From contig NZ_MUXE01000012.1 of assembly GCF_003063245.1 (NCBI RefSeq), positions 1 to 64,000 on the forward strand: 64,000 nt of DNA, in the 5' to 3' direction. The position numbers and the translations under genes are program-made. Shown here piece after piece: positions 1 to 64,000 of the stretch (positions are counted from its first letter, which is position 1; each line of letters opens with the position of its first letter). This DNA is from Arcobacter caeni. GTDB lineage: Bacteria; Campylobacterota; Campylobacteria; Campylobacterales; Arcobacteraceae. The notes under the pieces are model-generated. The model ran no database searches. It was given only the letters and a program-made list of their open reading frames with translations, and was not told the DNA's origin.

Positions 1-60
1 TTCATCGCCGATAATACTGCCGGGTCCCCTGGTGGAAACGTAGGCCGCTGCCAGCTCTTG
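1..60 (+). rRNA. 5S ribosomal RNA, 3' end (partial)
   Basis: The first 60 bases match the 3' half of a bacterial 5S rRNA: the CGCCGATAATACTGC block, the GGTGGAAACGTAGG block and the terminal TGCCAGCTCTTG. The 5' part lies outside the window, so an rRNA operon on the plus strand ends here. The segment is clearly richer in G+C than everything after it, as expected for structural RNA in an A+T-rich genome. The exact 3' end is placed by eye and may be off by a few bases. Confidence 0.92.
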
Positions 61-71
61 AGTTTTTTTAC

Positions 72-127
72 AAAGCTTTTTCTTATTTGAACTTATTATT
101 AGTTCTTTTAGGAAGAAGCTTTTTTTT
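72..127 (+). terminator. Terminator of the rRNA operon
   Basis: An 11-base arm at 72-82 (AAAGCTTTTTC) pairs with 112-122 (GAAGAAGCTTT) with one G-U pair. A nested hairpin (GAACT 89-93 with AGTTC 101-105) sits in the loop, and a T run continues to 127. This compound stem followed by Ts, directly downstream of the 5S gene, is a good intrinsic terminator for the rRNA transcript. Confidence 0.7.
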
Positions 128-161
128 AGTCTACTCTTTTACCCGCTTCATCTTTTACTTC

Positions 162-199
162 TTTACTTTGCTTTTTATTCTTTACTTTGCTTTTTATTC
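162..199. repeat. 19-bp tandem duplication
   Basis: TTTACTTTGCTTTTTATTC occurs twice head to tail (162-180 and 181-199) in the pyrimidine-rich gap between the rRNA terminator and the phosphoribosyltransferase gene. A 75-codon open frame crosses this stretch (87-314), but its product is only low-complexity Phe/Leu/Tyr and it overlaps the real gene, so I do not call it. Confidence 0.8.
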
Positions 200-259
200 T
201 TTTATTACTCTTCTTTCGATACAATCTCATCTGGTATATATTACATTACAGGATTTTTT

Positions 260-706
260 TTGGAAAAGTTTTATTATAGTTATGATTTATTTAAAGATGA
301 TACACAGATTTTAGTAAATAAATGTAGAGATTTTGAACCTGATGTTTTATTAGCAGTTGCGCGAGGTGGATTAACGCTTTCTCATTTAATGGCACAAGCA
401 ATGAATATAAAAAAATTATATTCTTTAAATTCTATTCATTATGATGGTGAAGTAAGATTGGATACATTTAATATTTTTAATATTCCAGATATTTCACATT
501 CAAAAAAAGTTTTGATTATTGATGATATTGTTGATTCAGGTGAAACAATGAGGGAAATTTTAAAGATTTTAAAAGAAAAATTCCCGAATATTGAATTTAA
601 ATTAGCAACTTTATTTTATAAAACTACAGCTGTTATAAAACCAGATTTTAGCGTTAGAGAAGCTAATACTTGGATTGACTTTTTTTGGGAAGTTGATGTT
701 AAATAA
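260..706 (+). CDS. Phosphoribosyltransferase (xanthine/hypoxanthine PRT type)
   Basis: Type I phosphoribosyltransferase of 148 residues. Residues 84-96 (VLIIDDIVDSGET) are the PRPP-binding loop, and ARGG at 34-37 is the flexible-loop signature of the xanthine/guanine PRT group. Such enzymes transfer ribose 5-phosphate from PRPP to a purine base in nucleotide salvage. The start is TTG at 260, chosen because AGGA lies six bases upstream and the N-terminus (MEKFYYSYDLF) fits the family. It is the first gene after the rRNA operon terminator. The base specificity (xanthine, guanine or hypoxanthine) cannot be told from the sequence alone. Confidence 0.85.
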   Translation: MEKFYYSYDLFKDDTQILVNKCRDFEPDVLLAVARGGLTLSHLMAQAMNIKKLYSLNSIHYDGEVRLDTFNIFNIPDISHSKKVLIIDDIVDSGETMREILKILKEKFPNIEFKLATLFYKTTAVIKPDFSVREANTWIDFFWEVDVK

Positions 707-729
707 ATTACTTTAGGATATAGATAATA

Positions 730-1116
730 ATGATATTAAATAATAAAATTAAAATATTTTTAGCTGTTGCATCTTTTATGATGGCATTAGCTATTAGCTT
801 GGGTGCTTTTGGTGCGCATGGCTTAAAATCTATACTTGATGAGTATATGTTAAAGATATATCATACAGGTGTTGAATATCACTTTTATAATACTTTTGGA
901 CTTTTTATAGCTACTTTTCTTTATGCTTTAAAATCTAATTCAAAAAAAATATATATAGCTATTTGGCTTATAATTATTGGAATGTGTATATTTTCATTTT
1001 CTTTATATCTTTTAGCTGTTTTATCAATGCCAATTTTAGGAGCGATTACGCCAATTGGTGGCTCTTTATTGATTATTGCATGGATCATGATAACTTACGA
1101 AATTTTAAGACCTTAA
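730..1116 (+). CDS. DUF423 family small membrane protein
   Basis: A 128-residue protein with about four hydrophobic segments (roughly 8-28, 52-68, 73-95 and 98-122) and the GAFGAHGL signature at 25-32 that marks the DUF423 (YgdD-like) family. It lies in the inner membrane. The family has no established biochemical function. The gene has an AGGA about ten bases before the ATG. It follows the phosphoribosyltransferase by 23 bases, and the next gene starts immediately after its stop, so the three genes probably share a transcript. Confidence 0.85.
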   Translation: MILNNKIKIFLAVASFMMALAISLGAFGAHGLKSILDEYMLKIYHTGVEYHFYNTFGLFIATFLYALKSNSKKIYIAIWLIIIGMCIFSFSLYLLAVLSMPILGAITPIGGSLLIIAWIMITYEILRP

Positions 1117-1878
1117 ATGAAAACTTTTACTATTTTAGGTGCTGGTTGGTTAGGTTTTGAACTTGCTAAAGTATTAAAGAGTAAGTATAAAATAAAAGTT
1201 TCTTCAAGAAATATTGAAAAACAAAAAATATATGAAGAAGAAGGATTTACTTCATATATTTTAAATGAGAATAATTTGAATTTTTTAGATGAATTATTAG
1301 ATACTAATTATTTATTTATTAATTATCCACCTTCTAAATTTGAGAATTATTTAGGTTTTTTAGAAAAAATTTTTAATCATGTAAAAATAAAAGATATTGA
1401 GAAAATTATATTTATAAGTTCTACTTCAATTTATCCAAATATTTTAGGTAATTTTGATGAAAAATATAAAATAACTGATTCAAGTTCTAAAATAGTATTT
1501 GATGCTGAGGAACTTATAAAAAATAAAAGTAATATAATTTTTAGAGTTTCTGCACTTGTTGGAGATAATAGATATTTTGGAAAAAGAAGTGCAAATAAAA
1601 TAGTTGAATTTCCAGATAGTTTAATAAATTTTGTTCATAGAAATGATGTGATTAGTGCAACTAAATTTGTAATTGAAAATAATTTAACTGGAACTTTTAA
1701 CCTTTGTTCTAAAGAACATCCTACAAAAAAAGAAATTTATAGTTTTAATTCAAAAAAATATAATTTTGATATTCCAATATTTTTGGATAATAATTTCTTT
1801 TTAGATAGGAAAATTGATGGTTCAAAAATAGAAAAGTTAGGCTTTAAATATAAATATAATAATGTATTTATATTTTAA
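1117..1878 (+). CDS. NAD(P)-binding SDR-like protein (YeeZ-like)
   Basis: A 253-residue Rossmann-fold protein. GAGWLG at residues 8-13 is the dinucleotide-binding glycine motif of extended/atypical short-chain dehydrogenases, and IFISSTSIYP near residue 100 matches the strand-4/5 region of the NAD-dependent epimerase family. I see no clear YxxxK catalytic pair, so it may be an atypical SDR like YeeZ. The ATG directly abuts the TAA of the DUF423 gene, suggesting translational coupling. The C-terminal half is very A+T-rich, with many Lys, Asn and Ile. Substrate unknown. Confidence 0.75.
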   Translation: MKTFTILGAGWLGFELAKVLKSKYKIKVSSRNIEKQKIYEEEGFTSYILNENNLNFLDELLDTNYLFINYPPSKFENYLGFLEKIFNHVKIKDIEKIIFISSTSIYPNILGNFDEKYKITDSSSKIVFDAEELIKNKSNIIFRVSALVGDNRYFGKRSANKIVEFPDSLINFVHRNDVISATKFVIENNLTGTFNLCSKEHPTKKEIYSFNSKKYNFDIPIFLDNNFFLDRKIDGSKIEKLGFKYKYNNVFIF

Positions 1879-1917
1879 TTTTTTAAATCTTGTTTTACCA
1901 GAAGCTTTACATATAAA

Positions 1918-1926
1918 TGTTAAAAT
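1918..1926 (+). promoter_or_regulatory. Probable extended -10 promoter of yajQ
   Basis: TG at 1918-1919 followed by T and TAAAAT (1921-1926) forms an extended -10 element 39 bases before the yajQ ATG, downstream of the previous stop. No convincing -35 element is visible, which is usual for epsilonproteobacterial sigma-70 promoters. Confidence 0.4.
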
Positions 1927-1964
1927 CTAAAATCAATAAATAATAAACTAAAAAAGGAATAACT

Positions 1965-2465
1965 ATGGCAGTTAAAGAACATCAATTTGATATTTCAGCA
2001 AAACTTGATATGCAAGAGGTTAAGAATGCAGTAATTCAAGCTCAAAAAGAAATTGATACTAGATATGATTTTAAAGGTATTTCAAAAGAATTAGATTTAA
2101 ATGTTGGAGCTAAAACTTTAACATTAATTAGTACAAGTGATAGTAAAATAGATGCAATGAGAGATATATTAATTTCAAAAATGAATAAAAGAGGTATTTC
2201 TATTAATTCTCTTGAAGAGTTAAAAAAAGAAGATTCAAGTGGTGGAAATAGAAAATATTCTTATAAAATAATAGATAGCATAGAAAAAGATGAAGCAAAA
2301 AGAATTCAAACAGAAATAAAAGGTTTGAAATTAAAAGTATCAGCTGTAAATCAAGGTGATGAAATAAGAGTTACTGGAAAAAATATTGATGATTTACAAA
2401 ATATTATGAAACACTTAAAGTCACTTGATTTTAAAGCTCCTTTAGTTTTTGATAACTTTAAATAA
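1965..2465 (+). CDS. yajQ: YajQ family nucleotide/c-di-GMP-binding protein
   Basis: A 166-residue member of the YajQ (UPF0234) family, close to the usual 163. The N-terminal pattern VKEHQFDISAKLDMQEV, RYDFKG near residue 34 and the C-terminal LKSLDFKAPLVFDNFK are typical. YajQ proteins have two ferredoxin-like domains and bind nucleic acids; some members bind cyclic di-GMP and act as transcriptional co-regulators. AAAAAGGA lies just before the ATG. A diguanylate cyclase gene is also present in this window (52845-53972), so the proposed ligand could be made by this cell, but no direct link is shown. Confidence 0.92.
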   Translation: MAVKEHQFDISAKLDMQEVKNAVIQAQKEIDTRYDFKGISKELDLNVGAKTLTLISTSDSKIDAMRDILISKMNKRGISINSLEELKKEDSSGGNRKYSYKIIDSIEKDEAKRIQTEIKGLKLKVSAVNQGDEIRVTGKNIDDLQNIMKHLKSLDFKAPLVFDNFK

Positions 2466-2495
2466 ATATACACACTTAATAAACAAAATTAGCTT

Positions 2496-2501
2496 ATAAT
2501 A
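2496..2501 (+). promoter_or_regulatory. -10 element of the first two-component operon
   Basis: TATAAT lies 24 bases before the response regulator ATG, in the 60-base gap after yajQ. TTAGGA supplies the ribosome binding site. A -35 element is not obvious. Confidence 0.5.
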
Positions 2502-2525
2502 AAAAACAATTTATTAGGATTTATT

Positions 2526-3185
2526 ATGAAAGTTTTGTTACTAGAAGATGATGTTGCATTAAGTGATTTATTAAATGAACATCTTGAAGATAAAGGTTTT
2601 GAAGTAACTTTGTGTACTAATGGACAAGTTGCTTTAGAAGCTTTAATTGAGCAAAAGTTTGATATTGCTTTGCTTGATATTAATACTCCACAAATTAGTG
2701 GAATAGATGTTTTAAAAACTATTAGAAAAGAGTATAAAAATAATACTCCTGTTATTATTCTAACAGCTTATCAAGATACAAAACATTTAAAAGAATCATT
2801 TGAAAATGGCGTTGATGATTATATTAAAAAGCCTTTTGATTTAGAAGAATTAGATCAGAGGATTTTAAAACTTTGTAGACAATTTTTTATTAATCAAGAT
2901 AATAAAATAGAAATCGATAAAAATCTATTTTTTGAACCAGAATCATGTCAAATTTTTAAAGATGATAAAATAATAAATCTAGCTTTAAAAGAAAGAGATA
3001 TTTTGAGATATTTTTGTACTCATAAAAATAGAGTAATTTCAAGTGATGAATTATTACAAAATATTTGGGTTTATGATGAAATGCCTACAGATGCTACTAT
3101 TCGAGTTTATATTAAAAATCTTAGAGAAATTATTGGTAAAGAAAAAATAACAACAATTCGTTCAGTAGGGTATAGATTTGAATAA
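2526..3185 (+). CDS. OmpR-family response regulator
   Basis: A 219-residue response regulator. The receiver domain (1-115) has acidic residues at 8-9, the phospho-acceptor Asp51 in IALLDINTP, the Thr of ILTAY and Lys in IKKPFD. Residues 125-219 form an OmpR/PhoB winged helix ending TTIRSVGYRFE. The stop overlaps the start of the histidine kinase at 3178 by eight bases, so the pair is co-translated. The signal and target genes are unknown. The neighbouring Nudix and cytochrome c genes on the same strand are possible but unproven members of the same transcription unit. Confidence 0.92.
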   Translation: MKVLLLEDDVALSDLLNEHLEDKGFEVTLCTNGQVALEALIEQKFDIALLDINTPQISGIDVLKTIRKEYKNNTPVIILTAYQDTKHLKESFENGVDDYIKKPFDLEELDQRILKLCRQFFINQDNKIEIDKNLFFEPESCQIFKDDKIINLALKERDILRYFCTHKNRVISSDELLQNIWVYDEMPTDATIRVYIKNLREIIGKEKITTIRSVGYRFE

Positions 3186-4350
3186 TGATGAAAAAAAAGC
3201 TTTAAGAAATTTTTTATTTATTTATGTTAGTTCAACAATTTTTCTTGTTAGTGTAATTTTATATGTTTATTATCAAAATGAATTAAAAATGGCGCATGAT
3301 TCTTGTACTATGGAACTTAAAAATGCTTCTATGCAGATTAAAGCAGAAATTTTAGATAAGTATATGAAGAAAAAAGATTTTATTCCTCAAAAGTTAGCAA
3401 AAGAAAATATTAAATATGCACTTTTAGATAAAGATAAAAATATTATTTTTTCATATTTAGATGAAAGATTTCAAGTTGATTATTCTAAAAATATTTATGA
3501 AAATAGTTTTTATAACTATTTCATAACTACTCTTGATGAAGAAAATATTCCTATTAAATATATAATTATGGAAAGTTGTCAAGTAGTTAGTGATAAAAAT
3601 AATATTAAAATATTAATACTTATAAAACTGATTATTAGTTCAATATTTATAGCTTGTGTTGGTTATTTATTGTCAAAAATTTTATTAAATCCTGCAAGAA
3701 AAAGAGTTGAATCAATGGATAAATTTATAAAAGATTCAGCCCATGAATTAAATACACCTATTACAGTTTTAATGACTTCTGTTTCAATGTTGAAAAGTGG
3801 AAAAAATCCTGAAAAAATGATGAAATATATTTTAAGTAGTTCTAAGCAGATTTCTCAAATATATAATGATATTCATTTTTCTGCTTTTAATGAGATAAAT
3901 GAAGATGTTTTTGAAGAGTTTGATTTAAAAGATTTGGTTGCTGAGAGTACGGATTATTTTAATGATATTTCTATTACAAAAAATATTCAGATTAATTCGA
4001 ATCTTTTTAGTTGTTTTATAAAAATGGATAAAACAAAAACTCAAAAATTAGTAAATAATTTAATTTCAAATGCAATTAAATATAGTTATAAAGACTCTAT
4101 CATTGAAGTTACTTTAAAAAATAATATTTTGATCGTAAAAGATTTTGGAAGAGGAATAAGTAAAGAGGAAGAAAAAGAGATTTTTAAAAGATATAAAAGA
4201 GGAAATAATAACGAAGGTGGTTTTGGAATAGGTTTAGATATTGTAAAAAGAATTTGCAATGAATATAATTTACTTCTAGATTTAAAATCACAATTAAAAA
4301 AAGAGACGGTGTTTAGTGTTGATTTTTCTTCAATTGTAAATAAAAAGTAA
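3178..4350 (+). CDS. Sensor histidine kinase
   Basis: A 390-residue membrane histidine kinase. The TTG start at 3178 overlaps the response regulator gene. Membrane segments at about 10-32 and 142-166 flank a short periplasmic domain of about 110 residues with two cysteines (near 43 and 134). The H-box is KDSAHELNTP with His189. The ATP-binding domain has NNLISNAIKYS (N-box), DFGRGIS (G1) and GGFGIGLDIV (G2). No HAMP domain is obvious. The architecture matches the second kinase in this window (50888-52027), so the two systems may be paralogues. Signal unknown. Confidence 0.92.
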   Translation: MNNDEKKALRNFLFIYVSSTIFLVSVILYVYYQNELKMAHDSCTMELKNASMQIKAEILDKYMKKKDFIPQKLAKENIKYALLDKDKNIIFSYLDERFQVDYSKNIYENSFYNYFITTLDEENIPIKYIIMESCQVVSDKNNIKILILIKLIISSIFIACVGYLLSKILLNPARKRVESMDKFIKDSAHELNTPITVLMTSVSMLKSGKNPEKMMKYILSSSKQISQIYNDIHFSAFNEINEDVFEEFDLKDLVAESTDYFNDISITKNIQINSNLFSCFIKMDKTKTQKLVNNLISNAIKYSYKDSIIEVTLKNNILIVKDFGRGISKEEEKEIFKRYKRGNNNEGGFGIGLDIVKRICNEYNLLLDLKSQLKKETVFSVDFSSIVNKK

Positions 4351-4368
4351 ATTGAATTATTTTTTTGT

Positions 4369-4374
4369 TAGAAT
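4369..4374 (+). promoter_or_regulatory. Possible -10 of the Nudix gene
   Basis: TAGAAT follows a T-rich run and lies 24 bases upstream of the ATG at 4398. It falls inside the upstream in-frame extension that starts with TTG at 4365, so if it is a promoter the ATG is the true start. Confidence 0.4.
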
Positions 4375-4397
4375 ACAAAAAATTTAAAAGATTAAAA

Positions 4398-4982
4398 ATG
4401 ATAAATGTAATTGAAAATTTAGAAATAAGTGAATTAAAAGATACAAAATTTATTCATCCAATAAAAGTGACTTTTAATCAAAATGGAAAAGATAAAACTT
4501 GGGAAGCTGTAAGAAGCCATAATAGTGTGGCAATTCTTTTATATCATATTGAAAAAAAAGCTTTTTTACTTGTAAAACAGTTTCGTGTTCCCATTTTTTT
4601 AAATGATAATTCTAAAACATTTACTTATGAATTATGTGCTGGATTAGTTGATAAAGATAAATCTTTAGAAGAAATAGCTCAAGAAGAAATTGATGAAGAG
4701 TGTGGGTATCATGTAAAAATAGATGATATTTTAAAAATAACTTCATTTTATACAAATGTTGGAATAAGTGGAGCTTGTCAATATTTATTTTTTGCTAAAA
4801 TTGATGAATCAATGAAAATTCATGATGGTGGTGGAATAAATGATGAACAAATAGAAGTTATGTTTTTGCCAATTGAACAAGGTGAAGAATTTATTTTTGA
4901 TGAATCAAAAGCTAAAACACCTGGTTTAATGTTTAGTTTTTATTGGTTTTTTAAAAATATAGAAAAATTAGGAGTTAAATGA
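4398..4982 (+). CDS. Nudix hydrolase resembling nucleoside-diphosphate-sugar pyrophosphatase (NUDT14-like)
   Basis: A 194-residue Nudix protein that hydrolyses a nucleoside diphosphate linked to another group, probably ADP-ribose or a UDP/GDP sugar. The Nudix helix lies at about 82-104 (GLVDKD, then EEIDEECGY). It keeps the metal-binding ExxEE core, but the usual early Glu and the Arg of REUXEE are Lys and Glu. From memory, the order YELCAGLVD...DEECGYH followed by a GGG loop resembles human NUDT14, a UDP-sugar pyrophosphatase. I prefer the ATG at 4398 over the in-frame TTG at 4365, because a -10-like box lies between them. Its stop overlaps the next ATG by four bases. Confidence 0.8.
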   Translation: MINVIENLEISELKDTKFIHPIKVTFNQNGKDKTWEAVRSHNSVAILLYHIEKKAFLLVKQFRVPIFLNDNSKTFTYELCAGLVDKDKSLEEIAQEEIDEECGYHVKIDDILKITSFYTNVGISGACQYLFFAKIDESMKIHDGGGINDEQIEVMFLPIEQGEEFIFDESKAKTPGLMFSFYWFFKNIEKLGVK

Positions 4983-5473
4983 AATATATATATGTAATTT
5001 TCTTACTTCTTAGTTCACTTCTTTTTGCTAATGAAGTTGAACAAAATCAATTAGAAAACAAACAACCAGAAGTAAATCAACCAGAACAAAAACAGCAAGA
5101 AGATTTAATGGATATTAATAATTCTTTTATTACAAAATATGAATATGGAAAAATGCTTTATAATAATCCAAGAGGAATAGGGTGTAATAGCTGTCATGGA
5201 AATGATGCGAGAGGAAGAAAAATGGTTGATTTTAAACATCAACTATTTGATAAAAAAGTTTACAATTGTACTTTAATTATTCCTGATATAAAAAGTATAG
5301 ATTATGAAACTTTTTCACAGAAAGTAAATACTAAAAAGAATATAAATTTAAAATTTGAAAAAGAACAGGTTTGTGAAAAATTAATTCATAATGCTAATGT
5401 TATGCCAACATATTTCTTGGTTGAAGAAGAGATAGAAGCTATCTTTTATTATATACAAAATATGAAAAAATAG
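4979..5473 (+). CDS. Periplasmic cytochrome c family protein (one haem)
   Basis: A 164-residue exported protein. A signal peptide (1-17, ending LLFA) is followed by a Gln/Glu/Pro-rich linker (18-42), then a small class I cytochrome c domain with one haem-binding CNSCH (69-73) and a probable methionine ligand in NVMPTYF. The C-terminal IEAIFYYIQNMKK helix is typical of this fold. It probably carries electrons in the periplasm, as in the branched respiratory chains of Campylobacterota. It overlaps the Nudix gene by four bases (ATGA). The redox partner is unknown. Confidence 0.85.
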   Translation: MKYIYVIFLLLSSLLFANEVEQNQLENKQPEVNQPEQKQQEDLMDINNSFITKYEYGKMLYNNPRGIGCNSCHGNDARGRKMVDFKHQLFDKKVYNCTLIIPDIKSIDYETFSQKVNTKKNINLKFEKEQVCEKLIHNANVMPTYFLVEEEIEAIFYYIQNMKK

Positions 5474-5504
5474 GATTATCTGGAAAAAGCTATTCCTAAT
5501 CCTA
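5471..5504. terminator. Hairpin between convergent cytochrome and pldA genes
   Basis: TAGGATTA (5471-5478) pairs perfectly with TAATCCTA (5497-5504), with an inner GGAA/TTCC pairing. It overlaps both stop codons of the convergent genes. There is no strong T run, so it may act as a weak bidirectional terminator or only stabilise transcript ends. Confidence 0.45.
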
Positions 5505-6495
5505 CTTTATGAACTTCTCGATCATAGTCAATTAAATTATTTCCATAACCTGAGAAAACTTGAAATATTCCATAGGTATCCGTTGCATATAAAAAGTCTG
5601 GTAATGGAAAAGTCCAATTTAATTCTGCTGAACCTTTATTTGAATCATTGAAATCAAGATTATTTCGTAAAGTTAATTCAAAAGTATGTTTTTTATAAGC
5701 ATATAAAAAAGTTAAATCACCATTTCCATAATAATCTTCAATATTTGGATTATCATCATCTGCACTATCTTCAGGGAGTCTATACCAAACTTTTGGAATT
5801 ATAAATAAATTTGAGAGTTGAAAATAACCTTCTAAATAGACTCTATTCCATGATCTTGATAATTCATCATTCTTTCCATTTGAAACATGGTTTAATGCAA
5901 CTTTATAACCTTTTAAAGTGCTGGTACTTTTGTATGGAAATTGTATGAATACTTCAGGTTCATAATTTGTTTCTCTAAAAGGAGAAGAGTGTTCTCCTGT
6001 TTGCCAAAATGATTTTTGAGTATATGCAGCTGAAATTGATTCATTAAGTCCAAAGAAATTATATGAGATAGGTTTTTCTAAACTTATTTGGAAATTTGTT
6101 TCAAATGCATTTTGATCTTTTGGTGTATTTAATTGGTAGGTTGCAGGAAGAATATAATTTTTTTTATAAGGATAAAGACCAAAATCACTTGTAATTATTT
6201 GCTTTAGATTTTCATCTGTTTCTTTATCATTAACCTTATCTATTTGATTTTGATAAAAAGCTTTTTTCATATTAGTAAATGATTCAACTTTATGTTCATT
6301 ATTTTTTGATAAATCAACTAAATATCTATCTTCTTGATTATTTTTTGGAAGATTTAAATCAGCAGCTTTTTTGTATAAAAGCATAGCTTCTTTATAGTTT
6401 CCTTGATTTTCTAAATCTTGAGCTTCCTGATAAATCTTATTTATATCATTACTCAAACATAAAGTACATATAAATAAGGGTAAAAATTTTTTCAT
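5476..6495 (-). CDS. pldA: Outer membrane phospholipase A
   Basis: A 339-residue outer membrane phospholipase A that cleaves acyl chains from phospholipids in the outer leaflet. After a signal peptide (1-15), residues 18-50 form a small helical repeat (TPR/Sel1-like), an addition to the E. coli type. The barrel starts near 130. The catalytic site is clear: His203 and Ser205 in NHVSNG, then SRSWNR with Asn217, the same spacing as the E. coli His142/Ser144/Asn156 set. SSPFRETNYEPE near 170 is another family motif. In Campylobacter and Helicobacter, PldA is linked to haemolysis and colonisation. The gene ends convergently with the cytochrome gene. Confidence 0.92.
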   Translation of the reverse strand: MKKFLPLFICTLCLSNDINKIYQEAQDLENQGNYKEAMLLYKKAADLNLPKNNQEDRYLVDLSKNNEHKVESFTNMKKAFYQNQIDKVNDKETDENLKQIITSDFGLYPYKKNYILPATYQLNTPKDQNAFETNFQISLEKPISYNFFGLNESISAAYTQKSFWQTGEHSSPFRETNYEPEVFIQFPYKSTSTLKGYKVALNHVSNGKNDELSRSWNRVYLEGYFQLSNLFIIPKVWYRLPEDSADDDNPNIEDYYGNGDLTFLYAYKKHTFELTLRNNLDFNDSNKGSAELNWTFPLPDFLYATDTYGIFQVFSGYGNNLIDYDREVHKVGLGIAFSR

Positions 6496-6576
6496 GATTT
6501 GCCAATCTTATTTTTTATTACATTCTACATTAAAAAAAATTATAAACCTATTTTATACAATCTAAAAGAGTTTAAA

Positions 6577-6585
6577 TGATATAAT
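6577..6585 (+). promoter_or_regulatory. Extended -10 promoter of the rpe operon
   Basis: TG, one base, then TATAAT (6580-6585) lies 34 bases before the rpe ATG in the divergent gap with pldA. AAAAAGG precedes the start codon. Confidence 0.55.
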
Positions 6586-6618
6586 CGACCAAAATTTAGA
6601 GAAAAAGGTTAAGAAAAG

Positions 6619-7260
6619 ATGCTTGTAGCGCCTTCTATATTATCAGCTGATTTTGGAAATCTGGCAAATGAAATAAAAGCAATTTGTGATGGTGGATGTG
6701 ATTTAATTCATGTTGATGTAATGGATGGACATTTTGTTCCAAATATGACTATTGGACCTGTTGTTGTAAATCCTGTTGCCAAAGTTGCTACTAAACCTCT
6801 TGATATTCATTTAATGGTGGAAGATAATACATTTTTTGTGGAATTATTTGCTCCTTGCAAACCTTTATATATTTCTTTTCATATTGAAAGCGAAAATCAT
6901 CCTCATAGACTTATTCAAAAAATTAGAGATTATGGAATAAAACCAGCAATTGTTTTAAATCCTCATACTCCTCCTGAAGCTATAGAATATTTACTTGAAG
7001 ACTTAGATATGGTTTTATTAATGTCTGTAAATCCAGGATTTGGTGGACAAAAATTTATTCCATCTGTTATTGAAAAAGCAAAAAAATTAAAAGAATTAAT
7101 AAATAAAAAAAATCCAAATTGTTTAATCCAAGTTGATGGTGGAGTAAATGACAAAAATATCCATGACTTAAAAGAAGCTGGAGTTGATGTTGTTGTTGCA
7201 GGATCTTATGTATTTGGAAATGATGATTATTCAAAAGCCATAAAAAGTCTGCAGGTATAA
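6619..7260 (+). CDS. rpe: Ribulose-phosphate 3-epimerase
   Basis: A 213-residue TIM barrel that interconverts ribulose 5-phosphate and xylulose 5-phosphate in the pentose phosphate pathway. Family motifs are APSILSADF at the N-terminus, HVDVMDGHFVPN (metal and catalytic residues), VNPGFGGQKF for the phosphate loop and QVDGGVN with the second catalytic Asp. The length is normal. It is the first gene of a plus-strand run (rpe, trpF, exonuclease, HD protein) with gaps or overlaps of only a few bases, so it is probably the operon leader. Confidence 0.97.
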   Translation: MLVAPSILSADFGNLANEIKAICDGGCDLIHVDVMDGHFVPNMTIGPVVVNPVAKVATKPLDIHLMVEDNTFFVELFAPCKPLYISFHIESENHPHRLIQKIRDYGIKPAIVLNPHTPPEAIEYLLEDLDMVLLMSVNPGFGGQKFIPSVIEKAKKLKELINKKNPNCLIQVDGGVNDKNIHDLKEAGVDVVVAGSYVFGNDDYSKAIKSLQV

Positions 7261-7263
7261 AAA

Positions 7264-7857
7264 ATGAGAGTAAAAATTTGTGGAATTACAAATTTACAAG
7301 ATGCTCTTGATGCTATAAATACGGGTGTTGATGCTTTAGGTTTTGTTTTTTATGCAGATTCTCCAAGATATATAACACCTTTAAAAGCTAAAGAAATAGT
7401 TGATAAACTTCCTCCTTTTGTGCAAACAGTTGGACTTTTTGTAAATGAAAATGAAAATTTTATAAATGAAGTTTGTTCTGAAGCAAAAATGCAATTAGCT
7501 CAAATAATTGATGATAATGATATATTAGATTATGAGTTATTAGAAGTGAAATCTGTAAAAGTAATAAGAGTGAAATCACAAAAAGATTTAAAGAATCTAA
7601 ATAATGATTATTATTTATTAGATGCTTTTGTTGATGGTTTTGGTGGAGTTGGTAAAAGAATTGCTTTAGAGTGGTTTGAAGATATTGATTGTTCAAGATT
7701 TATTCTTGCAGGTGGTTTAACTTCATCAAATTTAAAAGAGTTAAATAATTATGGTTTTTATGGAGTTGATGTAAGTTCAGGTGTTGAAGAATCAAAGGGG
7801 AAAAAATCTAAACAAAAAATGATAGATTTTGTAAAAGAGGCTAATGAAATCAAATAG
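7264..7857 (+). CDS. trpF: Phosphoribosylanthranilate isomerase
   Basis: A 197-residue TIM barrel catalysing the Amadori rearrangement of phosphoribosylanthranilate in tryptophan synthesis. The N-terminal VKICGIT holds the catalytic Cys, ALGFVFYADSPRYI follows the first helices, and LAGGLTSSNL with VDVSSGVE forms the phosphate site. It starts three bases after rpe and overlaps the next gene by 14 bases. Other tryptophan genes are not adjacent, although trpC lies about 7 kb downstream, so the pathway is dispersed here. Confidence 0.96.
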   Translation: MRVKICGITNLQDALDAINTGVDALGFVFYADSPRYITPLKAKEIVDKLPPFVQTVGLFVNENENFINEVCSEAKMQLAQIIDDNDILDYELLEVKSVKVIRVKSQKDLKNLNNDYYLLDAFVDGFGGVGKRIALEWFEDIDCSRFILAGGLTSSNLKELNNYGFYGVDVSSGVEESKGKKSKQKMIDFVKEANEIK

Positions 7858-8674
7858 AAGGATTATTCCCAAACCTCAATTTAAGTTACAAAATATTCTA
7901 CAAAGATTACTAAAAGAACCGATTTTATATACTGAATTTCTTGATTTATTAAAAGAAGCAACGGATTCTCTTTATGAAACTCCTGAACTTGAATTTGAAT
8001 TACTTTTATCAAATGGTTTACCTTTGGAATTTGATGGAGATTTTGTTTATTTAAAAACGACAAAAACACCAATAGAAGAACAAATTTTTTGTATAGTTGA
8101 TATTGAAACAAATGGTGGAAGTGCAAGAAATGGCTATCAAATAATCGAATTAGGTGCTGTTAAATATAAAAATGGTGAGATTATTGGTAAATTTGAATCT
8201 TTAGTTCACGCAAGAGAGATTCCACCTTATGTTCAAGAAGTTACAAAAATTAATCTAAAAATGCTTGAAGATGCTCCTCGATTAGAAAAAGTATTAAAAG
8301 AATTTAAAATATTTTTAGAAGATGATGTTTTTATAGCCCATGATATAAAATTTGATTATACTTTTATTTCTGATTCTTTTGAGAAATTTCATTTGGGTAA
8401 ACTTTTAAATAGAAAAATTTGTTCTATTGATTTGGCAAAAAGAACTATTGAATCTGAAAAATATGGTTTGAGTTTTTTAAAAGAAGTTTTAAATATTCAA
8501 GTTGATAATCACCACAGAGCTTATTATGATGCTTTAACAACAGCCATAGTTTTTGAAAAAAGTTTGTTAAATATTGATAGTTCTAAGATTAAAACGGTTG
8601 AGGATTTAATTGCTTTTTCAAAAAGTGATAGTATTATAAATAATCAAAAAAAAGAGATTAAAAAAAATGTTTAA
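7844..8674 (+). CDS. DnaQ-like 3'-5' exonuclease (DEDDh)
   Basis: A 276-residue protein with an exonuclease domain from about residue 85. Motif I is IVDIETNGG, motif II FIAHDIKFDY, and motif III HHRAYYDA with the DEDDh histidine. This is the fold of the DNA polymerase III epsilon subunit and related proofreading or RNA-trimming nucleases. The first 80 residues are an extra domain of no recognised family, so it may not be the main replicative epsilon subunit. It overlaps trpF by 14 and the next gene by 8 bases, which indicates coupled translation. Confidence 0.85.
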   Translation: MKSNRRIIPKPQFKLQNILQRLLKEPILYTEFLDLLKEATDSLYETPELEFELLLSNGLPLEFDGDFVYLKTTKTPIEEQIFCIVDIETNGGSARNGYQIIELGAVKYKNGEIIGKFESLVHAREIPPYVQEVTKINLKMLEDAPRLEKVLKEFKIFLEDDVFIAHDIKFDYTFISDSFEKFHLGKLLNRKICSIDLAKRTIESEKYGLSFLKEVLNIQVDNHHRAYYDALTTAIVFEKSLLNIDSSKIKTVEDLIAFSKSDSIINNQKKEIKKNV

Positions 8675-9212
8675 CCAAGAAAATTATATTGAAGTTCTAA
8701 ATTTTGTAGCAGCATCTCACGGGAATCAAAAGACTCCAAATGGATTGCCTTCTCTTGCTCATATAACTTGTGTAACAATGGAAGTTATAAATGCATGTGA
8801 GAAATCTCAGCTTGATGAAAAAAAAACAGATTTTGCTATTTCATGTGCCTTATTACATAATATTATTGAAGATACAAATATTACTTATGATGAATTATAT
8901 GTAAAATTTGGAGAGGATATTGCTAATGGCGTTGAAGCTTTAACAAAAGATAAAACTTTAAATTCAAAACAAGAACAACTAAAAGATAATATTGAAAAAT
9001 TACTTGCACAACCTTATGAAGTTCAAATGGTTAAATTGGCCAATAGAGTTACAAATTTAGGAACTCCTCCCGAAAATTGGGATAATGAAAAAATAATAGC
9101 TTATAAAAAAGAAGCTAGTTTTATTTTATCTTGTTTAGGAAATTCAAATATTTATTTAGCAAAAAGATTAAAAGAGAAAATTGAAAATTATAGTAAGTAT
9201 ATAAAAGAGTAA
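8667..9212 (+). CDS. HD-fold (p)ppGpp hydrolase-like protein with altered metal site
   Basis: A 181-residue protein of the SpoT/MESH1 HD hydrolase fold. The first ligand is His32 in SLAHITCV, then ALLHNIIEDT at 61-70 aligns with the usual LLHDxxEDT, and VKLANRVTN at 122-130 aligns with KLADRxHN. Both predicted metal-binding aspartates (HD and KLAD) are Asn here (65 and 126), while His64, Glu68 and Asp69 remain. Activity may therefore be weak or lost, leaving a binding role. It is the last gene of the rpe operon, with a strong terminator at its stop. Confidence 0.75.
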   Translation: MFNQENYIEVLNFVAASHGNQKTPNGLPSLAHITCVTMEVINACEKSQLDEKKTDFAISCALLHNIIEDTNITYDELYVKFGEDIANGVEALTKDKTLNSKQEQLKDNIEKLLAQPYEVQMVKLANRVTNLGTPPENWDNEKIIAYKKEASFILSCLGNSNIYLAKRLKEKIENYSKYIKE

Positions 9213-9238
9213 AACAGAGGTTAAATAACCTCTGTTTT
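9211..9238. terminator. Bidirectional intrinsic terminator
   Basis: A perfect 13-base inverted repeat (9211-9223 with 9226-9238; core ACAGAGGTTA / TAACCTCTGT) has A and T runs on its two sides. It lies between the convergent HD-protein gene and oorC, and can stop transcription from both directions. Confidence 0.88.
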
Positions 9239-9808
9239 TTAGTTAGTTTCTTGCGCTTCTTTAGCGTATTTAAGACCTAAATCGAATGCTTTGTTATTTA
9301 TTGCATGTACTTTTTCAGGTACTTTTGAAAGCATTGTATTTCTTAGAACATCATTTGAAACAGTTTCACCTGTAAAATAATTAGCCATTGCTAATGCTAA
9401 AACTGATTGCGTAATAACATTTCCTACTTCTTCTTTTGCAATAGTAATAATTGGAATCTCATAGATTTTCCATTTTTTTCTATCTTCTTGTGTTGGAGTA
9501 ACAAGATTTGGTTCAACAACAATAACTCCACCTTCTTTTACACCATTTTTGAATTGATCATAAGAGATTTGTGCAACTGATAACATGAAATCGATTTCAC
9601 CATCATTTGCATAAGGATATAAAATTTCATCATCTTGAAGAGTAATATCAACAACAGTTGGTCCACCTCTTACTTGAGATGTATAAGTAGCTGTTTTTAA
9701 ACCATATCCACCATCATTGATTTTTGCAGCTGCAAAAATTGATCCTGCAAGAAGTACACCTTGTCCACCAACACCTGTAAATCTCATTAATGTTTTATTT
9801 ATTGCCAT
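9239..9808 (-). CDS. oorC: 2-oxoglutarate:acceptor oxidoreductase, gamma subunit
   Basis: A 189-residue gamma subunit of the four-part 2-oxoacid:acceptor oxidoreductase. The start MRFTGVGGQGVLLAG and the later TYTSQVRGGPTVVDI are typical of this subunit. In Campylobacter and Helicobacter, OorDABC oxidises 2-oxoglutarate to succinyl-CoA with a low-potential acceptor and replaces 2-oxoglutarate dehydrogenase in the citric acid cycle. It is the last gene of the minus-strand operon D-A-B-C, ten bases after oorB, and ends on a bidirectional terminator. Confidence 0.95.
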   Translation of the reverse strand: MAINKTLMRFTGVGGQGVLLAGSIFAAAKINDGGYGLKTATYTSQVRGGPTVVDITLQDDEILYPYANDGEIDFMLSVAQISYDQFKNGVKEGGVIVVEPNLVTPTQEDRKKWKIYEIPIITIAKEEVGNVITQSVLALAMANYFTGETVSNDVLRNTMLSKVPEKVHAINNKAFDLGLKYAKEAQETN

Positions 9809-9818
9809 GTGTAACTCC

Positions 9819-10652
9819 TTATAATTGAACCATAGTTTTATTTTTATGAGCTTCTTTTACTTTTTCATAAGCTTCACAATATTCCATTGCTTCAGTATCT
9901 TGTTTTAAAATACCAGTAGGGAAAATACCTTTTTGCTCAGCTGGTTCTAATTTTTCAAATTTAGCTTTACCCATAGAAATAGAATCAATCCACTCTAAGT
10001 TAGCCATAGCTGTTGCCATTTTATTTTTTCTTCCTAAGTTAACATGACAGTTAGAGAATACTTCAACAAATGAGAAACCTTTATGTTCAAAAGCTTTTAC
10101 TAAAGTTCTTTCAAGTTTTTTAGGATCAAGCATAGTTTCTCTTGCTACAAAAGAAGCTCCTGCTGCTTCAACTAATTTACAAGCATCAAATGTTGGATCA
10201 ATATTTCCTCTACTCATAGTTACAGTCCACATACCTTGTGGAGTTGTAGGTGATGTTTGAGAGTTTGTTAATCCATAAATAAAGTTGTTGATAATAATAT
10301 AATTTAAGTCAATGTTTCTTCTTGAAGCATGAATTGTATGATTTCCACCAATTGCAAGTCCATCACCATCTCCACCAACAACGATAACTTTTTTATCAGG
10401 ATTCGCTAATTTAATTCCTGTTGCATAAGGTAATGTTCTTCCATGAGTTGTATGAACTGTATTACAGTTGATGTATGAAGAGAATCTTCCCGAACATCCG
10501 ATTCCTGAAACAACACAAACATCATCCATATTCCAACCAATTTTTTCAATGGCTCTAATTACAGATTTTAAAATAACTCCATCACCACATCCCCAACACC
10601 ATAGTGTTGGCATTTTGTCTGTTCTTAAATATTCATCATAATTAAATGCCAT
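9819..10652 (-). CDS. oorB: 2-oxoglutarate:acceptor oxidoreductase, beta (TPP) subunit
   Basis: A 277-residue subunit that binds thiamine pyrophosphate. LWCWGCGDG near the N-terminus and VSGIGCSGRFSSY are subunit motifs. VVGGDGDGLAIGGNH followed by NNFIYGLTNSQ is the TPP/Mg-binding GDG-N motif. It catalyses decarboxylation of 2-oxoglutarate and, with the alpha subunit, formation of succinyl-CoA. It lies two bases after oorA in the operon. Confidence 0.96.
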   Translation of the reverse strand: MAFNYDEYLRTDKMPTLWCWGCGDGVILKSVIRAIEKIGWNMDDVCVVSGIGCSGRFSSYINCNTVHTTHGRTLPYATGIKLANPDKKVIVVGGDGDGLAIGGNHTIHASRRNIDLNYIIINNFIYGLTNSQTSPTTPQGMWTVTMSRGNIDPTFDACKLVEAAGASFVARETMLDPKKLERTLVKAFEHKGFSFVEVFSNCHVNLGRKNKMATAMANLEWIDSISMGKAKFEKLEPAEQKGIFPTGILKQDTEAMEYCEAYEKVKEAHKNKTMVQL

Positions 10653-10654
10653 GA

Positions 10655-11785
10655 TTACATTCCTTTCACTTTTTCAATAATTTCTAGTGGAGATAAAGGT
10701 CTACCATTTACTTTGAATAATGTATCAAAATCTGATCTTCCACTTACTCTTTGTACTTCATCAGCAAATTGTCCCATATTTAACTCTGTAACTAATACTT
10801 TGTTAAATCTTGTCATTAATTCTTTAATTCTTTTTGCTGGACTTGGCCAAATTGTTAATGGTCTGAACATACCAACTTTGATACCTTCTTTTCTCATTCT
10901 ATTGATAGCTTCTGTAACACCTAATGAAACAGAACCGTACGCAATAATCATAATGTCAGCATCTTCTAACATATATTCTTCATTTAATTCTACTTCATCT
11001 AAATGAGCATCAACTTTATTGAATAATCTTTTCATTAAAGCATCACACATATCAGCATCTTCAGTTGGGTGACCTGTTGGTCCATGGTGAAGTCCTGTAA
11101 AGTGGTATCTATAACCTTCAAACATTGGATTTAAGATAGCTGGTTCATCAGCTCCTACACCATAAGGTTTATAATCTTTTTTATCACCTGTAAATTTTCT
11201 TCTTGAAATTTTACCAGCTTTTACTTCTTCTAAATCAGGAATAATAGCTTTTCCACTCATGTGACCAATTGTTTCATCTAATAAAACAAATACTGGTTGC
11301 ATAAATCTATCAGCTAAATTGAATGCTCTTACTGTTTCTGTATAACACTCTTTTAAATTACCAGGAACTAAAGTAATAGATTTAACATCTCCATGAGTTG
11401 GATTTTTTGCTTGTAAAATATCACCTTGTGCAACTCTTGTTGGAAGACCAGTTGATGGACCACCTCTCATTACATTTACAACAACTAAAGGAACTTCTGA
11501 AATATACCCAACTCCTAAATTTTCTGCTTTTAAAGAAATACCAGGTCCAGAAGTTGCAGTCATTGATCTTTTTCCAGACATTGCAGCACCAATTGCTGTA
11601 CAAATACCTGCGATTTCATCTTCCATTTGGATACATGCTTGTCCTCTAGCTGGTAATGCTGAAGAAAGAACATGCATTATTTCACTTGAAGGAGTAATAG
11701 GGTATCCACCAAAAAACTCAACATCTGCGTCAAGTGCAGCTTTTGCTGCTAATTCATTTCCTGTTGAAATTAGTTCTCTTGCCAT
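10655..11785 (-). CDS. oorA: 2-oxoglutarate:acceptor oxidoreductase, alpha subunit
   Basis: A 376-residue alpha subunit with GGYPITPSSEIMH near residue 26, typical of the pyrimidine-binding domain of 2-oxoacid:ferredoxin oxidoreductases, and TATSGPGISLKAE further on. The C-terminal domain contains VGMFRPLTIWPSP and VTELNMGQFADEV. It shares the active site with OorB. GGAG lies shortly before the ATG. It follows oorD by nine bases. The length fits the Campylobacter protein as I recall it. Confidence 0.96.
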   Translation of the reverse strand: MARELISTGNELAAKAALDADVEFFGGYPITPSSEIMHVLSSALPARGQACIQMEDEIAGICTAIGAAMSGKRSMTATSGPGISLKAENLGVGYISEVPLVVVNVMRGGPSTGLPTRVAQGDILQAKNPTHGDVKSITLVPGNLKECYTETVRAFNLADRFMQPVFVLLDETIGHMSGKAIIPDLEEVKAGKISRRKFTGDKKDYKPYGVGADEPAILNPMFEGYRYHFTGLHHGPTGHPTEDADMCDALMKRLFNKVDAHLDEVELNEEYMLEDADIMIIAYGSVSLGVTEAINRMRKEGIKVGMFRPLTIWPSPAKRIKELMTRFNKVLVTELNMGQFADEVQRVSGRSDFDTLFKVNGRPLSPLEIIEKVKGM

Positions 11786-11794
11786 TAATTCTCC

Positions 11795-12112
11795 TTACGC
11801 CTCTAGTTCTCTATAATTATTTTTTATAACCGCTTCTTTTCTCTCTTTTGCATCCTCTGTAAGTTTTGCAAATTTGAACTCTTTTTTATCAGCAACATAA
11901 ATCGCAAAATCAGGACATGCTAATTCGCAATCCATACAACCAATACATGATTCAGGATGAACAACCTTAATCATTGAACCTAAAGTAGAATGAACTTCTT
12001 GTCTCATAGCAAGTACACCAGCTGGACATACTGAAACACATTTGTCACATGCTTTGCATCTAGCTTCATTAACCCAAACGGGTGTATTTGCAGGAGCTTC
12101 CATATTAGACAT
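11795..12112 (-). CDS. oorD: 2-oxoglutarate:acceptor oxidoreductase, delta (ferredoxin) subunit
   Basis: A 105-residue ferredoxin-like subunit with two 4Fe-4S cluster motifs: CKACDKCVSVCPAG and CIGCMDCELACP. It takes electrons from the TPP active site and passes them to an external acceptor. It is the promoter-proximal gene of the operon, with AAGGAG seven bases before the ATG at 12112. A second in-frame ATG three codons later is possible, but less well placed. Confidence 0.95.
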   Translation of the reverse strand: MSNMEAPANTPVWVNEARCKACDKCVSVCPAGVLAMRQEVHSTLGSMIKVVHPESCIGCMDCELACPDFAIYVADKKEFKFAKLTEDAKERKEAVIKNNYRELEA

Positions 12113-12407
12113 AATTTCTCCTTAAATTATTTTAATATCAATACTTGACTTAACTCAATATATTATCGTCAAATAATAGCCTATAATAAACTCAAAGAAT
12201 GTTTTATCTTTGGAATTTATAAGTTGAATTTATCTCTTGTTACATTTTGCTACAAGATAATTATGAAATTAAAAATGCTTTTATAACCTATGTTTAAGCT
12301 TAAAATATCAATCTAATTTACATATAAAAGTATGAGTTAATAATGAAATTAAAACTCAGATTTATTTAACTTAGATATAATCTCATTAAATAAAATAAGG
12401 AAGATTT
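12113..12407. other. Divergent intergenic region, oorD / tRNA methyltransferase
   Basis: This 295-base gap is the largest without a gene. It should hold the oor promoter on the minus strand and the methyltransferase promoter on the plus strand. A short dyad is visible (CTTGT 12236-12240 with ACAAG 12252-12256). No tRNA, and no open frame longer than a few codons with a ribosome site, was seen. I could not place the oor -10 and -35 with confidence. Confidence 0.5.
12376..12381 (+). promoter_or_regulatory. -10 element of the methyltransferase operon
   Basis: TATAAT lies 26 bases before the TTG start at 12408, with AAGGAAG between them as ribosome binding site. Confidence 0.5.
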
Positions 12408-13124
12408 TTGGTTTTATATCAGCCAATAAATGGCTATTGTTACAACAGTGATACACATTTTTTATATGGCTTTATAATTGAAAATTTAAAAAAATATAAG
12501 AGTATCAAAGGTGAATTATTAGACATTGGAAGTGGAAGTGGAATCTTAGGTTTATTAGTTGCAAAAAATTTTGAAAAACTGAAACTAAATCAGTGTGAAA
12601 TACAAAAAATGTTTCAATTCTTCTCATCTAAAAACTCAGAAATAAATAAAATAAATTCAATATTATATAAAGGTTCTTTTGAAGAAATTAATTTTGAGAA
12701 AAGATTTGATATTTGTGTTTCGAATCCACCTTTTTATCATAATGATGTAATAAAAAGTGATAATGAATGTTTGAAAATAGCTAGATATAATGATTCTTTA
12801 CCACTTGAAGTATTTATTAAAAAAAATGCAACTATTTTAAATAGTGAAGGAAAGTTATTTTTTTGTTATGATGTAAAACAAATAAATAATATATTATTAT
12901 TATTGAGTAAATATAAATTTAATTTGGAAGCTTTGCAGTTTGTTCATCCAAAAGTTTCAAAAGATGCAACATTGATTTTAGTTTATGCAAAACGAAATTC
13001 AAAATCTTTAACAAAAATATTAAAACCATTAATAGTTTTTGATGAAAATAATGAGTTTACTTCTGAAATCCAAGATATATATATAAAATCTTCTACACAT
13101 AGTATAAAGGTTGATATTGAGTAA
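12408..13124 (+). CDS. Class I methyltransferase, TrmN6/YfiC-like
   Basis: A 238-residue SAM-dependent methyltransferase. QPINGYCYNSDT at the N-terminus, LLDIGSGSGILGLL (SAM motif I, about 37-50) and SNPPFYH (the N6-adenine NPPF motif) together resemble TrmN6, which methylates N6 of A37 in tRNA-Val. The start is TTG at 12408, chosen for the AAGGAAG upstream and because the family motif begins four residues later. Its 3' end overlaps the YkgJ gene by eight bases. The exact substrate could also be another RNA or a protein glutamine. Confidence 0.75.
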   Translation: MVLYQPINGYCYNSDTHFLYGFIIENLKKYKSIKGELLDIGSGSGILGLLVAKNFEKLKLNQCEIQKMFQFFSSKNSEINKINSILYKGSFEEINFEKRFDICVSNPPFYHNDVIKSDNECLKIARYNDSLPLEVFIKKNATILNSEGKLFFCYDVKQINNILLLLSKYKFNLEALQFVHPKVSKDATLILVYAKRNSKSLTKILKPLIVFDENNEFTSEIQDIYIKSSTHSIKVDIE

Positions 13125-13500
13125 TTTAATTAAAAAAGAGGGATTTAATTTTGCCTTTGAGCCAAGTGGTTGTGATAGTTGCAAAGGAAATTGTTGTATT
13201 GGTGAAAGTGGATATATTTGGGTTAATGCAGTTGAGATTCAAGCTTTAGCTTTACATTTAAAAATTACTGCTGAAGATTTAAAAAAAAGATATTTAAATA
13301 AAATCGCCTATAAATATAGCATAAAAGAGATACAATTAGCTTCCCAGAATTATGCGTGTTGTTTCTTTGATTTGGATAAAAAACAATGTTCTATTTATAA
13401 TGTAAGACCAAGTCAATGCAGAACTTTTCCCTTTTGGGATTATTTTAAAGAAAATGAAGAAGAGGTTTATAAAGAGTGCCCAGCTATACGAAGTCTTTAG
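13117..13500 (+). CDS. YkgJ-type cysteine cluster protein
   Basis: A small protein of 127 residues with the CxxCxxxCC pattern (CDSCKGNCC) followed by CCFF, KKQCSIYNVRPSQCRTFPFW and a final Cys. This is the zinc- or iron-chelating cysteine cluster family (YkgJ, UPF0153). Its biochemical role is not settled. TTG at 13117 is preferred over TTG at 13111, because AAGG ends at 13110 and gives a normal spacing only to the later codon. The C-terminal RPSQCRTFPF is highly typical. It overlaps genes on both sides, so it is a middle gene of an operon. Confidence 0.8.
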   Translation: MSNLIKKEGFNFAFEPSGCDSCKGNCCIGESGYIWVNAVEIQALALHLKITAEDLKKRYLNKIAYKYSIKEIQLASQNYACCFFDLDKKQCSIYNVRPSQCRTFPFWDYFKENEEEVYKECPAIRSL

Positions 13501-14792
13501 TACTTTGTTTATTATTATTCTTTTTTAATGGATGTAATAATAAAACTTTGGAAGTAGAAAATCAAGAACCAATAAAAACAAAATTTGTTGAGTTAAAAAC
13601 TAAAAGTTTTGAATCAGAAAATCAATATATAATTTTAGCATTAGAATCAGAAAATCAAAAGTTATATTATGATGCAATGAATTTATATTTTAAATTATTT
13701 GAAAAAACAGATAATTATGAATATTTTGTAAAATATATAGCTATATCTACACATATACAAGATTATAAGATTGTTAAAGAACAGGCTTTAAAATATTATA
13801 TTGATAATATCAAAGAAGAAGAAATTATCTTAAGATTGTATACATTTGCATTATTTAAATTAGGAAATCAGAAAGAAGCTTTATTAAGTGGTCAAAAGTT
13901 AGTTAATTTATTTAAAAATGATGTAAATTATGAACTTTTGGGAACAATTTATTTACAACAAAAAGATTATTTAAAAGCTTATGAATTATTTGAGAAATCA
14001 TTTGCTTTAAATAAATCTGCAAATACATTTTTTAATCTGACAAATATTCAATATTTTAATTTGTCACAAAAAACTGAAGCTATAAATAAAATAGAACAAT
14101 TTATAAAAGAAAATGGTCATGATTTTAATTTATCAATACAACTTTTAACTTTTTATGAAAAAGAACAGCAAACTCAAAAAATGGTTCCTTTTTTAAAAGA
14201 GATGTATTTTGAATATAAAGAAAATGAAGAAGTTGAAATGTTTGGAAAAACTAAACTTTTGTTAATAAAATATATAGCAAAAGATAATGTTGGACAAGCA
14301 ATAGAGTTTTTAGAACAAAACCAAGATGAAGATGAAATTTTATTGAATCTATATAAAATTACAAACCAACCACAAAAAGCTTATGATTTATTAGGTAAAT
14401 TATATGCAAGTAGTTATAATTTTGATTATTTAGGACAACAAGCAATTATAGAGTTTGAAATGGCTGAAGATAAAAGAAAAGTATTAAATGCTGTTATTGC
14501 TAAATTTGAAAAAGTAACGCAAAATATTGATAATCATATTTATGAAAATTATTTAGCATATATATTGATTGATTTTAATGTAAATGTACAAAAAGGTGTA
14601 ATTTTAGTAAAAAAAGCATTACAAGAAGAACCAAATAATGTAGCTTATATTGATACTTTAGCTTGGGGAGAATATAAACTTAAAAATTGCAAAGAAGCTT
14701 TCAAACAAATGAAAAAAGTTGTTGATGAAATTGGATTAGATGATGATGAAATAAAACTACATTGGGAAAAAATAAAGGAGTGTAAAAAATGA
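13476..14792 (+). CDS. TPR-repeat lipoprotein
   Basis: A 438-residue lipoprotein built mainly of helical TPR-like repeats. The N-terminal hydrophobic stretch ends in a lipobox (FFNGC, Cys20), so the protein should be lipid-anchored on the periplasmic side. Repeats are visible around 125-200 (for example [20 protein letters not shown]) and again at 380-430. GTG at 13476 is the only start that gives a signal peptide, and it overlaps the YkgJ frame by 25 bases. The stop overlaps the trpC ATG by four bases. TPR lipoproteins often scaffold envelope complexes; this one's partner is unknown. Confidence 0.8.
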
Positions 14793-15580
14793 TTTTAGAT
14801 GAAATAATCGAAAAAACAAAAGAAGATTTAGAAAAGAGAAAAAAAGAGATAAGTTTAGATTTATTAGGAAGAACTTTATCTTCAAATCCTTATGCTCCAA
14901 GAGATGTAAAACCATATTTAAGATCTACAAAAGAAGAACCGATTAGGATTATTGCTGAGGTTAAAAAGGCAAGTCCTAGCAAAGGAATTATAAAAGAAGA
15001 TTTTGATCCTATTTTAATAGCACAAGCTTATAGTAATAGTGGTGCAAATGCAATTTCTGTTTTAACGGAACCTCACTATTTTCAAGGAAATTTAGAGTAT
15101 TTAACTGCAATTAGAAGATATGTTCCAACGCCACTTTTAAGAAAAGATTTTATTGTTGATAAATATCAAATCGTTGAAGCTTTAGTTTATGGAGCAGATT
15201 TTATTTTACTTATTGCAAAAGCTTTGGGAACAAAAGAGTTAAAAGAACTTTATGAATATGCTATTCATTTAGGTCTTGAAGTTTTAGTTGAAATTCATGA
15301 CCTTGAAGATTTAACAAAAGCTATTAAAAGTGGAGCTACAATTATTGGAATAAATCATAGAAATCTTGATACTTTTGAGATGGATATGACTTTATGTGAT
15401 AAATTAATTCCTTTAATTCCAAATGGAAAAATAATTGTTGCAGAATCTGGTGTTTCAAATGTTGAGACAATTAAAAGATTAAGTTCTATTGGAGCTGATG
15501 CTTTTTTAATTGGTGAACATTTTATGAGAGTTCCAAGTATTGAAGATGAGTTAAAAAAATTCAAAAATGCTTGTAACTAG
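14789..15580 (+). CDS. trpC: Indole-3-glycerol phosphate synthase
   Basis: A 263-residue TIM barrel that closes the indole ring in tryptophan synthesis. [12 protein letters not shown] (about 52-63), [22 protein letters not shown] and VAESGVS carry the catalytic Lys and Glu residues. It overlaps the TPR lipoprotein gene by four bases, and GGAG lies just before the ATG. It is not linked to other trp genes except trpF 7 kb upstream. Confidence 0.96.
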
Positions 15581-15586
15581 AAAACT

Positions 15587-15611
15587 ATTTAAAAGAGATA
15601 TTCTTTTAAAT
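15587..15611. terminator. Hairpin between trpC and the LysR gene
   Basis: ATTTAAAAGA (15587-15596) pairs with TCTTTTAAAT (15602-15611) around a five-base loop. It lies at the ends of two convergent genes and is flanked by A- and T-rich sequence, so it may terminate both. Confidence 0.55.
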
Positions 15612-16416
15612 AATTTTCAATTTTAGGAATATTATCTTTTCTACAAACCAAACAAGTTGGCATATTTGCTAACTCTTTTGGTAAACTTGTAATTTTTAAA
15701 TCATTTTCATATTGGTGTTTTTTTACAATACTTAAAGGCAACAAACTTTTTCCCATTCCAGCTTTCACACAACCTAAAATTATTTCATAGTTTCCAAACT
15801 CTAAGGTTTTAAAATCTTCATCTGAACTATTTTTTAGATAGTTTTGTCCAAATTCATTATACGCACAACCATTTTTAAAAGACAAAAAAACATTTGGAGC
15901 ATTTTCCATTTTTGGCTCAACAATTACTATATTTTCTTCAACTTTATTTAGAACTATTAACTCATTATTTTTTGGAACACCACTAATAAATGCAATATCG
16001 ACTTTATAATCAAGTAGTTCTTTAGTAATTTCTCTTGTGGTATTTGTTATTAGTTCTAAACTCATATTTGGAAAATCATTATGAAGTTGAACTAAAAAAG
16101 GAATTATTCTTGTAGTTGCATTCGATTCTGTTGAACCAATTATTAAATGTTCTTGATTTGTGATATTTTTCATACTAAAAGTTGCAAGTTCAACTTTTTT
16201 TACAATTTCAAGAGCATAAGGATAGAGTTTTTCTCCTTCTTTACTTAAAATCACACCTTTTGGAACTCTATGAAAAAGTGAAAATCCTAAAGATTTTTCA
16301 AGTTGTTTTATTCTTGAAGTTACATTTGATTGGGCAAAATTTAATTTACTAGCAGCCTTTGTAATACTGTTTTCACGGGCAACTTCGACAAATACTTTTA
16401 ATAAACTTGAATCCAT
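15589..16416 (-). CDS. LysR-family transcriptional regulator
   Basis: A 275-residue LysR regulator. The N-terminal helix-turn-helix is clear (SLLKVFVEVARENSITKA, then SNVTSRIKQLEKSLGFSLF). The rest is a two-lobed effector-binding domain. The start at 16416 (MDSSLLK) is chosen because AAGGAAA lies seven bases upstream; an in-frame ATG at 16443 has no such site. It is divergent from an MFS transporter gene across a 91-base gap with an inverted repeat inside the transporter promoter, so it most likely controls that gene and itself. Effector unknown. Confidence 0.9.
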   Translation of the reverse strand: MDSSLLKVFVEVARENSITKAASKLNFAQSNVTSRIKQLEKSLGFSLFHRVPKGVILSKEGEKLYPYALEIVKKVELATFSMKNITNQEHLIIGSTESNATTRIIPFLVQLHNDFPNMSLELITNTTREITKELLDYKVDIAFISGVPKNNELIVLNKVEENIVIVEPKMENAPNVFLSFKNGCAYNEFGQNYLKNSSDEDFKTLEFGNYEIILGCVKAGMGKSLLPLSIVKKHQYENDLKITSLPKELANMPTCLVCRKDNIPKIENYLKEYLF

Positions 16417-16453
16417 ATCTCTTTTCCTTATATCATAAATCATGATTAGATAT

Positions 16454-16483
16454 TTGACTTAATATCATTTTTAGTGATATTAT
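16454..16483 (+). promoter_or_regulatory. Sigma-70 promoter of the MFS transporter gene
   Basis: TTGACT (16454-16459) and TATTAT (16478-16483) are separated by 18 bases and lie 24 bases before the transporter ATG. AAGGAG precedes the start codon. This is one of the few promoters here with both elements clear. Confidence 0.7.
16461..16481. promoter_or_regulatory. Probable LysR operator
   Basis: AATATCA (16461-16467) and TGATATT (16475-16481) form a perfect 7-base inverted repeat with a 7-base spacer, placed between the -35 and -10 of the transporter promoter. A second palindrome, AATCATGATT (16438-16447), lies closer to the regulator gene. ATC-N-GAT dyads of this size suit LysR dimers. Confidence 0.6.
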
Positions 16484-16507
16484 ACAGAAATACTAAGGAG
16501 AGAGAGT

Positions 16508-17692
16508 ATGAAAAGTATAAGTTTATTAGATAAAAACTCAAATATTGCTATTTTACTTGCAGGAATTATTGCACTAATTATTGGTGTTGGAGTTGCAAGA
16601 TTTGTTTTTACATCATTATTACCATCAATGTTAGAGAATTATTTAACTATTAGTTTTGCAGGTGTATTAGCTTCTATTAATTATGTTGGATATTTAGCAG
16701 GTTCTATATTTTCAGTTTTTATAAAAGATATAAATACGAAAGTAAAATTTTTTAGATTAGGTATGTTTTTAGCTGTAAGTACAACTCTTATGCTTGGAAT
16801 CACAACTTCTGAGACAGTCTGGATAATATCAAGAGTTCTTGCTGGATTTGGGGCTGCTATGGCTTTGGTTGTTGGTTCTGCTATTGTTATGAATAAATTA
16901 AATATTCAAAATAAAACTAAAGCAATGGGAATACATTTTTCTGGAATAGGATTTTCTATTTTAGTGAGTGATTTTATAGTTAGAATTGTATTTCATTTTA
17001 ATGGAACATGGCAATTTGCTTGGATAGTTTTGGCATTTTTTGCTTTTGTTATGTCGTTTTATTCTATGTATATTTTATCTTATGATAAAGAAGTTAAACA
17101 AAATAGTGTAAAACATCATATTGATAAATCTCTATTTTCGCCTTTTGTGATAATTCTAATTATGGCATATTTTTGTGAGGGTGTGGGAATGGTTGTTCAA
17201 GGAACTTTTTTACCTGATATTATAAATTCTTTAAAAGGATTAGAAGGATTTGGAAGTTTTACATGGACTTTAGTTGGGGTTGCTGGAATTCCATCTTGTA
17301 TTACTTGGATGATGTTAGCTCATAAATATGGAAGTGTAAATATAATTATTTTGGCAATGTTTTTACAAGTTATTGGTATTTTGATTTCAGCATTAACAAA
17401 TAATGTATATTTAAATTTACTTTCAGGAATTTTATATGGTGGAACTTTTATAGGATTAGTTGCATTGTTTATGAATTTAGGTGGGAAATTAGCAGGTAAT
17501 AATCCTGTAATGTTAATGGGTGCATTAACTACAGCTTATGGAATAGGGCAAGTAGCAGCGCCACTTTATAGTGTCGCTTTAATAGAACATTTTAAAACTT
17601 ATGATTATACTTTGTATGTTACAGCATTTATTGTTTCAGGTGGAATAGTGTTGCTAATATTGACTAAAATATTTAATTTAAAGGGAGAATAA
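16508..17692 (+). CDS. MFS transporter, YbfB/YjiJ type
   Basis: A 394-residue inner membrane protein with about 12 hydrophobic segments. The start GVGVARFVFTSLLPSM and the later VLAGFGAAMALVVGS fit the YbfB/YjiJ branch of the major facilitator superfamily, whose substrates are mostly unknown. Divergent from a LysR regulator with an operator-like dyad in its promoter, and followed one base later by a tautomerase gene. The pairing suggests uptake or efflux of a small, perhaps aromatic or keto, compound handled by the tautomerase. That is inference only. Confidence 0.85.
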   Translation: MKSISLLDKNSNIAILLAGIIALIIGVGVARFVFTSLLPSMLENYLTISFAGVLASINYVGYLAGSIFSVFIKDINTKVKFFRLGMFLAVSTTLMLGITTSETVWIISRVLAGFGAAMALVVGSAIVMNKLNIQNKTKAMGIHFSGIGFSILVSDFIVRIVFHFNGTWQFAWIVLAFFAFVMSFYSMYILSYDKEVKQNSVKHHIDKSLFSPFVIILIMAYFCEGVGMVVQGTFLPDIINSLKGLEGFGSFTWTLVGVAGIPSCITWMMLAHKYGSVNIIILAMFLQVIGILISALTNNVYLNLLSGILYGGTFIGLVALFMNLGGKLAGNNPVMLMGALTTAYGIGQVAAPLYSVALIEHFKTYDYTLYVTAFIVSGGIVLLILTKIFNLKGE

Positions 17693-17693
17693 A

Positions 17694-17918
17694 ATGCCAG
17701 TTATAAATGTAAAAATGACACACGAAGATGGTGGTGCTACAAAAGAGCAAAAAGAAAAGTTATCAAAAGGTATCACAGAACTTTTTGCACAAATCTTTAA
17801 TAGAGGCGCTTCTAGTGCTGTTGTGATTATTGAAGAAGTAAGTACTGATAATTATTCGGTTGGTGGAAAAAGCATTACTCAAATAAGAAATGAAGAGAAA
17901 AAACAAACAAGTATTTAA
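17694..17918 (+). CDS. 4-oxalocrotonate tautomerase family protein
   Basis: A 74-residue protein starting Met-Pro, so that Pro1 becomes the catalytic N-terminal proline after Met removal. PVINVKMTHEDGGAT and the later AVVIIEEVSTDNYSVGGKS fit the small tautomerase family. Such enzymes shift keto-enol double bonds in aromatic degradation and related pathways. The C-terminal tail is longer than in classic 4-OT. It is the second gene of the transporter operon and ends in a hairpin at its stop. Substrate unknown. Confidence 0.85.
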   Translation: MPVINVKMTHEDGGATKEQKEKLSKGITELFAQIFNRGASSAVVIIEEVSTDNYSVGGKSITQIRNEEKKQTSI

Positions 17919-17939
17919 AGACAAAAAAGTCTTTAAATA
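17912..17939. terminator. Hairpin between tautomerase and YggS-like genes
   Basis: Perfect 11-base arms TATTTAAAGAC (17912-17922) and GTCTTTAAATA (17929-17939) with a six-A loop overlap the stop codons of the two convergent genes. Probably a bidirectional terminator. Confidence 0.65.
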
Positions 17940-18620
17940 TTAGTCTTTAAACAAAGTAGAACCCACTCTAATCATATTAGAACCACTTGCAATTGCAAGT
18001 TCAAAATCACCACTCATTCCCATAGAACAATATTTTGCTCCTAAAGGAACTACTTCATCATAGATTTTTTTTGTAGTTTTAAATGACTCTTTTATAACTT
18101 TTTCATCTGAAACATGAGCACCAATACTCATAACACCTTTTAAAATAATATTTGGGCAAAGTTCAATGATTTGTTTATAAATTTCCACTGCAACTTCTGG
18201 CATAACGCCTGATTTTGTATCTTCATAAGCTGAATTTATTTGAAGTAGGGCAGATAGTTTTTTATTTTTTGATTCTAATTTTTGATTTAATTCTATTGCT
18301 AAAGGTAGTGAATCTAATGATTGAATTAAAGTTGGGTTTAAATCTATTAAATTATTTATTTTATTTTTCTGTAAAGTTCCAACAAAATGCCATTCAATTG
18401 GTAACTCTTCTAGTTCTTGCATTTTTTCTTTTAAATCTTGTACTTTATTTTCTCCAAAAGCTCTTTGACCTGCTTCATATAAAGTATTTATATCTTCAGC
18501 TGTTGAGTATTTTGAGATTCCTATAATTTTTACAATATGATGTTCAGATATTTTTAATCTTGCACCTTCAACTTTTGTTATTATTTCATCTAAATTTTTT
18601 GTTGCTGTTTGTTTATTCAT
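17940..18620 (-). CDS. YggS-family pyridoxal phosphate homeostasis protein
   Basis: A 226-residue single-domain PLP-binding TIM barrel. The PLP lysine lies in IIGISKYSTAEDI, followed by FGENKVQDLKEKM, EWHFVGTLQKNK and the C-terminal MGMSGDFELAIASGSNMIRVG, all family hallmarks. It has no known catalytic activity and helps keep free PLP and amino/keto acid pools balanced. It is downstream of rseP on the same strand, 11 bases apart, and ends at a hairpin. Confidence 0.94.
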   Translation of the reverse strand: MNKQTATKNLDEIITKVEGARLKISEHHIVKIIGISKYSTAEDINTLYEAGQRAFGENKVQDLKEKMQELEELPIEWHFVGTLQKNKINNLIDLNPTLIQSLDSLPLAIELNQKLESKNKKLSALLQINSAYEDTKSGVMPEVAVEIYKQIIELCPNIILKGVMSIGAHVSDEKVIKESFKTTKKIYDEVVPLGAKYCSMGMSGDFELAIASGSNMIRVGSTLFKD

Positions 18621-18631
18621 AGTTTCTCTTT

Positions 18632-19690
18632 TTAGTTATTTAGAAATATTCTATTTATATCGTTATAAATTCCAAGAAGCATTAAACTTCCTAAAATCAC
18701 CCATCCAAGAATAGTTAAAAACATAAATACTTGATCACTTGGTTTTCGTCTTGTAATCATTTCATATAAATTAAACATGATATGTCCACCATCAAGTGCT
18801 GGAATTGGAAGTAAATTTAAAACTCCAAGATTTACAGAAATAAGAGCAGTTATAGCAAATAATGCAATAATCGAAGATTCACTTGCATCTGAAATTACTT
18901 TTCCAATCGAGATAACACCACCCACTTCACTACTTGGAATTGCCCCTTGAACGAGTTTTTGAATACCTTGAAAAATCATAGTAGAAGCAAAAATAGTTTT
19001 GTCATAAGCATAAATCAAAGATTCACCAAAAGATAAATCAAGATTAATAATTTTTCCTGATGGTGAGATTCCTATCATTCTTTTTTTGATTTTTTCTTTA
19101 AACATATTTTCACTATCTGAGATTTGTGGATTTATTGTTTTTGCAATAATTACTCCGTCTCTTTTAATAAAGAATTTTAAAGTTCCATTTGTACTTATGA
19201 TAGTTTTTCCAATCTCATCCCAAGATTTTATTTCAGTATCATTTATTTTTATAATTTCATCATTTGATAAAATTCCTGCATGAAATGCGGGTGAATTTTC
19301 TTGCACTTGACCCACTTGAGCAGCCCAAGTGCTTGCCCCCATCATTGCAATAGAAAAGTATAAAATAGCTGCTAAAATGAAGTTTGCAAAAGGACCTGCA
19401 AATAATATTATTATTCTTTGCCATGGTTTTTTTGTATTATATGAATCGTCTCCATCCTCTTTTAAATTAGGATTCTTATCATCTTGACCTTTCATTTGAA
19501 CATATCCACCTAAAGGAATTAATGCCAATTGCCATGTTGTTCCTTTCCACTCTTTTGCAAAAATCTGTTTTCCAAAACCAATTGAAAACACATGAATCTT
19601 TACACCAAAATAACGAGCTGCTAAAAAATGTCCCAACTCATGGAAAAAAACTAAAAATGATAAAACAAGTAAAAAAGTAATAGTACCCAA
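18632..19690 (-). CDS. rseP: RseP-type site-2 intramembrane metalloprotease
   Basis: A 352-residue intramembrane zinc protease. HELGH near residue 18 gives the zinc ligands and catalytic Glu; LLPIPALDGGH near the C-terminus gives the third ligand. A PDZ domain lies at about 120-205 (ENSPAFHAGILSNDEIIKIN). It cleaves membrane-bound anti-sigma factors or signal peptide remnants. It starts at TTG 19690 with AAGGG upstream. It sits in a run with pgsA and the FabL-like gene, an envelope-biogenesis context. Confidence 0.95.
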   Translation of the reverse strand: MGTITFLLVLSFLVFFHELGHFLAARYFGVKIHVFSIGFGKQIFAKEWKGTTWQLALIPLGGYVQMKGQDDKNPNLKEDGDDSYNTKKPWQRIIILFAGPFANFILAAILYFSIAMMGASTWAAQVGQVQENSPAFHAGILSNDEIIKINDTEIKSWDEIGKTIISTNGTLKFFIKRDGVIIAKTINPQISDSENMFKEKIKKRMIGISPSGKIINLDLSFGESLIYAYDKTIFASTMIFQGIQKLVQGAIPSSEVGGVISIGKVISDASESSIIALFAITALISVNLGVLNLLPIPALDGGHIMFNLYEMITRRKPSDQVFMFLTILGWVILGSLMLLGIYNDINRIFLNN

Positions 19691-19699
19691 AAAAAGCCC

Positions 19700-20245
19700 T
19701 TAATTTTTGAAATAATCTCTTGTATATTCATACCCTGAATATATTGTTAAAATAACAGCCAACCATAAAATCTCTGTTGCAAGTGGCCAGTTCATTATTA
19801 AAAATCCAATAGCAATCATTTGGATGACAGTTTTTATTTTCCCAGCCATTGTAGAAGCTACATCTTTTCCCTCACTAACAGCTACAACTCGTAAGCCCGT
19901 GATAAAAAATTCTCTTGAAAGTATTAAAAATACAGCAAAAGCAGAAGCTCTATTTATTACAATAAGCCCAATAAATCCCGCAAGTACAAGCATTTTGTCA
20001 GCAAGTGGATCTAATATTCCACCTAATTTTGTCATTTGATTCCAGTTTCTAGCAATGAAACCATCAAAAAAATCTGTAACAGAAGCTACAACAAAAATAA
20101 GACCAGCAAAATAATCAAACCAAGAAGGATGCCATGAAGAAAAGATAGGATTGTTTCTATCTATAAAAAACCATAGCATCAGCGGAGCTAATGCTATTCT
20201 AAAAAGTGCCAAAATATTTGGTAAATTTAGTACTTTTGATGACAT
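19700..20245 (-). CDS. pgsA: CDP-diacylglycerol-glycerol-3-phosphate 3-phosphatidyltransferase
   Basis: A 181-residue inner membrane enzyme that makes phosphatidylglycerol phosphate, the first committed step to acidic phospholipids. The CDP-alcohol phosphotransferase motif is present as VTDFFDGFIARNWNQMTKLGGILDPLADK (DG-AR-G-D-D pattern, around 56-85). About five membrane helices are visible. Its ATG shares one base with the stop of the upstream reductase gene. Confidence 0.94.
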   Translation of the reverse strand: MSSKVLNLPNILALFRIALAPLMLWFFIDRNNPIFSSWHPSWFDYFAGLIFVVASVTDFFDGFIARNWNQMTKLGGILDPLADKMLVLAGFIGLIVINRASAFAVFLILSREFFITGLRVVAVSEGKDVASTMAGKIKTVIQMIAIGFLIMNWPLATEILWLAVILTIYSGYEYTRDYFKN

Positions 20246-21024
20246 TATCTAAAAGTCGTCCCACCATCAACAATTAAAGTATGACCTGTAATCCATGATG
20301 CATCGCTTGTACATAAGAAATAACATGATTGAGCTAAATCTTGAGGTTCACCAATTCTGTTTAATGGAGAGTATTCAGCAGTTTTTGCTTTTACTTCTTC
20401 ATAGTTTGTGAATGCTTTTAGTGCATCTGTATCAATTGGACCACCAGAAACTGCATTTACTCTAATTCCAAATTCACCAAGTTCATTTGCTGCATATTTA
20501 ACCATAGTTTCAACTGCTGCTTTATTTGTTCCATGACCTGCATAGTTTTCGATATATACTAAATTTCCAGTTGATGATAAAGAAACAATTGCACCACCAC
20601 CAATTTTTTGCATTCTTTTTGCGGCTTGTTGAGCTCCACAAACAAAGGCATTAACAGTTGCTGTATAAATATTGTTTAAGCCTCTTGGTTTTAATTTCAT
20701 AAATTTACCATACCCACCAACAACAGCACGACCATAAATCATAGCATTAGAAATAAAGAAATCAACTCTATCAAAATCTTTGTCAATTTCTTCAAATAAC
20801 TCTTTATATTTTTCAGGTTCTAAAATATTAAAAGGATAAGCTTTGCATTTAACTTTATATTTTTCTTCAATATCTTTACAAATATCTTCTGCAAACTGCT
20901 GATTTGAGTTATAAGTAAAAGCTACATTTATACCATTACTTGCAAATTTGTAAACACATTCTTTCCCAATACCTTTTGTACCACCAGAAATTACTAAAGT
21001 TTTACCCTTCATTTCATTACTCAT
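20245..21024 (-). CDS. Enoyl-ACP reductase, FabL-like SDR
   Basis: A 259-residue short-chain dehydrogenase. SGGTKGIGK binds NADP(H). The active-site spacing YAGHGTNK is Tyr-x6-Lys, the arrangement of enoyl-ACP reductases instead of the usual Tyr-x3-Lys. GIRVNAVSGGPIDTDALKAF closely matches B. subtilis FabL as I remember it. It would reduce enoyl-ACP in fatty acid elongation. The start shares one base with the dapA stop. In Campylobacter a homologous gene also follows dapA. Whether this is the main ENR or a second one cannot be judged from the window. Confidence 0.8.
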   Translation of the reverse strand: MSNEMKGKTLVISGGTKGIGKECVYKFASNGINVAFTYNSNQQFAEDICKDIEEKYKVKCKAYPFNILEPEKYKELFEEIDKDFDRVDFFISNAMIYGRAVVGGYGKFMKLKPRGLNNIYTATVNAFVCGAQQAAKRMQKIGGGAIVSLSSTGNLVYIENYAGHGTNKAAVETMVKYAANELGEFGIRVNAVSGGPIDTDALKAFTNYEEVKAKTAEYSPLNRIGEPQDLAQSCYFLCTSDASWITGHTLIVDGGTTFR

Positions 21025-21911
21025 TATTTTATTACCTCATATTTTTCTAAAGTTTTTTCTAATTTTTTCATTGTTTCACTACTTGGTGAAAGTAGTGGAA
21101 GTCTATATTCTAAAGTGTCAAGTAAACCGGCCAAATACATAGCAGCTTTTATAGGAATTGGATTACTTTCACAGAATAATACAGAATTTAAAGCATATAA
21201 ATCTTCATTTATCTGTTTAGCTTTTTCATAATCACCTTCAAAAACACTATTTACTAATTGTGATTTTAGATTTGGAAGAATATTCGCAGTTACAGAAATA
21301 ATTCCTTTTGCTCCATTTACAAGCATAGGAAAATCAATTGCATCATCACCTGAAAATACAAAAAAATCTTTTCTTTGTGAGATTAGACAAATAGCTCTTT
21401 CAAGTGAACCTGTTGCTTCTTTTATAGAATATATATTTTTAACATCATCAAAAAGTCTAATAGCAGTTTTAGCTTCTAAATCGACAGAAGTTCTTCCTGG
21501 AACATTATAAAGTACAAAAGGAATTTCTACAGAATTTGCGATTGCTTTGAAATGTTGATATAAACCCTCTTGAGTTGGTTTATTATAATATGGAGTTATA
21601 GATAAAATCCCATCTGCACCAACATCTTGAGCATGTTTTGCTAACTCACAAGCTTCATGTGTTGCATTTGAACCAGCACCTGCAATTACTTTAGTATTTG
21701 AACCTTTACAAGCAGCAACCGCCACTTCAATACACTCTTTATGCTCATTAAAAGAAAGTGTTGCACTTTCTCCTGTAGTTCCAACAGGAACAACTGCATT
21801 TATACCTTGTGCAATTTGTCTTTTAATTAAAGACTCATATTTTACTAAATCAACTTTTCCATTTTTAAATGGTGTTATAAGTGCGGTCATTGAACCGGTA
21901 ATAATTTCCAT
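21024..21911 (-). CDS. dapA: 4-hydroxy-tetrahydrodipicolinate synthase
   Basis: A 295-residue aldolase that condenses pyruvate with aspartate semialdehyde in lysine and diaminopimelate synthesis. VVPVGTTGESATL is the pyruvate site, VLYNVPGRTSVDL carries the Tyr and Arg, and YSIKEATGS holds the Schiff-base lysine. The length is normal. It lies within a tight minus-strand cluster (globin, dapA, FabL-like, pgsA, rseP). Confidence 0.97.
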   Translation of the reverse strand: MEIITGSMTALITPFKNGKVDLVKYESLIKRQIAQGINAVVPVGTTGESATLSFNEHKECIEVAVAACKGSNTKVIAGAGSNATHEACELAKHAQDVGADGILSITPYYNKPTQEGLYQHFKAIANSVEIPFVLYNVPGRTSVDLEAKTAIRLFDDVKNIYSIKEATGSLERAICLISQRKDFFVFSGDDAIDFPMLVNGAKGIISVTANILPNLKSQLVNSVFEGDYEKAKQINEDLYALNSVLFCESNPIPIKAAMYLAGLLDTLEYRLPLLSPSSETMKKLEKTLEKYEVIK

Positions 21912-21918
21912 ATTTTTT

Positions 21919-22386
21919 TTATCCTTTACTTACTACTAAATCTTCTAATTCTAATCTCTCATTTACATTTACTGTATGTTTTGAAAAAGTTTCTAAAAAG
22001 TCCCAAAAACTCTGTTTTGCTTCATTTGAAATATCTACTTTTTTTAAAACTTCTTCCATACAACCCAACCATTCTCTTCTTGCTTTTTCAGTAATTGAAA
22101 ACTGCTTATGGGTTTTTAACATATCAAAATGACCAACAGCTTTTGTGTAATGTTTTTCTCCACCACAAGCTTCTATAAAAAACTTTACATTATGAGCTTT
22201 TATTTTTTCTAACTTTTCTTCATCTTGTGGAAAAAAATTTCCAATATCACTATCAACAACTAAATCATAAAAATCGCTGAATAATTTTTTTAATCTATCT
22301 TCTCCCATCTCTTTTAAAAAAAGAGAAATAGGATATTCAAAATCAGGTTTTTCACCAAATTTTGTTTTACTAATAGAGTAATTCAT
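21919..22386 (-). CDS. Truncated haemoglobin, group II-like
   Basis: A 155-residue globin-like protein. FFPQDEEKLEKIK resembles the CD region, His93 in MLKTHKQFSIT is the probable proximal haem ligand, and REWLGCM places a Trp (106) at the G8 position typical of group II. A 20-residue N-terminal extension precedes the globin fold. It differs from the Campylobacter Ctb protein as I remember it. Probable roles are oxygen or nitric oxide handling. It ends seven bases before dapA and starts right after the M16 protease stop. Confidence 0.8.
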   Translation of the reverse strand: MNYSISKTKFGEKPDFEYPISLFLKEMGEDRLKKLFSDFYDLVVDSDIGNFFPQDEEKLEKIKAHNVKFFIEACGGEKHYTKAVGHFDMLKTHKQFSITEKARREWLGCMEEVLKKVDISNEAKQSFWDFLETFSKHTVNVNERLELEDLVVSKG

Positions 22387-23706
22387 TTATTTTTCTTCTT
22401 GCTTTAAAATAACTGTTGTAGAGTTACTTTTTATCAAATATTTTTTTGCAACATTAATTAAATCTTCTTTAGTTAATTTATCAACATTCTTTTCATAGTT
22501 TAAAAGAGGTTTTATATTATCTCTTACAAAATATGAACCATATAGAGATGCAACTTCTGTTGAACTTTCAAGTGAAAAAATAAAATCAGCTTTTGTGTTT
22601 ATTTTTATCTTGTCAATATCTTTTTGAGAAATATCACCTTTTTGGATTTGCGCAATTGTATCTAAAATTTCTTTTTCAATTTCTTTAGCATCAACACCTT
22701 CATTTGCAACTGCCATAAACATGAAGATTCCAGGATCTTTTAATTCCATATTATAAGCATAAATTGTATTTACTAATCTTTTTTCATCTACAAGTTTTTT
22801 TTGTAAAATTGAACTTTTTCCAGAACTTAGAAATTCACTTAAGGCTGATAATGCAACTTGATCTTCATGCTCAAAGTTTGGAATATGATAAGTTATTGCA
22901 ATCATTTGTACTGCTGATTCTTTATTTATTACAACTGTTTTTTCTCCATCTTGAACAGGTTCAATTGTATGAAGTTTTGAAGGAATCTCTTTTTTATTTT
23001 TTATTTTTTTGAAATGTTTCTCAACAGATGCGAATACATTTTTTTCATCAATATCTCCAGCAATTACAACTATTGCATTTTTTGGTTGATAATAAGTGCT
23101 GTGAAAATCTCTAATATCAGTAATTGACCAATTTTGAATATCACTCATAAATCCAATTGGAGTCCAATGATATGGATGATAAATAAAAGCATTATTAAAT
23201 AATCTAAATTGTAAATATCCCATTGGGTTATTATCAGTTCTCCATCTTCGCTCTTCTGCTACAACATCTCGTTCTGGTTGAAACTCTTCATCTTTAAGAG
23301 TTAAGTTTTCCATTAAATCTGCAAATAATTCTAATGATTTATCCATATTTTTTGAAGCTGATTTTATATAATAGTGAGTATAGTCAAATGAAGTAGAAGC
23401 ATTATTCATGCCACCAAATCCTTTTACTATTTCATCAAATTCACCAGCTTTTAAGTTTTTTGTAGATTTGAAATTTAAATGTTCTAACATGTGGGCAATT
23501 CCACTTTTTCCCATTTTTTCATCTCTACTTCCAACTTTATAAAAAACATCAGTTGAAATGACTCCTGAACCATTTTTCATGGGAATTGCAACTATTTCTA
23601 AACCATTTTCTAAAGTTTTTGTATAATATTTTGGTAAGCTACTACTCATTAATTCTCCCGAAATTGTAATTAATAATAAAAATTGAATAATAAATATTTT
23701 AATCAA
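22387..23706 (-). CDS. M16 family zinc peptidase (pitrilysin/insulinase type)
   Basis: A 439-residue exported peptidase. A signal-like N-terminus (1-18) is followed by the inverted zinc motif HMLEHLNF near residue 72, with the distal Glu in VVAEERRW. The second half has the M16C architecture without a zinc site. It probably degrades peptides in the periplasm. TTG at 23706 is used, with AAGGA five bases upstream. The order pyrD, M16 protease, globin, dapA parallels Campylobacter apart from the globin. Confidence 0.9.
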   Translation of the reverse strand: MIKIFIIQFLLLITISGELMSSSLPKYYTKTLENGLEIVAIPMKNGSGVISTDVFYKVGSRDEKMGKSGIAHMLEHLNFKSTKNLKAGEFDEIVKGFGGMNNASTSFDYTHYYIKSASKNMDKSLELFADLMENLTLKDEEFQPERDVVAEERRWRTDNNPMGYLQFRLFNNAFIYHPYHWTPIGFMSDIQNWSITDIRDFHSTYYQPKNAIVVIAGDIDEKNVFASVEKHFKKIKNKKEIPSKLHTIEPVQDGEKTVVINKESAVQMIAITYHIPNFEHEDQVALSALSEFLSSGKSSILQKKLVDEKRLVNTIYAYNMELKDPGIFMFMAVANEGVDAKEIEKEILDTIAQIQKGDISQKDIDKIKINTKADFIFSLESSTEVASLYGSYFVRDNIKPLLNYEKNVDKLTKEDLINVAKKYLIKSNSTTVILKQEEK

Positions 23707-23716
23707 TTTGTTCCTT

Positions 23717-24775
23717 TTATTTTAAATTAGCTCCAATGGCTTGAGAAATATTTTCATACCCATCTTTTGCCATTAACGCTAATAGTTCTTCATTTATTTT
23801 TCGAACCATTGATGGTCCCTCAAAAATCATTCCTGAATATGATTGTACAAGATTTGCACCATCTTTGATTCTTTCATAAGCTTGCGCTCCAGAAGAAATT
23901 CCACCAACAGAAATTAAAACTGTTTTACCAAATAATTCTCGTCCTAGTTCTTTAAATAAACTAGCAGATTTTTGTGTTAAACAAGCTCCTGAAAGCCCAC
24001 CAAAATTTTGACAATTTGGAACTAAACTATAATCAATAGTTGTATTAGTTGCAATGATTCCAGCAGCTCCTGCGTTAATTGCACTATTACATAAATCAAT
24101 AGCCATAGAAATTTCCATATCAGGTGCAATTTTTAACAAAATTGGTTTTGCTGTTAATTCTTTTGCCATTGTGAAAAGTTCTGTTATAAACTTTTCATTT
24201 TGTAAATCTCTTAAATTTGGAGTATTTGGACTTGAAATATTTATTACTAAATAATCACTACTTGCTTCAAATTTTTTTATCAAACTTTTGTAATCACTTA
24301 ATGCAAACTCTTCAGGAGTTGTTTTATTTTTTCCTATATTTGTGCCAATTGGAATTGAAAAAGGATAAACTTTTTTTAAGTTTTTTAAAACTTCGTGGGC
24401 ACCTTTGTTGTTAAATCCCATTGCATTTTGAACTGATTTTTGTTCAGGATATCTAAACATTCTAGGTTTTGGATTTCCATCTTGAGGTTTTGGTGTCATT
24501 GTTCCTATTTCTGTAAATCCAAATCCTAAAGATTTCATAGCCTTAATCATTGTTGCATTTTTATCAAAACCAGCTGCAAGTCCAACTGGGTTTTCAAATT
24601 TTACACCAAAAATTTCTTGTGTTAATTTAGGATTTGATATATAGTTTTTCTTTTCCATATATGCTTTTGCAATTTTACATTTTCCTAAAATTCTTAAACC
24701 ATATTCTGCGAGATTGTGTGCAGTTTCTGGTTCAAACTTAAATAAGATTTTTTTTAGTGTTTGGTAGCTAATCAA
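23717..24775 (-). CDS. pyrD: Dihydroorotate dehydrogenase (quinone), class 2
   Basis: A 352-residue membrane-associated flavoprotein that oxidises dihydroorotate to orotate in pyrimidine synthesis, passing electrons to quinone. The N-terminal helices (1-40, SYQTLKKILFKFEPETAHNL) are the quinone-binding extension. NPVGLAAGFDKNA and VINISSPNTPNLRDLQ (catalytic Ser) are class 2 motifs, and LISVGGISSG binds FMN phosphate. It lies ten bases before the M16 protease gene and downstream of msbA. Confidence 0.96.
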   Translation of the reverse strand: MISYQTLKKILFKFEPETAHNLAEYGLRILGKCKIAKAYMEKKNYISNPKLTQEIFGVKFENPVGLAAGFDKNATMIKAMKSLGFGFTEIGTMTPKPQDGNPKPRMFRYPEQKSVQNAMGFNNKGAHEVLKNLKKVYPFSIPIGTNIGKNKTTPEEFALSDYKSLIKKFEASSDYLVINISSPNTPNLRDLQNEKFITELFTMAKELTAKPILLKIAPDMEISMAIDLCNSAINAGAAGIIATNTTIDYSLVPNCQNFGGLSGACLTQKSASLFKELGRELFGKTVLISVGGISSGAQAYERIKDGANLVQSYSGMIFEGPSMVRKINEELLALMAKDGYENISQAIGANLK

Positions 24776-24814
24776 AGTTTATCCCTTTTTTTTAATTAAT
24801 ACATTTTATCTAAA

Positions 24815-24867
24815 AATCATTAAATATTGGTTTTAATGTTTTTTAACTCTTTAAATCATTAAATATT
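24815..24867. repeat. 14-bp direct repeat between pyrD and msbA
   Basis: AATCATTAAATATT occurs at 24815-24828 and again at 24854-24867; the second copy covers the msbA stop codon. It may be a small local duplication or chance in very A+T-rich DNA. No function is proposed. Confidence 0.5.
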
Positions 24868-26568
24868 TGCAAGATTATGCAATCTTTGATACTCTTTACA
24901 AGAGTTTAAAAGCTCAATTTCACTTCCCATACAAACAATTTCTCCACCTTTAAAAACAGCAATTTTATTTGCATTTTTGATTGTACTTAATCTATGAGCT
25001 ATAATAAAAGTGATTTTATTTTTACTAACTTCTTGAATAACTTCACTTATAATTGATTCACTTTCATTATCTAAAGCAGATGTTGCTTCATCTAAAATTA
25101 GTATTTGTGGATTTTTGTATAAAGCTCTAGCAATGGCAATTCTTTGTCTTTGTCCTCCACTTAAATTTGTTCCAAATTCATCTAAAAGAGTGTGTACACC
25201 TTTTTTCATTTTTAAAACAAAATCATAGGCGTGGGCTTGTTTTAAAACTTCAATAACTCTTATTTCATCTACTTCATAACCATAAGCCACATTTGCAGCT
25301 ATTGTGTCATTAAAAATATAAACTCTTTGAGTTACTATTGAAATATTTTCTCTAAGTGATTTAATATTAAAATCTTTTATTGAAGTATTATTTAATAAAA
25401 GATTTCCTTGCGTTGTATCATAAAATCTAATTATTAGATTTATTAAAGATGATTTTCCACCACCACTATCTCCTACTAAGGCTATTATTTCACCTTTTTT
25501 TGCTTCTAAATTAATATTTTTTAAAGCTTCAAAATCATCATATTTTAATGCAATATCTTTGAAACTTATAGTTTGAATATTAGAAGGACACTCTTTTTCA
25601 CCTGAAATAATAGTTGCTTCTTTTGCAAAAATATCATTTATTCTTTCATTTGCAGCAAGGGCATCTTGCATTTTATTGTACAAAGAAGATAGTCTTCTAA
25701 TTGGTGTATAAAGCATAAATAAAGCAGCAATAAAAGATGTAAAAGTTCCAGTTGAGATTTCACCAGAAATTACTTTTGAGCCACCCACAATAATAACAGC
25801 TGCAAAAGCAAATGAACCAATAATTTCCATTAGTGGTGAAGTTAATTCATTTGTTTTTAATGCTTTCATATTGTATTTGAAAAAAATCATGTTGTGAACA
25901 GAAAACTTTGTTGCTTCAATTTTCTCACTTGAATTTGCTTTTATAATTTCTATATTATTAAATGATTCACTTAAACTAGATGTAATATCTGAGTTACTTT
26001 CTTGTGATTTAAAAGATAATTTTTTCATTCTTTTTGCTAATAAAGAAAGAGGATAAACAGCTAACGGTAAAACAATTAATCCATAAAATGCAAGTTCAGG
26101 CGAATGATAAATTACTAAACCAATAAGTCCTACTATTGTTAAAATTTCACTTAAAAATTCTGCAACATAGTTTGATATTGCTTGTTGAATTCTATTAATA
26201 TCATTTGTAATTCTACTTACAAGTTCTCCTCCATGTTTTTTTTGAAAGAAATCCATATCTAGTGTTAAAACATGAGAAAAAAGTTTATCTCTTACAATTC
26301 TTGTAATATCTTGTCCAATAAATGAAATATAATAAACTTGCATATATCTTCCAAAACCTTTTGCTGTATAAAGTGCAATTACAATAAATGGCATCATAAA
26401 AAGCATTTCTTTATTTTTATTGATAAAAATATCATCAAGTAAAGGCTGAATTGCATAAGCAGTTCCAGATGTTGCTGCTGAAACTAAAATAATTCCTACA
26501 AAAGAGTAAAAAAAGAATAATTTATAATTTTTATAATAGGGTGAATATTGTTTAAAAAAGTCTCTCAT
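24859..26568 (-). CDS. msbA: Lipid A flippase, MsbA-type ABC exporter
   Basis: A 569-residue half-size ABC exporter. Six membrane helices (about 15-300) are followed by a nucleotide-binding domain with Walker A GDSGGGKSS, signature LSGGQRQR, Walker B ILILDEATSALD and the switch His in IIAHRLS. It flips lipid A-core or other lipids across the inner membrane as a homodimer. Position next to pyrD matches Campylobacter msbA. A multidrug role cannot be excluded by sequence. Confidence 0.88.
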   Translation of the reverse strand: MRDFFKQYSPYYKNYKLFFFYSFVGIILVSAATSGTAYAIQPLLDDIFINKNKEMLFMMPFIVIALYTAKGFGRYMQVYYISFIGQDITRIVRDKLFSHVLTLDMDFFQKKHGGELVSRITNDINRIQQAISNYVAEFLSEILTIVGLIGLVIYHSPELAFYGLIVLPLAVYPLSLLAKRMKKLSFKSQESNSDITSSLSESFNNIEIIKANSSEKIEATKFSVHNMIFFKYNMKALKTNELTSPLMEIIGSFAFAAVIIVGGSKVISGEISTGTFTSFIAALFMLYTPIRRLSSLYNKMQDALAANERINDIFAKEATIISGEKECPSNIQTISFKDIALKYDDFEALKNINLEAKKGEIIALVGDSGGGKSSLINLIIRFYDTTQGNLLLNNTSIKDFNIKSLRENISIVTQRVYIFNDTIAANVAYGYEVDEIRVIEVLKQAHAYDFVLKMKKGVHTLLDEFGTNLSGGQRQRIAIARALYKNPQILILDEATSALDNESESIISEVIQEVSKNKITFIIAHRLSTIKNANKIAVFKGGEIVCMGSEIELLNSCKEYQRLHNLANI

Positions 26569-26658
26569 TAATAATCCTGATTATTTAAATAAAAGGTGGA
26601 TTATAGCCAAATCTTATTAAATAAAGTCATAGAGAAAATATATAAATATTAATTATAA

Positions 26659-27963
26659 TTAAGACTTTGAAAACATAACTATAAACTTTTTAAATCCAAA
26701 AGCTTTTATTGTTAAAAAAAATAGTACAAATCCACCAATAGTTCCAGAAAAGGCAAGACCTGCTGCACCAAATGGTTTGATCAAGATTAAAGAAAATACA
26801 ATATTACAACTCAAACTATACATTGATATTTTTGCTGTTAAAAATTGTTGTTCTTTTGCATAAAGCCAAAGAGAAAAAATCTTTGCAAGACCAAATGGTA
26901 ATAATCCTATTAAATACATAGTTAAAATCAATGCAGTATTTTGTGTATCAGCACTTGTAAATTGTCCTCTTTCAAAAAGAAGTTTTATTATAAATTCGTT
27001 AAAAACTATACCAATAAATGCAGATATAGATAATAATACAAATAAAATTAAAGCTGATTTTTTCATCAATTTTAAGGCACTATCTTCATCTTTATTTTTT
27101 ATAGCCTTTGCAACCATTGGAAATAGGGCGATTGAAGTTGCAATTGCAAAAATTGCAAGTGGAAGTTGAAAAATTCTATTTGCATAATAAAGATATGAAA
27201 TAGAACCACTCATTAAAAATGATGCCAACCAAGTATCTATAAATGCTGAAATATGAAGTGTTGAGGAACCAAAAGTTGCCGAAAAGAAATTTTTATAAAA
27301 CTTACTTTCTTCTTTTTTCTCATGTTTTTTAAAATGAAATATTTTACATAAATTATTTTTTCTAAGAGCATATAAATGTACTGAAATTTGTAAAATTCCT
27401 CCACAAATTACACCATAAGATAAATAAAAAGTAATAGTATATTTTTCCATATTTTGAGAAATTAAAAGAGCAATTATCATGGCAATATTTAAAAGAGCAG
27501 TTGAATATGCACTTGTCGCAAAATGGCGTTTATACTGTAAAAGTGCTGCCATAAATGTTACTGCAAAAATTATAGGTAAATAATAGAAGTTTATTGCAAA
27601 TAATGGAGCTGCTAAATCAACTGTTTTTTCATCAAAACCAATAGCTATTGCTTTTGCTACAAAATGAGAAAAAGCCATAACCAAAAGAGATAAGATGATT
27701 AAAAAGCCAAATAATTGTAAAAATATTACTGATGAAAATCTAATTTTATGTTTTGATTTTGCATAAGATGGAATAAAAGCTTGTGTAAAAGCACCATCTG
27801 CAAAAATACTTCTAAATAAATTTGGTAGTTTAAATGCTACAAAAAATATATCAGAATAGATATTTGCTCCTAAAATTGATGCTGTTAAAAGGTCTCGTAC
27901 AAAACCTAAAACCCTTGAAACTAAAATTCCAGAACTATTTGTGAAAATTGATTTAAGTAACAT
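26659..27963 (-). CDS. murJ: Lipid II flippase MurJ
   Basis: A 434-residue polytopic membrane protein of the MVF family that exports lipid II for peptidoglycan. The start, with RVLGFVRDLLTASILG and FFVAFKLPNLFRSIFADGAFTQAF, is highly typical of MurJ. About 12 hydrophobic segments are visible, so it is shorter than E. coli MurJ (about 510 residues, 14 segments), as in other epsilonproteobacteria. The start overlaps the nuclease stop by one base. Confidence 0.93.
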   Translation of the reverse strand: MLLKSIFTNSSGILVSRVLGFVRDLLTASILGANIYSDIFFVAFKLPNLFRSIFADGAFTQAFIPSYAKSKHKIRFSSVIFLQLFGFLIILSLLVMAFSHFVAKAIAIGFDEKTVDLAAPLFAINFYYLPIIFAVTFMAALLQYKRHFATSAYSTALLNIAMIIALLISQNMEKYTITFYLSYGVICGGILQISVHLYALRKNNLCKIFHFKKHEKKEESKFYKNFFSATFGSSTLHISAFIDTWLASFLMSGSISYLYYANRIFQLPLAIFAIATSIALFPMVAKAIKNKDEDSALKLMKKSALILFVLLSISAFIGIVFNEFIIKLLFERGQFTSADTQNTALILTMYLIGLLPFGLAKIFSLWLYAKEQQFLTAKISMYSLSCNIVFSLILIKPFGAAGLAFSGTIGGFVLFFLTIKAFGFKKFIVMFSKS

Positions 27964-29549
27964 TAAAATCCTATTTTAAAATCTGAAGCAGAGTAAATAA
28001 TTATTTGCATATTTCCTCTATATGAACCTAAATGACCAGTTGATATTGTAATTGTCTCACCGTTTTTTGGTAGTAAATTTCTTTTATTTGAATATATTTT
28101 TATGTATTTGTTTTCATCTAAATATAATTTTGAATTTTTGACAACCCCTTTTATGTTTGTAATAATTTCATTTTCATATTTAAAATCAAAAATATCTATA
28201 TTTTCAGCATTTAAAAATAAAGATTTATAATTTTCAACTTTTTCAACTTCATCTAAAATAGCAAACTCTTTTATTTCTTTTAGTCCATAATAATTAAAGA
28301 TTTGTTTAATTTGAAGATTATATGAGTAACCTAATTTTAACTCTTTTGCATTATTGTAAATAAAAATTGCTCTATCATTTGGTCTTTTAATTATTGCTTT
28401 TTCTTCATCTTTATAAATAACAACAGCTTTTTCTAAAATAATATCTTGGCTTAATTTCTCTTTTTTATATAAATCAGAAATAGTCGCTTTTTCTTCTTTT
28501 TTTTCACTCTTTAGTTCTTGATTTTTTAAAATAGTAGTATCTTTTTCATCCACAGAAAATTTTGCATAAATTGGAAGATGGTCTGAATAACCACCTCCAA
28601 TATGAGTTTTATTAAATCTTCCTTCACTCATTTGCCATCTTTTAACAATGTTATTTTCATATAAATATTCAGGTTTAAAAACCATAAAAGAATTTGGAAC
28701 ATAAGATATTTTTTTAGTATCAAATAAAGCTGCTGGAATCAAAATATTATCAGGAGTATTGTTCTGATTTCTAAATTTACTTGAGAATCTCTCATTTGGT
28801 GGTAAGTCTAACCATAAATTGTAATGAACTCTTTTCTCATTTTTTAATATATCATCATAGGTAATAAAATTATCATTTATAACTGTGTTTAATATATGAT
28901 TTATTCCTGTAATTCCTAAAGTATTATTTAGTTTTTGATTTGTTTTGAAAGTTTGCATTTCATTATAATCAGAGTTAAAATCACCCAATAAAATATAATC
29001 ATAATCTTTTGGAAGTGATGTAATTCTTTCTTGTAAATCTTTTGCATATTTCACTCTATAACTCTCACCCACAGCTTTTGATGGCCAATGATTATTAAAA
29101 ACTTTAAATTCAATATTTTCATAAATAAAAGTTGTTTCAAGTATAGGTCTATAAACTTTTGTAGTAAATTTTACATCTAAATGTCTATTTTCTTTTATTT
29201 CTATTTTTGATAAAAAACCTACACCAATAGCAGAATTTGGATATTTTATAAAAGAATAATAGTGATAATTTGGAAGTTTTTTTAATAAAAGTTGCATTAA
29301 TTCTCTATTTTCAACTTCTTGTAAAGCTATAATATCAGCATTAACATCTGTTAAAACTTTTACTAGATTATTAACTTTTATATTAAAAGTATTTTGATTC
29401 CAATTTGATTTTGTATTGGGTATAAATTCGCTGTATTCATCATTGTCATTATTTAAATCAAAGAAATTTTCTACATTATATGAAGCTATTGAAAAGGTAT
29501 TAGCATTAAGTGTCAGTGTAAGTAAAAATAAGAATAAAATTTTGAGCAA
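27963..29549 (-). CDS. Secreted endonuclease/exonuclease/phosphatase family protein
   Basis: A 528-residue exported protein. A signal peptide (1-17) precedes an EEP nuclease domain (about 18-315) with the catalytic pattern ASYNVENFF, ALQEVENRE, FNNHWPSK, LLGDFNSDY and YSDHLPIY. Residues 330-528 are a separate C-terminal part with two beta-rich stretches that look OB-fold-like (for example LYLDENKYIKIYSNK), perhaps for nucleic acid binding. It likely digests extracellular or periplasmic DNA or RNA. The TTG start at 29549 uses the GGAG within a hairpin arm just upstream. Confidence 0.82.
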   Translation of the reverse strand: MLKILFLFLLTLTLNANTFSIASYNVENFFDLNNDNDEYSEFIPNTKSNWNQNTFNIKVNNLVKVLTDVNADIIALQEVENRELMQLLLKKLPNYHYYSFIKYPNSAIGVGFLSKIEIKENRHLDVKFTTKVYRPILETTFIYENIEFKVFNNHWPSKAVGESYRVKYAKDLQERITSLPKDYDYILLGDFNSDYNEMQTFKTNQKLNNTLGITGINHILNTVINDNFITYDDILKNEKRVHYNLWLDLPPNERFSSKFRNQNNTPDNILIPAALFDTKKISYVPNSFMVFKPEYLYENNIVKRWQMSEGRFNKTHIGGGYSDHLPIYAKFSVDEKDTTILKNQELKSEKKEEKATISDLYKKEKLSQDIILEKAVVIYKDEEKAIIKRPNDRAIFIYNNAKELKLGYSYNLQIKQIFNYYGLKEIKEFAILDEVEKVENYKSLFLNAENIDIFDFKYENEIITNIKGVVKNSKLYLDENKYIKIYSNKRNLLPKNGETITISTGHLGSYRGNMQIIIYSASDFKIGF

Positions 29550-29551
29550 AT

Positions 29552-29590
29552 ATATCTCCGATAAATTTTTTGTAATATTATCGAAGATAT
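29552..29590 (-). promoter_or_regulatory. Hairpin that buries the ribosome site of the nuclease gene
   Basis: Read on the minus strand, ATATCTTCGATA (29590-29579) pairs with TATCGGAGATAT (29563-29552): 12 pairs including one G-U, with a 15-base loop. The GGAG in the second arm is the ribosome binding site for the TTG start at 29549. If the nuclease is read through from the desulforubrerythrin transcript, this stem could limit its translation. It could also serve as a terminator for the gene before it, although the T run is weak in that direction. Confidence 0.55.
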
Positions 29591-29608
29591 TATTTTTTAG
29601 AGGTTAAA

Positions 29609-30259
29609 CTATTTTTTAGAATTTAATCTTGATTGATACTCTTGCGGATGTTTACATACAGGACAAACTTTTAGAGCTTTTTTACCTCTATGAATATGTC
29701 CACACTCTTCACAAATCCACTCTTCTTCTTCATCACTAACAAACTCTTTTTCTGAATCTAGTCTGTTTTTTAACATTCTATACATATTTTCATGTTCGAT
29801 TTCGATTTTACCAATCATAGTTAATAATTTTGCAATTTCTGTATGACCTTCGTCTTTTGCAACTTTTGCAAAATCTGGATACATAGTTATATTTTCATAA
29901 GATTCACCGTCAATTGCATATTGAAGATTTTCACTTGTATTACCAAACTCTTTGTCGTAATTTAAAACATTGTATGCTTTTAATTCAAGTTTAGCATGAG
30001 TTTTTTCGTTGTTTGCAGCTCTTTGGAAATGTTCAGCAATATCTCTGTAACCCTCTTTTTGTGCTACATTTGCAAAATATTCATATTTATTTCTTGCCAT
30101 TGATTCCCCAGCAAAAGCTTTCATTAATACCACAGAAGTTAAATCTGTTGTTATACACTGCATTTCTTGACCACAGCAGTGTAATTTTCCACCACCAACC
30201 TTTTGTACTTCTACTTCATTTCCACATTTGTTACATTTATAAGTTTCATATTGTCTCAT
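29609..30259 (-). CDS. Desulforubrerythrin (peroxide-detoxifying ferritin-like protein)
   Basis: A 216-residue three-domain protein. Residues 1-35 are a desulforedoxin-like domain (CNKCG and CCG), the middle 40-170 is a rubrerythrin diiron four-helix domain (KAFAGESMARNKYEYFA, NNEKTHA, IEIEHENMY), and the C-terminus is a rubredoxin (CEECGH and CPVCKHP). This layout matches Campylobacter jejuni Cj0012c (DRbr) as I recall it, which reduces hydrogen peroxide. The gene is divergent from a PerR-type regulator across palindromic A+T-rich sites, which suggests peroxide-responsive control. Confidence 0.93.
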   Translation of the reverse strand: MRQYETYKCNKCGNEVEVQKVGGGKLHCCGQEMQCITTDLTSVVLMKAFAGESMARNKYEYFANVAQKEGYRDIAEHFQRAANNEKTHAKLELKAYNVLNYDKEFGNTSENLQYAIDGESYENITMYPDFAKVAKDEGHTEIAKLLTMIGKIEIEHENMYRMLKNRLDSEKEFVSDEEEEWICEECGHIHRGKKALKVCPVCKHPQEYQSRLNSKK

Positions 30260-30334
30260 TTTAACTCCTACATTAAATTGTTTTATTATAACATTTTATA
30301 ATTTTATTTACCTAGATTAAAATATATTTTATTT

Positions 30335-30398
30335 AAGGATAATAATTATTATTTGAGAATTATAAAATATTTAAACTTAAAAGAAAATTATTATCCTT
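30335..30398. promoter_or_regulatory. Probable PerR/Fur-type operator region
   Basis: A 13-base inverted repeat, AAGGATAATAATT (30335-30347) and AATTATTATCCTT (30386-30398), lies in the gap between desulforubrerythrin and perR. The left arm overlaps a perfect palindrome ATAATAATTATTAT (30339-30352). The GATAAT-type half sites resemble Fur-family boxes. Confidence 0.6.
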
Positions 30399-30411
30399 TG
30401 AAAATTTTTAT

Positions 30412-30419
30412 GTTATAAT
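30412..30419 (+). promoter_or_regulatory. Extended -10 of the perR gene
   Basis: TG, one base and TATAAT (30414-30419) lies 96 bases before the perR ATG. It is just downstream of the inverted repeat, so regulator binding there could control it. The leader also holds TAGTTA and TAACTA half sites (about 30430-30455). Confidence 0.45.
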
Positions 30420-30514
30420 TCTCTTATCTAGTTATAAAATATAAATTTGTAACTAAATATAATTTATGTGGAAATAAATATTAAAATAGTATTATTCCGC
30501 GCAAGGAAGTTTTA

Positions 30515-30919
30515 ATGACAAATTATACAAATTTATTAAAAGAATATGATTTAAAAGTTACTCCACAAAGAGTAGCAATTGTTGAAGAACTTTATAAAAA
30601 CGGTCACATGAACATTGATGATTTATACAAAAAACTATTATCTAAGTTCCCATCTGTATCATTAGCAACTATTTATAAAAATATAAATGCAATGATTGAA
30701 AAAGTTTTTCTTTCAGAGGTAAAAATACCAAACTCAAAATCTGTTTATGAATTGGTTAAAACAGAACATGCTCATTTAGTTTGTTCTTGTTGTGGACATA
30801 TTGAAGATATAATGTTGGATGCATCAAGTATCTTAACTCAAACTTCAACTTTAAGTTCATTTAAAATTGATTCAACAAATATAATTTTGGGTGGACTTTG
30901 CCCTAAATGTTCAAAATAA
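30515..30919 (+). CDS. perR: PerR-type Fur-family regulator
   Basis: A 134-residue Fur-family repressor. The DNA-binding domain (KVTPQRVAIVEELYKNGH and SLATIYKNINAM) is followed by the metal-binding half with ELVKTEHAHLVCSCCGHIEDI and a C-terminal CPKC, giving the two CxxC pairs of the structural zinc site. I prefer PerR over Fur because it is divergent from a desulforubrerythrin gene, as in peroxide-stress loci. AAGGAAG lies before the ATG. Confidence 0.82.
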   Translation: MTNYTNLLKEYDLKVTPQRVAIVEELYKNGHMNIDDLYKKLLSKFPSVSLATIYKNINAMIEKVFLSEVKIPNSKSVYELVKTEHAHLVCSCCGHIEDIMLDASSILTQTSTLSSFKIDSTNIILGGLCPKCSK

Positions 30920-30925
30920 TCTATG

Positions 30926-30957
30926 AAATAGTCTAGTTGTAAACTAGGCTATTTTTT
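30926..30957. terminator. Terminator between perR and ybeY
   Basis: AAATAGTCTAGTT (30926-30938) pairs with AACTAGGCTATTT (30942-30954) with one G-T pair, followed by a T run. It lies between two convergent genes. Confidence 0.75.
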
Positions 30958-31375
30958 ACGAATTTCTAACTATTAAACTATCAGGTAAATTAAATTTTTT
31001 TATCAACTCTTCTTCTTTAGCTCTATGTTCTCCATCATCAACTTCATGGTCATATCCTAAAAGATGTAATATTCCATGAATAAATAAAAGTGAAAATTCT
31101 TCATTAAAACTGTGACCATATTCTTTTGATTTTTCTTCTACAAAATCTGTTGAAATTACAATCGAACCCAAAGGCATATTTACAAAATCGTAATCAAGGG
31201 GAAAACTCAAAACATCAGTTGCTTTGTCTATTTTTCTATGTTCTTTATTTAGTACTTGAATTTCATCATTTTTAACAACAAGAAGTTCTATATCTTTTTT
31301 CGTTAGAGTTTGGGCAATTTTTTCTAAACTTGAAATATCAATTTCAAATTGTGTATTATTTTCTAAATCAATCAT
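30956..31375 (-). CDS. ybeY: Endoribonuclease YbeY
   Basis: A 139-residue metal-dependent RNase that matures 16S rRNA and takes part in ribosome quality control. The zinc site is HGILHLLGYDHEVDDGEH, with three histidines in the family's HGxLHLxGYDH pattern. Earlier, HRKIDKATDVLSFP is the second conserved block. It lies eight bases downstream of radA on the same strand. Confidence 0.95.
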   Translation of the reverse strand: MIDLENNTQFEIDISSLEKIAQTLTKKDIELLVVKNDEIQVLNKEHRKIDKATDVLSFPLDYDFVNMPLGSIVISTDFVEEKSKEYGHSFNEEFSLLFIHGILHLLGYDHEVDDGEHRAKEEELIKKFNLPDSLIVRNS

Positions 31376-31383
31376 TTTTTTCC

Positions 31384-32733
31384 TTAAAATAGTTCTATCA
31401 TTTTAGAGACTTCATCAACAGCATAAGTCTTAATATCAAGTTTTAAATTTGTTTTTTGAGCAATTACAGCTTTTTTCATACCTTGTGCTTGTGCTTCTTT
31501 TAGTCTTAAATCAATAGAATAAACATCTTTTATTTCGCCAGTTAATGAAACTTCTCCAATAAAAGCAGACTCTTTTGAAATAGGTCTATCTCTATAAGAT
31601 GAAATAATCGCAGCAATTACAGCTAAATCCGCTGAACTCTCTTTGATTTTTATTCCACCACTTATATTTATAAAAACATCATAATTATTTAATGGTAAAT
31701 CTATTTTTTTCTCTAAAAGTGCCAAAAGCATTGTAAGTCTATTTGCATCAAAACCAGTGGCACTTCTTTTTGGATTTGGATAAGTGCTTTCAGTTACAAG
31801 TGCTTGAACTTCTAAGATTATAGCACGGCTTCCTTCCATAACAACTGTAAGTGCAGATCCAGCTTGTGCTTTACTTTTATCAAAAAACTTTGAAGCAATA
31901 TCTTTGGCACTTATTAATCCCTCAGCCGTCATTTCAAAAATACCTATTTCACTTGTACTTCCAAATCTGTTTTTAAAACCTCGAAGCATTCGAAGTTCAC
32001 GACTTGCTTCTCCCTCAAAATATAAAACCGTATCAACCATATGTTCAAGAACTCTAGGACCTGCGATACTTCCATCTTTTGTAATATGTCCAATAATAAA
32101 CATAGCAATATCTGATTCTTTTGCTTTTCTCATTAGTTCAAAAGTAATTTCACGCACTTGTGAAACGCTTCCTGGTGCTGAACTTAAATTTGATGAATAA
32201 ATAGTTTGAATCGAATCTATGATTACAACTTCATAATCTTTTCTTAAAAGTTCATCTTGAATTTCTTCCAGTTTTATTTCACTTAATAAATATAAACTAT
32301 CGTGATTTGCATCAAGTCTATTTGCTCGCAGTTTTATTTGTCCAGCACTCTCTTCACCTGATACATAAAGTACATTTTTCCCTGATTTTGCGATACTTCC
32401 TGCAACTTTTAAAAGTAAAGTAGATTTTCCGACTCCTGGACTTCCACCAATTAAAGTTAAACTTCCAGGAACAATTCCACCACCTAAAACTAAATCAAAC
32501 TCATCATTAAAAGATGAAAATCTAGTTACATTGTCTTGTAATATTTGAGTGATTGGAACTGCTTTTGAAGTAGTATTTATAATTTTTGAGCTATGTTTTA
32601 AAACTTCTTGTTGTTCTTGGTTTAGTTCAATAAATGAATCCCATGATCCACAACTTGGGCATTTTCCAAGCCATTTTGTGGCTTGTTCTCCACAATGTTG
32701 ACACTCAAAAAGTGATATTTTCTTTTTTGCCAT
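31384..32733 (-). CDS. radA: DNA repair protein RadA
   Basis: A 449-residue RecA-like ATPase that helps branch migration in recombination. The N-terminal C4 zinc finger (CQHCGEQATKWLGKCPSCGSW) precedes Walker A GGSPGVGKST, the RadA-specific KNRFGS motif and a C-terminal Lon-like domain (residues about 310-449, ISGGIKIKESSADLAVIAA). All parts are present and the length is normal. It is divergent from the RNase H gene. Confidence 0.97.
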   Translation of the reverse strand: MAKKKISLFECQHCGEQATKWLGKCPSCGSWDSFIELNQEQQEVLKHSSKIINTTSKAVPITQILQDNVTRFSSFNDEFDLVLGGGIVPGSLTLIGGSPGVGKSTLLLKVAGSIAKSGKNVLYVSGEESAGQIKLRANRLDANHDSLYLLSEIKLEEIQDELLRKDYEVVIIDSIQTIYSSNLSSAPGSVSQVREITFELMRKAKESDIAMFIIGHITKDGSIAGPRVLEHMVDTVLYFEGEASRELRMLRGFKNRFGSTSEIGIFEMTAEGLISAKDIASKFFDKSKAQAGSALTVVMEGSRAIILEVQALVTESTYPNPKRSATGFDANRLTMLLALLEKKIDLPLNNYDVFINISGGIKIKESSADLAVIAAIISSYRDRPISKESAFIGEVSLTGEIKDVYSIDLRLKEAQAQGMKKAVIAQKTNLKLDIKTYAVDEVSKMIELF

Positions 32734-32831
32734 TTTATTTCCTAGCTATTTTATGATGGAATTATAATAGTTTTTTTTATAGCCTTTCTAAAATATGACA
32801 ATTTGTAATATAAAATACAATACAATCCTTT

Positions 32832-33314
32832 ATGAAAAAAATAAAACTATTCACAGACTCAAGTGTAAATCCCCAAGAAAAGGTGGGTTTTGGAGCTTAT
32901 CTAAAAATTATTGATGAAAATATCTCTTTTGAAGATATGAAAAAAAACATAAAAACCAAAAGATTTGAAGATACAAGTTCTACGAAATTGGAGCTTCAAA
33001 CTTTACTTTGGGCGCTGAATGAAATAAATGACAAAAATATAATCATAGAAGTTTATACGGATTGCCAAAATATCATAGGTTTAGAAGCTAGAAGAAAAAA
33101 ACTAGAAACAAATGATTATAAATCATCAAAAGCAAAATTAATGAATAATCATGAGTTATATAGGCTATTTTTTAAAAAATTAGATGAATTAAATCTAACT
33201 TTTATAAAAGTAAAAGGGCATAAAAAAAACAGTTTAAAAAATCATATTGATGATATTTTTAATCTTGTAGATAAAGCCTCAAGAAGTGCATTGAGAGAAA
33301 ATATGCTTATTTAA
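32832..33314 (+). CDS. Ribonuclease H-like protein
   Basis: A 160-residue RNase H fold protein. The acidic residues are visible: Asp in LFTDSSVNP, Glu in KLELQTLLWAL, Asp in VYTDCQNI and a C-terminal Asp in FNLVDKASR, with VKGHKK giving the flexible-loop His. It should cleave RNA in RNA-DNA hybrids. It departs from E. coli RNase HI in several loops, so a divergent or specialised role is possible. The gene follows radA divergently. Confidence 0.82.
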   Translation: MKKIKLFTDSSVNPQEKVGFGAYLKIIDENISFEDMKKNIKTKRFEDTSSTKLELQTLLWALNEINDKNIIIEVYTDCQNIIGLEARRKKLETNDYKSSKAKLMNNHELYRLFFKKLDELNLTFIKVKGHKKNSLKNHIDDIFNLVDKASRSALRENMLI

Positions 33315-33372
33315 AATAAATAATTGTACTATTAAACAATCAAATAACAACAAAAAATGGGAAAAAAATAAA

Positions 33373-33936
33373 ATGATAATATATATTCACGGATTTGCAA
33401 GTAGTGGTTTTGGTTCTAAACCACAAAAATTTAAAGAGTATTTTGAAGATGAGATAATGACACTTTCACTTCCAACAATTCCAAATCTAGCTATTGATAC
33501 ATTGGAGCAAATAATAGAAGCTTTTTTAAGTAAAGAAGAAGATGTTTTTTTAGTAGGTTCATCTCTTGGTGGTTTTTATGCTTTGTTTTTAGCAAATAAA
33601 TATGATTTAAAAGCAGTTTTAATAAATCCAGCCATAAATCCTTGGGGAAGTTTGGATAGATATGATGGTGTTGATTTTGTGACAAATTTTTATGATAATT
33701 CAAGATTTGAGTTTACAAAAGGACATATAAAATCACTAAAAAATTATGAAGTTGATTTTTTAAAAAATCCACAAAATTTCATAACACTTTTACAAGAAGA
33801 GGACGAAGTTTTAGATTTTAGTGAAGCTGCTTTAAAACTAGAAGATACTGAACTTATAATAGAAGAGGGTGGAACTCACTCTTTTGATGGAATTGAGCGA
33901 TATTTTAGGAAGATAAATAGCTTTTTTTATAATTAA
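33373..33936 (+). CDS. YqiA/YcfP-like alpha/beta hydrolase
   Basis: A 187-residue serine hydrolase-like protein. IYIHGFASSGFGSKPQ at the start, the nucleophile elbow LVGSSLGGFYAL (Ser near 64) and a late His in EGGTHSFDGIERY are those of the YqiA/YcfP (UPF0227) esterase family. LINPAINP is another family mark. Natural substrate unknown. It ends in a weak hairpin ahead of the autotransporter gene. Confidence 0.85.
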   Translation: MIIYIHGFASSGFGSKPQKFKEYFEDEIMTLSLPTIPNLAIDTLEQIIEAFLSKEEDVFLVGSSLGGFYALFLANKYDLKAVLINPAINPWGSLDRYDGVDFVTNFYDNSRFEFTKGHIKSLKNYEVDFLKNPQNFITLLQEEDEVLDFSEAALKLEDTELIIEEGGTHSFDGIERYFRKINSFFYN

Positions 33937-33950
33937 ATCAGCTATTTTTT
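33915..33950 (+). terminator. Weak terminator after the YqiA-like gene
   Basis: AAATAGC (33915-33921) pairs with GCTATTT (33941-33947), followed by a short T run. The loop is long (19 bases), so efficiency is doubtful. Confidence 0.45.
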
Positions 33951-33962
33951 GGGTTTCTTGGG

Positions 33963-33968
33963 TATAAT
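33963..33968 (+). promoter_or_regulatory. -10 element of the autotransporter gene
   Basis: TATAAT lies 44 bases before the ATG at 34012. AAGGAG (33996-34001) lies in between. The box falls inside the upstream in-frame extension of the reading frame, which argues for the later start. Confidence 0.55.
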
Positions 33969-34011
33969 AAATACAATTAAGATGTATAAAAAACTAAGGA
34001 GAACTCTAGGA

Positions 34012-37000
34012 ATGAATTCATTCAGAGTTATGAATACGAGATTTCGTATTTTAAAAGGTGGAAAAATAGGGTTATCATTTAGTATTGCCTTAATAGGTGG
34101 ACTGATGATGCTTTCTAGTACAAAAGCTTACTCTCAAACTTATTTTGATGGAGTAACTGATACCATTTATAGCTCAGGTGATATTTCTGTCACAGCGAAA
34201 TCTGATACAGGTATCTCATCTGTAAATTATTCTAGTATTCAGCCATCAACAGACATAATTTTTCAACCAGAAAGAGTAGTATCCTCTTATAAAGGTGTTA
34301 TGGATTATGAAGTTACAGGAACTTCACCTAATCAATCAATTAATTTAGCAGGTAGTAATGGAACAAATAATGGGAGTTTTAATTCTATAGCTAATGGAAA
34401 TTATACTTATACAGGTGATGATGGTTATGGTCATCTTGTGCCAATAACAGCCACAAATTACGATAGAGCTTATTATGATGTATTTACTCCTAGTAAAATT
34501 TTTACAATTACATTAGATTCAGGAGCTGAAGCTAAAAATATTTCTAAAAATAACTCAGTTTATTACTCGGTGGATAGTACGAATGGATATATAACAAATA
34601 ATGATTCTTATACAGCTAACTTGATATTTAGTGGTTCAAATACTATTTGGGGAAATACAGATATTGAAAATGGAAATATCCAATTAAATGGTAATATAAT
34701 TTTTAAAGGAACAGTAAAAGCTGGTTCTCTAGATGTAAATGCAGGAATAACTAACTTTGAAGATAATTTAACAGCAACAACAACTACAATAACAACAGGA
34801 ATTGCTAATTTTAATACACTTAGAGGAACCACGAATTCAAATATAGTTTTTAGTGGAGCAGGAACAGCAAATTTATATGGTAATTTAACGGGATCTATAT
34901 CAGGAGCAGGAACATTAACAACAACCGGAGCTACTAATCAAACAATCACAGGAGCGGTTGGGAATATAGGTAATTTAAATGTATCAAATATAGGATTTAC
35001 TACAACAGTAGCTGGAAATGTAAATGCAGCTAATACAAAAATAGATTCAACTCTAATAATGACAGATGGTTCAAATGTAACTTCAACTATTACAGGAACA
35101 GGGACTTTAACACTAGCTGGGAATTCAACAGTAACCGGAACAGTTGGGAATTCAACAACTAGTTTAGGGAGTATAAATGCAAATGGAGCAAGTGATAAAA
35201 CTGTAATATTTAAAAATGATGTTTATGCTATAAATACAAATATTGGAGCAGGAACAGTAGATATAAAAGGTAATTTAACGGGATCTATATCAGGAGCAGG
35301 AACATTAACAACAACCGGAGCTACTAATCAAACAATCACAGGAGCGGTTGGGAATATAGGTAATTTAAATGTATCAAATACAGGATTTACTACAACAGTA
35401 GCTGGAAATGTAAACGCAGCTAATACAAAAATAGATTCAACTCTAATAATGACAGATGGTTCAAATGTAACTTCAACTATTACAGGAACAGGGAATTTAA
35501 CACTAGATGGGAATTCAACAGTAACCGGAACAGTTGGGAATTCAACAACTAGTTTAGGGAGTATAAATGCAAATGGAGCAAGTGATAAAACTGTAATATT
35601 TAAAAATGATGTTTATGCTATAAATACAAATATTGGAGCAGGAACAGTAGATTTTAATACAGCATCAGGAACAACAAATACAAATATTATATTTACAGAT
35701 AAAGGAATAGCAAATTTAAATAATGGACTAACTGGAAATATTGATTTTTCAGGAAAAGATGCAACGATTAATGTGTCAAATGGAAAAGGTATTTTAGGTT
35801 CGGTTCAAACATTGGCTTTAAATAATACAGGTATTTTAAATTTCCAAGGTGATGGAACTATTACTGGTAATATTGGAAGTAGCATTACTTCTGGAATTAA
35901 AGAACTTAACATTAATACTAATAATGAACAAAATACTCCTGATGGTGTTGTAGCTGGTGTTGTTGGACTAGCAAGAGAGCTTTATACCGATGTTGTAAAT
36001 CTTAAAAATAATGCTACTTTAACACTTTTAGATAATACAAATATGCTAAATTCAGGTTTAGGTTCAGATAAAATTTTTATCACTACTAATGTAACAAATA
36101 CCGGAACATTAAATTTCAAAGGAACTTCAAATATTACTGGTGAAGTTGGGCAAAGTGATAAAGTTTTATATACCATAAATGCAGGAGTAACAGGGGAAAC
36201 AGTTACCTTTAATGATATGGTATATGCAACAACTTTAAAATATTCTGATGATGGAAAAGTTGTATTAAATGGTGATAATAGTTCAAATGCTTCTTCTGAG
36301 GGAATGATAGGAACTGTTGATTTTGATAATAAAGCTGGTACTTTAGCAATTGGTGATGATGTAAACTTAACAGTTGGAGCTGCTGGAACTCAATTTATTA
36401 ATGGAAATGATGCAATTTTAGAATTTGCAGGAAGCTCGATAATTACTGGGATTCTAGGTGGAAATACAGCTGGAAATTCTACTTTTAAAGAAATTCATGC
36501 AGGAGCAGATGGAAAAACAGTTACTTTTAAAAATAATGTTTATGTGAAAGAAAGTACATTACATGTAAGTGGGAAAGGTACTGTTAATTTTCAAGGAAAC
36601 CTAATAGGTAGTTTAATATATGATGATGATGGTGTTGCGAATGTATCTGATGGTAAAAATATAGTTGTTTCAAGTAGCGTTCTTGTTGCCGTTACCACTG
36701 CAACTACTGATACCGGTTCTTTAAATTTCTTAGGTACAACAACACTTTATACAGATATTGGTACAAGTACAAAAAGACTTAAAAATGTGACTTTTGGATC
36801 AGCTGGTTCTGCTTCAAATTCTTATACTCAAAATTTAGATAAAAACATATATGCTCAAAATACTTATATAGGAAATGGAACAAACCAAACAATACTTGAA
36901 ATGAATGATGATATTACTTTTGGTGGAAGTTTAACTGTAAGAGCAAATTCTGCTTTAGATGTAAGTACTCATGATATAACCGTTACAAATAATTTAACAT

Positions 37001-38517
37001 TAGCAGCTAATTCATTAACTAGATTTAAAATATACACTGATGATATAACAGCTAGTGGTTCATCTGTAGGCGCTCCCTCTGGAAGTATTACAACTGATAC
37101 TTTAACAATCGATGATAATGCAATAATTAAAGTTAATTATATAGGTACCTTATATGGTGCGGGTTCTTATAATTTAATTTTTGCAAATGGTATTATAGGA
37201 ACTTATTATGGAACAGAAGCAAATGGAAAAGTTAGTGATAATAGTATTATTGATTCAATAATAAAAGTTGATGGAAATAATCTAATTTTATTTGCAGATA
37301 GAACAGGTGGTGGAAAGTATGGTGTTGAAGATTTATATATTGAAAAATCAGGTATTGGAGAACACTATTCAAATGGAGCTTCACAAGCACTAGCTGGTTA
37401 TGCTTATGATACTTTAGTAAGAGAAGGCGCATTAGGTAATATTGTAACTAGAATTGAAGAGTTAGATGGTGGATTATATTTATCATCTGAGAAAAAAGCA
37501 CAAATGGTAGAAATACAAAAATTATTAGCACCTGTTGCAAATAATTCAAGTATTCAATCTTCACTTACAGCATCAACTTTAGTATCATCAACAATCAAAG
37601 ATAGAATGTCTGATATGAGATTTTCTTCAAGTACTGATTTTATTCCATATTCTGGATATTCATCAGGTACTTATACTTTAAATAATTCATTATGGATTAA
37701 AGCAATGGGTTCAAAAGCAACTCAAAGTAAAGTTCAAGATTATGATGGATATAACTCAACTACTTTAGGTTTTGTGGCTGGAATGGACAGAACTCTAAGA
37801 AGTGGTTCAACAATCGGATTAGCATTAGCACACGCAAATACAAAAATAAATCAAACAGATTTTAGAAGTGGAGATAGTGCAGATACTCAAAGTATTCAAT
37901 TTTCTACTTATGGATCAATGGATTTCGATGATACTTATGTAGATGGAATATTATCTTACGCAAGACATGATACTGATTCAACAAGAACAGCAAATTCTGG
38001 TAAATTATCATCTTCATCAACGGCTGATCAAATTTCAGCAAAAGTTGAAGTAGGGCATAGAGTATACTTTGAAGATGTTGCGACATTAACTCCTTTTGTA
38101 TCAGTTGAATATGGAAATTTAAACCAAAAAGGCTATACTGAAAAAGGAACTGCTTATCAAAATGATGCATTAAAAGTGGATTCTGTAAAAGTAAATAAAG
38201 GTACGCTAGGAGCTGGAGCTAAACTTTCTACAAATTTAAATATTGGAGATACTGTAATTGTTCCAGAATTTAAATTAGCAGCTTATAATGCTTTTGGTGA
38301 TACAAAAGCTGACATAAAAGCTCAATATGTAGGTGGTGGAAATCAATTTGTAACACCTACACAAGACTTGAATAAAACAATGTTTAATGCAGGACTTGGA
38401 GTTAAAACAACACTTAGTGAATCTACAAGTTTAATGATAGGTGTTGATTATGATAGAAGTAAAGATGGAAATTTCCAAGGATATTCAGGAAATGTTTCAT
38501 TTAGACTTAATTTCTAA
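34012..38517 (+). CDS. Autotransporter adhesin-like protein
   Basis: A 1501-residue type V autotransporter. An extended signal peptide (1-42, basic start then a hydrophobic segment ending STKAYSQ) precedes a Thr/Asn/Gly-rich passenger of beta-helix type (about 45-1200). Its repeats such as GNLTGSISGAGTLTTTG form rungs. Residues about 1220-1501 (from SLWIKAMGSK) are the outer membrane beta-barrel, ending in Phe (NVSFRLNF). The passenger contains a 390-bp tandem duplication. I chose ATG 34012 because AAGGAG and a TATAAT lie just upstream; the frame extends to 33949. No protease catalytic triad is obvious, so adhesion or aggregation is the likely role. The gene is visibly less A+T-rich than its neighbours. 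Confidence 0.88.
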   Translation: MNSFRVMNTRFRILKGGKIGLSFSIALIGGLMMLSSTKAYSQTYFDGVTDTIYSSGDISVTAKSDTGISSVNYSSIQPSTDIIFQPERVVSSYKGVMDYEVTGTSPNQSINLAGSNGTNNGSFNSIANGNYTYTGDDGYGHLVPITATNYDRAYYDVFTPSKIFTITLDSGAEAKNISKNNSVYYSVDSTNGYITNNDSYTANLIFSGSNTIWGNTDIENGNIQLNGNIIFKGTVKAGSLDVNAGITNFEDNLTATTTTITTGIANFNTLRGTTNSNIVFSGAGTANLYGNLTGSISGAGTLTTTGATNQTITGAVGNIGNLNVSNIGFTTTVAGNVNAANTKIDSTLIMTDGSNVTSTITGTGTLTLAGNSTVTGTVGNSTTSLGSINANGASDKTVIFKNDVYAINTNIGAGTVDIKGNLTGSISGAGTLTTTGATNQTITGAVGNIGNLNVSNTGFTTTVAGNVNAANTKIDSTLIMTDGSNVTSTITGTGNLTLDGNSTVTGTVGNSTTSLGSINANGASDKTVIFKNDVYAINTNIGAGTVDFNTASGTTNTNIIFTDKGIANLNNGLTGNIDFSGKDATINVSNGKGILGSVQTLALNNTGILNFQGDGTITGNIGSSITSGIKELNINTNNEQNTPDGVVAGVVGLARELYTDVVNLKNNATLTLLDNTNMLNSGLGSDKIFITTNVTNTGTLNFKGTSNITGEVGQSDKVLYTINAGVTGETVTFNDMVYATTLKYSDDGKVVLNGDNSSNASSEGMIGTVDFDNKAGTLAIGDDVNLTVGAAGTQFINGNDAILEFAGSSIITGILGGNTAGNSTFKEIHAGADGKTVTFKNNVYVKESTLHVSGKGTVNFQGNLIGSLIYDDDGVANVSDGKNIVVSSSVLVAVTTATTDTGSLNFLGTTTLYTDIGTSTKRLKNVTFGSAGSASNSYTQNLDKNIYAQNTYIGNGTNQTILEMNDDITFGGSLTVRANSALDVSTHDITVTNNLTLAANSLTRFKIYTDDITASGSSVGAPSGSITTDTLTIDDNAIIKVNYIGTLYGAGSYNLIFANGIIGTYYGTEANGKVSDNSIIDSIIKVDGNNLILFADRTGGGKYGVEDLYIEKSGIGEHYSNGASQALAGYAYDTLVREGALGNIVTRIEELDGGLYLSSEKKAQMVEIQKLLAPVANNSSIQSSLTASTLVSSTIKDRMSDMRFSSSTDFIPYSGYSSGTYTLNNSLWIKAMGSKATQSKVQDYDGYNSTTLGFVAGMDRTLRSGSTIGLALAHANTKINQTDFRSGDSADTQSIQFSTYGSMDFDDTYVDGILSYARHDTDSTRTANSGKLSSSSTADQISAKVEVGHRVYFEDVATLTPFVSVEYGNLNQKGYTEKGTAYQNDALKVDSVKVNKGTLGAGAKLSTNLNIGDTVIVPEFKLAAYNAFGDTKADIKAQYVGGGNQFVTPTQDLNKTMFNAGLGVKTTLSESTSLMIGVDYDRSKDGNFQGYSGNVSFRLNF
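34855..35652 (+). repeat. 390-bp tandem duplication in the autotransporter passenger
   Basis: Two adjacent 390-base units (34855-35244 and 35245-35634), plus an 18-base start of a third, encode about 130 residues each. Over 384 compared bases (from 34879 and from 35269) I count four differences, three changing an amino acid (Ile/Thr, Thr/Asn, Ala/Asp). Copy number could vary by slippage or recombination without shifting frame. Confidence 0.93.
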
Positions 38518-38539
38518 TTTTTATATTTAAAGGAAAAAG

Positions 38540-39271
38540 ATGAAAAAATTTACAGCATTACTTTTATGTAGTATTTTATTTAATATTAATTTATTCTCAG
38601 ATGAGAAAGAAGTAGCTTCTTATACAGCCCAAAAGCATAAAGTTGATTTTTATAAACAAGAAGCAAAAGTAAAAGAAGCTTTAGTAAAAGAGTATGATAC
38701 AGTTGTTAAATTATCTCAGAATTTAGAAAAAGATATAATGAAAAATGATATTAATTTAAGAACTGCAAAAAATATTCTTACAGTTGATATTTGGAGTGAA
38801 AAGTTTTTAAGAAGTTATGTTCCAACTGATATGGAGTTAAAAGAGTTATTTAAAGCAGAAAAACCAAGAGTTGTAGCTAAATATGAATTACGAAATATTC
38901 TAGTAACTTATGAAGAAAATGCAGATAAAATTATTGCGGCTTTAAATAAATCAAAAACTAAAAAAGACAAACAAGAATCTTTTATAAAATATGTAAAATC
39001 AGTTTCAAATGATTTAGCTTCAAAACAAAAAGATGGTTTAACAGATTTAGTTGATGTAAATAAACTAAATATTGAAATTAAAACAGCTTTAAAAGATAAG
39101 AATGAAGGTGATATTGTTAAAGTAAATTTAAAAGATGTTGGTACTCAAATTATTTTCATTGAAAAATTTATTCCTGAAAAAGATGCAAGTTATGAAGAAT
39201 CTGAAGACGCATTAATCAATCTTGCAAAAAGAAAAGCATTAGCAAAAGAGATGGATATTTTATTAAAATAA
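38540..39271 (+). CDS. Periplasmic parvulin-fold (PpiC/SurA-like) protein lacking catalytic histidines
   Basis: A 243-residue exported protein (signal peptide about 1-20). Residues 112-210 follow a parvulin-type prolyl isomerase domain: YELRNILVTYEENADKIIAAL, a DG-containing middle, and GTQIIFIEKF at the end. The two histidines typical of the active site (RHIL and GxHII) are Asn119 and Gln203, so it is probably a chaperone without isomerase activity. The N-terminal helical part (22-105) resembles the SurA-type chaperone region. It lies 22 bases after the autotransporter gene, so it may assist that protein's secretion. Confidence 0.7.
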   Translation: MKKFTALLLCSILFNINLFSDEKEVASYTAQKHKVDFYKQEAKVKEALVKEYDTVVKLSQNLEKDIMKNDINLRTAKNILTVDIWSEKFLRSYVPTDMELKELFKAEKPRVVAKYELRNILVTYEENADKIIAALNKSKTKKDKQESFIKYVKSVSNDLASKQKDGLTDLVDVNKLNIEIKTALKDKNEGDIVKVNLKDVGTQIIFIEKFIPEKDASYEESEDALINLAKRKALAKEMDILLK

Positions 39272-39273
39272 CA

Positions 39274-40101
39274 ATGAAAAATTATCTTTTTTATTTTTTA
39301 CCAATCTTTATTTTCACGGGATGTTTAAGCACAATCCCAACTTTACAAGAAAGAAAAGAGTCTTTATTTGCCCTTTCAAATAAAGACTTTAGACAAGTAA
39401 ATATACAAACCTCTTCTTTTACTTTATTTTCTTTACAAAAAACTTCTACTAATTGCAAAAATAAAGACTTAAAAGTTTATATAGAAGGTGATGGATTATC
39501 TTGGATTACAAGAACTACAATCTCTGCTAATCCCACACCAATAACTCCCACTGCGTTAGAACTTATGAATCAAGATACAAGTGAATGTAAAGTTTATCTA
39601 GCAAGACCTTGTCAATATATAAACTCAAATGAATGTAGCAAGAAATATTGGACAAGCAATCGATTTGATGAAAAAGTTATAAAAAGTTTTGATGATGCTT
39701 TGAATAATTTAAAAAATAGTTATCAAAATAAAAACTTTACATTAATTGGATATTCAGGTGGTGCTGCCATTGTAGCATTAGCAGCTTCTAAAAGAAAAGA
39801 TGTAAATATGCTAATTACCGTAGCTGGGAATCTTGATACGCTAAAATGGACAACAATACATAATATATCAAGATTAGATGAATCACTAAATCCAGCAGAT
39901 TATACAAAAGAGCTTGAAAATATTAAACAATATCATTTAATTGGAAAAGAAGATGAGGTTATTCCTAAAGAGGTATTTTTATCTTATTTATCAAAGTTTG
40001 AAAATAAAAATAATATCACTTATAAATATTATGATGCAACGCATAATTGTTGTTGGAAAGAACCATATAAAAAGTTTTTGGAAGAGTTAAATATAAAATA
40101 A
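39274..40101 (+). CDS. Alpha/beta-hydrolase lipoprotein
   Basis: A 275-residue lipoprotein: signal peptide with lipobox IFTGC (Cys17), then an alpha/beta-hydrolase fold. The nucleophile elbow is LIGYSGGAAIVAL (GYSGG), HLIGKEDEVIP supplies an acidic residue and ATHNCCW the histidine. An early YIEGDGLSW fits an oxyanion region. It starts two bases after the parvulin-fold gene. Together with the autotransporter it may form a three-gene surface module. Substrate unknown; esterase or peptidase are the main options. Confidence 0.72.
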   Translation: MKNYLFYFLPIFIFTGCLSTIPTLQERKESLFALSNKDFRQVNIQTSSFTLFSLQKTSTNCKNKDLKVYIEGDGLSWITRTTISANPTPITPTALELMNQDTSECKVYLARPCQYINSNECSKKYWTSNRFDEKVIKSFDDALNNLKNSYQNKNFTLIGYSGGAAIVALAASKRKDVNMLITVAGNLDTLKWTTIHNISRLDESLNPADYTKELENIKQYHLIGKEDEVIPKEVFLSYLSKFENKNNITYKYYDATHNCCWKEPYKKFLEELNIK

Positions 40102-40123
40102 TAAGAGGTTTAAAAACCTCTTA
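40102..40123. terminator. Hairpin ending the autotransporter cluster
   Basis: TAAGAGGTTT (40102-40111) pairs perfectly with AAACCTCTTA (40114-40123), at the stops of two convergent genes. The T runs are weak on both sides. Confidence 0.55.
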
Positions 40124-40717
40124 AAATACTATTTCCATTCTAAAATATCTAGGAAAACTCTCTTTTAAAGAATTATCAATTTTAACAGGAAAAGCTTCTT
40201 TTATTGAAGATCTAAATAGTTCAAAATAATCTTTATCACCTTTTATAGAACTTAATTGCTCATACCCACCATCTTTTAAAATAGTCAGTCTAAACTCAAT
40301 ATGTTCACCTATTTTTATTTTATTTTTATCTACATTCTTATCTATATTTTTATAGATTTTTTCTTTTATAGTTTTATAAAATAACTCAACTTTTTCTTTT
40401 GGATCAGTTATTTCAGATGTAGATATTTTTTCTTCAATCACTGTATTAACTTTTGTTTCAACAGGATTTTCTGTTTTTGGAGTTTCTACTTGTGGAATCT
40501 CAGTTTTTGGAGTTTCAACTGGAATTGTAACAGCTGGTGTTGGTATAATTTCTTTTATAGTAGGAACTTCTACTTTTTTTTCTATTGTAGTTTTATTTTC
40601 AACTATTGCAACTTTTTCTTCAGTTGAAAAAAAGAAGCTATAAATAAAATATATTATGATTCCAAGAATAAAAAGTATAAATACATCTTCAAGAAAAGAT
40701 TTGTTTTTTGCTTTCAA
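40121..40717 (-). CDS. TonB-C/TolA-like periplasm-spanning protein
   Basis: A 198-residue protein with one membrane anchor (about 10-30), a Pro/Glu/Thr/Lys-rich stretch (45-110, with repeated VETPKTE) and a compact C-terminal domain (about 130-198, EFRLTILKDGGYEQLSSIKG ... FRMEIVF) resembling the C-terminal domains of TolA or TonB. It probably spans the periplasm. The TTG start at 40717 has AAAGGA upstream. No exbB or exbD homologue is visible in the window, so the partner is unknown. Confidence 0.65.
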   Translation of the reverse strand: MKAKNKSFLEDVFILFILGIIIYFIYSFFFSTEEKVAIVENKTTIEKKVEVPTIKEIIPTPAVTIPVETPKTEIPQVETPKTENPVETKVNTVIEEKISTSEITDPKEKVELFYKTIKEKIYKNIDKNVDKNKIKIGEHIEFRLTILKDGGYEQLSSIKGDKDYFELFRSSIKEAFPVKIDNSLKESFPRYFRMEIVF

Positions 40718-40732
40718 AATTAATTCCTTTTT

Positions 40733-41719
40733 TTATTTTTCTGGTGTGTAAATTTCATCAAGTAAACTATCAACGAAGTCATCTGGAGAAAATGCAATTA
40801 AATCATCTTGTTTTTCACCAACTCCCACATAAAAAATTGGAAGTTCAAGTTGATTTGAGATTGAAAATAAAGCACCACCTTTTGCTGTTCCATCAAGTTT
40901 TGTAACGATTATTCCATCAATTCCAACCATTTCATTAAAAGCTTTTGCTTGAGCGATTGCTGTATTTCCTTGTGTTCCATCTAAAATCATAAGTTTTTGA
41001 TGTGGAGCGCCAGTCATTGCTTTTTCACATACTTTTACGATTTTTTTAAGTTCATTGTTTAGGTTTGTTTGAGTTTGTAATCTTCCTGCTGTATCAATAA
41101 TTACATTATCAATATTTCTAGCTATTGCTGCACTAATTGTATCGAATGCTACAGCACTTGCATCATGCCCTTGTTTTGTTTTAATTATTGGAACATCTAA
41201 TTTTGCTGCCCAAGTAGAGAGCTGTTCAATTGCTGCTGCTCTAAAAGTATCACCAGCTCCAAGAATTACAGATTTCCCATCTTTTTTAGAAATATTTGCT
41301 AATTTTGCAATAGTTGTAGTTTTTCCAGCTCCATTAACACCAATAATAAGTCTTACAAATGGTTTTGGTAAATTTGATAAATCAACTTTTGGAGCATGTT
41401 CAAAAAGCATTACAAGTCTATGTCTTAACTGTTTTCTAGTAATCTCATCAGGAAGTCCATCCATAGCTTTTTCTATAATTTCATATTCCATATCCGCTTC
41501 AATTAAAAGTTCTTGAATATCATCAAAAGATATTTTTTCCTTTTTTTGAGGAACAACAGTTTTGATAGTTTCAAAAGTTTTTTCTAATGCTTTTGAGAAA
41601 AATCCTTTTTTTTGCTCATTTTCAGCTTTGATTTCTTGAATAGTATTTTCTTTTATTTCTAAAGGAAGTTCTTCCTTTTCTATATCAATATCTTTTTTCT
41701 TTTTAAAAAAACTAAACAT
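40733..41719 (-). CDS. ftsY: Signal recognition particle receptor FtsY
   Basis: A 328-residue SRP GTPase that docks translating ribosomes at the membrane. The N-terminus is short and acidic-basic (1-70), then the N domain and G domain with GVNGAGKTTTIAKLA (G1), DTFRAAAIEQL, IDTAGRLQTQ and TKLDGTAKGG. All G motifs are present. The TonB-like gene lies 15 bases downstream, and a TlpA-like thioredoxin gene upstream on the same strand. Confidence 0.97.
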   Translation of the reverse strand: MFSFFKKKKDIDIEKEELPLEIKENTIQEIKAENEQKKGFFSKALEKTFETIKTVVPQKKEKISFDDIQELLIEADMEYEIIEKAMDGLPDEITRKQLRHRLVMLFEHAPKVDLSNLPKPFVRLIIGVNGAGKTTTIAKLANISKKDGKSVILGAGDTFRAAAIEQLSTWAAKLDVPIIKTKQGHDASAVAFDTISAAIARNIDNVIIDTAGRLQTQTNLNNELKKIVKVCEKAMTGAPHQKLMILDGTQGNTAIAQAKAFNEMVGIDGIIVTKLDGTAKGGALFSISNQLELPIFYVGVGEKQDDLIAFSPDDFVDSLLDEIYTPEK

Positions 41720-41728
41720 TTTTTACCT

Positions 41729-42289
41729 TTATTTTTCTAATACTTTTTTAATATCAATTTCCATCATTTCATTTGGAACTATTCCTACATATTTTTGAAA
41801 TACAGTATTTCTCTTATCAATTAAAAACATAGTTGGAATTGATTTTATTCCTCCAACTGCTTTTGCAAGATCCATATTTTCAGGTGCATTTGTTACTTCA
41901 TAATTTATATTATGCTCTTTTACAAATTGTTTGATTTCATCATTTGTTTTCATTTCTTCAAGTAAAACTGAAATAATTACAAGATCATTTCTATAATCAT
42001 TTTGTATTTTTATTAAATTTGGTATTTCTGCTTTACAAGGCGGACACCAAGTTGTAAAAAAGCTTAATAATACTATCTTATTTGGATAATCTTTTGCGAT
42101 TATTTTATCATTTTCTAATTTCAGATTTACTACTGTGTCATTTATAGTCTTTAGTTGAAATTCTGATACTCTATTGTTACTTTTTACAGAAGTTTCTTCC
42201 TTTGAAGAGTTGTCTTTATCTTTTGAATCACACCCTGTAAATAATAAAATGGATAAAATTGACAAAAATGCTAAAGTTTTAAACTGCAT
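41729..42289 (-). CDS. TlpA/ResA-like thioredoxin lipoprotein
   Basis: A 186-residue lipoprotein: signal peptide with lipobox LFTGC, then a TlpA-type thioredoxin domain with active site TTWCPPCKAE. Such proteins reduce disulphides in the periplasm, for example in cytochrome c maturation, which fits the cytochromes encoded here. ATG at 42289 (MQFKTLAFLS) is preferred, with AAGGA before it; an upstream in-frame start would add 16 residues ahead of the signal peptide. A stem-loop region lies immediately upstream. Confidence 0.88.
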   Translation of the reverse strand: MQFKTLAFLSILSILLFTGCDSKDKDNSSKEETSVKSNNRVSEFQLKTINDTVVNLKLENDKIIAKDYPNKIVLLSFFTTWCPPCKAEIPNLIKIQNDYRNDLVIISVLLEEMKTNDEIKQFVKEHNINYEVTNAPENMDLAKAVGGIKSIPTMFLIDKRNTVFQKYVGIVPNEMMEIDIKKVLEK

Positions 42290-42299
42290 TTTAATTCCT

Positions 42300-42337
42300 T
42301 TGGGTAAAATTATTTGTTGGGTAGAGATTTTACCCAA
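42300..42337 (-). promoter_or_regulatory. Competing hairpins upstream of the TlpA-like gene
   Basis: Three copies of one 7-mer unit are arranged so that two hairpins exclude each other. TTGGGTA lies at 42300-42306 and 42317-42323, and its complement TACCCAA at 42331-42337. Hairpin A uses 42300-42310 with 42327-42337 (11 pairs). Hairpin B uses 42317-42323 with 42331-42337. Hairpin A ends right at the ribosome site (AAGGA) of the TlpA-like gene. It could be an attenuator-like leader, or an operator with three half sites. Confidence 0.5.
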
Positions 42338-42350
42338 GTGAGGCTTAAAT

Positions 42351-42890
42351 ATGAAAAATGATCACAAAAGTGATTTCAGAAAATCGTGTATAAAGAGATT
42401 AGAATTTACAAGCCTTTTTTTAAAGTATTACAAAAATAAAATAATTGTTAAAAAATTAGAAAACTTTATAAAACGAAGTGATTCGAAAAATATTTTATTA
42501 TATATCCCTATGGATATAGAAGTTGATGTAAAACCGTTGATAAAAAGTTTAAGAAAAACAAAAAAGAGAGAAGTTTATGTACCATTTATGCAAGGGGATA
42601 GTTTCAAAATTGTTAAATATAGATTACCCTTGCACAAAAAGAGATTTGGAATAAAAGAACCAAATAACTCTTTTTTTAAAGCAAAAAAAATTGACCTAGC
42701 AATAGTTCCTATAGTTGGAATTGATAAATTAGGAAAAAGAATAGGTTTTGGAAAAGGTATGTACGATAGATTTTTTGATAGGTTAAACTACAAACCAATA
42801 ACGATTTTTACGCAGTTAGTACTTTGCAAGAGTGAAAAGATTCTATCTGATAATTACGATATTCAAGCTAATTACATAATAACAAATTAA
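42351..42890 (+). CDS. 5-formyltetrahydrofolate cyclo-ligase
   Basis: A 179-residue enzyme that converts 5-formyl-THF to 5,10-methenyl-THF using ATP. The key C-terminal motif is RIGFGKGMYDRFF, and LAIVPIVGID is the preceding family block. The N-terminal KSDFRKSCIKRL supplies basic residues for ATP binding. GAGG lies before the ATG. It is followed ten bases later by rny on the same strand. Confidence 0.9.
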   Translation: MKNDHKSDFRKSCIKRLEFTSLFLKYYKNKIIVKKLENFIKRSDSKNILLYIPMDIEVDVKPLIKSLRKTKKREVYVPFMQGDSFKIVKYRLPLHKKRFGIKEPNNSFFKAKKIDLAIVPIVGIDKLGKRIGFGKGMYDRFFDRLNYKPITIFTQLVLCKSEKILSDNYDIQANYIITN

Positions 42891-42900
42891 GGTTTTGAAT

Positions 42901-44445
42901 ATGGAATATATACTAGTAATTGCATTTGTAGGAGTACTGAGTTCTGCATTAAGCATAATTATTGTAAAAAAATTAGATAAAGCAAAATTTCAAGTTTTTA
43001 TTGAACAAGCAAAAGCAAAGGCAAAAGTAATCGAGCATGAAGCAGAAGTTTCTTTAAAAGATGCTCAATTAAAGGCAAAATTCGAATGTGATAGAGAATT
43101 TAAACACGCAAGAAGAGAGTATGATGTAATGCTTTCTAAAATAGAAAAAAAAGAGCGTGAATTAAATGAACATTTAGAATCTGAATTAAGAATTATCAAA
43201 CAAGAAAAAGATGAGATAGTTGAAAAAAATAGAAAAATTACAACTTTAAAAGAAGGAATGGAACAGCAAAAAAAGACTTATGAAAATAAAACTTTTGAAG
43301 CTATAAAAATACTTGAAAATGCTTCTGGTTTAACTTTGATTGAGGCTAGAGAATTAATGCTTAAAAAAGTTAAAGAAGATTCAAGAGCTGAAATTGCTTC
43401 AATTTTTAGAAAAAAATATAAAATTGCAGAGCAGAATTCAAAAAATGAAATTAATAATATGCTTTCACTAGCAGTTACAAGATATGCAGGTGAATTTGCA
43501 GCTGAGCGATTAATAAATAATGTTCCTATAAATGATGAAGAAACAAAAGGTAAAATAATAGGAAAAGAGGGGCGAAATATCAAAGCTCTTGAAATGTTAT
43601 TAGGTGTTGATATTATTATTGATGATACACCAAATACTATTACAATTTCATCTTTTAATCTTTACAGACGAGCAGTTGCTACTAAAACTATTAGAGAATT
43701 ACTTGAAGATGGAAGAATTCAACCTGCAAGAATTGAAGAAATTTATAAAAAAGTAAAATCAGAATTTGACAAAAACATCCAAAAAGAGGGTGAAGATGTT
43801 GTTTTAGAACTTGGAATTAAAACAATGCATCCAGAGCTTATCAAACTTGTTGGAAGATTAAGATATAGAGCTTCTTATGGACAAAACGCACTTGCTCATA
43901 CACTTGAAGTTGCTCATTTATCTGGATTATTAGCATCTCAAATGGGTGGAGATGCAATATTAGCTAGACGGGCTGGACTTTTACATGATATTGGAAAAGC
44001 TTTAACTCATGAAATGCCAGGTTCTCATGTACAATTAGGTGCTGAAATTTGTAAAAGATATGATGAATGTGATACAGTTATAAATGCAATTTATGCTCAC
44101 CATGGACATGAAGAACCAATAAATGTAGAATCAGCTTCTGTATGTGCTGCGGATGCTTTAAGTGCTGCAAGACCAGGTGCTAGAAGAGAAGTATTAGAGA
44201 GTTTCCTAAAAAGAGTAGAGGAAGTTGAAAATATTTCTACAAGTAAATTGGGTGTTTTAAATGCTTATGCAATAAATGCAGGAAGAGAAGTAAGAGTTAT
44301 TGTAAAAGCTGAGCTTGTAAATGATGATGAAGCTATTTTATTAGCTACTGAAATTGCAAAAGAGATTGAGCAAAAAGTTCAATATCCTGGTGAAATTAAA
44401 GTGAATGTAATCAGAGAAATAAGAGCTGAAAGTTATGCTAGATAA
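42901..44445 (+). CDS. rny: Ribonuclease Y
   Basis: A 514-residue membrane-anchored endoribonuclease that starts mRNA decay. An N-terminal membrane helix (1-22) precedes a long coiled coil (30-160), a KH domain (about 200-265, with IIGKEGRNIKALE) and an HD domain (about 330-430, LLHDIGKALTHE and YAHHGHEEP). ATG 42901 is preferred to TTG 42895 because AAGG at 42889-42892 gives the right spacing only for the ATG. All catalytic residues are present. Confidence 0.96.
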   Translation: MEYILVIAFVGVLSSALSIIIVKKLDKAKFQVFIEQAKAKAKVIEHEAEVSLKDAQLKAKFECDREFKHARREYDVMLSKIEKKERELNEHLESELRIIKQEKDEIVEKNRKITTLKEGMEQQKKTYENKTFEAIKILENASGLTLIEARELMLKKVKEDSRAEIASIFRKKYKIAEQNSKNEINNMLSLAVTRYAGEFAAERLINNVPINDEETKGKIIGKEGRNIKALEMLLGVDIIIDDTPNTITISSFNLYRRAVATKTIRELLEDGRIQPARIEEIYKKVKSEFDKNIQKEGEDVVLELGIKTMHPELIKLVGRLRYRASYGQNALAHTLEVAHLSGLLASQMGGDAILARRAGLLHDIGKALTHEMPGSHVQLGAEICKRYDECDTVINAIYAHHGHEEPINVESASVCAADALSAARPGARREVLESFLKRVEEVENISTSKLGVLNAYAINAGREVRVIVKAELVNDDEAILLATEIAKEIEQKVQYPGEIKVNVIREIRAESYAR

Positions 44446-44469
44446 ATAAATCTTAACAAGGTACAAATT

Positions 44470-45066
44470 ATGAAAACTGAAAAGCCAACAACAAAGATAA
44501 TTGCAGGTAAATATAGAGGAAAGATTTTAGAACTTCCCTCTTTAGATGTAACAAGAAGTTCAAAAGCTAGATTAAAAGAGTCTTTGTTTAATGTTTTGCA
44601 GTTTGATATAATTAATAAAGTTTTTATAGAATCATTTGCTGGAAGTGGTTCTATTGGACTTGAAGCTATTAGCCGAGGGGCTAAAAGAGCCTATTTTATC
44701 GAGCTTGATAAAAATTCTTATCAAATTTTATTAAAAAACTGCAAAGCTGTTGAGATGGAAAAATGTCAAACAGTTCAAGGAAATACTTTTGTACAAACTC
44801 CTTTGATTATTGATTTTCTAAGAAACTCTCAAGATGAAATCGTTTTATATGTTGATCCTCCTTTTGATTATCGAGATGGAATGGAAGATATTTATGAAAA
44901 ATCTTTTAATATGATTAAAAATATCGAAGCAGATAATATTTATATGATTATTGTTGAGCATATTTCTAGTTTAGAAATACCGGAAATTTTAGGAAAATTT
45001 TCACTTAAAAAAACTAAACAATTTGGTAAAAGCGCACTTTCATATTATTTTTATACACAAGAATAG
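44470..45066 (+). CDS. rsmD: 16S rRNA (guanine966-N2)-methyltransferase
   Basis: A 198-residue SAM-dependent rRNA methyltransferase. The N-terminal IIAGKYRGKILELP and SSKARLKESLFNVL, the SAM site ESFAGSGSIGLEA, and the catalytic YVDPPFDYR (DPPF) are all RsmD marks. It follows rny by 24 bases and lies before the permease gene. The length is normal. Confidence 0.93.
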   Translation: MKTEKPTTKIIAGKYRGKILELPSLDVTRSSKARLKESLFNVLQFDIINKVFIESFAGSGSIGLEAISRGAKRAYFIELDKNSYQILLKNCKAVEMEKCQTVQGNTFVQTPLIIDFLRNSQDEIVLYVDPPFDYRDGMEDIYEKSFNMIKNIEADNIYMIIVEHISSLEIPEILGKFSLKKTKQFGKSALSYYFYTQE

Positions 45067-45077
45067 AAGTATAAAAT

Positions 45078-45875
45078 ATGTTTAAAGTAGCTTTATATTT
45101 ATTAATAGCAGTTATTTTAGCAATTTTTTTGTTGCCTTTTTTTTATACTATTTCTCCCTATGACTTAAATCCTACAAAAATTTTACAAGCTCCATCAATT
45201 GAGCATTTATTTGGAACTGATAGATTAGGTAGAGATGTGTTTGCAAGGGTTTTGAACGGTGGTCAAACTTCTTTAATTATTGGATTTTTAGCTGCATCTA
45301 TTTCTTCAATTGTTGGTCTTTTTATTGGAATTAATGCTGGATATTTCAAAGGTAATATAGATAAAACTATTACAATTACGATTGATTTATTTTTAACTTT
45401 TCCTACTTTTTTTCTGCTTTTAGCCCTTGTATCATACATTCAAGCTTCGACTTTAATTTTAATTATAGTTATTTCAATTACTGGTTGGATGGGAATGGCT
45501 CGAATGATTAGAAGTGAGAGTTTTGCTATTGGAAATAAGCCTTTTATTAAGATTTTAAAAGTTGCAAATGTTTCAAATTTCAAAATAATTTTTAAATATT
45601 TTGCTCCACTTTTGGCACCTATTTTCCTTATTTCATTCACTTTTGGAGTTGGAGGTTCGATTTTAGCAGAATCAGGACTTTCATTTTTAGGTCTTGGGGT
45701 TAATCCCCCACAAATGTCTTGGGGAAGTTTATTAAGTGATGGAAAATCTGTGATTGATATAGCTTGGTGGGTTAGCTTTTTCCCTGGTCTTATGATATTT
45801 TTAATTACATTTTGTTTGATACAAATTAGTGATTATTTACAAACTCTTGCTAACTCAAAGGAGATGGTATTATGA
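45078..45875 (+). CDS. DppC-type ABC transporter permease
   Basis: A 265-residue permease with about six membrane helices. HLFGTDRLGRDVFARVLNGGQTSL at about 35-58 is the typical DppC/OppC start region, and the coupling motif lies around GWMGMARMIRSESF. It would form the channel of a peptide or nickel importer with a DppB-like partner. No partner permease, ATPase or binding protein lies next to it, so it is an orphan here. It overlaps the next gene by four bases. Confidence 0.88.
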   Translation: MFKVALYLLIAVILAIFLLPFFYTISPYDLNPTKILQAPSIEHLFGTDRLGRDVFARVLNGGQTSLIIGFLAASISSIVGLFIGINAGYFKGNIDKTITITIDLFLTFPTFFLLLALVSYIQASTLILIIVISITGWMGMARMIRSESFAIGNKPFIKILKVANVSNFKIIFKYFAPLLAPIFLISFTFGVGGSILAESGLSFLGLGVNPPQMSWGSLLSDGKSVIDIAWWVSFFPGLMIFLITFCLIQISDYLQTLANSKEMVL

Positions 45876-46513
45876 AAAAATTTTATTTTTTAGTAGTTGT
45901 AGTTTTACTTTTTACATCTTGTTCTTCTAAATCTGAAATAAATATAAATGAAAAAATCAATTCTATCTCTTTATATGAAGAAGTGGTAATTGGAAATACT
46001 CCAAAAACAGTACCAAGTCCGGTAAGTGTAGGTTTAGGTCTTGGTGGATTTGTTTCTAATAATGTATCTGTTGGTGTTGGAACTTCTTTTCGCCCTGAAC
46101 TTTCAAATGATGAAGCTTTATTATTAGAGCGAAGTTTTGCCATAAATAATCTCTCTTTGGCAACTTTAATAAAAGATGAGTTTAAATCACAACTTAAAAA
46201 TGATTCAGTTTATAAAGATAAATTTGTACCATTTGGAAGTGATTTTGTAATACATGCTTTTGTTCCAAAGTATTTGGTTGAAACGGTTGTTTTTTCACAA
46301 AAAGCTCAAATAAAAATTTTTATTGAAATTCGAATATTAAATAAATTTAATGAGATAGTTTATGAAGATGTTCAAGAAAATGAGTTTTATTCACAAGATT
46401 TCATTTATACAAAAAATGAGATTTTAAACTCAAAAGAAGCTTTGCAAAAAGCAACTAATCTAGCAATAAAACAAACAATTGCTAGATTAATTTTAAAGTT
46501 GAAAAAATCTTAA
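45872..46513 (+). CDS. Uncharacterised lipoprotein
   Basis: A 213-residue lipoprotein with signal peptide and lipobox LFTSC (Cys17). The segment SPVSVGLGLGGFVSNNVSVGVGTSF is glycine-rich and looks like a beta-hairpin. The C-terminal half has amphipathic helices (ALQKATNLAIKQTIARLILKL). I do not recognise a family with a known function. The start overlaps the permease stop by four bases, which suggests translational coupling. Confidence 0.7.
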   Translation: MKKFYFLVVVVLLFTSCSSKSEININEKINSISLYEEVVIGNTPKTVPSPVSVGLGLGGFVSNNVSVGVGTSFRPELSNDEALLLERSFAINNLSLATLIKDEFKSQLKNDSVYKDKFVPFGSDFVIHAFVPKYLVETVVFSQKAQIKIFIEIRILNKFNEIVYEDVQENEFYSQDFIYTKNEILNSKEALQKATNLAIKQTIARLILKLKKS

Positions 46514-46517
46514 TTAT

Positions 46518-47339
46518 TTAGATTTTATTTAGTAATTTATCAAGCGAAGAAGTACTTAAAACTCTTTTTAAAAATCCTAAGATATAAGTAGCAAATGTTA
46601 CATAATATCTAGGTTTTGGTTTTTGTGTTTTTATGATTTTTAAAACCACTTTTGCAACACTTGAAGCTGGAAGATTAAAAGGCGCTTTATCTTCATTTGT
46701 TTCAAGTCTAGCTTTTAACTCTTTTTTATAAGTTTTTTCAAAAAAACTTCCTTCAATTTTGATATTTTTATTGAACTTTTTTAAAGCATTTTCTCTAAAT
46801 TTCGAAGTAACTGGACCTGTATTTATTGTACTAATAAAAATATTACTTCCCATTACTTCTTGTCTTAATGTGTCATTTATTCCCTCAATTGCATACTTAC
46901 TTGCATTATAAGCGCCTCTATATTTTAAAGAAATTATTCCTAAAACTGAGCTATGTTGAATGATTTTTCCAAAGCCTTGAGTTCTAAATATTTTCATAGC
47001 AGCAATAGTTACTTCATGCAAACCAAAAAAGTTTGTATCAAACTGTTCTTTTAAAACTTCCACGCTTAAATCTTCCACAGCTCCTGGTTGTCCAAATCCT
47101 GCATTATTAAAAACAGCATCAAGTTTTAAATCATTTTTTAATATTTTATTAAAAGCATTTGTTATTTCAACTTTATTTCTTACATCAATTTTAAATGCTT
47201 CAAAACCTAAGTTTTGAAGCATTTCCACATCTTTTTCTTTTCTGGCACTTGCATAAACTTTTATTCCATTTTTTCTTAATATTAGTGCAGTTTCAAGTCC
47301 AATTCCAGAAGAACAACCAGTTATTAGTATATTTTGCAT
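46518..47339 (-). CDS. Short-chain dehydrogenase/reductase
   Basis: A 273-residue classical SDR. ITGCSSGIGLETA binds NAD(P), NNAGFGQPGAVED is the structural NNAG motif, and YNASKYAIEG is the Tyr-x3-Lys catalytic pair, with Ser in QHSSVLG. The C-terminal PRYYVTFATYILGFLKRVL is hydrophobic and may associate with membrane. The start at 47339 (MQNILITGC) is chosen because the nucleotide site begins there; upstream in-frame codons translate to low-complexity sequence. Substrate unknown. Confidence 0.88.
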   Translation of the reverse strand: MQNILITGCSSGIGLETALILRKNGIKVYASARKEKDVEMLQNLGFEAFKIDVRNKVEITNAFNKILKNDLKLDAVFNNAGFGQPGAVEDLSVEVLKEQFDTNFFGLHEVTIAAMKIFRTQGFGKIIQHSSVLGIISLKYRGAYNASKYAIEGINDTLRQEVMGSNIFISTINTGPVTSKFRENALKKFNKNIKIEGSFFEKTYKKELKARLETNEDKAPFNLPASSVAKVVLKIIKTQKPKPRYYVTFATYILGFLKRVLSTSSLDKLLNKI

Positions 47340-47408
47340 ATTTTTAATCCATCTAAATTTTTGAAATGGTATTATAACTTTATAAATATAAAAGCACTTT
47401 GGATAAAA

Positions 47409-48188
47409 ATGACACAAAAAGATAAACAAATAAAAACACTTCTTGATATTGAAGTAGAAAATAGAAATAAAAACCATGAAATAAGTTACGATAAACCAGA
47501 CCCACTTTTAGTTGCAAGAAGATATACAGATGAATTTGTCATTCTTTTATGTGCTTTATTTGCCTATGGAAATGCAAAATTAATAGTGAAATTTTTAGAT
47601 AGTTTGGATTTTTCTTTGCTTGAAAAAAGTGATGAAATAATAGATAAAGAGCTGAATAATCACTATTATAGATTTCAAAATGCCCAAGATATAAAAACAG
47701 TATTTAAAACCTTTAAACGACTAAAAAATGAAGATAGTTTAAATAGCATATTTGTAAATGCTTACAAAAAAGAGAACAATATCCTAGAGGGAATTGACGC
47801 TCTAATTCAAAAAATTCACAACACAGCAAATCATAAATCACAAGGTTTTACTTTTTTAATTTCAAGCCCATTTAAAAGAGATAAACAAGGACTCATAAAA
47901 GAAAATGGAAATGCTCCATACAAAAGATGGAATATGTTTTTGCGTTGGATGGTTCGTGATGATAATTTGGACTTAGGACTTTGGAGTGGAATAAATAAAA
48001 AAGATTTAATACTTCCTCTTGATACTCACACTTTTAAAGTATCACAAAAATTGGGTTTATTGGATAGACAAAGTTATGATTTAAAATCAGCACTTTTAAT
48101 AACGGAAAAATTAAGAGAGTTTGATGAGTTTGATCCTATAAAGTATGATTTTTCGCTTTATAGGATTGGGCAAGAAAAAATACTTTAA
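47409..48188 (+). CDS. TIGR02757/DUF2400 family protein
   Basis: A 259-residue protein of the TIGR02757 (DUF2400) family, recognised by DPLLVARRYTDEFVILLCALFAYGNA near the start and NMFLRWMVRDDNLDLGLW plus LPLDTHTFKVSQKLGL in the second half. The latter resembles helix-hairpin-helix DNA glycosylase folds, though no activity is established. Start at 47409 (MTQKDK) with GGA upstream; in-frame codons before it overlap the divergent SDR gene. Confidence 0.85.
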   Translation: MTQKDKQIKTLLDIEVENRNKNHEISYDKPDPLLVARRYTDEFVILLCALFAYGNAKLIVKFLDSLDFSLLEKSDEIIDKELNNHYYRFQNAQDIKTVFKTFKRLKNEDSLNSIFVNAYKKENNILEGIDALIQKIHNTANHKSQGFTFLISSPFKRDKQGLIKENGNAPYKRWNMFLRWMVRDDNLDLGLWSGINKKDLILPLDTHTFKVSQKLGLLDRQSYDLKSALLITEKLREFDEFDPIKYDFSLYRIGQEKIL

Positions 48189-48206
48189 ATAACTATTTGT
48201 TACTTT

Positions 48207-48230
48207 CAAGTTATATACAAGTGTTATAGT
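48207..48230 (+). promoter_or_regulatory. tsdA promoter with direct repeats
   Basis: TG, T, TATAGT (48222-48230) forms an extended -10 some 32 bases before the tsdA ATG. Just upstream, CAAGTTATA (48207-48215) and CAAGTGTTATA (48218-48228) repeat with an 11-base step, the layout often bound by OmpR-type regulators. An outer dyad AACTAT (48190-48195) and ATAGTT (48226-48231) is also present. AGGGGG is an unusually strong ribosome site. Confidence 0.5.
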
Positions 48231-48261
48231 TTCCTAATTAAATAGTAGGGGGAAATTATTT

Positions 48262-49239
48262 ATGAAAAAAGTTATGGTAGTAGCAACATTATCTGCGTTA
48301 TGTGTGACAACTTTGTTTTCATTTGATGCAAAAGTTTTAAAAGAGCGTTCGGACAATGGATACAAATCTGATGCGAAGTTGGAATATAAAATTCCAGATG
48401 ATAAAAATATTCCAAATAATCAATTTGGAGATTTAGTAAAATATGGAAAAGAACTGATAGTTCATACTTCAAAATACATAGGTCCAGAAGTTGAAGATTC
48501 AAAAATGAGATATGCTGGGAATAATTTAAATTGTCAAAGCTGTCACTTAGATGCAGGAACAAAATCTTATTCTTCATCATATATTGGGATTTTTGCTGCA
48601 TTCCCACAATATGGGGCAAGAGGTGATAGTATTGGTACACTTGCAGATAGAATTAATGGCTGTATGCAAAGAAGTATGAATGGAAAATCATTACCACTTG
48701 ATAGCAAAGAAATAAAAGCAATGCAAGCTTATATGTATTGGTTAAGTCAAGGTTATCCTGTTGCTGGAGTTGATAAATTAGAGGGTAGAAGTTTATATCC
48801 AATTGATAGAAAAATGATTAAAACTCAAGCTGCCAATCCCGTAAAAGGTGGAGTTGTTTATGAACAACAATGTGCTTCATGTCATGGTGCAAACGGTGAG
48901 GGTATAAAAAATGAAGGTCGAGCAAATGGTTATATGTATCCACCATTATGGGGAGAAGATACATATAATAAAGGTGCTGGAATGTATAGACTTCTAAAAG
49001 CAGCTGATTTTATAAAAAGTAATATGCCTTTAGGTGCAACAAAAGAAAATCCTATTTTAACTGATGAAGAAGCTTATAATGTGGCAGCATTTATCAATAT
49101 GGATTCACATTTTAGACCTGATAAAGCTGATAGAATCAAAGATTTTCCATCAGAAGAAGTTAAAGCTCCTGATGTTTATAGACCAACAATTGAAACAAAA
49201 GAGAACCAAGTAGGTCCTTTTGGAAAATTCATAAAATAA
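48262..49239 (+). CDS. tsdA: TsdA-type dihaem thiosulfate dehydrogenase / tetrathionate reductase
   Basis: A 325-residue periplasmic dihaem cytochrome c (signal peptide 1-20). Haem sites are CQSCH (91-95) and CASCH (204-208). Cys134 in RINGCMQRSMNGK is the unusual Cys ligand of haem 1 in TsdA enzymes, and Met255 in NMPLGAT fits the ligand of haem 2. TsdA joins two thiosulfates to tetrathionate and, in Campylobacter, also runs as a tetrathionate reductase. The gene stands alone between a promoter with direct repeats and a terminator, and is followed by a sensor-regulator set on the same strand. Confidence 0.93.
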   Translation: MKKVMVVATLSALCVTTLFSFDAKVLKERSDNGYKSDAKLEYKIPDDKNIPNNQFGDLVKYGKELIVHTSKYIGPEVEDSKMRYAGNNLNCQSCHLDAGTKSYSSSYIGIFAAFPQYGARGDSIGTLADRINGCMQRSMNGKSLPLDSKEIKAMQAYMYWLSQGYPVAGVDKLEGRSLYPIDRKMIKTQAANPVKGGVVYEQQCASCHGANGEGIKNEGRANGYMYPPLWGEDTYNKGAGMYRLLKAADFIKSNMPLGATKENPILTDEEAYNVAAFINMDSHFRPDKADRIKDFPSEEVKAPDVYRPTIETKENQVGPFGKFIK

Positions 49240-49245
49240 ATTAAA

Positions 49246-49277
49246 AAAAAGAGGATACTTTATTGTATTCTCTTTTT
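49246..49277 (+). terminator. Terminator after tsdA
   Basis: AAAAAGAGGATAC (49246-49258) pairs with GTATTCTCTTTTT (49265-49277) with one G-T pair and a six-base loop, ending in T residues. It separates tsdA from the sensor operon. Confidence 0.75.
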
Positions 49278-49295
49278 AATTAGTTAAAATTACTC

Positions 49296-50234
49296 ATGAA
49301 CAAAACATACAAAAATTTCATTTTATCTTTTATTATTGTTTTTATAACACTTCTATATTTTTTATACAAGTACAACAATAAAATAGAACAAAATCAAATA
49401 GACATTTTAGTTTCAAATAGAGTTGAACTTGTACAAAATGAACTAACAAATCAAAAAAATAATGCTTTATCTTTGGCAATATTATTTTCTAAGAATCAAA
49501 ATATTATTAGTTTTTTAGAAAATAATAAACCAAAAGAGTTAAAAAAAGAGCTTTTAAATTCCCTTGAAAATATAAAAAATTATACAAATATAAATAATAT
49601 CCAAATCCAAGTTCACACAAAAGATTTAAAAGTTTTTGTACGAAGTTGGGAAGATAAAGATGAGGGATTGAGTTTAGAGAGTTTTAGAAAAGGCTTGTTA
49701 AAAGTAAAAGAAACTAAAGAACCTTTTGTATCAAATGAACTAGGAAAAAGATTTAATATTAAAGCAATTTCGCCTATTTTTAATCAAAACAACGAATATA
49801 TTGGAACTCTTGAAATTATTTTAGATTATAGTGATTTAAGAAATAGATTAAAATATATGGGAATAGAGATTATTCCACTTTTAAAAAAAGAGTATTTACC
49901 AATTGCAACATCTTATCATGAGGATAATTTATTAGATGATTTTGTGATTATTCAAAATGATTATGATAAAAAATTCTATGATTTACTTATGCAACATAAA
50001 AATTATCTAAGTAATGAAAAGTTCTATTATGAGTATAATAATAAGATAATTACCCAAATTCCTTTGGGTGATATTGATTTAAAAAGTGTTGGAATTTTAA
50101 TGATTTTTTTTGATAAAAATGAACAAAATTTCAAATATTTACCAAGATATGAGTATTTGGGTGAAATAAATACAAAAGATTCAAATTTCAAAAACAACTT
50201 TTCAAAAGAAAAAAAAGAGATTATTATAAAGTGA
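49296..50234 (+). CDS. Stand-alone membrane-anchored Cache-type sensor protein
   Basis: A 312-residue protein with one N-terminal membrane helix (about 8-24) and otherwise a single extracytoplasmic domain. Residues 90-200 (VFVRSWEDKDEG, SNELGKRFNIKAISPIF, YIGTLEIILDYSDL) resemble the double-Cache domain of chemoreceptors and histidine kinases. No second membrane segment, kinase, HAMP or methyl-accepting part follows, so it cannot signal on its own. It starts 19 bases after the tsdA terminator and is followed by a response regulator four bases later, so it is probably the ligand-sensing part of that system. Confidence 0.72.
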   Translation: MNKTYKNFILSFIIVFITLLYFLYKYNNKIEQNQIDILVSNRVELVQNELTNQKNNALSLAILFSKNQNIISFLENNKPKELKKELLNSLENIKNYTNINNIQIQVHTKDLKVFVRSWEDKDEGLSLESFRKGLLKVKETKEPFVSNELGKRFNIKAISPIFNQNNEYIGTLEIILDYSDLRNRLKYMGIEIIPLLKKEYLPIATSYHEDNLLDDFVIIQNDYDKKFYDLLMQHKNYLSNEKFYYEYNNKIITQIPLGDIDLKSVGILMIFFDKNEQNFKYLPRYEYLGEINTKDSNFKNNFSKEKKEIIIK

Positions 50235-50238
50235 AAAT

Positions 50239-50898
50239 ATGAAAATTTTACTACTTGAAGATGATTATTTATATAAAATATCTATAAAAGAATTTTTGCA
50301 AGAGCTAGATTTTATTGTAGATGATTTTGAAAATGGTGACGAAGCTTTGGATGCTATTTTTACCAATAGTTATGATTTGCTTCTTTTAGATATACGAGTG
50401 CCTGGAATGGATGGTTTTACTTTGCTTGAAACTATACGAAAAGAGCAATTGAATACTCCAATTATTATTCTTACATCTTTGACTGATATTGCCAATCTTA
50501 GTCGTGGTTATGACCTTGGTTGTAATGATTATATTAGAAAACCTTTTGATTTGATTGAACTAAAATTTAGAATAGAACAGCTAATTAAAAATAGTTGTTT
50601 TAAGACTTTGGATGATTTTATACAAATTGTTCCTGATTATGAGTTTGATGTGAAAAAAAATATTTTATATAAAGAAAAAGAACAAATAGATTTAAGTTTT
50701 AAAGAGAGTGAATTAGTCTCTTTTTTAGTTCAAAATAGAGGTTTTTTTGTTTCTATCGAGACTTTACATGAAAAAATTTGGGAAAATAAAGATATTTCAT
50801 ATTCAGATATTAGAATGTGTATAAAAAGAATTAGAGAAAAAACTTGTAAAGATTTTATTAAAACTAAAAGATTTGTAGGATATAAAATTGATAAATAA
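50239..50898 (+). CDS. OmpR-family response regulator
   Basis: A 219-residue regulator with phospho-acceptor Asp51 (LLLLDIRVPG), Thr in IILTSLTD and Lys in YIRKPFD, followed by an OmpR-type winged helix ending TKRFVGYKIDK. It is the second gene of the three-gene sensor set and overlaps the histidine kinase by 11 bases. It likely targets tsdA just upstream, since an 11-base-step direct repeat lies at that promoter. That is inference. Confidence 0.92.
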   Translation: MKILLLEDDYLYKISIKEFLQELDFIVDDFENGDEALDAIFTNSYDLLLLDIRVPGMDGFTLLETIRKEQLNTPIIILTSLTDIANLSRGYDLGCNDYIRKPFDLIELKFRIEQLIKNSCFKTLDDFIQIVPDYEFDVKKNILYKEKEQIDLSFKESELVSFLVQNRGFFVSIETLHEKIWENKDISYSDIRMCIKRIREKTCKDFIKTKRFVGYKIDK

Positions 50899-52027
50899 TA
50901 AATATGAGATTAAATATATTTTAATTCAAGGTTTATTAACTTTGTTGATAGCTTTTATTCCAATATATTTTTATTTGGATTCTTCTTTTGAAAATCAAAA
51001 TATAAAAGACAAAATGGATTTAAAAAATCATGCTTATTCTGTGATTTCTAAAATTGATAATTTTGAAAAAGAAAATAGTTCTATTTTTTATTTTCCAAGA
51101 TCTAATATATATTTTTCTGGAATTTTCGATAAAAATAATCAGATGATTTTTTCTTTATTAGAAAAAAATAATTTAGATTTTTTTGACGAATTTTTAATAA
51201 ATAAAGATGAGATTTGTTATAAAAACTATTTAAATGAAAATATTTTTGAAGCAAAATTTCTAATTGTTTGCAAAAAAATTGATAACTCTTTAGTAATATA
51301 TAATGCAATTATTTTAGTTTTATCAATTAGTTTTTTTATATTTTTATCGTCATTTTTTATTATAAAACAAAGTATTGAACCATATAAAAAACTAAATCAA
51401 TATTTAGATGAATTCTTAAAAGATGCGATGCATGAGTTAAAAACACCAATTGGAGTTGCGAGAATTAATGTAGATATGTTACAAATGCGATTAAAAAATG
51501 ACAAACATATTTTACGAATAAAATCAGCTCTAAAAAATATGACTGTTATTTATGAAGATTTAGAATATTATATGCAACAAAATATGGTAAAAGATGAAAA
51601 AACAAATATAAATTTTTCACTTTTTTTAGAAAGAAGAATAGAATTTTTTAATGACTTAGTTATTTCAAAGAATATTAGATTCTCAAAAAATATTCAAAGT
51701 GATATTTTTATAACTTTTAATGAATTAGAACTATACAGAATTATAGATAATAATATTTCAAATGCAATAAAATACTCAAAAGATGGCTCAAATATTCAAA
51801 TATCTTTAGAAAAAGAAGAGAATAAAATAAGACTTTCATTTAAAGATGAAGGAATTGGAATAAAAGATAAATCAAAAATCTTCGAGCGATATTACAGAGG
51901 TGATAAAATAACAGGCGGTTTTGGAATAGGGCTTAGTATTGTGAAAAATATTTGTGCCAAAAATAAGATTGAAATTAAAGTTGAATCACAAGTAAATAAA
52001 GGAACAACCTTTATTTACTTATTTTGA
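50888..52027 (+). CDS. Sensor histidine kinase
   Basis: A 379-residue kinase with two membrane helices (about 10-30 and 136-158) and a modest periplasmic part of about 105 residues holding Cys110 and Cys128. The H-box is DAMHELKTP with His182; NNISNAIKYS, DEGIGIKDKS and GGFGIGLSIV form the ATP site. TTG at 50888 overlaps the regulator frame. The small periplasmic domain may not bind a ligand itself but contact the separate Cache-type protein. It ends convergently with a lipoprotein gene. Confidence 0.92.
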   Translation: MINNKYEIKYILIQGLLTLLIAFIPIYFYLDSSFENQNIKDKMDLKNHAYSVISKIDNFEKENSSIFYFPRSNIYFSGIFDKNNQMIFSLLEKNNLDFFDEFLINKDEICYKNYLNENIFEAKFLIVCKKIDNSLVIYNAIILVLSISFFIFLSSFFIIKQSIEPYKKLNQYLDEFLKDAMHELKTPIGVARINVDMLQMRLKNDKHILRIKSALKNMTVIYEDLEYYMQQNMVKDEKTNINFSLFLERRIEFFNDLVISKNIRFSKNIQSDIFITFNELELYRIIDNNISNAIKYSKDGSNIQISLEKEENKIRLSFKDEGIGIKDKSKIFERYYRGDKITGGFGIGLSIVKNICAKNKIEIKVESQVNKGTTFIYLF

Positions 52028-52837
52028 TTCAGTAGATAGTTTTTTCACTAAAACTGAATATCCAGAACAAGTGCAAGAATCATCTATTGCTTCTTCAATC
52101 TCTTCAGTTTTAGAAACAAATTGCCAGTTACTATTAACAGCTTCTTTTAATGTTGAATAACCAGTACTTCTTTTATTTAAATCAGTACATTTTTTAGAAC
52201 AAAGTGCTTCTTTTCCAGAATATCTCCAAGAATCAAAAAAAGTCATTGATTTTTGATCTTTTTTATTAAACAAAAGTTTAGTTTTTTGCTCTCTTGAAGC
52301 TTCTCTTCTTATAATTTCTTGTCTTTCTTTAATGACAGTTTGAGTATCTTCCTTAACAGCTGGTGTTATTTCAAATTGATGATTTTTAAAATTTTGATAA
52401 ATCTTTTTTGCTTTTTCATCAATACTAACAGAATAATAAATATTATCATTTGTATTTGCTTGATGAGTTATAAAATAAGCTTCATTGTTTACTTCACAAA
52501 CACTAGCTTTATTATTAGGATATGAATTAACATAATTTTTATTAATATAATAATTCATACTAACAAACTTACCTTTATTATCTGAACAAAGTTTTCCAAG
52601 TTCTGTTGATAAATTATTTGTAGCTTCTACTTTTGTAGATTTATTTTTATATAATTTTTGATTAGCATCATAGTCAAATGACCCATTTGACTCATTTAAA
52701 ATATCATTGATAGTTTTAACTTTTGCTTGATCAACTTTCTTAACATTTTTAACATTTGCTTTATTTGCACATGCAGTAAAAAGGATTGATGTTGAAATAA
52801 CAAACAATCCTATTTTTAAAAATTTATTTATTTCCAT
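52019..52837 (-). CDS. Uncharacterised lipoprotein
   Basis: A 272-residue protein with lipoprotein signal MEINKFLKIGLFVIS and lipobox LFTAC. The rest is polar, with an Arg/Glu-rich segment (RQEIIRREASREQKTK) and a Cys-rich end (LCSKKCTDL and CTCSGYSVLV). I recognise no family. The start at 52837 is preferred as the signal begins there; ATG 52861 would add eight residues and overlap the upstream diguanylate cyclase gene. Its 3' end overlaps the histidine kinase gene by nine bases on the other strand. Confidence 0.65.
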   Translation of the reverse strand: MEINKFLKIGLFVISTSILFTACANKANVKNVKKVDQAKVKTINDILNESNGSFDYDANQKLYKNKSTKVEATNNLSTELGKLCSDNKGKFVSMNYYINKNYVNSYPNNKASVCEVNNEAYFITHQANTNDNIYYSVSIDEKAKKIYQNFKNHQFEITPAVKEDTQTVIKERQEIIRREASREQKTKLLFNKKDQKSMTFFDSWRYSGKEALCSKKCTDLNKRSTGYSTLKEAVNSNWQFVSKTEEIEEAIDDSCTCSGYSVLVKKLSTESK

Positions 52838-52844
52838 TTTAAGA

Positions 52845-53972
52845 CTAAATCTCCATTCCATTTTCTAAAATAATTTTATTTCTTCCGTTTTCTTTTGCTT
52901 GATATAAAAGCATATCAGCTTTTTGTAGAGTATTTTCATAAGAGGTGTAACTACTTCTAATCGCTACTCCTGCTGAAAAAGTAACTTTAATTTTTTTATC
53001 TTTATATAAAAAGCTATTTTCTGTAACTATTGTTTTTATTCTTTTTAAAAACTGTAATAACTCTCGATTTAAATTAAAGTGAATAATCGCAACAAACTCT
53101 TCTCCCCCATATCTTCCAGCAACATCATGTTCTCTTACACTTTTATTTAGGATTTTTCCAAAAGTTGATAATACAACATCTCCACATTCATGACCATAAG
53201 TATCATTTAGTTTTTTGAAGTGGTCTAAATCAAAGAATATAACAGCATATTGAGTTTTAATTCTTTCATAAGCACTTTCGATTCTTTTTACTTCATCACT
53301 AAATGCTTTTCTTGTTAAAAGTCCAGTTAAATGATCTTTCATATTTTCTGTTTTTGTTCTATTGAGTTCTTCTTCAAGTTTTTTTACTTTTTCTTCAAGT
53401 TCGTGAACTTTTGTTTTACCGTTTTCTAATTTATTAGTTACAGTATTCATCTCTTTTTCAATTGATGTTGCTGCATTTATAAGTTCATTTTGAAGTTCTG
53501 TAAGAGCTTCTAAACCATTTTCATTTATATTTATTGAAGCTACTTTTTCTTTAATATTTAAAACATTTTGAGAACCAAAACCATTACTTGAAATAGCCTC
53601 ATTTAAATAATCTGACATTAATAAAACAAGTTTAGAAATATCAGAAGTTTGCTCGATTACAATCTTTTTATCTCTTTCAAACCTTTTATTAATAAAATCT
53701 TCAATTTTATCTTGTACTTTTTTATCAAATAAAAGATTTGGTTCTTTTTCAATTTGTGAAAATAGTTGATCAATCTCTTCATTAGTTTTAGGACAAATAG
53801 AAGGTAAAACAGATTGTTTTAATAAAGAAGCTAATTCGTGAACATTTTGTGGATGAACTCTTTTTAATAAGAGTGGAATTATTTTTTCAGGGAAATCAAG
53901 ATTATTTGAATTCGCCTCATCTTTTTCTTCTTTTGTTAATTGACTTAAAATATTTTCAAACTCTTTGTTCAT
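52845..53972 (-). CDS. Diguanylate cyclase (GGDEF)
   Basis: A 375-residue cytoplasmic protein with a C-terminal GGDEF domain (about 215-375). The active site is GGEEF, and RxxD (REHD) five residues before it is the product-inhibition I-site, so it should make cyclic di-GMP and be feedback controlled. The N-terminal part (1-190) has no known sensor domain; residues 175-210 form a coiled coil (LEEKVKKLEEELNRTK). The signal it senses is unknown. YajQ (1965-2465) could bind its product. Confidence 0.93.
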   Translation of the reverse strand: MNKEFENILSQLTKEEKDEANSNNLDFPEKIIPLLLKRVHPQNVHELASLLKQSVLPSICPKTNEEIDQLFSQIEKEPNLLFDKKVQDKIEDFINKRFERDKKIVIEQTSDISKLVLLMSDYLNEAISSNGFGSQNVLNIKEKVASININENGLEALTELQNELINAATSIEKEMNTVTNKLENGKTKVHELEEKVKKLEEELNRTKTENMKDHLTGLLTRKAFSDEVKRIESAYERIKTQYAVIFFDLDHFKKLNDTYGHECGDVVLSTFGKILNKSVREHDVAGRYGGEEFVAIIHFNLNRELLQFLKRIKTIVTENSFLYKDKKIKVTFSAGVAIRSSYTSYENTLQKADMLLYQAKENGRNKIILENGMEI

Positions 53973-54003
53973 GAATGTTTCCTAAATATGATTTTTTTTA
54001 AAA

Positions 54004-54447
54004 TTATCCTAAAAGCTTTTTAACCATTTCATTAATTCTTTTTCCATCTGCAACACCTGCGAATTTTTTAGTTGCCATTCCCATAACTTTTCCTATGTCT
54101 TTCATAGATGTAGCTGCTACTTGTGAAATAATCTCTTTCATTCCAGCTTCTAATTCAGCATCATTTACTTGAGTTGGAAGATATAACATAAAAACATCAA
54201 CTTGTTCTTGCTCTTGAGCCACTAAATCATCTCTTGAAGCAGCTTTATATTGAGAAATTGATTCTTCTCTTTGTTTGATACCTTTTTGAATTAATTTAAT
54301 AACATCTTCGTCATTTAAATCTTTTCTTTCATCCACTTCAATTTGTTTAATCATAGTATTAATGGCTCTAATCGAGTCTCTTTTTACTACATCTTTTTCT
54401 CTCATTGCAGTTTTTAAATCTTCTTTTAATTGTTCTTTTAAACTCAT
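54004..54447 (-). CDS. GatB/YqeY-domain protein
   Basis: A 147-residue helical protein of the YqeY family, related to the tail domain of GatB that binds tRNA. MSLKEQLKEDLKTAMREKDVVKRDSIR and MGMATKKFAGVADGKRINEMVKKLL are characteristic. Its role may relate to tRNA-dependent amidation, but this is not established. It lies between the diguanylate cyclase and the ABC-F gene on the minus strand. Confidence 0.92.
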   Translation of the reverse strand: MSLKEQLKEDLKTAMREKDVVKRDSIRAINTMIKQIEVDERKDLNDEDVIKLIQKGIKQREESISQYKAASRDDLVAQEQEQVDVFMLYLPTQVNDAELEAGMKEIISQVAATSMKDIGKVMGMATKKFAGVADGKRINEMVKKLLG

Positions 54448-54490
54448 AAAAATCCTTATATTTAATAATATTTGAGTAAATTATATCTTT

Positions 54491-56440
54491 TTAAGAATTA
54501 AAGCTTTCTATTAATTCTTCTAGTTCTAAAAATCTTTCAACTTTTGTTTCATAAATTTCTTTTGTAGCATCAAGCTCCTGTGACATGGCAACAATTCCTT
54601 TTTGTTCATAACATTTTGGATTCATTAAACAAGCATTTATCTCTTCAAGTTTTAACTCTAAATCTTCAAGTTCTTTTGGTAAATTATCATATTCTCTTTG
54701 GTCTTTGTAAGAAAGTTTTGTCTGTTTTTTTGCAACTTGAACAACTTTCTCACTACTTGCTTCTTTTGCCATTTCAATTTCAAGAGAGTCTAATTCTTTT
54801 AACTCTTTTTCAATTTCTAAATATTCACTATATGGTTGAAAACTCTCCATAATAGTTGCATTTCCTTGAAATACAAAAAGTTTTTTTGCAATTTTATCAA
54901 CAAAATATCTATCATGTGATACAAAAATCAAAGCACCTTGAAAGTTTTGTAAATACTCTTCTAAAATATTAATTGTTGGAATATCTAAGTCATTTGTAGG
55001 TTCATCCAAAATCAAACAATCAACTTTTTTTGTGAAAAGTAGCGCAAGAGCAACCCTGTTTTTTTCTCCACCACTTAAAGCACCAACTTTTTTATCAAGA
55101 TATTCCCTTGGAAATAAGAAGTTTTTCAAATAACCAAAAACATGCATATTTCTTCCATCATGAAGAACAACTCTATCTCCACCATTTGGACAAAAAGTTT
55201 CTAATAGATTTCTTTCATCATCCAAAGATTCCCTTTGTTGGTCAAAATATCCAATTTCAAAATCACCTTTTTTAAAAGCTCCACTATCTATTTTCATTTT
55301 TTCCATAAAGATTTTTAGAAGTGTAGATTTTCCACTTCCGTTTGGACCAACTATAGCAATTGTGTCTTTTTGTAAAATTCTAGTAGTAAAATCAGTAATT
55401 AGTTTTTTATCTCCTAGTGCTTTATTAATATCATCAAGTTCATAAAGCATTTTCTTTTTGTTTTTTTGATTATCATCTGTGTTAAATGATTTTTGCTCCC
55501 TTTGAAGTTCCAGTGACATTTTTCTAATAGCGGCTGGATTTGACCTTGCTTTTTGTTTTAAATCAAAATATTCTGATTTTCTTCTTTCATTTCTTTTTCT
55601 TCGGGCCGTAACACCATGTTGCATCCAATGAGCTTCTCTTTTTACTAAACGAATAAGATTATCATGCTCTTTTTGCATATTGTCCAAAAGATGCTCTTTT
55701 TGCTCTAAATATGAAGAGTAACCACCGTTGAATTTTCGCAAAACTCCACCATCAACTTCAATAACAGTAGTTGCAATATTATCAATAAAATATCTATCAT
55801 GTGAGATAAAAAGTAGGGTGAAATTGTTTTTCAAAAGTAGTTGTTCTAAAAACTCAACCATATAAACATCAAGGTGATTTGTAGGTTCATCCAAGAGTAA
55901 AACATCAGGTTTTTTAAGTAAAAGACCAGCTAAACTAACACGCCGTTGTTCTCCTCCACTTAAAAGATTTACATCTTTAAATTCATACTGTTTTAGTTGA
56001 AACTCAACTAAAACTCGCTCAATCATATTGTCCAAATCCCAAGCATCATGAAAGTCAATAAAAGTCGCTAATTCACTTTGTCTTCTTATTAAATCTTCAT
56101 TTTCATAATCAGTTGTAAGACGATTTGTAAGTTCTTCATATTCAGTTCTAGCATTTTTTAATTCAGCTAATTGATTTTCAATTGCATCTCTTACATTTAA
56201 ATTGTCTTTGAATTTTGGTTGTTGGTCAAGCATTTCAATTTTAAGAGATTTATCAATAGCCATTTCACCGCTATCAGCTTCTGTTTGTTTCATAATTATT
56301 TTAAAAAGTGTAGATTTACCTTGACCATTTTGTCCAATAACAGCAACTCTTTGCCCATGGTTTAAAGTAAAATTTGTATCTTTTAAAATAACTTTTGTGT
56401 CGTATTGTTTTGAAATGTTTTGAAGGTCTATTAACGCCAT
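54491..56440 (-). CDS. ABC-F ATPase, Uup-like
   Basis: A 649-residue soluble ABC-F protein with two ATPase domains: Walker A GQNGQGKST and GPNGSGKST, signatures LSGGEQRRVS and LSGGEKNRVA, and DEPTNHLD / DEPTNDLD. The linker of about 80 residues and a C-terminal coiled coil (about 560-649) match the Uup subgroup, which acts on ribosomes or DNA. It has no membrane segments. It is not near any resistance gene, so a housekeeping role is more likely. Confidence 0.9.
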   Translation of the reverse strand: MALIDLQNISKQYDTKVILKDTNFTLNHGQRVAVIGQNGQGKSTLFKIIMKQTEADSGEMAIDKSLKIEMLDQQPKFKDNLNVRDAIENQLAELKNARTEYEELTNRLTTDYENEDLIRRQSELATFIDFHDAWDLDNMIERVLVEFQLKQYEFKDVNLLSGGEQRRVSLAGLLLKKPDVLLLDEPTNHLDVYMVEFLEQLLLKNNFTLLFISHDRYFIDNIATTVIEVDGGVLRKFNGGYSSYLEQKEHLLDNMQKEHDNLIRLVKREAHWMQHGVTARRKRNERRKSEYFDLKQKARSNPAAIRKMSLELQREQKSFNTDDNQKNKKKMLYELDDINKALGDKKLITDFTTRILQKDTIAIVGPNGSGKSTLLKIFMEKMKIDSGAFKKGDFEIGYFDQQRESLDDERNLLETFCPNGGDRVVLHDGRNMHVFGYLKNFLFPREYLDKKVGALSGGEKNRVALALLFTKKVDCLILDEPTNDLDIPTINILEEYLQNFQGALIFVSHDRYFVDKIAKKLFVFQGNATIMESFQPYSEYLEIEKELKELDSLEIEMAKEASSEKVVQVAKKQTKLSYKDQREYDNLPKELEDLELKLEEINACLMNPKCYEQKGIVAMSQELDATKEIYETKVERFLELEELIESFNS

Positions 56441-56614
56441 ATATGTATTCTTCTTTTTTGTAAAATCATGATTTATTTTTAATAAGTAAGTTATTAATAT
56501 ACCAAAAAACCTGTTAATATTTACTTTTAGTATATTTTCTTAATTATATTTTGAAAATAATATTAATTTAATATTAAGAAATGTATAATTAAGTATAAAT
56601 AAAAGGAGTTTCTC

Positions 56615-57211
56615 ATGCAAATTCAAAATAATACAAGTCAAGCTTTAGATATGTATAAACAAAATACAAATACAAGTGCTAAAACAAAAGAACAACCAGC
56701 TAAAAATGACTCTTTAGAAGAGATTATAAACAATTCAGCTGCAAGAGTTACTATCTCTATGAATGCTCAGTCTATTCTTTTTGAAATGAATACAGCAAGT
56801 ATGACAAAAAATAATACTTTGGGGCAGAGTGGATCTGGATTAAAGAATAATCAACTTGAAGTTTTAAATTTTCTTGGAGGAAAAGAAACAGAAGGTGGAA
56901 TGAGCCTTAAAAATATTGGATATGAGGGAAAACCAATTCTTGAATTATCTTCTGATGAAGCAAAGAATTTAGTAAGTGAAGAAGGGTTTTTTGGTGTAAA
57001 AAATACTTCAGATAGAGTTGCTGGTTTTGTATTAAGTTTTGCTGGTGATAACTTAGATGTTCTTCAAAAAGGAAGAGATGGAGTAGTTCAAGGTTTTGAA
57101 GAGGCTAAAAAGATGTTTGGAGGTGAACTTCCTGAAATATCATATAAAACTCAAGAAAGAACATTGGCTTTGATTGATGAGAAAATGAATAGTTTAAAAG
57201 GAAAGTCATAA
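56615..57211 (+). CDS. DUF5610-like conserved protein
   Basis: A 198-residue protein without signal or membrane segments. The C-terminal part DRVAGFVLSFAGDNLDVLQKGRDGVVQGFEEAKKMFGGELPEISYKT resembles the DUF5610 group, and some epsilonproteobacterial relatives carry the unhelpful label hydrogenase-4 component G. The N-terminus is Gln/Asn/Thr-rich and likely disordered. GGAG lies before the ATG. Function unknown. Confidence 0.6.
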   Translation: MQIQNNTSQALDMYKQNTNTSAKTKEQPAKNDSLEEIINNSAARVTISMNAQSILFEMNTASMTKNNTLGQSGSGLKNNQLEVLNFLGGKETEGGMSLKNIGYEGKPILELSSDEAKNLVSEEGFFGVKNTSDRVAGFVLSFAGDNLDVLQKGRDGVVQGFEEAKKMFGGELPEISYKTQERTLALIDEKMNSLKGKS

Positions 57212-57225
57212 AGACTTTTCCTTAA
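57197..57225 (+). terminator. Hairpin at the end of the DUF5610-like gene
   Basis: AAGGAAAGTC pairs with GACTTTTCCTT with one bulged base, covering the stop codon, between convergent genes. The T run is short. Confidence 0.5.
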
Positions 57226-58113
57226 TTAATGATTTATATCATTTAACTTAAAATCATCATATGGATCCATATGAATATTTATAATCCAATCTCTCGAAGA
57301 ATCTAGCTTTTTGATTTTATTCTCAATAGAATCAGTAGCTTTATGTGCTTCCATAAGTGTAATCAAACAATTAAAAACCAAATGTACTTCCACAAAAGTT
57401 TGATTTGCAGCTTCTCTTGTTTTTAATAGATGATAAGCATTTACTTTGTCATTTTGTTTTATTATTTCTTCTATATTTGCTACTACTTCTTCATCAACGG
57501 CTCGGTCTAATAAAACTAAAATACCATCTTGAATTAAAGAATATGCAGAATAAATAATATATAAAGCGATTCCTCCTCCTACAATTACATCAATTATTTC
57601 ATAACCAGTAAAAGTTACAAGAAGTAAAGAAATTAAAACAGCTGCATTACTAAAAACATCCGTTTTATAGTGTAAAGCATCAGCTTTAATAACCATTGAA
57701 TTTGTTTTATTAGCAATATAATTTAAATAAATTACTAATAAAATCGTAATAATCAAAGAGATAATCATTACATAAATAGAAACTTCTAAATATTGTGATG
57801 TTTCACTATTTATAGCTTTTTTAGCAGCTTGATAAAGCAAGAATAATCCAGAGATACTAATAATAGTTCCCTCGATTACAGAAGCTAAGGCTTCAATTTT
57901 CCCTCTTCCATAATTAAAAATTTTATCAGCTGGTTTTTCAGAATTTGAAATAGCAAAATAGTTAAAAATAGATACAAACATATCTAAAACAGAATCAACA
58001 GCAGAAGCTAAAACAGCAACAGAACCACTTGTGATTCCAATTGCTAGTTTTATTAAAGTAAGTAGCCCAGCTACACTAGATGAAACAACGGTAGCTTTTT
58101 TTTGAGGTGTCAT
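57226..58113 (-). CDS. Cation diffusion facilitator (FieF-like) metal efflux protein
   Basis: A 295-residue CDF family transporter with six membrane helices and a C-terminal cytoplasmic domain. SAVDSVLDMF in helix 2 and ADALHYKTDVFSNAAVL in helix 5 hold the DxxxD and HxxxD metal sites. It exports Zn, Fe or Mn in exchange for protons. The pattern D..D / H..D favours FieF-like (Fe/Zn). The start overlaps the aspC stop by one base. Confidence 0.88.
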   Translation of the reverse strand: MTPQKKATVVSSSVAGLLTLIKLAIGITSGSVAVLASAVDSVLDMFVSIFNYFAISNSEKPADKIFNYGRGKIEALASVIEGTIISISGLFLLYQAAKKAINSETSQYLEVSIYVMIISLIITILLVIYLNYIANKTNSMVIKADALHYKTDVFSNAAVLISLLLVTFTGYEIIDVIVGGGIALYIIYSAYSLIQDGILVLLDRAVDEEVVANIEEIIKQNDKVNAYHLLKTREAANQTFVEVHLVFNCLITLMEAHKATDSIENKIKKLDSSRDWIINIHMDPYDDFKLNDINH

Positions 58114-59282
58114 TATTTGTTTTCTACAAACTCTTTGATTCTTTTAATTCCTTCTTGAATACTTGCTAAATCAGTAGCAAAAGAGAATCTAAAATAACCT
58201 TCTGAACCAAATGCAAGACCTGGAACTAAAGCTACACCTTTTTGTTCTAATAATTCAGCACAAAATTTCATAGAATCATTTGATACTTCTTTAATATTTA
58301 CAAAAAGATAAAATGCACCATCTGGGTCGATTGTTGATAAACCTTTTATTTCATTAAAAGATTTTACTGCAATATTTTTTCTTTTCTCAAATTCAACTCT
58401 CATCATTTCAATATCTTTATCAGCTTTTCCCTCAAGTGCAGGAATTGCAGCATATTGAGTCATTGTGTTAACATTTGATGTTACTTGACCTTGAAGTTTT
58501 GTTAAAGATTTTGCAAGTGCTACATTTGGAGTTGCAATATATCCAAATCTCCAACCTGTCATTGCTACTGCTTTACTTAAACCATTTATTGTAACAGTTC
58601 TGTTATACATATCAGAAGAAACTTCTGCTGCTGCTACAAACTTTTTACCATTGTAAATAATTTTTTCATACATTTCATCTGATAAAACGATAATATCTGT
58701 ACCTTTTAAAACTTCACCAAGTGCTAATAATTCTTCTTTTGAATAAATAGAACCTGTTGGATTTGAAGGAGTATTTAAAAGTAAAATTTTTGTTTTTGGT
58801 GTAATTGCAGCTTTTAATTGTTCAGCTGTGATTTTAAATTCAGTAGAATCATCAGTGTCAATGAATACAGGAATTCCATCTGAAAATTTTACTTGTTCAG
58901 GATATGTAACCCAATAAGGTGCTGGAATAATAACTTCATCACCTTTTTCAATTAGAACTTGAAAAAGATTAAATAACGAGTGTTTTGCCCCATTACTTAT
59001 TACAATACCATCTAATTTATATTCTAATCCGTGGTCTTTTTTTAATTTGTTAATAATTGCTTGTTTGGTAGCGATAATTCCCTCTACGGCTGTATATTTA
59101 GTTTGACCATCATTAATTGCTTTTATAGCAGCATCTTTAACAATTTGTGGTGTATCAAAGTCAGGCTCACCTGCACTAAAACTTAGTATATCTTTACCTT
59201 GAGCTTTAAGTTCTCTAGCTAAGGCAGTGATTGCCAAAGTAACTGATGGAGACAGATTTTCCATTCTGTTTACAATTTTCAT
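58113..59282 (-). CDS. aspC: Aspartate aminotransferase (class I, PLP)
   Basis: A 389-residue aminotransferase converting aspartate and 2-oxoglutarate to oxaloacetate and glutamate. LSFSAGEPDFDTP and LLNTPSNPTGSIYSKEE are family motifs, and NGLSKAVAMTGWRFGY carries the PLP lysine. ATG 59282 is chosen since GAGGA lies eight bases before it; ATG 59288 and the much longer upstream extension overlap the ribosome site or the divergent gene. The Pro/Ser-rich start fits the thermophile-type subgroup, which may also act on prephenate. Confidence 0.93.
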   Translation of the reverse strand: MKIVNRMENLSPSVTLAITALARELKAQGKDILSFSAGEPDFDTPQIVKDAAIKAINDGQTKYTAVEGIIATKQAIINKLKKDHGLEYKLDGIVISNGAKHSLFNLFQVLIEKGDEVIIPAPYWVTYPEQVKFSDGIPVFIDTDDSTEFKITAEQLKAAITPKTKILLLNTPSNPTGSIYSKEELLALGEVLKGTDIIVLSDEMYEKIIYNGKKFVAAAEVSSDMYNRTVTINGLSKAVAMTGWRFGYIATPNVALAKSLTKLQGQVTSNVNTMTQYAAIPALEGKADKDIEMMRVEFEKRKNIAVKSFNEIKGLSTIDPDGAFYLFVNIKEVSNDSMKFCAELLEQKGVALVPGLAFGSEGYFRFSFATDLASIQEGIKRIKEFVENK

Positions 59283-59307
59283 TAACATCTTCCTCAATAA
59301 AATTATC

Positions 59308-59313
59308 ATTATA
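59308..59313 (-). promoter_or_regulatory. -10 of aspC
   Basis: Read on the minus strand, TATAAT lies 25 bases before the aspC ATG, inside the 83-base divergent gap with the peptidase gene. Confidence 0.5.
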
Positions 59314-59317
59314 TTTT

Positions 59318-59326
59318 TGATATAAT
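59318..59326 (+). promoter_or_regulatory. Extended -10 of the YgjP-like gene
   Basis: TG, A, TATAAT (59321-59326) lies 39 bases before the TTG start at 59366. It sits only four bases from the opposite -10 of aspC, so the two promoters are nearly back to back. Confidence 0.55.
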
Positions 59327-59365
59327 AGTTGTGCGATTTTAACAAAAAATTACTTAAGGAATAGT

Positions 59366-59959
59366 TTGAGCTTTCAAATTGAAATAAATCAAAGATTAGT
59401 AACCGTTCACTTAGAAAAAAGAAGAAATATAAAACATGTTTATCTTCGAGTTTTAAATCCAAATCTAATTCAAATAAAAACAAATATTTATTACACACTT
59501 TTAGAAGCAAAAGATTTAATTGAAAAAAAGATAGATTGGATTGAAAATTCTATTATTAGGCTTGAAGAAAAAAGTATAAATGAAGATGAATTTTTGTATC
59601 TTGGTGTTAGAAAAAAAATTGAAGAATTTAAAATCAAAAATATTGATAATTTTTATAAAAAAGAGATTGTAAAATATTTGCCAGATTTAGTGGATGAATA
59701 TTCAAAAAAAATGAATCTATTTCCTACTTCAATTAGATATAGAAAAAATAAAAGAACTTGGGGTTCTTGTAATTATAAAAATGGTTTGAATTTTAATATT
59801 TTACTTATGAAATTTCCAATTGAGCTTATGGAATATGTGATTATTCATGAATTAGCTCATATACAACATAAAAATCATTCAAAAAATTTTTGGGATTTAG
59901 TAGAAATTCATTGTCCAGATTATAAAAAAAGAGAAAAAATATTTAAGAGTTTTTTATAA
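59366..59959 (+). CDS. YgjP-like (DUF45) metallopeptidase
   Basis: A 197-residue protein of the YgjP/WLM-like DUF45 family. The zinc site HELAHIQHKNHS carries HExxH plus a downstream His, and RTWGSCNYKNGLNFN is the typical preceding block. The protein is soluble and without signal peptide. Its substrate is unknown; relatives include DNA-protein crosslink proteases. TTG at 59366 is supported by TTAAGGA upstream. Its end overlaps the divergent DUF721-like gene by 17 bases. Confidence 0.88.
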   Translation: MSFQIEINQRLVTVHLEKRRNIKHVYLRVLNPNLIQIKTNIYYTLLEAKDLIEKKIDWIENSIIRLEEKSINEDEFLYLGVRKKIEEFKIKNIDNFYKKEIVKYLPDLVDEYSKKMNLFPTSIRYRKNKRTWGSCNYKNGLNFNILLMKFPIELMEYVIIHELAHIQHKNHSKNFWDLVEIHCPDYKKREKIFKSFL

Positions 59960-60359
59960 TCTCTCTTATTTTTTCAAATTTTCTGAATAAATATTCATCT
60001 TTTGCTTTATTATCAAAAATTCCAAATGAACGCTCTTTATAAAGGGAAATAGGCGCATTTTCTTTCTCTTTTTTTTCTATTACATTTGTAATAAAAAAAC
60101 CAATATCTTCAACATTTGCAATCTTGAAATTTTTTAATAATGATTTTATATCTGCTTTGTTATACTCAAATTCCATTTTATAAACAGGATGGGTTAATAC
60201 AAAAAACAAAGTTTGATTTTTTACATAAGCGAATTTCACACCTTTTTTTAATTTTAAAGGAAGAACTTCTATAAACTTTTTTATTAAAAAAGATGTATTA
60301 ATCTTACTGAATTCAGGATTATTTTTAAGATGACTAAGTATTTCATTAATTTTTTTCAT
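59943..60359 (-). CDS. DUF721 (DciA-like) conserved protein
   Basis: A 138-residue basic protein. The pattern ILSHLKNNPEF then LPLKLKKGVKFAYVKNQTLFFVLTHP fits the DUF721 family, which includes the helicase-loading protein DciA found in bacteria without DnaC. The fit is by memory and moderate. The gene starts with ATG at 60359 and overlaps the small lipoprotein gene on the opposite strand by 30 bases. Confidence 0.5.
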   Translation of the reverse strand: MKKINEILSHLKNNPEFSKINTSFLIKKFIEVLPLKLKKGVKFAYVKNQTLFFVLTHPVYKMEFEYNKADIKSLLKNFKIANVEDIGFFITNVIEKKEKENAPISLYKERSFGIFDNKAKDEYLFRKFEKIREIIKNS

Positions 60360-60479
60360 GGGCTAATTATAGCAGGTTTTATATTATCATTTAGTGGTTG
60401 TGGTTACAAAGATGATCCAAAATATATTCAACAAGATTCTTCAACAGAACAAAATAGTAATAACATTTCAAAACAATGA
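60330..60479 (+). CDS. Small 49-residue lipoprotein, LptM-like
   Basis: A short gene that is easy to miss. From ATG 60330, a hydrophobic signal of about 23 residues ends in the lipobox FSGC (Cys24), followed by GYKDDPKY and a polar Gln/Ser/Asn tail. CGYKxxP-Y resembles the start of LptM-type lipoproteins (CGLKGPLY in E. coli), which help assemble the LPS translocon. The stop overlaps the nadB ATG by four bases (ATGA), which strongly supports translation. A possible ribosome site (AGGA) lies about 11 bases upstream. Confidence 0.72.
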   Translation: MTKYFINFFHGLIIAGFILSFSGCGYKDDPKYIQQDSSTEQNSNNISKQ

Positions 60480-61927
60480 TTTACGATTACATAATAATAG
60501 GTACGGGAATTGCAGGACTTAATGCTGCAAGATTGATTCCCAAAAATAAAAGAGTTTTAATTTTATGTAAGATGTCAACTTGGAATTGTAATACTTTTTG
60601 GGCTCAAGGAGGAATTGCAAGTGCAGTTGATGAAAATGATATTCCAGCTCATATTCAAGATACTTTAACAGCAGGTGTTAATTACAACGACAAAAATGCC
60701 GTTGAACTTTTAAGTAAAAAATCAATATCAACAATAAAAAATTTAATTGATGATGGAATGAAATTTGACCTAAATGATAAAGGTGAATTAGCATATACAA
60801 AAGAAGCAGCACATAGTAGAAATAGAATTTTACACGCAGATGGTGATGCAACTGGAAGAATGATTCATATTTTTTTATTAGAAAATTGTCCTCATGAAAT
60901 TGTAACTCAAGCAGTAGTTTGTGATTTACTCATAAAAGATGATATTTGTTATGGAGTTCAATACTTTACTAATGAAACAAATCAAAAAGTGGTTTATGCA
61001 CATAATACAATAATTGCAAGTGGAGGAGTTGGTTCAATTTATAGATACCATACAAATTCAACAGCAAATGCTGGAGAAATCCAAGGAATTATTGCTGAAA
61101 AACATCTTCCACTAAAAGATATGGAAATGATGCAATTTCACCCAACAGTTGTAAAAGGAACTACATTTGCTAGAAAACCTTTATTATCTGAAGCTTTAAG
61201 AGGTGAGGGTGCTCATATTGTTGATGAAAATGGATATAGATTTTTATTTGATTATCATAAAGATGGAGAATTAGCACCACGAGATGTGGTGAGTCGTTCT
61301 ATTTTTGATTACAATAAAAAAACTGGTTTAGGAATATATTTATCTTTTGAAACTTTTGAAAAAGTAGCTTTCAAAAAAAGATTCCCAAATATTTATTCAA
61401 ATTTAAAAGAATTAGGTTATGACTTACCTTTTGAAAGAGTTCCTATTTCTCCAGCGTTTCACTATTCAATGGGTGGAATTGAGACATCTTTAGATGCAAA
61501 AGTAAAAGGAATGAAAAATCTATATGCTATTGGTGAAGTTGCATGTACGGGTGTTCATGGTGCAAATAGATTAGCATCAAATTCTTTACTTGAGGGATTG
61601 GTTTTTTCTCAAATTGCGGTTGAAAATTCATCAAAAGATGATTTTAAAATAACAAAAGAAAATTATGATAAACCTGTTATAAATTATGTAAGAAATAAAG
61701 AAATTGACAAAGATATAAAAGATAATTTAAGAGAAATGATGTGGACTAATGCAGCAATTGTGCGAGAACCTGCTAAACTTAAAACTACTCTTGAAACTAT
61801 TGAAAATTATCTAAAATTAGATGTTGGAAGATTACTTTTTTTAAGATTACTTACAGCCAAAGCTATTTTAAAATCTGCCCTAAAGAGAAAAGAATCTCTT
61901 GGGGCTCACTATATTAAGGAGAATTGA
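60476..61927 (+). CDS. nadB: L-aspartate oxidase
   Basis: A 483-residue FAD enzyme that oxidises aspartate to iminoaspartate in NAD synthesis. IGTGIAGLNAARLIP binds FAD, WAQGGIASAVDENDIPAHIQDTL and ADGDATGRMIHIF are active-site regions, and MGGIETSLDAKVKGMKNLYAIGEVACTGVHGANRLASNSLLEG closes the FAD site. The start overlaps the small lipoprotein stop by four bases. nadA and nadC are not adjacent. Slightly shorter than E. coli NadB (540). Confidence 0.95.
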   Translation: MIYDYIIIGTGIAGLNAARLIPKNKRVLILCKMSTWNCNTFWAQGGIASAVDENDIPAHIQDTLTAGVNYNDKNAVELLSKKSISTIKNLIDDGMKFDLNDKGELAYTKEAAHSRNRILHADGDATGRMIHIFLLENCPHEIVTQAVVCDLLIKDDICYGVQYFTNETNQKVVYAHNTIIASGGVGSIYRYHTNSTANAGEIQGIIAEKHLPLKDMEMMQFHPTVVKGTTFARKPLLSEALRGEGAHIVDENGYRFLFDYHKDGELAPRDVVSRSIFDYNKKTGLGIYLSFETFEKVAFKKRFPNIYSNLKELGYDLPFERVPISPAFHYSMGGIETSLDAKVKGMKNLYAIGEVACTGVHGANRLASNSLLEGLVFSQIAVENSSKDDFKITKENYDKPVINYVRNKEIDKDIKDNLREMMWTNAAIVREPAKLKTTLETIENYLKLDVGRLLFLRLLTAKAILKSALKRKESLGAHYIKEN

Positions 61928-63306
61928 TGTTTAAAGTTATAATTACTTTATTATTGGGTACTTTATCATTATTTGCAAGTTCAGCGAGTAATGTGGAGAT
62001 TCCAAATTTAACAATGACATGGGTTGGATTTGCAACTATTATTATATTTGTTATTGGTTATTATTTTGTTGCTGCAGAAGAAAAATATGCAATTGATAAG
62101 GCAAAACCTGCCTTATTTATTGGTACATTTATGTTTATTTTAGTTGCTATTTATTATGTATTAAATGGTTTAAATATGGAATTGGTTCATATAGAAGCAA
62201 ACCATTTGATCTTAGAAATAGCTGGAATTTTCTTCTTTTTATTCGTTGCAATGACTTATATAGAATCATTACTTCACATGGGAGTTTTTGATAGATTAAA
62301 ATATAATTTAATTTCAAAAGGTTATACATATAGAAAATTATTTTGGTTAACTGGATTTTTAGCATTCTTCATATCTCCTGTTGCAGATAATTTAACAACA
62401 GCTCTTATTTTATCAACAGTTTTAATAACTATTGAAAAAACAAGAAAAGATTTCTTAGTACCAGGTGCTATTAATATTGTTGTTGCGGCAAATGCAGGAG
62501 GTGCTTGGTCTCCATTTGGTGATATTACTACATTAATGGCTTGGACAGCAGGGAAAGGTCATTTTACAGACTTTTTATTTTTATTCCCCTCAGCTTTTGT
62601 AGGATTTCTTGTAACATCATTTTTATTATCAAGATTTGTTCCTAATATTGTGCCAGATTTTGATGCAACAAAAGAAGAAAAACCAAAAATGCATGAAGGT
62701 GCAAAAGTGGTTATGTTTCTTGGAATATTAACTATTGCCTGTGCTGTATTATCACATCAAATTTTAAATTTACCAGCAATGTGGGGAATGATGTTTGGTT
62801 TAGCTTTACTAAAAGTTTATTCATATAGTTTGAGTAAAAAATATGGAAAAGATCATTTTAATATTTTTGAATCAATGGCAAAAATTGAAAATAATACTTT
62901 AATGTTTTTCTTTGGTATTTTAGCAGCGGTTGGTGTATTATATTTTGTTGGATGGTTAGGACTTGCAGCTATTGTTTATCAACCAGATGTTTTAGGACCA
63001 ACTTGGGCAAATATTGGAGTTGGGTTCTTATCTGCAATTGTAGATAATGTTCCAGTTATGAGTGCAATTTTAAAAGCAAATCCTGAAATGGCTGTTGATC
63101 AATGGATGTTGGTTACTATGACAGCTGGAGTTGGTGGTTCATTAATCTCTTTTGGTTCAGCAGCTGGTGTTGGAGTAATGGGGAAAATGCATGGTATTTA
63201 TACATTTAGTTCACATATGAAATATGCTTGGACTATTTTAATTGGATATTTTGTTTCTATTGCTATTTGGTATGTTCAATATCAGATGTTAGGAATTGGA
63301 CATTAA
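61927..63306 (+). CDS. nhaD: Sodium:proton antiporter NhaD
   Basis: A 459-residue membrane protein with about 12 hydrophobic segments. PVADNLTTALILSTVL and AANAGGAWSPFGDITTLMAW are NhaD-type signatures, and FLSAIVDNVPVMSAIL is the second conserved Asp-Asn region. It exports Na+ or Li+ in exchange for protons. ATG 61927 is preferred over TTG 61924 because GGAG (61918-61921) gives normal spacing only to the ATG. The start overlaps the nadB stop by one base, and a strong terminator follows. Confidence 0.93.
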   Translation: MFKVIITLLLGTLSLFASSASNVEIPNLTMTWVGFATIIIFVIGYYFVAAEEKYAIDKAKPALFIGTFMFILVAIYYVLNGLNMELVHIEANHLILEIAGIFFFLFVAMTYIESLLHMGVFDRLKYNLISKGYTYRKLFWLTGFLAFFISPVADNLTTALILSTVLITIEKTRKDFLVPGAINIVVAANAGGAWSPFGDITTLMAWTAGKGHFTDFLFLFPSAFVGFLVTSFLLSRFVPNIVPDFDATKEEKPKMHEGAKVVMFLGILTIACAVLSHQILNLPAMWGMMFGLALLKVYSYSLSKKYGKDHFNIFESMAKIENNTLMFFFGILAAVGVLYFVGWLGLAAIVYQPDVLGPTWANIGVGFLSAIVDNVPVMSAILKANPEMAVDQWMLVTMTAGVGGSLISFGSAAGVGVMGKMHGIYTFSSHMKYAWTILIGYFVSIAIWYVQYQMLGIGH

Positions 63307-63330
63307 TTTTTAGTAGTACTAAAAATTCAA

Positions 63331-63366
63331 AAGGGCTGTTGGGATTTCCCAATAGCCCTTTTTTTA
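63331..63366 (+). terminator. Intrinsic terminator after nhaD
   Basis: A 14-base stem (AAGGGCTGTTGGGA, 63331-63344, with TCCCAATAGCCCTT, 63347-63360, one G-T pair) followed by T residues. It is the strongest terminator seen in the window. Confidence 0.92.
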
Positions 63367-63394
63367 TTTAACTTTTTTTTTACTACTTTTTAGA

Positions 63395-63400
63395 TAGAAT
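63395..63400 (+). promoter_or_regulatory. Possible -10 of guaA
   Basis: TAGAAT after a T-rich run lies about 60 bases before the guaA ATG. A dyad AAGATT (63403-63408) / AATCTT (63426-63431) follows in the leader. No purine riboswitch was recognised. Confidence 0.35.
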
Positions 63401-63459
63401 GTAAGATTAAAATTTGTAATATTTAAATCTTATGGTTTGAAATATAAAGGAAACAATAG

Positions 63460-64000
63460 ATGAAACATGTCCCAATAGTAGTATTAGACTTCGGTAGTCA
63501 ATATACTCAAATTATTGCTAGAAAACTAAGAGAAGCAGGTGTTTATTCTGAAATAGTACCTTATAGTGAGAGTATTGAAGATATTATGGCTAGAACTCCA
63601 AAAGGAATTATTCTTTCAGGTGGACCAGCTTCTGTTTATGCAGATGATGCTTATCATCCTGATACTACAATATTTGAATTAGGTCTTCCTATTTTAGGTA
63701 TTTGTTATGGTATGCAGTTAATTTCTCAACATTTTGGAGGAAGCGTAGTTCCTGCACATCACCATGAATATGGAAAAGCAAAATTAAAATTTGAAACTGA
63801 AAATCCAATTTTTAAAGACACAACAGATGGACAAATCGTTTGGATGAGTCATGGAGATAGAGTTGAAAATATTCCAGCTGGATTTGAAAGAATAGCAACA
63901 AGTGAAAACTCACCATTTGCAGCAATTGCAGATACACATAGAAATATTTATGCGTTCCAATTTCATCCTGAAGTTTACCATTCAGCTGAGGGTTCAAAAC
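63460..64000 (+). CDS. guaA: GMP synthase (glutamine-hydrolysing), 5' part
   Basis: The window ends within this gene; 180 codons are visible and form the glutamine amidotransferase domain. [19 protein letters not shown] starts the domain, LGICYGMQL carries the catalytic Cys, and [10 protein letters not shown] the catalytic His-Glu. GMP synthase converts XMP to GMP using ammonia from glutamine. AAAGGAAA precedes the ATG. The ATP pyrophosphatase domain should follow outside the window. Confidence 0.95.

Follow-up and report, generated by a model that had tools for sequence, protein, structure and literature searches.

In Arcobacter caeni, tsdA is followed by a gene for a Cache protein without an output domain and then by genes for a response regulator (RR) and a histidine kinase (HK), which raises the question of what a lone Cache protein contributes to a two-component system. 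We analysed a window of 64,000 nucleotides (contig NZ_MUXE01000012.1, positions 1 to 64,000), in which an open reading frame check recovered all four genes where the original prediction had placed them (Table 1).

Table 1. Features of the tsdA locus in the window.
Feature	Coordinates	Strand	Evidence
Direct repeat GTTA-N7-GTTA, 11-bp step, over the tsdA -35 region; proposed regulator site	48199..48213	+	Conservation
Probable -10 box of tsdA, TATAGT	48225..48230	+	By eye; relatives have comparable boxes at a roughly equal distance
tsdA, dihaem thiosulfate dehydrogenase / tetrathionate reductase	48262..49239	+	phmmer, Pfam SoxA-TsdA_cyt-c
Intrinsic terminator between tsdA and the trio	49246..49277	+	Fold z -6.0
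Possible -10 box of the trio operon, TTAAAAT, directly 5' of ATG	49284..49290	+	Sequence only
Lone dCache_3 protein, N-terminal anchor; proposed ligand-binding subunit	49296..50234	+	Pfam, hydropathy
OmpR/PhoB-type response regulator	50239..50898	+	Pfam Response_reg + Trans_reg_C
Histidine kinase, 2 TM, ~110-residue extracytoplasmic part, no HAMP	50888..52027	+	Pfam

A lone Cache gene beside tsdA

The identity of tsdA was borne out by phmmer, which matched structures of A. vinosum TsdA with E 6e-43 for the best of them (4wqc), and the gene has one match only in its own genome. The two CXXCH haem sites of the product are CQSCH and CASCH, and a cysteine aligns with a cysteine of the A. vinosum enzyme that is presumably a haem ligand. 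The terminator claimed 3' of tsdA has a stem of 13 bp whose 3' arm is rich in U, and its 50-nucleotide stretch folds at -15.5 kcal/mol versus -4.2 kcal/mol in shuffles; a simple pattern scan of the locus listed neither this terminator nor a tsdA promoter. Boxes similar to TTAAAAT precede the Cache ATG in several relatives, and the A. caeni copy is possibly the -10 box of a trio operon, in which case the leader would be very short. The regulator proved to be of the OmpR type, as claimed, by both of its Pfam domains.

The Cache protein matches Pfam dCache_3 with 43.4 bits (cut-off 25.7) over profile positions 13-146 of 239 and carries no output domain, in agreement with the claim that it stands alone. 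It has a single hydrophobic segment (residues 8-26) and lacks the C-terminal TM helix through which dCache_3 proteins usually lead to an output domain. All 30 members of the family alignment matched dCache_3 at E <= 0.01, in a Pfam scan confined to Cache proteins of the host's family. A simple hydropathy cut gave one segment in 97 of 116 trio Cache proteins, none in 13 and two in 6; a segment beyond residue 150 occurs in three, and the proteins of L049 and L111 have one at 252-270. The structure model of the Cache protein was of low confidence (pLDDT 43.6, from an alignment of just 6 rows), a scan of viral contigs found no more rows, and the best match of the Cache profile to solved structures had an E value of 0.91. 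The most strongly conserved residues (RSW...R...E.G) recur, by eye, in another A. caeni protein, which is chemoreceptor-like; they are therefore no proof of a sulfur ligand, and we discarded a reading of the ligand from this common core motif. We also discarded the C-terminal EIIIK as a docking peptide: the bases that encode it can be read as the Shine-Dalgarno region of the regulator gene, and the pattern fades outside the clade.

Linkage of the trio to thiosulfate-using enzymes

Among 104 genomes of the host's family, 63 have tsdA and 41 do not. A lone Cache gene lies on the tsdA contig in 62 of the 63, with no more than 2,987 bp between the two starts and with the regulator-kinase pair in these neighbourhoods; it occurs in one of the 41, at a contig end. 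Lack of conservation had been named in advance as the outcome that would count against the original prediction, and the result was clearly the opposite. Across Campylobacterota, RR and HK genes adjoin the lone Cache gene at 119 of 125 loci examined, and tsdA, sox or phs genes lie within about 4-4.5 kb of 114 of these 119 trios. SoxX, SoxY, SoxZ, SoxA and PhsA were assigned by NCBIfam in sample loci, the name PhsA coming from one model passed in two loci and its two partner subunits matching NrfC/NrfD-like models below cut-off only. Lone Cache genes without an adjoining RR and HK were seen at L122, L179, L184 and L182, the last with a low-scoring RR-HK pair about 2 kb away, and at L197 a divergent trio, with a Cache score of 85 and without a Pfam match, adjoins housekeeping genes. 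The trio persists across two distant TsdA forms (54-90% or 37-47% identity) and although gene order changes. Among the matches listed, sox trios accompany 40 of 48 short SoxA forms and 0 of 44 long ones, the trio being absent from long-form sox clusters.

We mapped the label of the neighbouring enzyme onto HK and Cache trees of 116 rows each and compared the number of label changes with that for shuffled labels. The tsdA label changes twice in the HK tree and once in the Cache tree (shuffled mean about 39), the sox label four and three times (about 28), and the phs label twice in each (about 17). Both trees thus sort by neighbouring enzyme. In eight genomes with two trios, both trees place each trio in the branch of the enzyme beside it; at L109, a sox trio and a tsdA trio lie back to back.

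These data bear on whether the Cache gene is a bystander, or the decaying remnant of a larger receptor that has lost its output domain. Other dCache_3 matches in the A. caeni genome are indeed parts of large proteins (frames of 857 and 893 aa), and the Cache frame is broken at L141. However, frames are open at nearly all of the 125 loci, dN/dS against three close relatives is about 0.10-0.18, the regulator gene start is coupled or nearly coupled to the Cache gene, and the Cache and kinase trees match by branch, so that a bystander or a decaying remnant is very improbable as an explanation.

The kinase was found as described; it has HisKA and HATPase_c, two hydrophobic segments and no HAMP (Pfam, hydropathy). 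Two segments were counted in 115 of 116 trio kinases, and both catalytic domains in all 35 that were scanned. The coupler is short, the phospho-His lying a median of 24 residues (23-39) past the second segment in the 105 kinases measured. Among the 25 of 31 families listed for the 35 kinases there was no phosphonate-bd domain, and the scan gave no recurrent ligand-domain match in their sensor part, where a single dCache_1 match was seen (7e-5). A redox switch at the periplasmic cysteines C110 and C128 was rejected; both residues are invariant in 6 close relatives but fall outside the positions conserved at 80% or more in wider sets. The structure model was of low confidence (pLDDT 56.3, again from just 6 rows).

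CpxP modulates CpxA, and a similar division of labour can be imagined here, in which the kinase itself senses redox state, a quinone or a sulfur species and the Cache protein damps or tunes it. The kinase does have an extracytoplasmic part of its own, with a mostly conserved F..P stretch (F67, P70), and three of the few lower-scoring kinase matches that were checked (L199-L201) are related RR-HK pairs without an adjoining Cache gene. This sensor part is nonetheless small and devoid of a recurrent ligand-domain match, the Cache protein keeps the signature of a ligand-domain family under purifying selection, and the pair adjoins the lone Cache gene at nearly all loci examined. We consider a kinase that senses by itself unlikely.

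Direct repeats at the enzyme promoters

The original prediction had placed the operator of tsdA in a repeat, CAAGTTATATA/CAAGTGTTATA, at 48207-48228. This repeat is present, but the -10 box falls within its second copy, which is unconserved in many relatives. An 11-bp repeat does exist in the tsdA promoter at all 24 loci examined in this branch; the conserved pair, however, lies one unit (11 bp) further upstream, and the operator was rejected as originally placed in favour of GTTA-N7-GTTA (Table 1). This pair occurs in 24 of 24 tsdA clade A loci, compared with a maximum of 4 in 30 mononucleotide shuffles; at L005 and L044, where the called start is overlong, it is present as well.

Outside tsdA clade A the repeat word differs and the 11-bp step stays. 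Repeats with this step were found at 16 of 16 f10-type divergent loci, upstream of soxX in 28 of 31 cases and of phsA in 9 of 12, and in 16 of 20 clade B loci, where they lie farther upstream and in part overlap the kinase gene's end; the maxima were 3-4 in 30 shuffles, which were mononucleotide shuffles, and near-identical loci inflate the counts. In the regions 5' of sox-linked Cache genes, no word exceeded 5 of 32, and shuffles gave up to 4. The 16-base word around the GTTA pair has one zero-mismatch occurrence in its own genome. A wider regulon there was rejected, as the pattern with up to 2 mismatches gave 5 matches versus 12 for a backward control.

Direct repeats in a step of about 11 bp at the target promoter are a sequence trait of OmpR/PhoB-type regulators. 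As described in part of PMC7755780, an OmpR-type regulator of Sulfurospirillum binds CTATA repeats that overlap the -35 box; the published consensus of this PCE system, CTATW-N17-CTATW, differs from the arrangement found here, and a term search of the main text gave no "Cache".

A proposed three-part sulfur sensor and its relation to known systems

Taken from sequence comparison, the reading that we favour, at roughly 70% probability, is that the trio forms a three-part two-component system, with the Cache protein as ligand-binding subunit, and that this system turns on the sulfur enzyme next to it. With its N-terminal helix as the inner-membrane anchor, the lone dCache protein would serve as receptor in the periplasm. 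Its ligand would be a sulfur compound; thiosulfate is the most likely one, and tetrathionate is possible in the tsdA branch. As it has neither a second TM helix nor an output domain, its signal must then pass by contact with the kinase, probably in a complex formed through the small extracytoplasmic part of the HAMP-less kinase, its TM helices, or both. The kinase would pass phosphate to the OmpR-type regulator, which would bind two half-sites in an 11-bp step over the -35 region and presumably activate the enzyme promoter.

To our knowledge, thiosulfate is the sole compound handled by TsdA, SoxXYZAB and PhsABC alike. Since the trio is also found beside sox and phs, we infer thiosulfate rather than tetrathionate as the common compound, which narrows the original prediction, and since the same trio accompanies three thiosulfate-using enzymes, these trios appear to form a sulfur-sensor family not described before. 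A rival cue (tetrathionate, polysulfide, sulfite or redox state), perhaps with a ligand for each branch, would leave the three-part arrangement intact and change only the ligand. The conserved core of the Cache sequences does vary by branch, and the phs branch, given how PhsA was named, could serve polysulfide; set against the one compound common to the three enzymes, such a cue is a serious contender at somewhat less than even odds.

A receptor split from its kinase is a known kind of system. In TorT-TorS-TorR and LuxPQ a separate periplasmic receptor works with a kinase, in the case of TorT for an alternative electron acceptor. Both receptors, TorT and LuxP, belong to the periplasmic binding proteins, and both kinases, TorS and LuxQ, are hybrids. 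The trio resembles these in its conserved set of receptor, kinase and regulator, with the receptor apart from the kinase, and differs in that its receptor is a dCache protein anchored in the membrane and its kinase is short, non-hybrid and HAMP-less. TtrR and ThsR are LuxR-type regulators, unlike the OmpR-type regulator here. According to the parts of PMC5408782 drawn on, TtrSR (tetrathionate) and ThsSR (thiosulfate) are likewise two-component systems that adjoin tetrathionate or thiosulfate enzymes and activate their promoter, but with a PhnD-like ligand domain inside the kinase. In the trio, a protein of its own carries the dCache domain, and the kinase of the window matched no Pfam families other than HisKA and HATPase ones. 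Excerpts of PMC4822843 describe SMP_2, a stand-alone Cache family of gamma-proteobacteria, as an exception without known output domains; its Cache domain is similarly severed from any output domain but belongs to a family other than dCache_3. By subtraction, a table in the same source assigns no output type to 59 of its 883 dCache_3 proteins, and its counts may therefore silently include lone ones. A term search of a review from 2019 on how respiration is regulated in Campylobacterota (PMC6682613) gave no "Cache" and two mentions of TsdA, both in reference titles. The open-access titles and abstract openings listed in literature searches held no account of a lone Cache protein with an RR and HK at tsdA, sox or phs.

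A broader proposal stands at about even odds: that the trios are a phylum-wide Campylobacterota family of three-part thiosulfate sensors, with a detachable dCache receptor docking on a HAMP-less kinase, with tsdA, soxXYZAB and phsABC branches, and with regulator sites whose word has changed and whose 11-bp step is kept. Campylobacterota include vent sulfur oxidisers and gut pathogens. If the proposal is true, one sensor family would explain the switching of thiosulfate enzymes in many of them, and a Cache domain would serve as receptor for an inorganic sulfur oxyanion. It would also signal although it has no C-terminal TM helix itself, against the rule, stated in the excerpts of PMC4822843, that extracellular Cache domains signal only through that helix. 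For biosensing, the trio would offer a type of thiosulfate sensor unrelated to ThsS.

The tsdA locus and its linkage to a proposed lone-Cache sensor

The original prediction described four genes, tsdA and a trio encoding a lone Cache protein, a response regulator (RR) and a histidine kinase (HK), and all four lie at the positions it gave. TsdA identity is secure (match to 4wqc, E 6e-43), tsdA has a single match within its own genome, and no SoxA above the family cut-off was found there. A terminator with a 13-bp stem (z -6.0) separates tsdA from the trio. A -10-like TTAAAAT ends 5 bases ahead of the start codon of the Cache gene, and boxes of this kind recur in several relatives that have the terminator; judging from these boxes, the trio may be transcribed with little or no leader. 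A possible lipoprotein gene overlaps the end of the kinase gene; its product is fast-changing (59-71% in the close relatives having it) and gave no significant Pfam match.

Features of the tsdA locus in the window, and a divergent trio elsewhere
Feature	Position	Remark
Genes with trio-adjacent relatives in other family genera	40733, 41729, 42351, 42895	within 40733-44445
GTTA pair	48199-48213	upstream of tsdA
tsdA	48262-49239	
-10-like box region	49284-49296	before Cache gene
Lone Cache gene	49296-50234	
RR gene	50239-50898	OmpR-type
HK gene	50888-52027	
Possible lipoprotein gene	52019-52861	opposite strand
Divergent trio of locus L197	2880-5825 of L197	

The expectation that the four genes stay together in other genomes held within the Arcobacteraceae. 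We searched 104 genomes and compared coordinates, counting Cache as the best lone place per genome; tsdA is present in 63 and a trio-type lone Cache in 63, with both in 62 and neither in 40. In all 62 of these (62 of the 63 tsdA genomes), the two genes share a contig, and their start positions differ by no more than 2,987 bp. Both discordant genomes involve contig borders: the Cache and regulator genes of G100 run into a contig end, and the tsdA start of G101 is 184 bases from a border. Gene order is tsdA-cache-RR-HK in the genus of the window and cache-RR-HK-tsdA in most other fetched family loci. Trio-adjacent TsdA proteins are of two kinds, with 54-90% or 37-47% identity to the window TsdA, and both adjoin closely related trios. 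The close relatives of the window are Aliarcobacter records. Relatives of four window genes that stand about 4-8 kb upstream of tsdA adjoin the trio in other genera of the family, so the locus has apparently shifted over a short distance.

An additional search with the N-terminal part of the kinase, in which a few lower matches were inspected, returned a sox-linked trio (L198), three RR-HK pairs that lack an adjoining Cache gene (L199-L201) and the divergent trio L197, beside housekeeping genes (ribosomal L25, peptidyl-tRNA hydrolase and LptF/G). The Cache-like protein of L197 has no Pfam match, and this trio possibly serves another ligand.

Trios beside tsdA, sox and phs genes across the phylum

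A Cache profile built from 30 proteins matched in 192 of 397 Campylobacterota genomes, many matches lying in large frames. Among the matches listed we fetched 125 lone-Cache places (44 in the family, 81 outside), 119 of which adjoin RR and HK genes. A tsdA, sox or phs gene lies within about 4-4.5 kb of 114 of these 119 trios: 39 tsdA, 2 phs and 1 sox in the family, and 13 tsdA, 8 tsdA+phs, 1 tsdA+sox, 34 sox and 16 phs outside it. Three of the remaining five are cut by contig ends (L145, L156, L175); the other two, L147 and L159, adjoin DsrE-family genes, and L147 is 9.4 kb from soxA. Of the six places without an RR-HK pair, L064 and L078 are at contig ends, and L122, L179, L182 and L184 have no matching pair alongside. 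A HIT-domain protein gene is directly upstream of the L122 Cache gene, and small ORFs of similar size stand alongside those of L179, L182 and L184.

NCBIfam cut-offs were passed by SoxX, SoxY, SoxZ and SoxA of L124, SoxX of L119, and PhsA of L127 and L121; labels in other loci denote similarity to these proteins, and SoxB is our own label. PhsA partners match NrfC/NrfD-like models below cut-off only, and the phsBC names are therefore position-based. Of 92 SoxA genomes, 48 have a SoxA frame of up to 290 aa and 44 a longer frame. Among the matches listed, soxA has a lone Cache no more than 10 kb away in 40 of the first group and 0 of the second. Of the eight short-form exceptions, G129 and G440 have their soxA and Cache genes on separate contigs, five have Cache matches at places outside those listed, and G455 has no Cache match in the profile search.

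Quick trees of kinase and Cache (116 rows each, long branches flagged) both sort by enzyme, near copies aiding the clustering. Label changes numbered 2 (kinase) and 1 (Cache) for tsdA against a shuffled mean of about 39, 4 and 3 for sox (about 28), and 2 and 2 for phs (about 17). In eight two-trio genomes (G451, G442, G338, G444, G302, G360, G079, G082), each trio groups with its enzyme branch, not with the other trio; G102 also carries two, its sox trio lying outside the trees. Since the trees sort by enzyme and two-trio genomes split by branch, diversification of the trio followed the target enzyme.

Promoter repeats with an 11-bp step

GTTA-N7-GTTA stands upstream of tsdA in 24/24 loci of the window's branch, 54-69 bp before the start codon (in loci without a too-early start call) and followed by a -10-like box. 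The 16-base word around the window pair is unique in the genome at zero mismatches. Other branches have a different word at the identical step: TGAC in the divergent f10-type branch (16/16), TTAC before soxX (28/31, from 31 of 32 sox trios) and phsA (9/12, from 12 of 18 phs trios), and CTTA in clade B (16/20), against a largest count of 3-4 in 30 mononucleotide shuffles. Clade B is the weakest case, as its repeat is located some 90 bp upstream and overlaps in part the end of the kinase gene. Upstream of sox-linked Cache genes, the best word reached 5/32 versus a shuffle maximum of 4. With the repeat placed over the -35 region, we infer that the regulator would act as an activator there.

A proposed split receptor and its probable ligand

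The lone Cache protein (312 residues) matches Pfam dCache_3 at 43.4 bits (cut-off 25.7), with no output domain found by Pfam; its one hydrophobic segment (residues 8-26) serves as an anchor, and no helix connects the protein to an output. The window kinase matches only HisKA and HATPase families. Two hydrophobic segments are present in 115 of 116 trio kinases, and the phospho-His follows the second by a median of 24 residues (105 measured). HAMP was absent among the families shown (25 of 31) for 35 scanned trio kinases and from 10 scanned singly. With the phospho-His so close behind the second segment and HAMP not found, the kinase has a direct coupler that is short, and its sensor part is small and without family assignment. 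One kinase (in alignment A4, outside the ten scanned singly) matches dCache_1 at 7e-5, hinting that the small part may be a reduced Cache domain. Structure models of Cache and kinase were both poor.

Economically read, the Cache protein would bind the ligand and act on the kinase through contact; we infer the complex and the phosphotransfer. Thiosulfate is the one compound common to TsdA, Sox and Phs and, for that reason, is the probable ligand; in the tsdA branch, tetrathionate could have taken its place.

A receptor is also split off in the TorT and LuxP systems, which are like the trio in this respect but unlike it in that their receptors are binding proteins. TtrS and ThsS differ from the trio in that their PhnD-like ligand domain sits inside the kinase (PMC5408782). 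A Cache survey names SMP_2 as the output-less exception and has extracellular Cache signal via its C-terminal TM helix (PMC4822843). A review of Campylobacterota regulation does not use the word Cache and names TsdA in two reference titles only (PMC6682613). Sox-linked and tsdA-linked trios stand back to back in one genome (L109), a pairing that provides a natural test of cross-talk.
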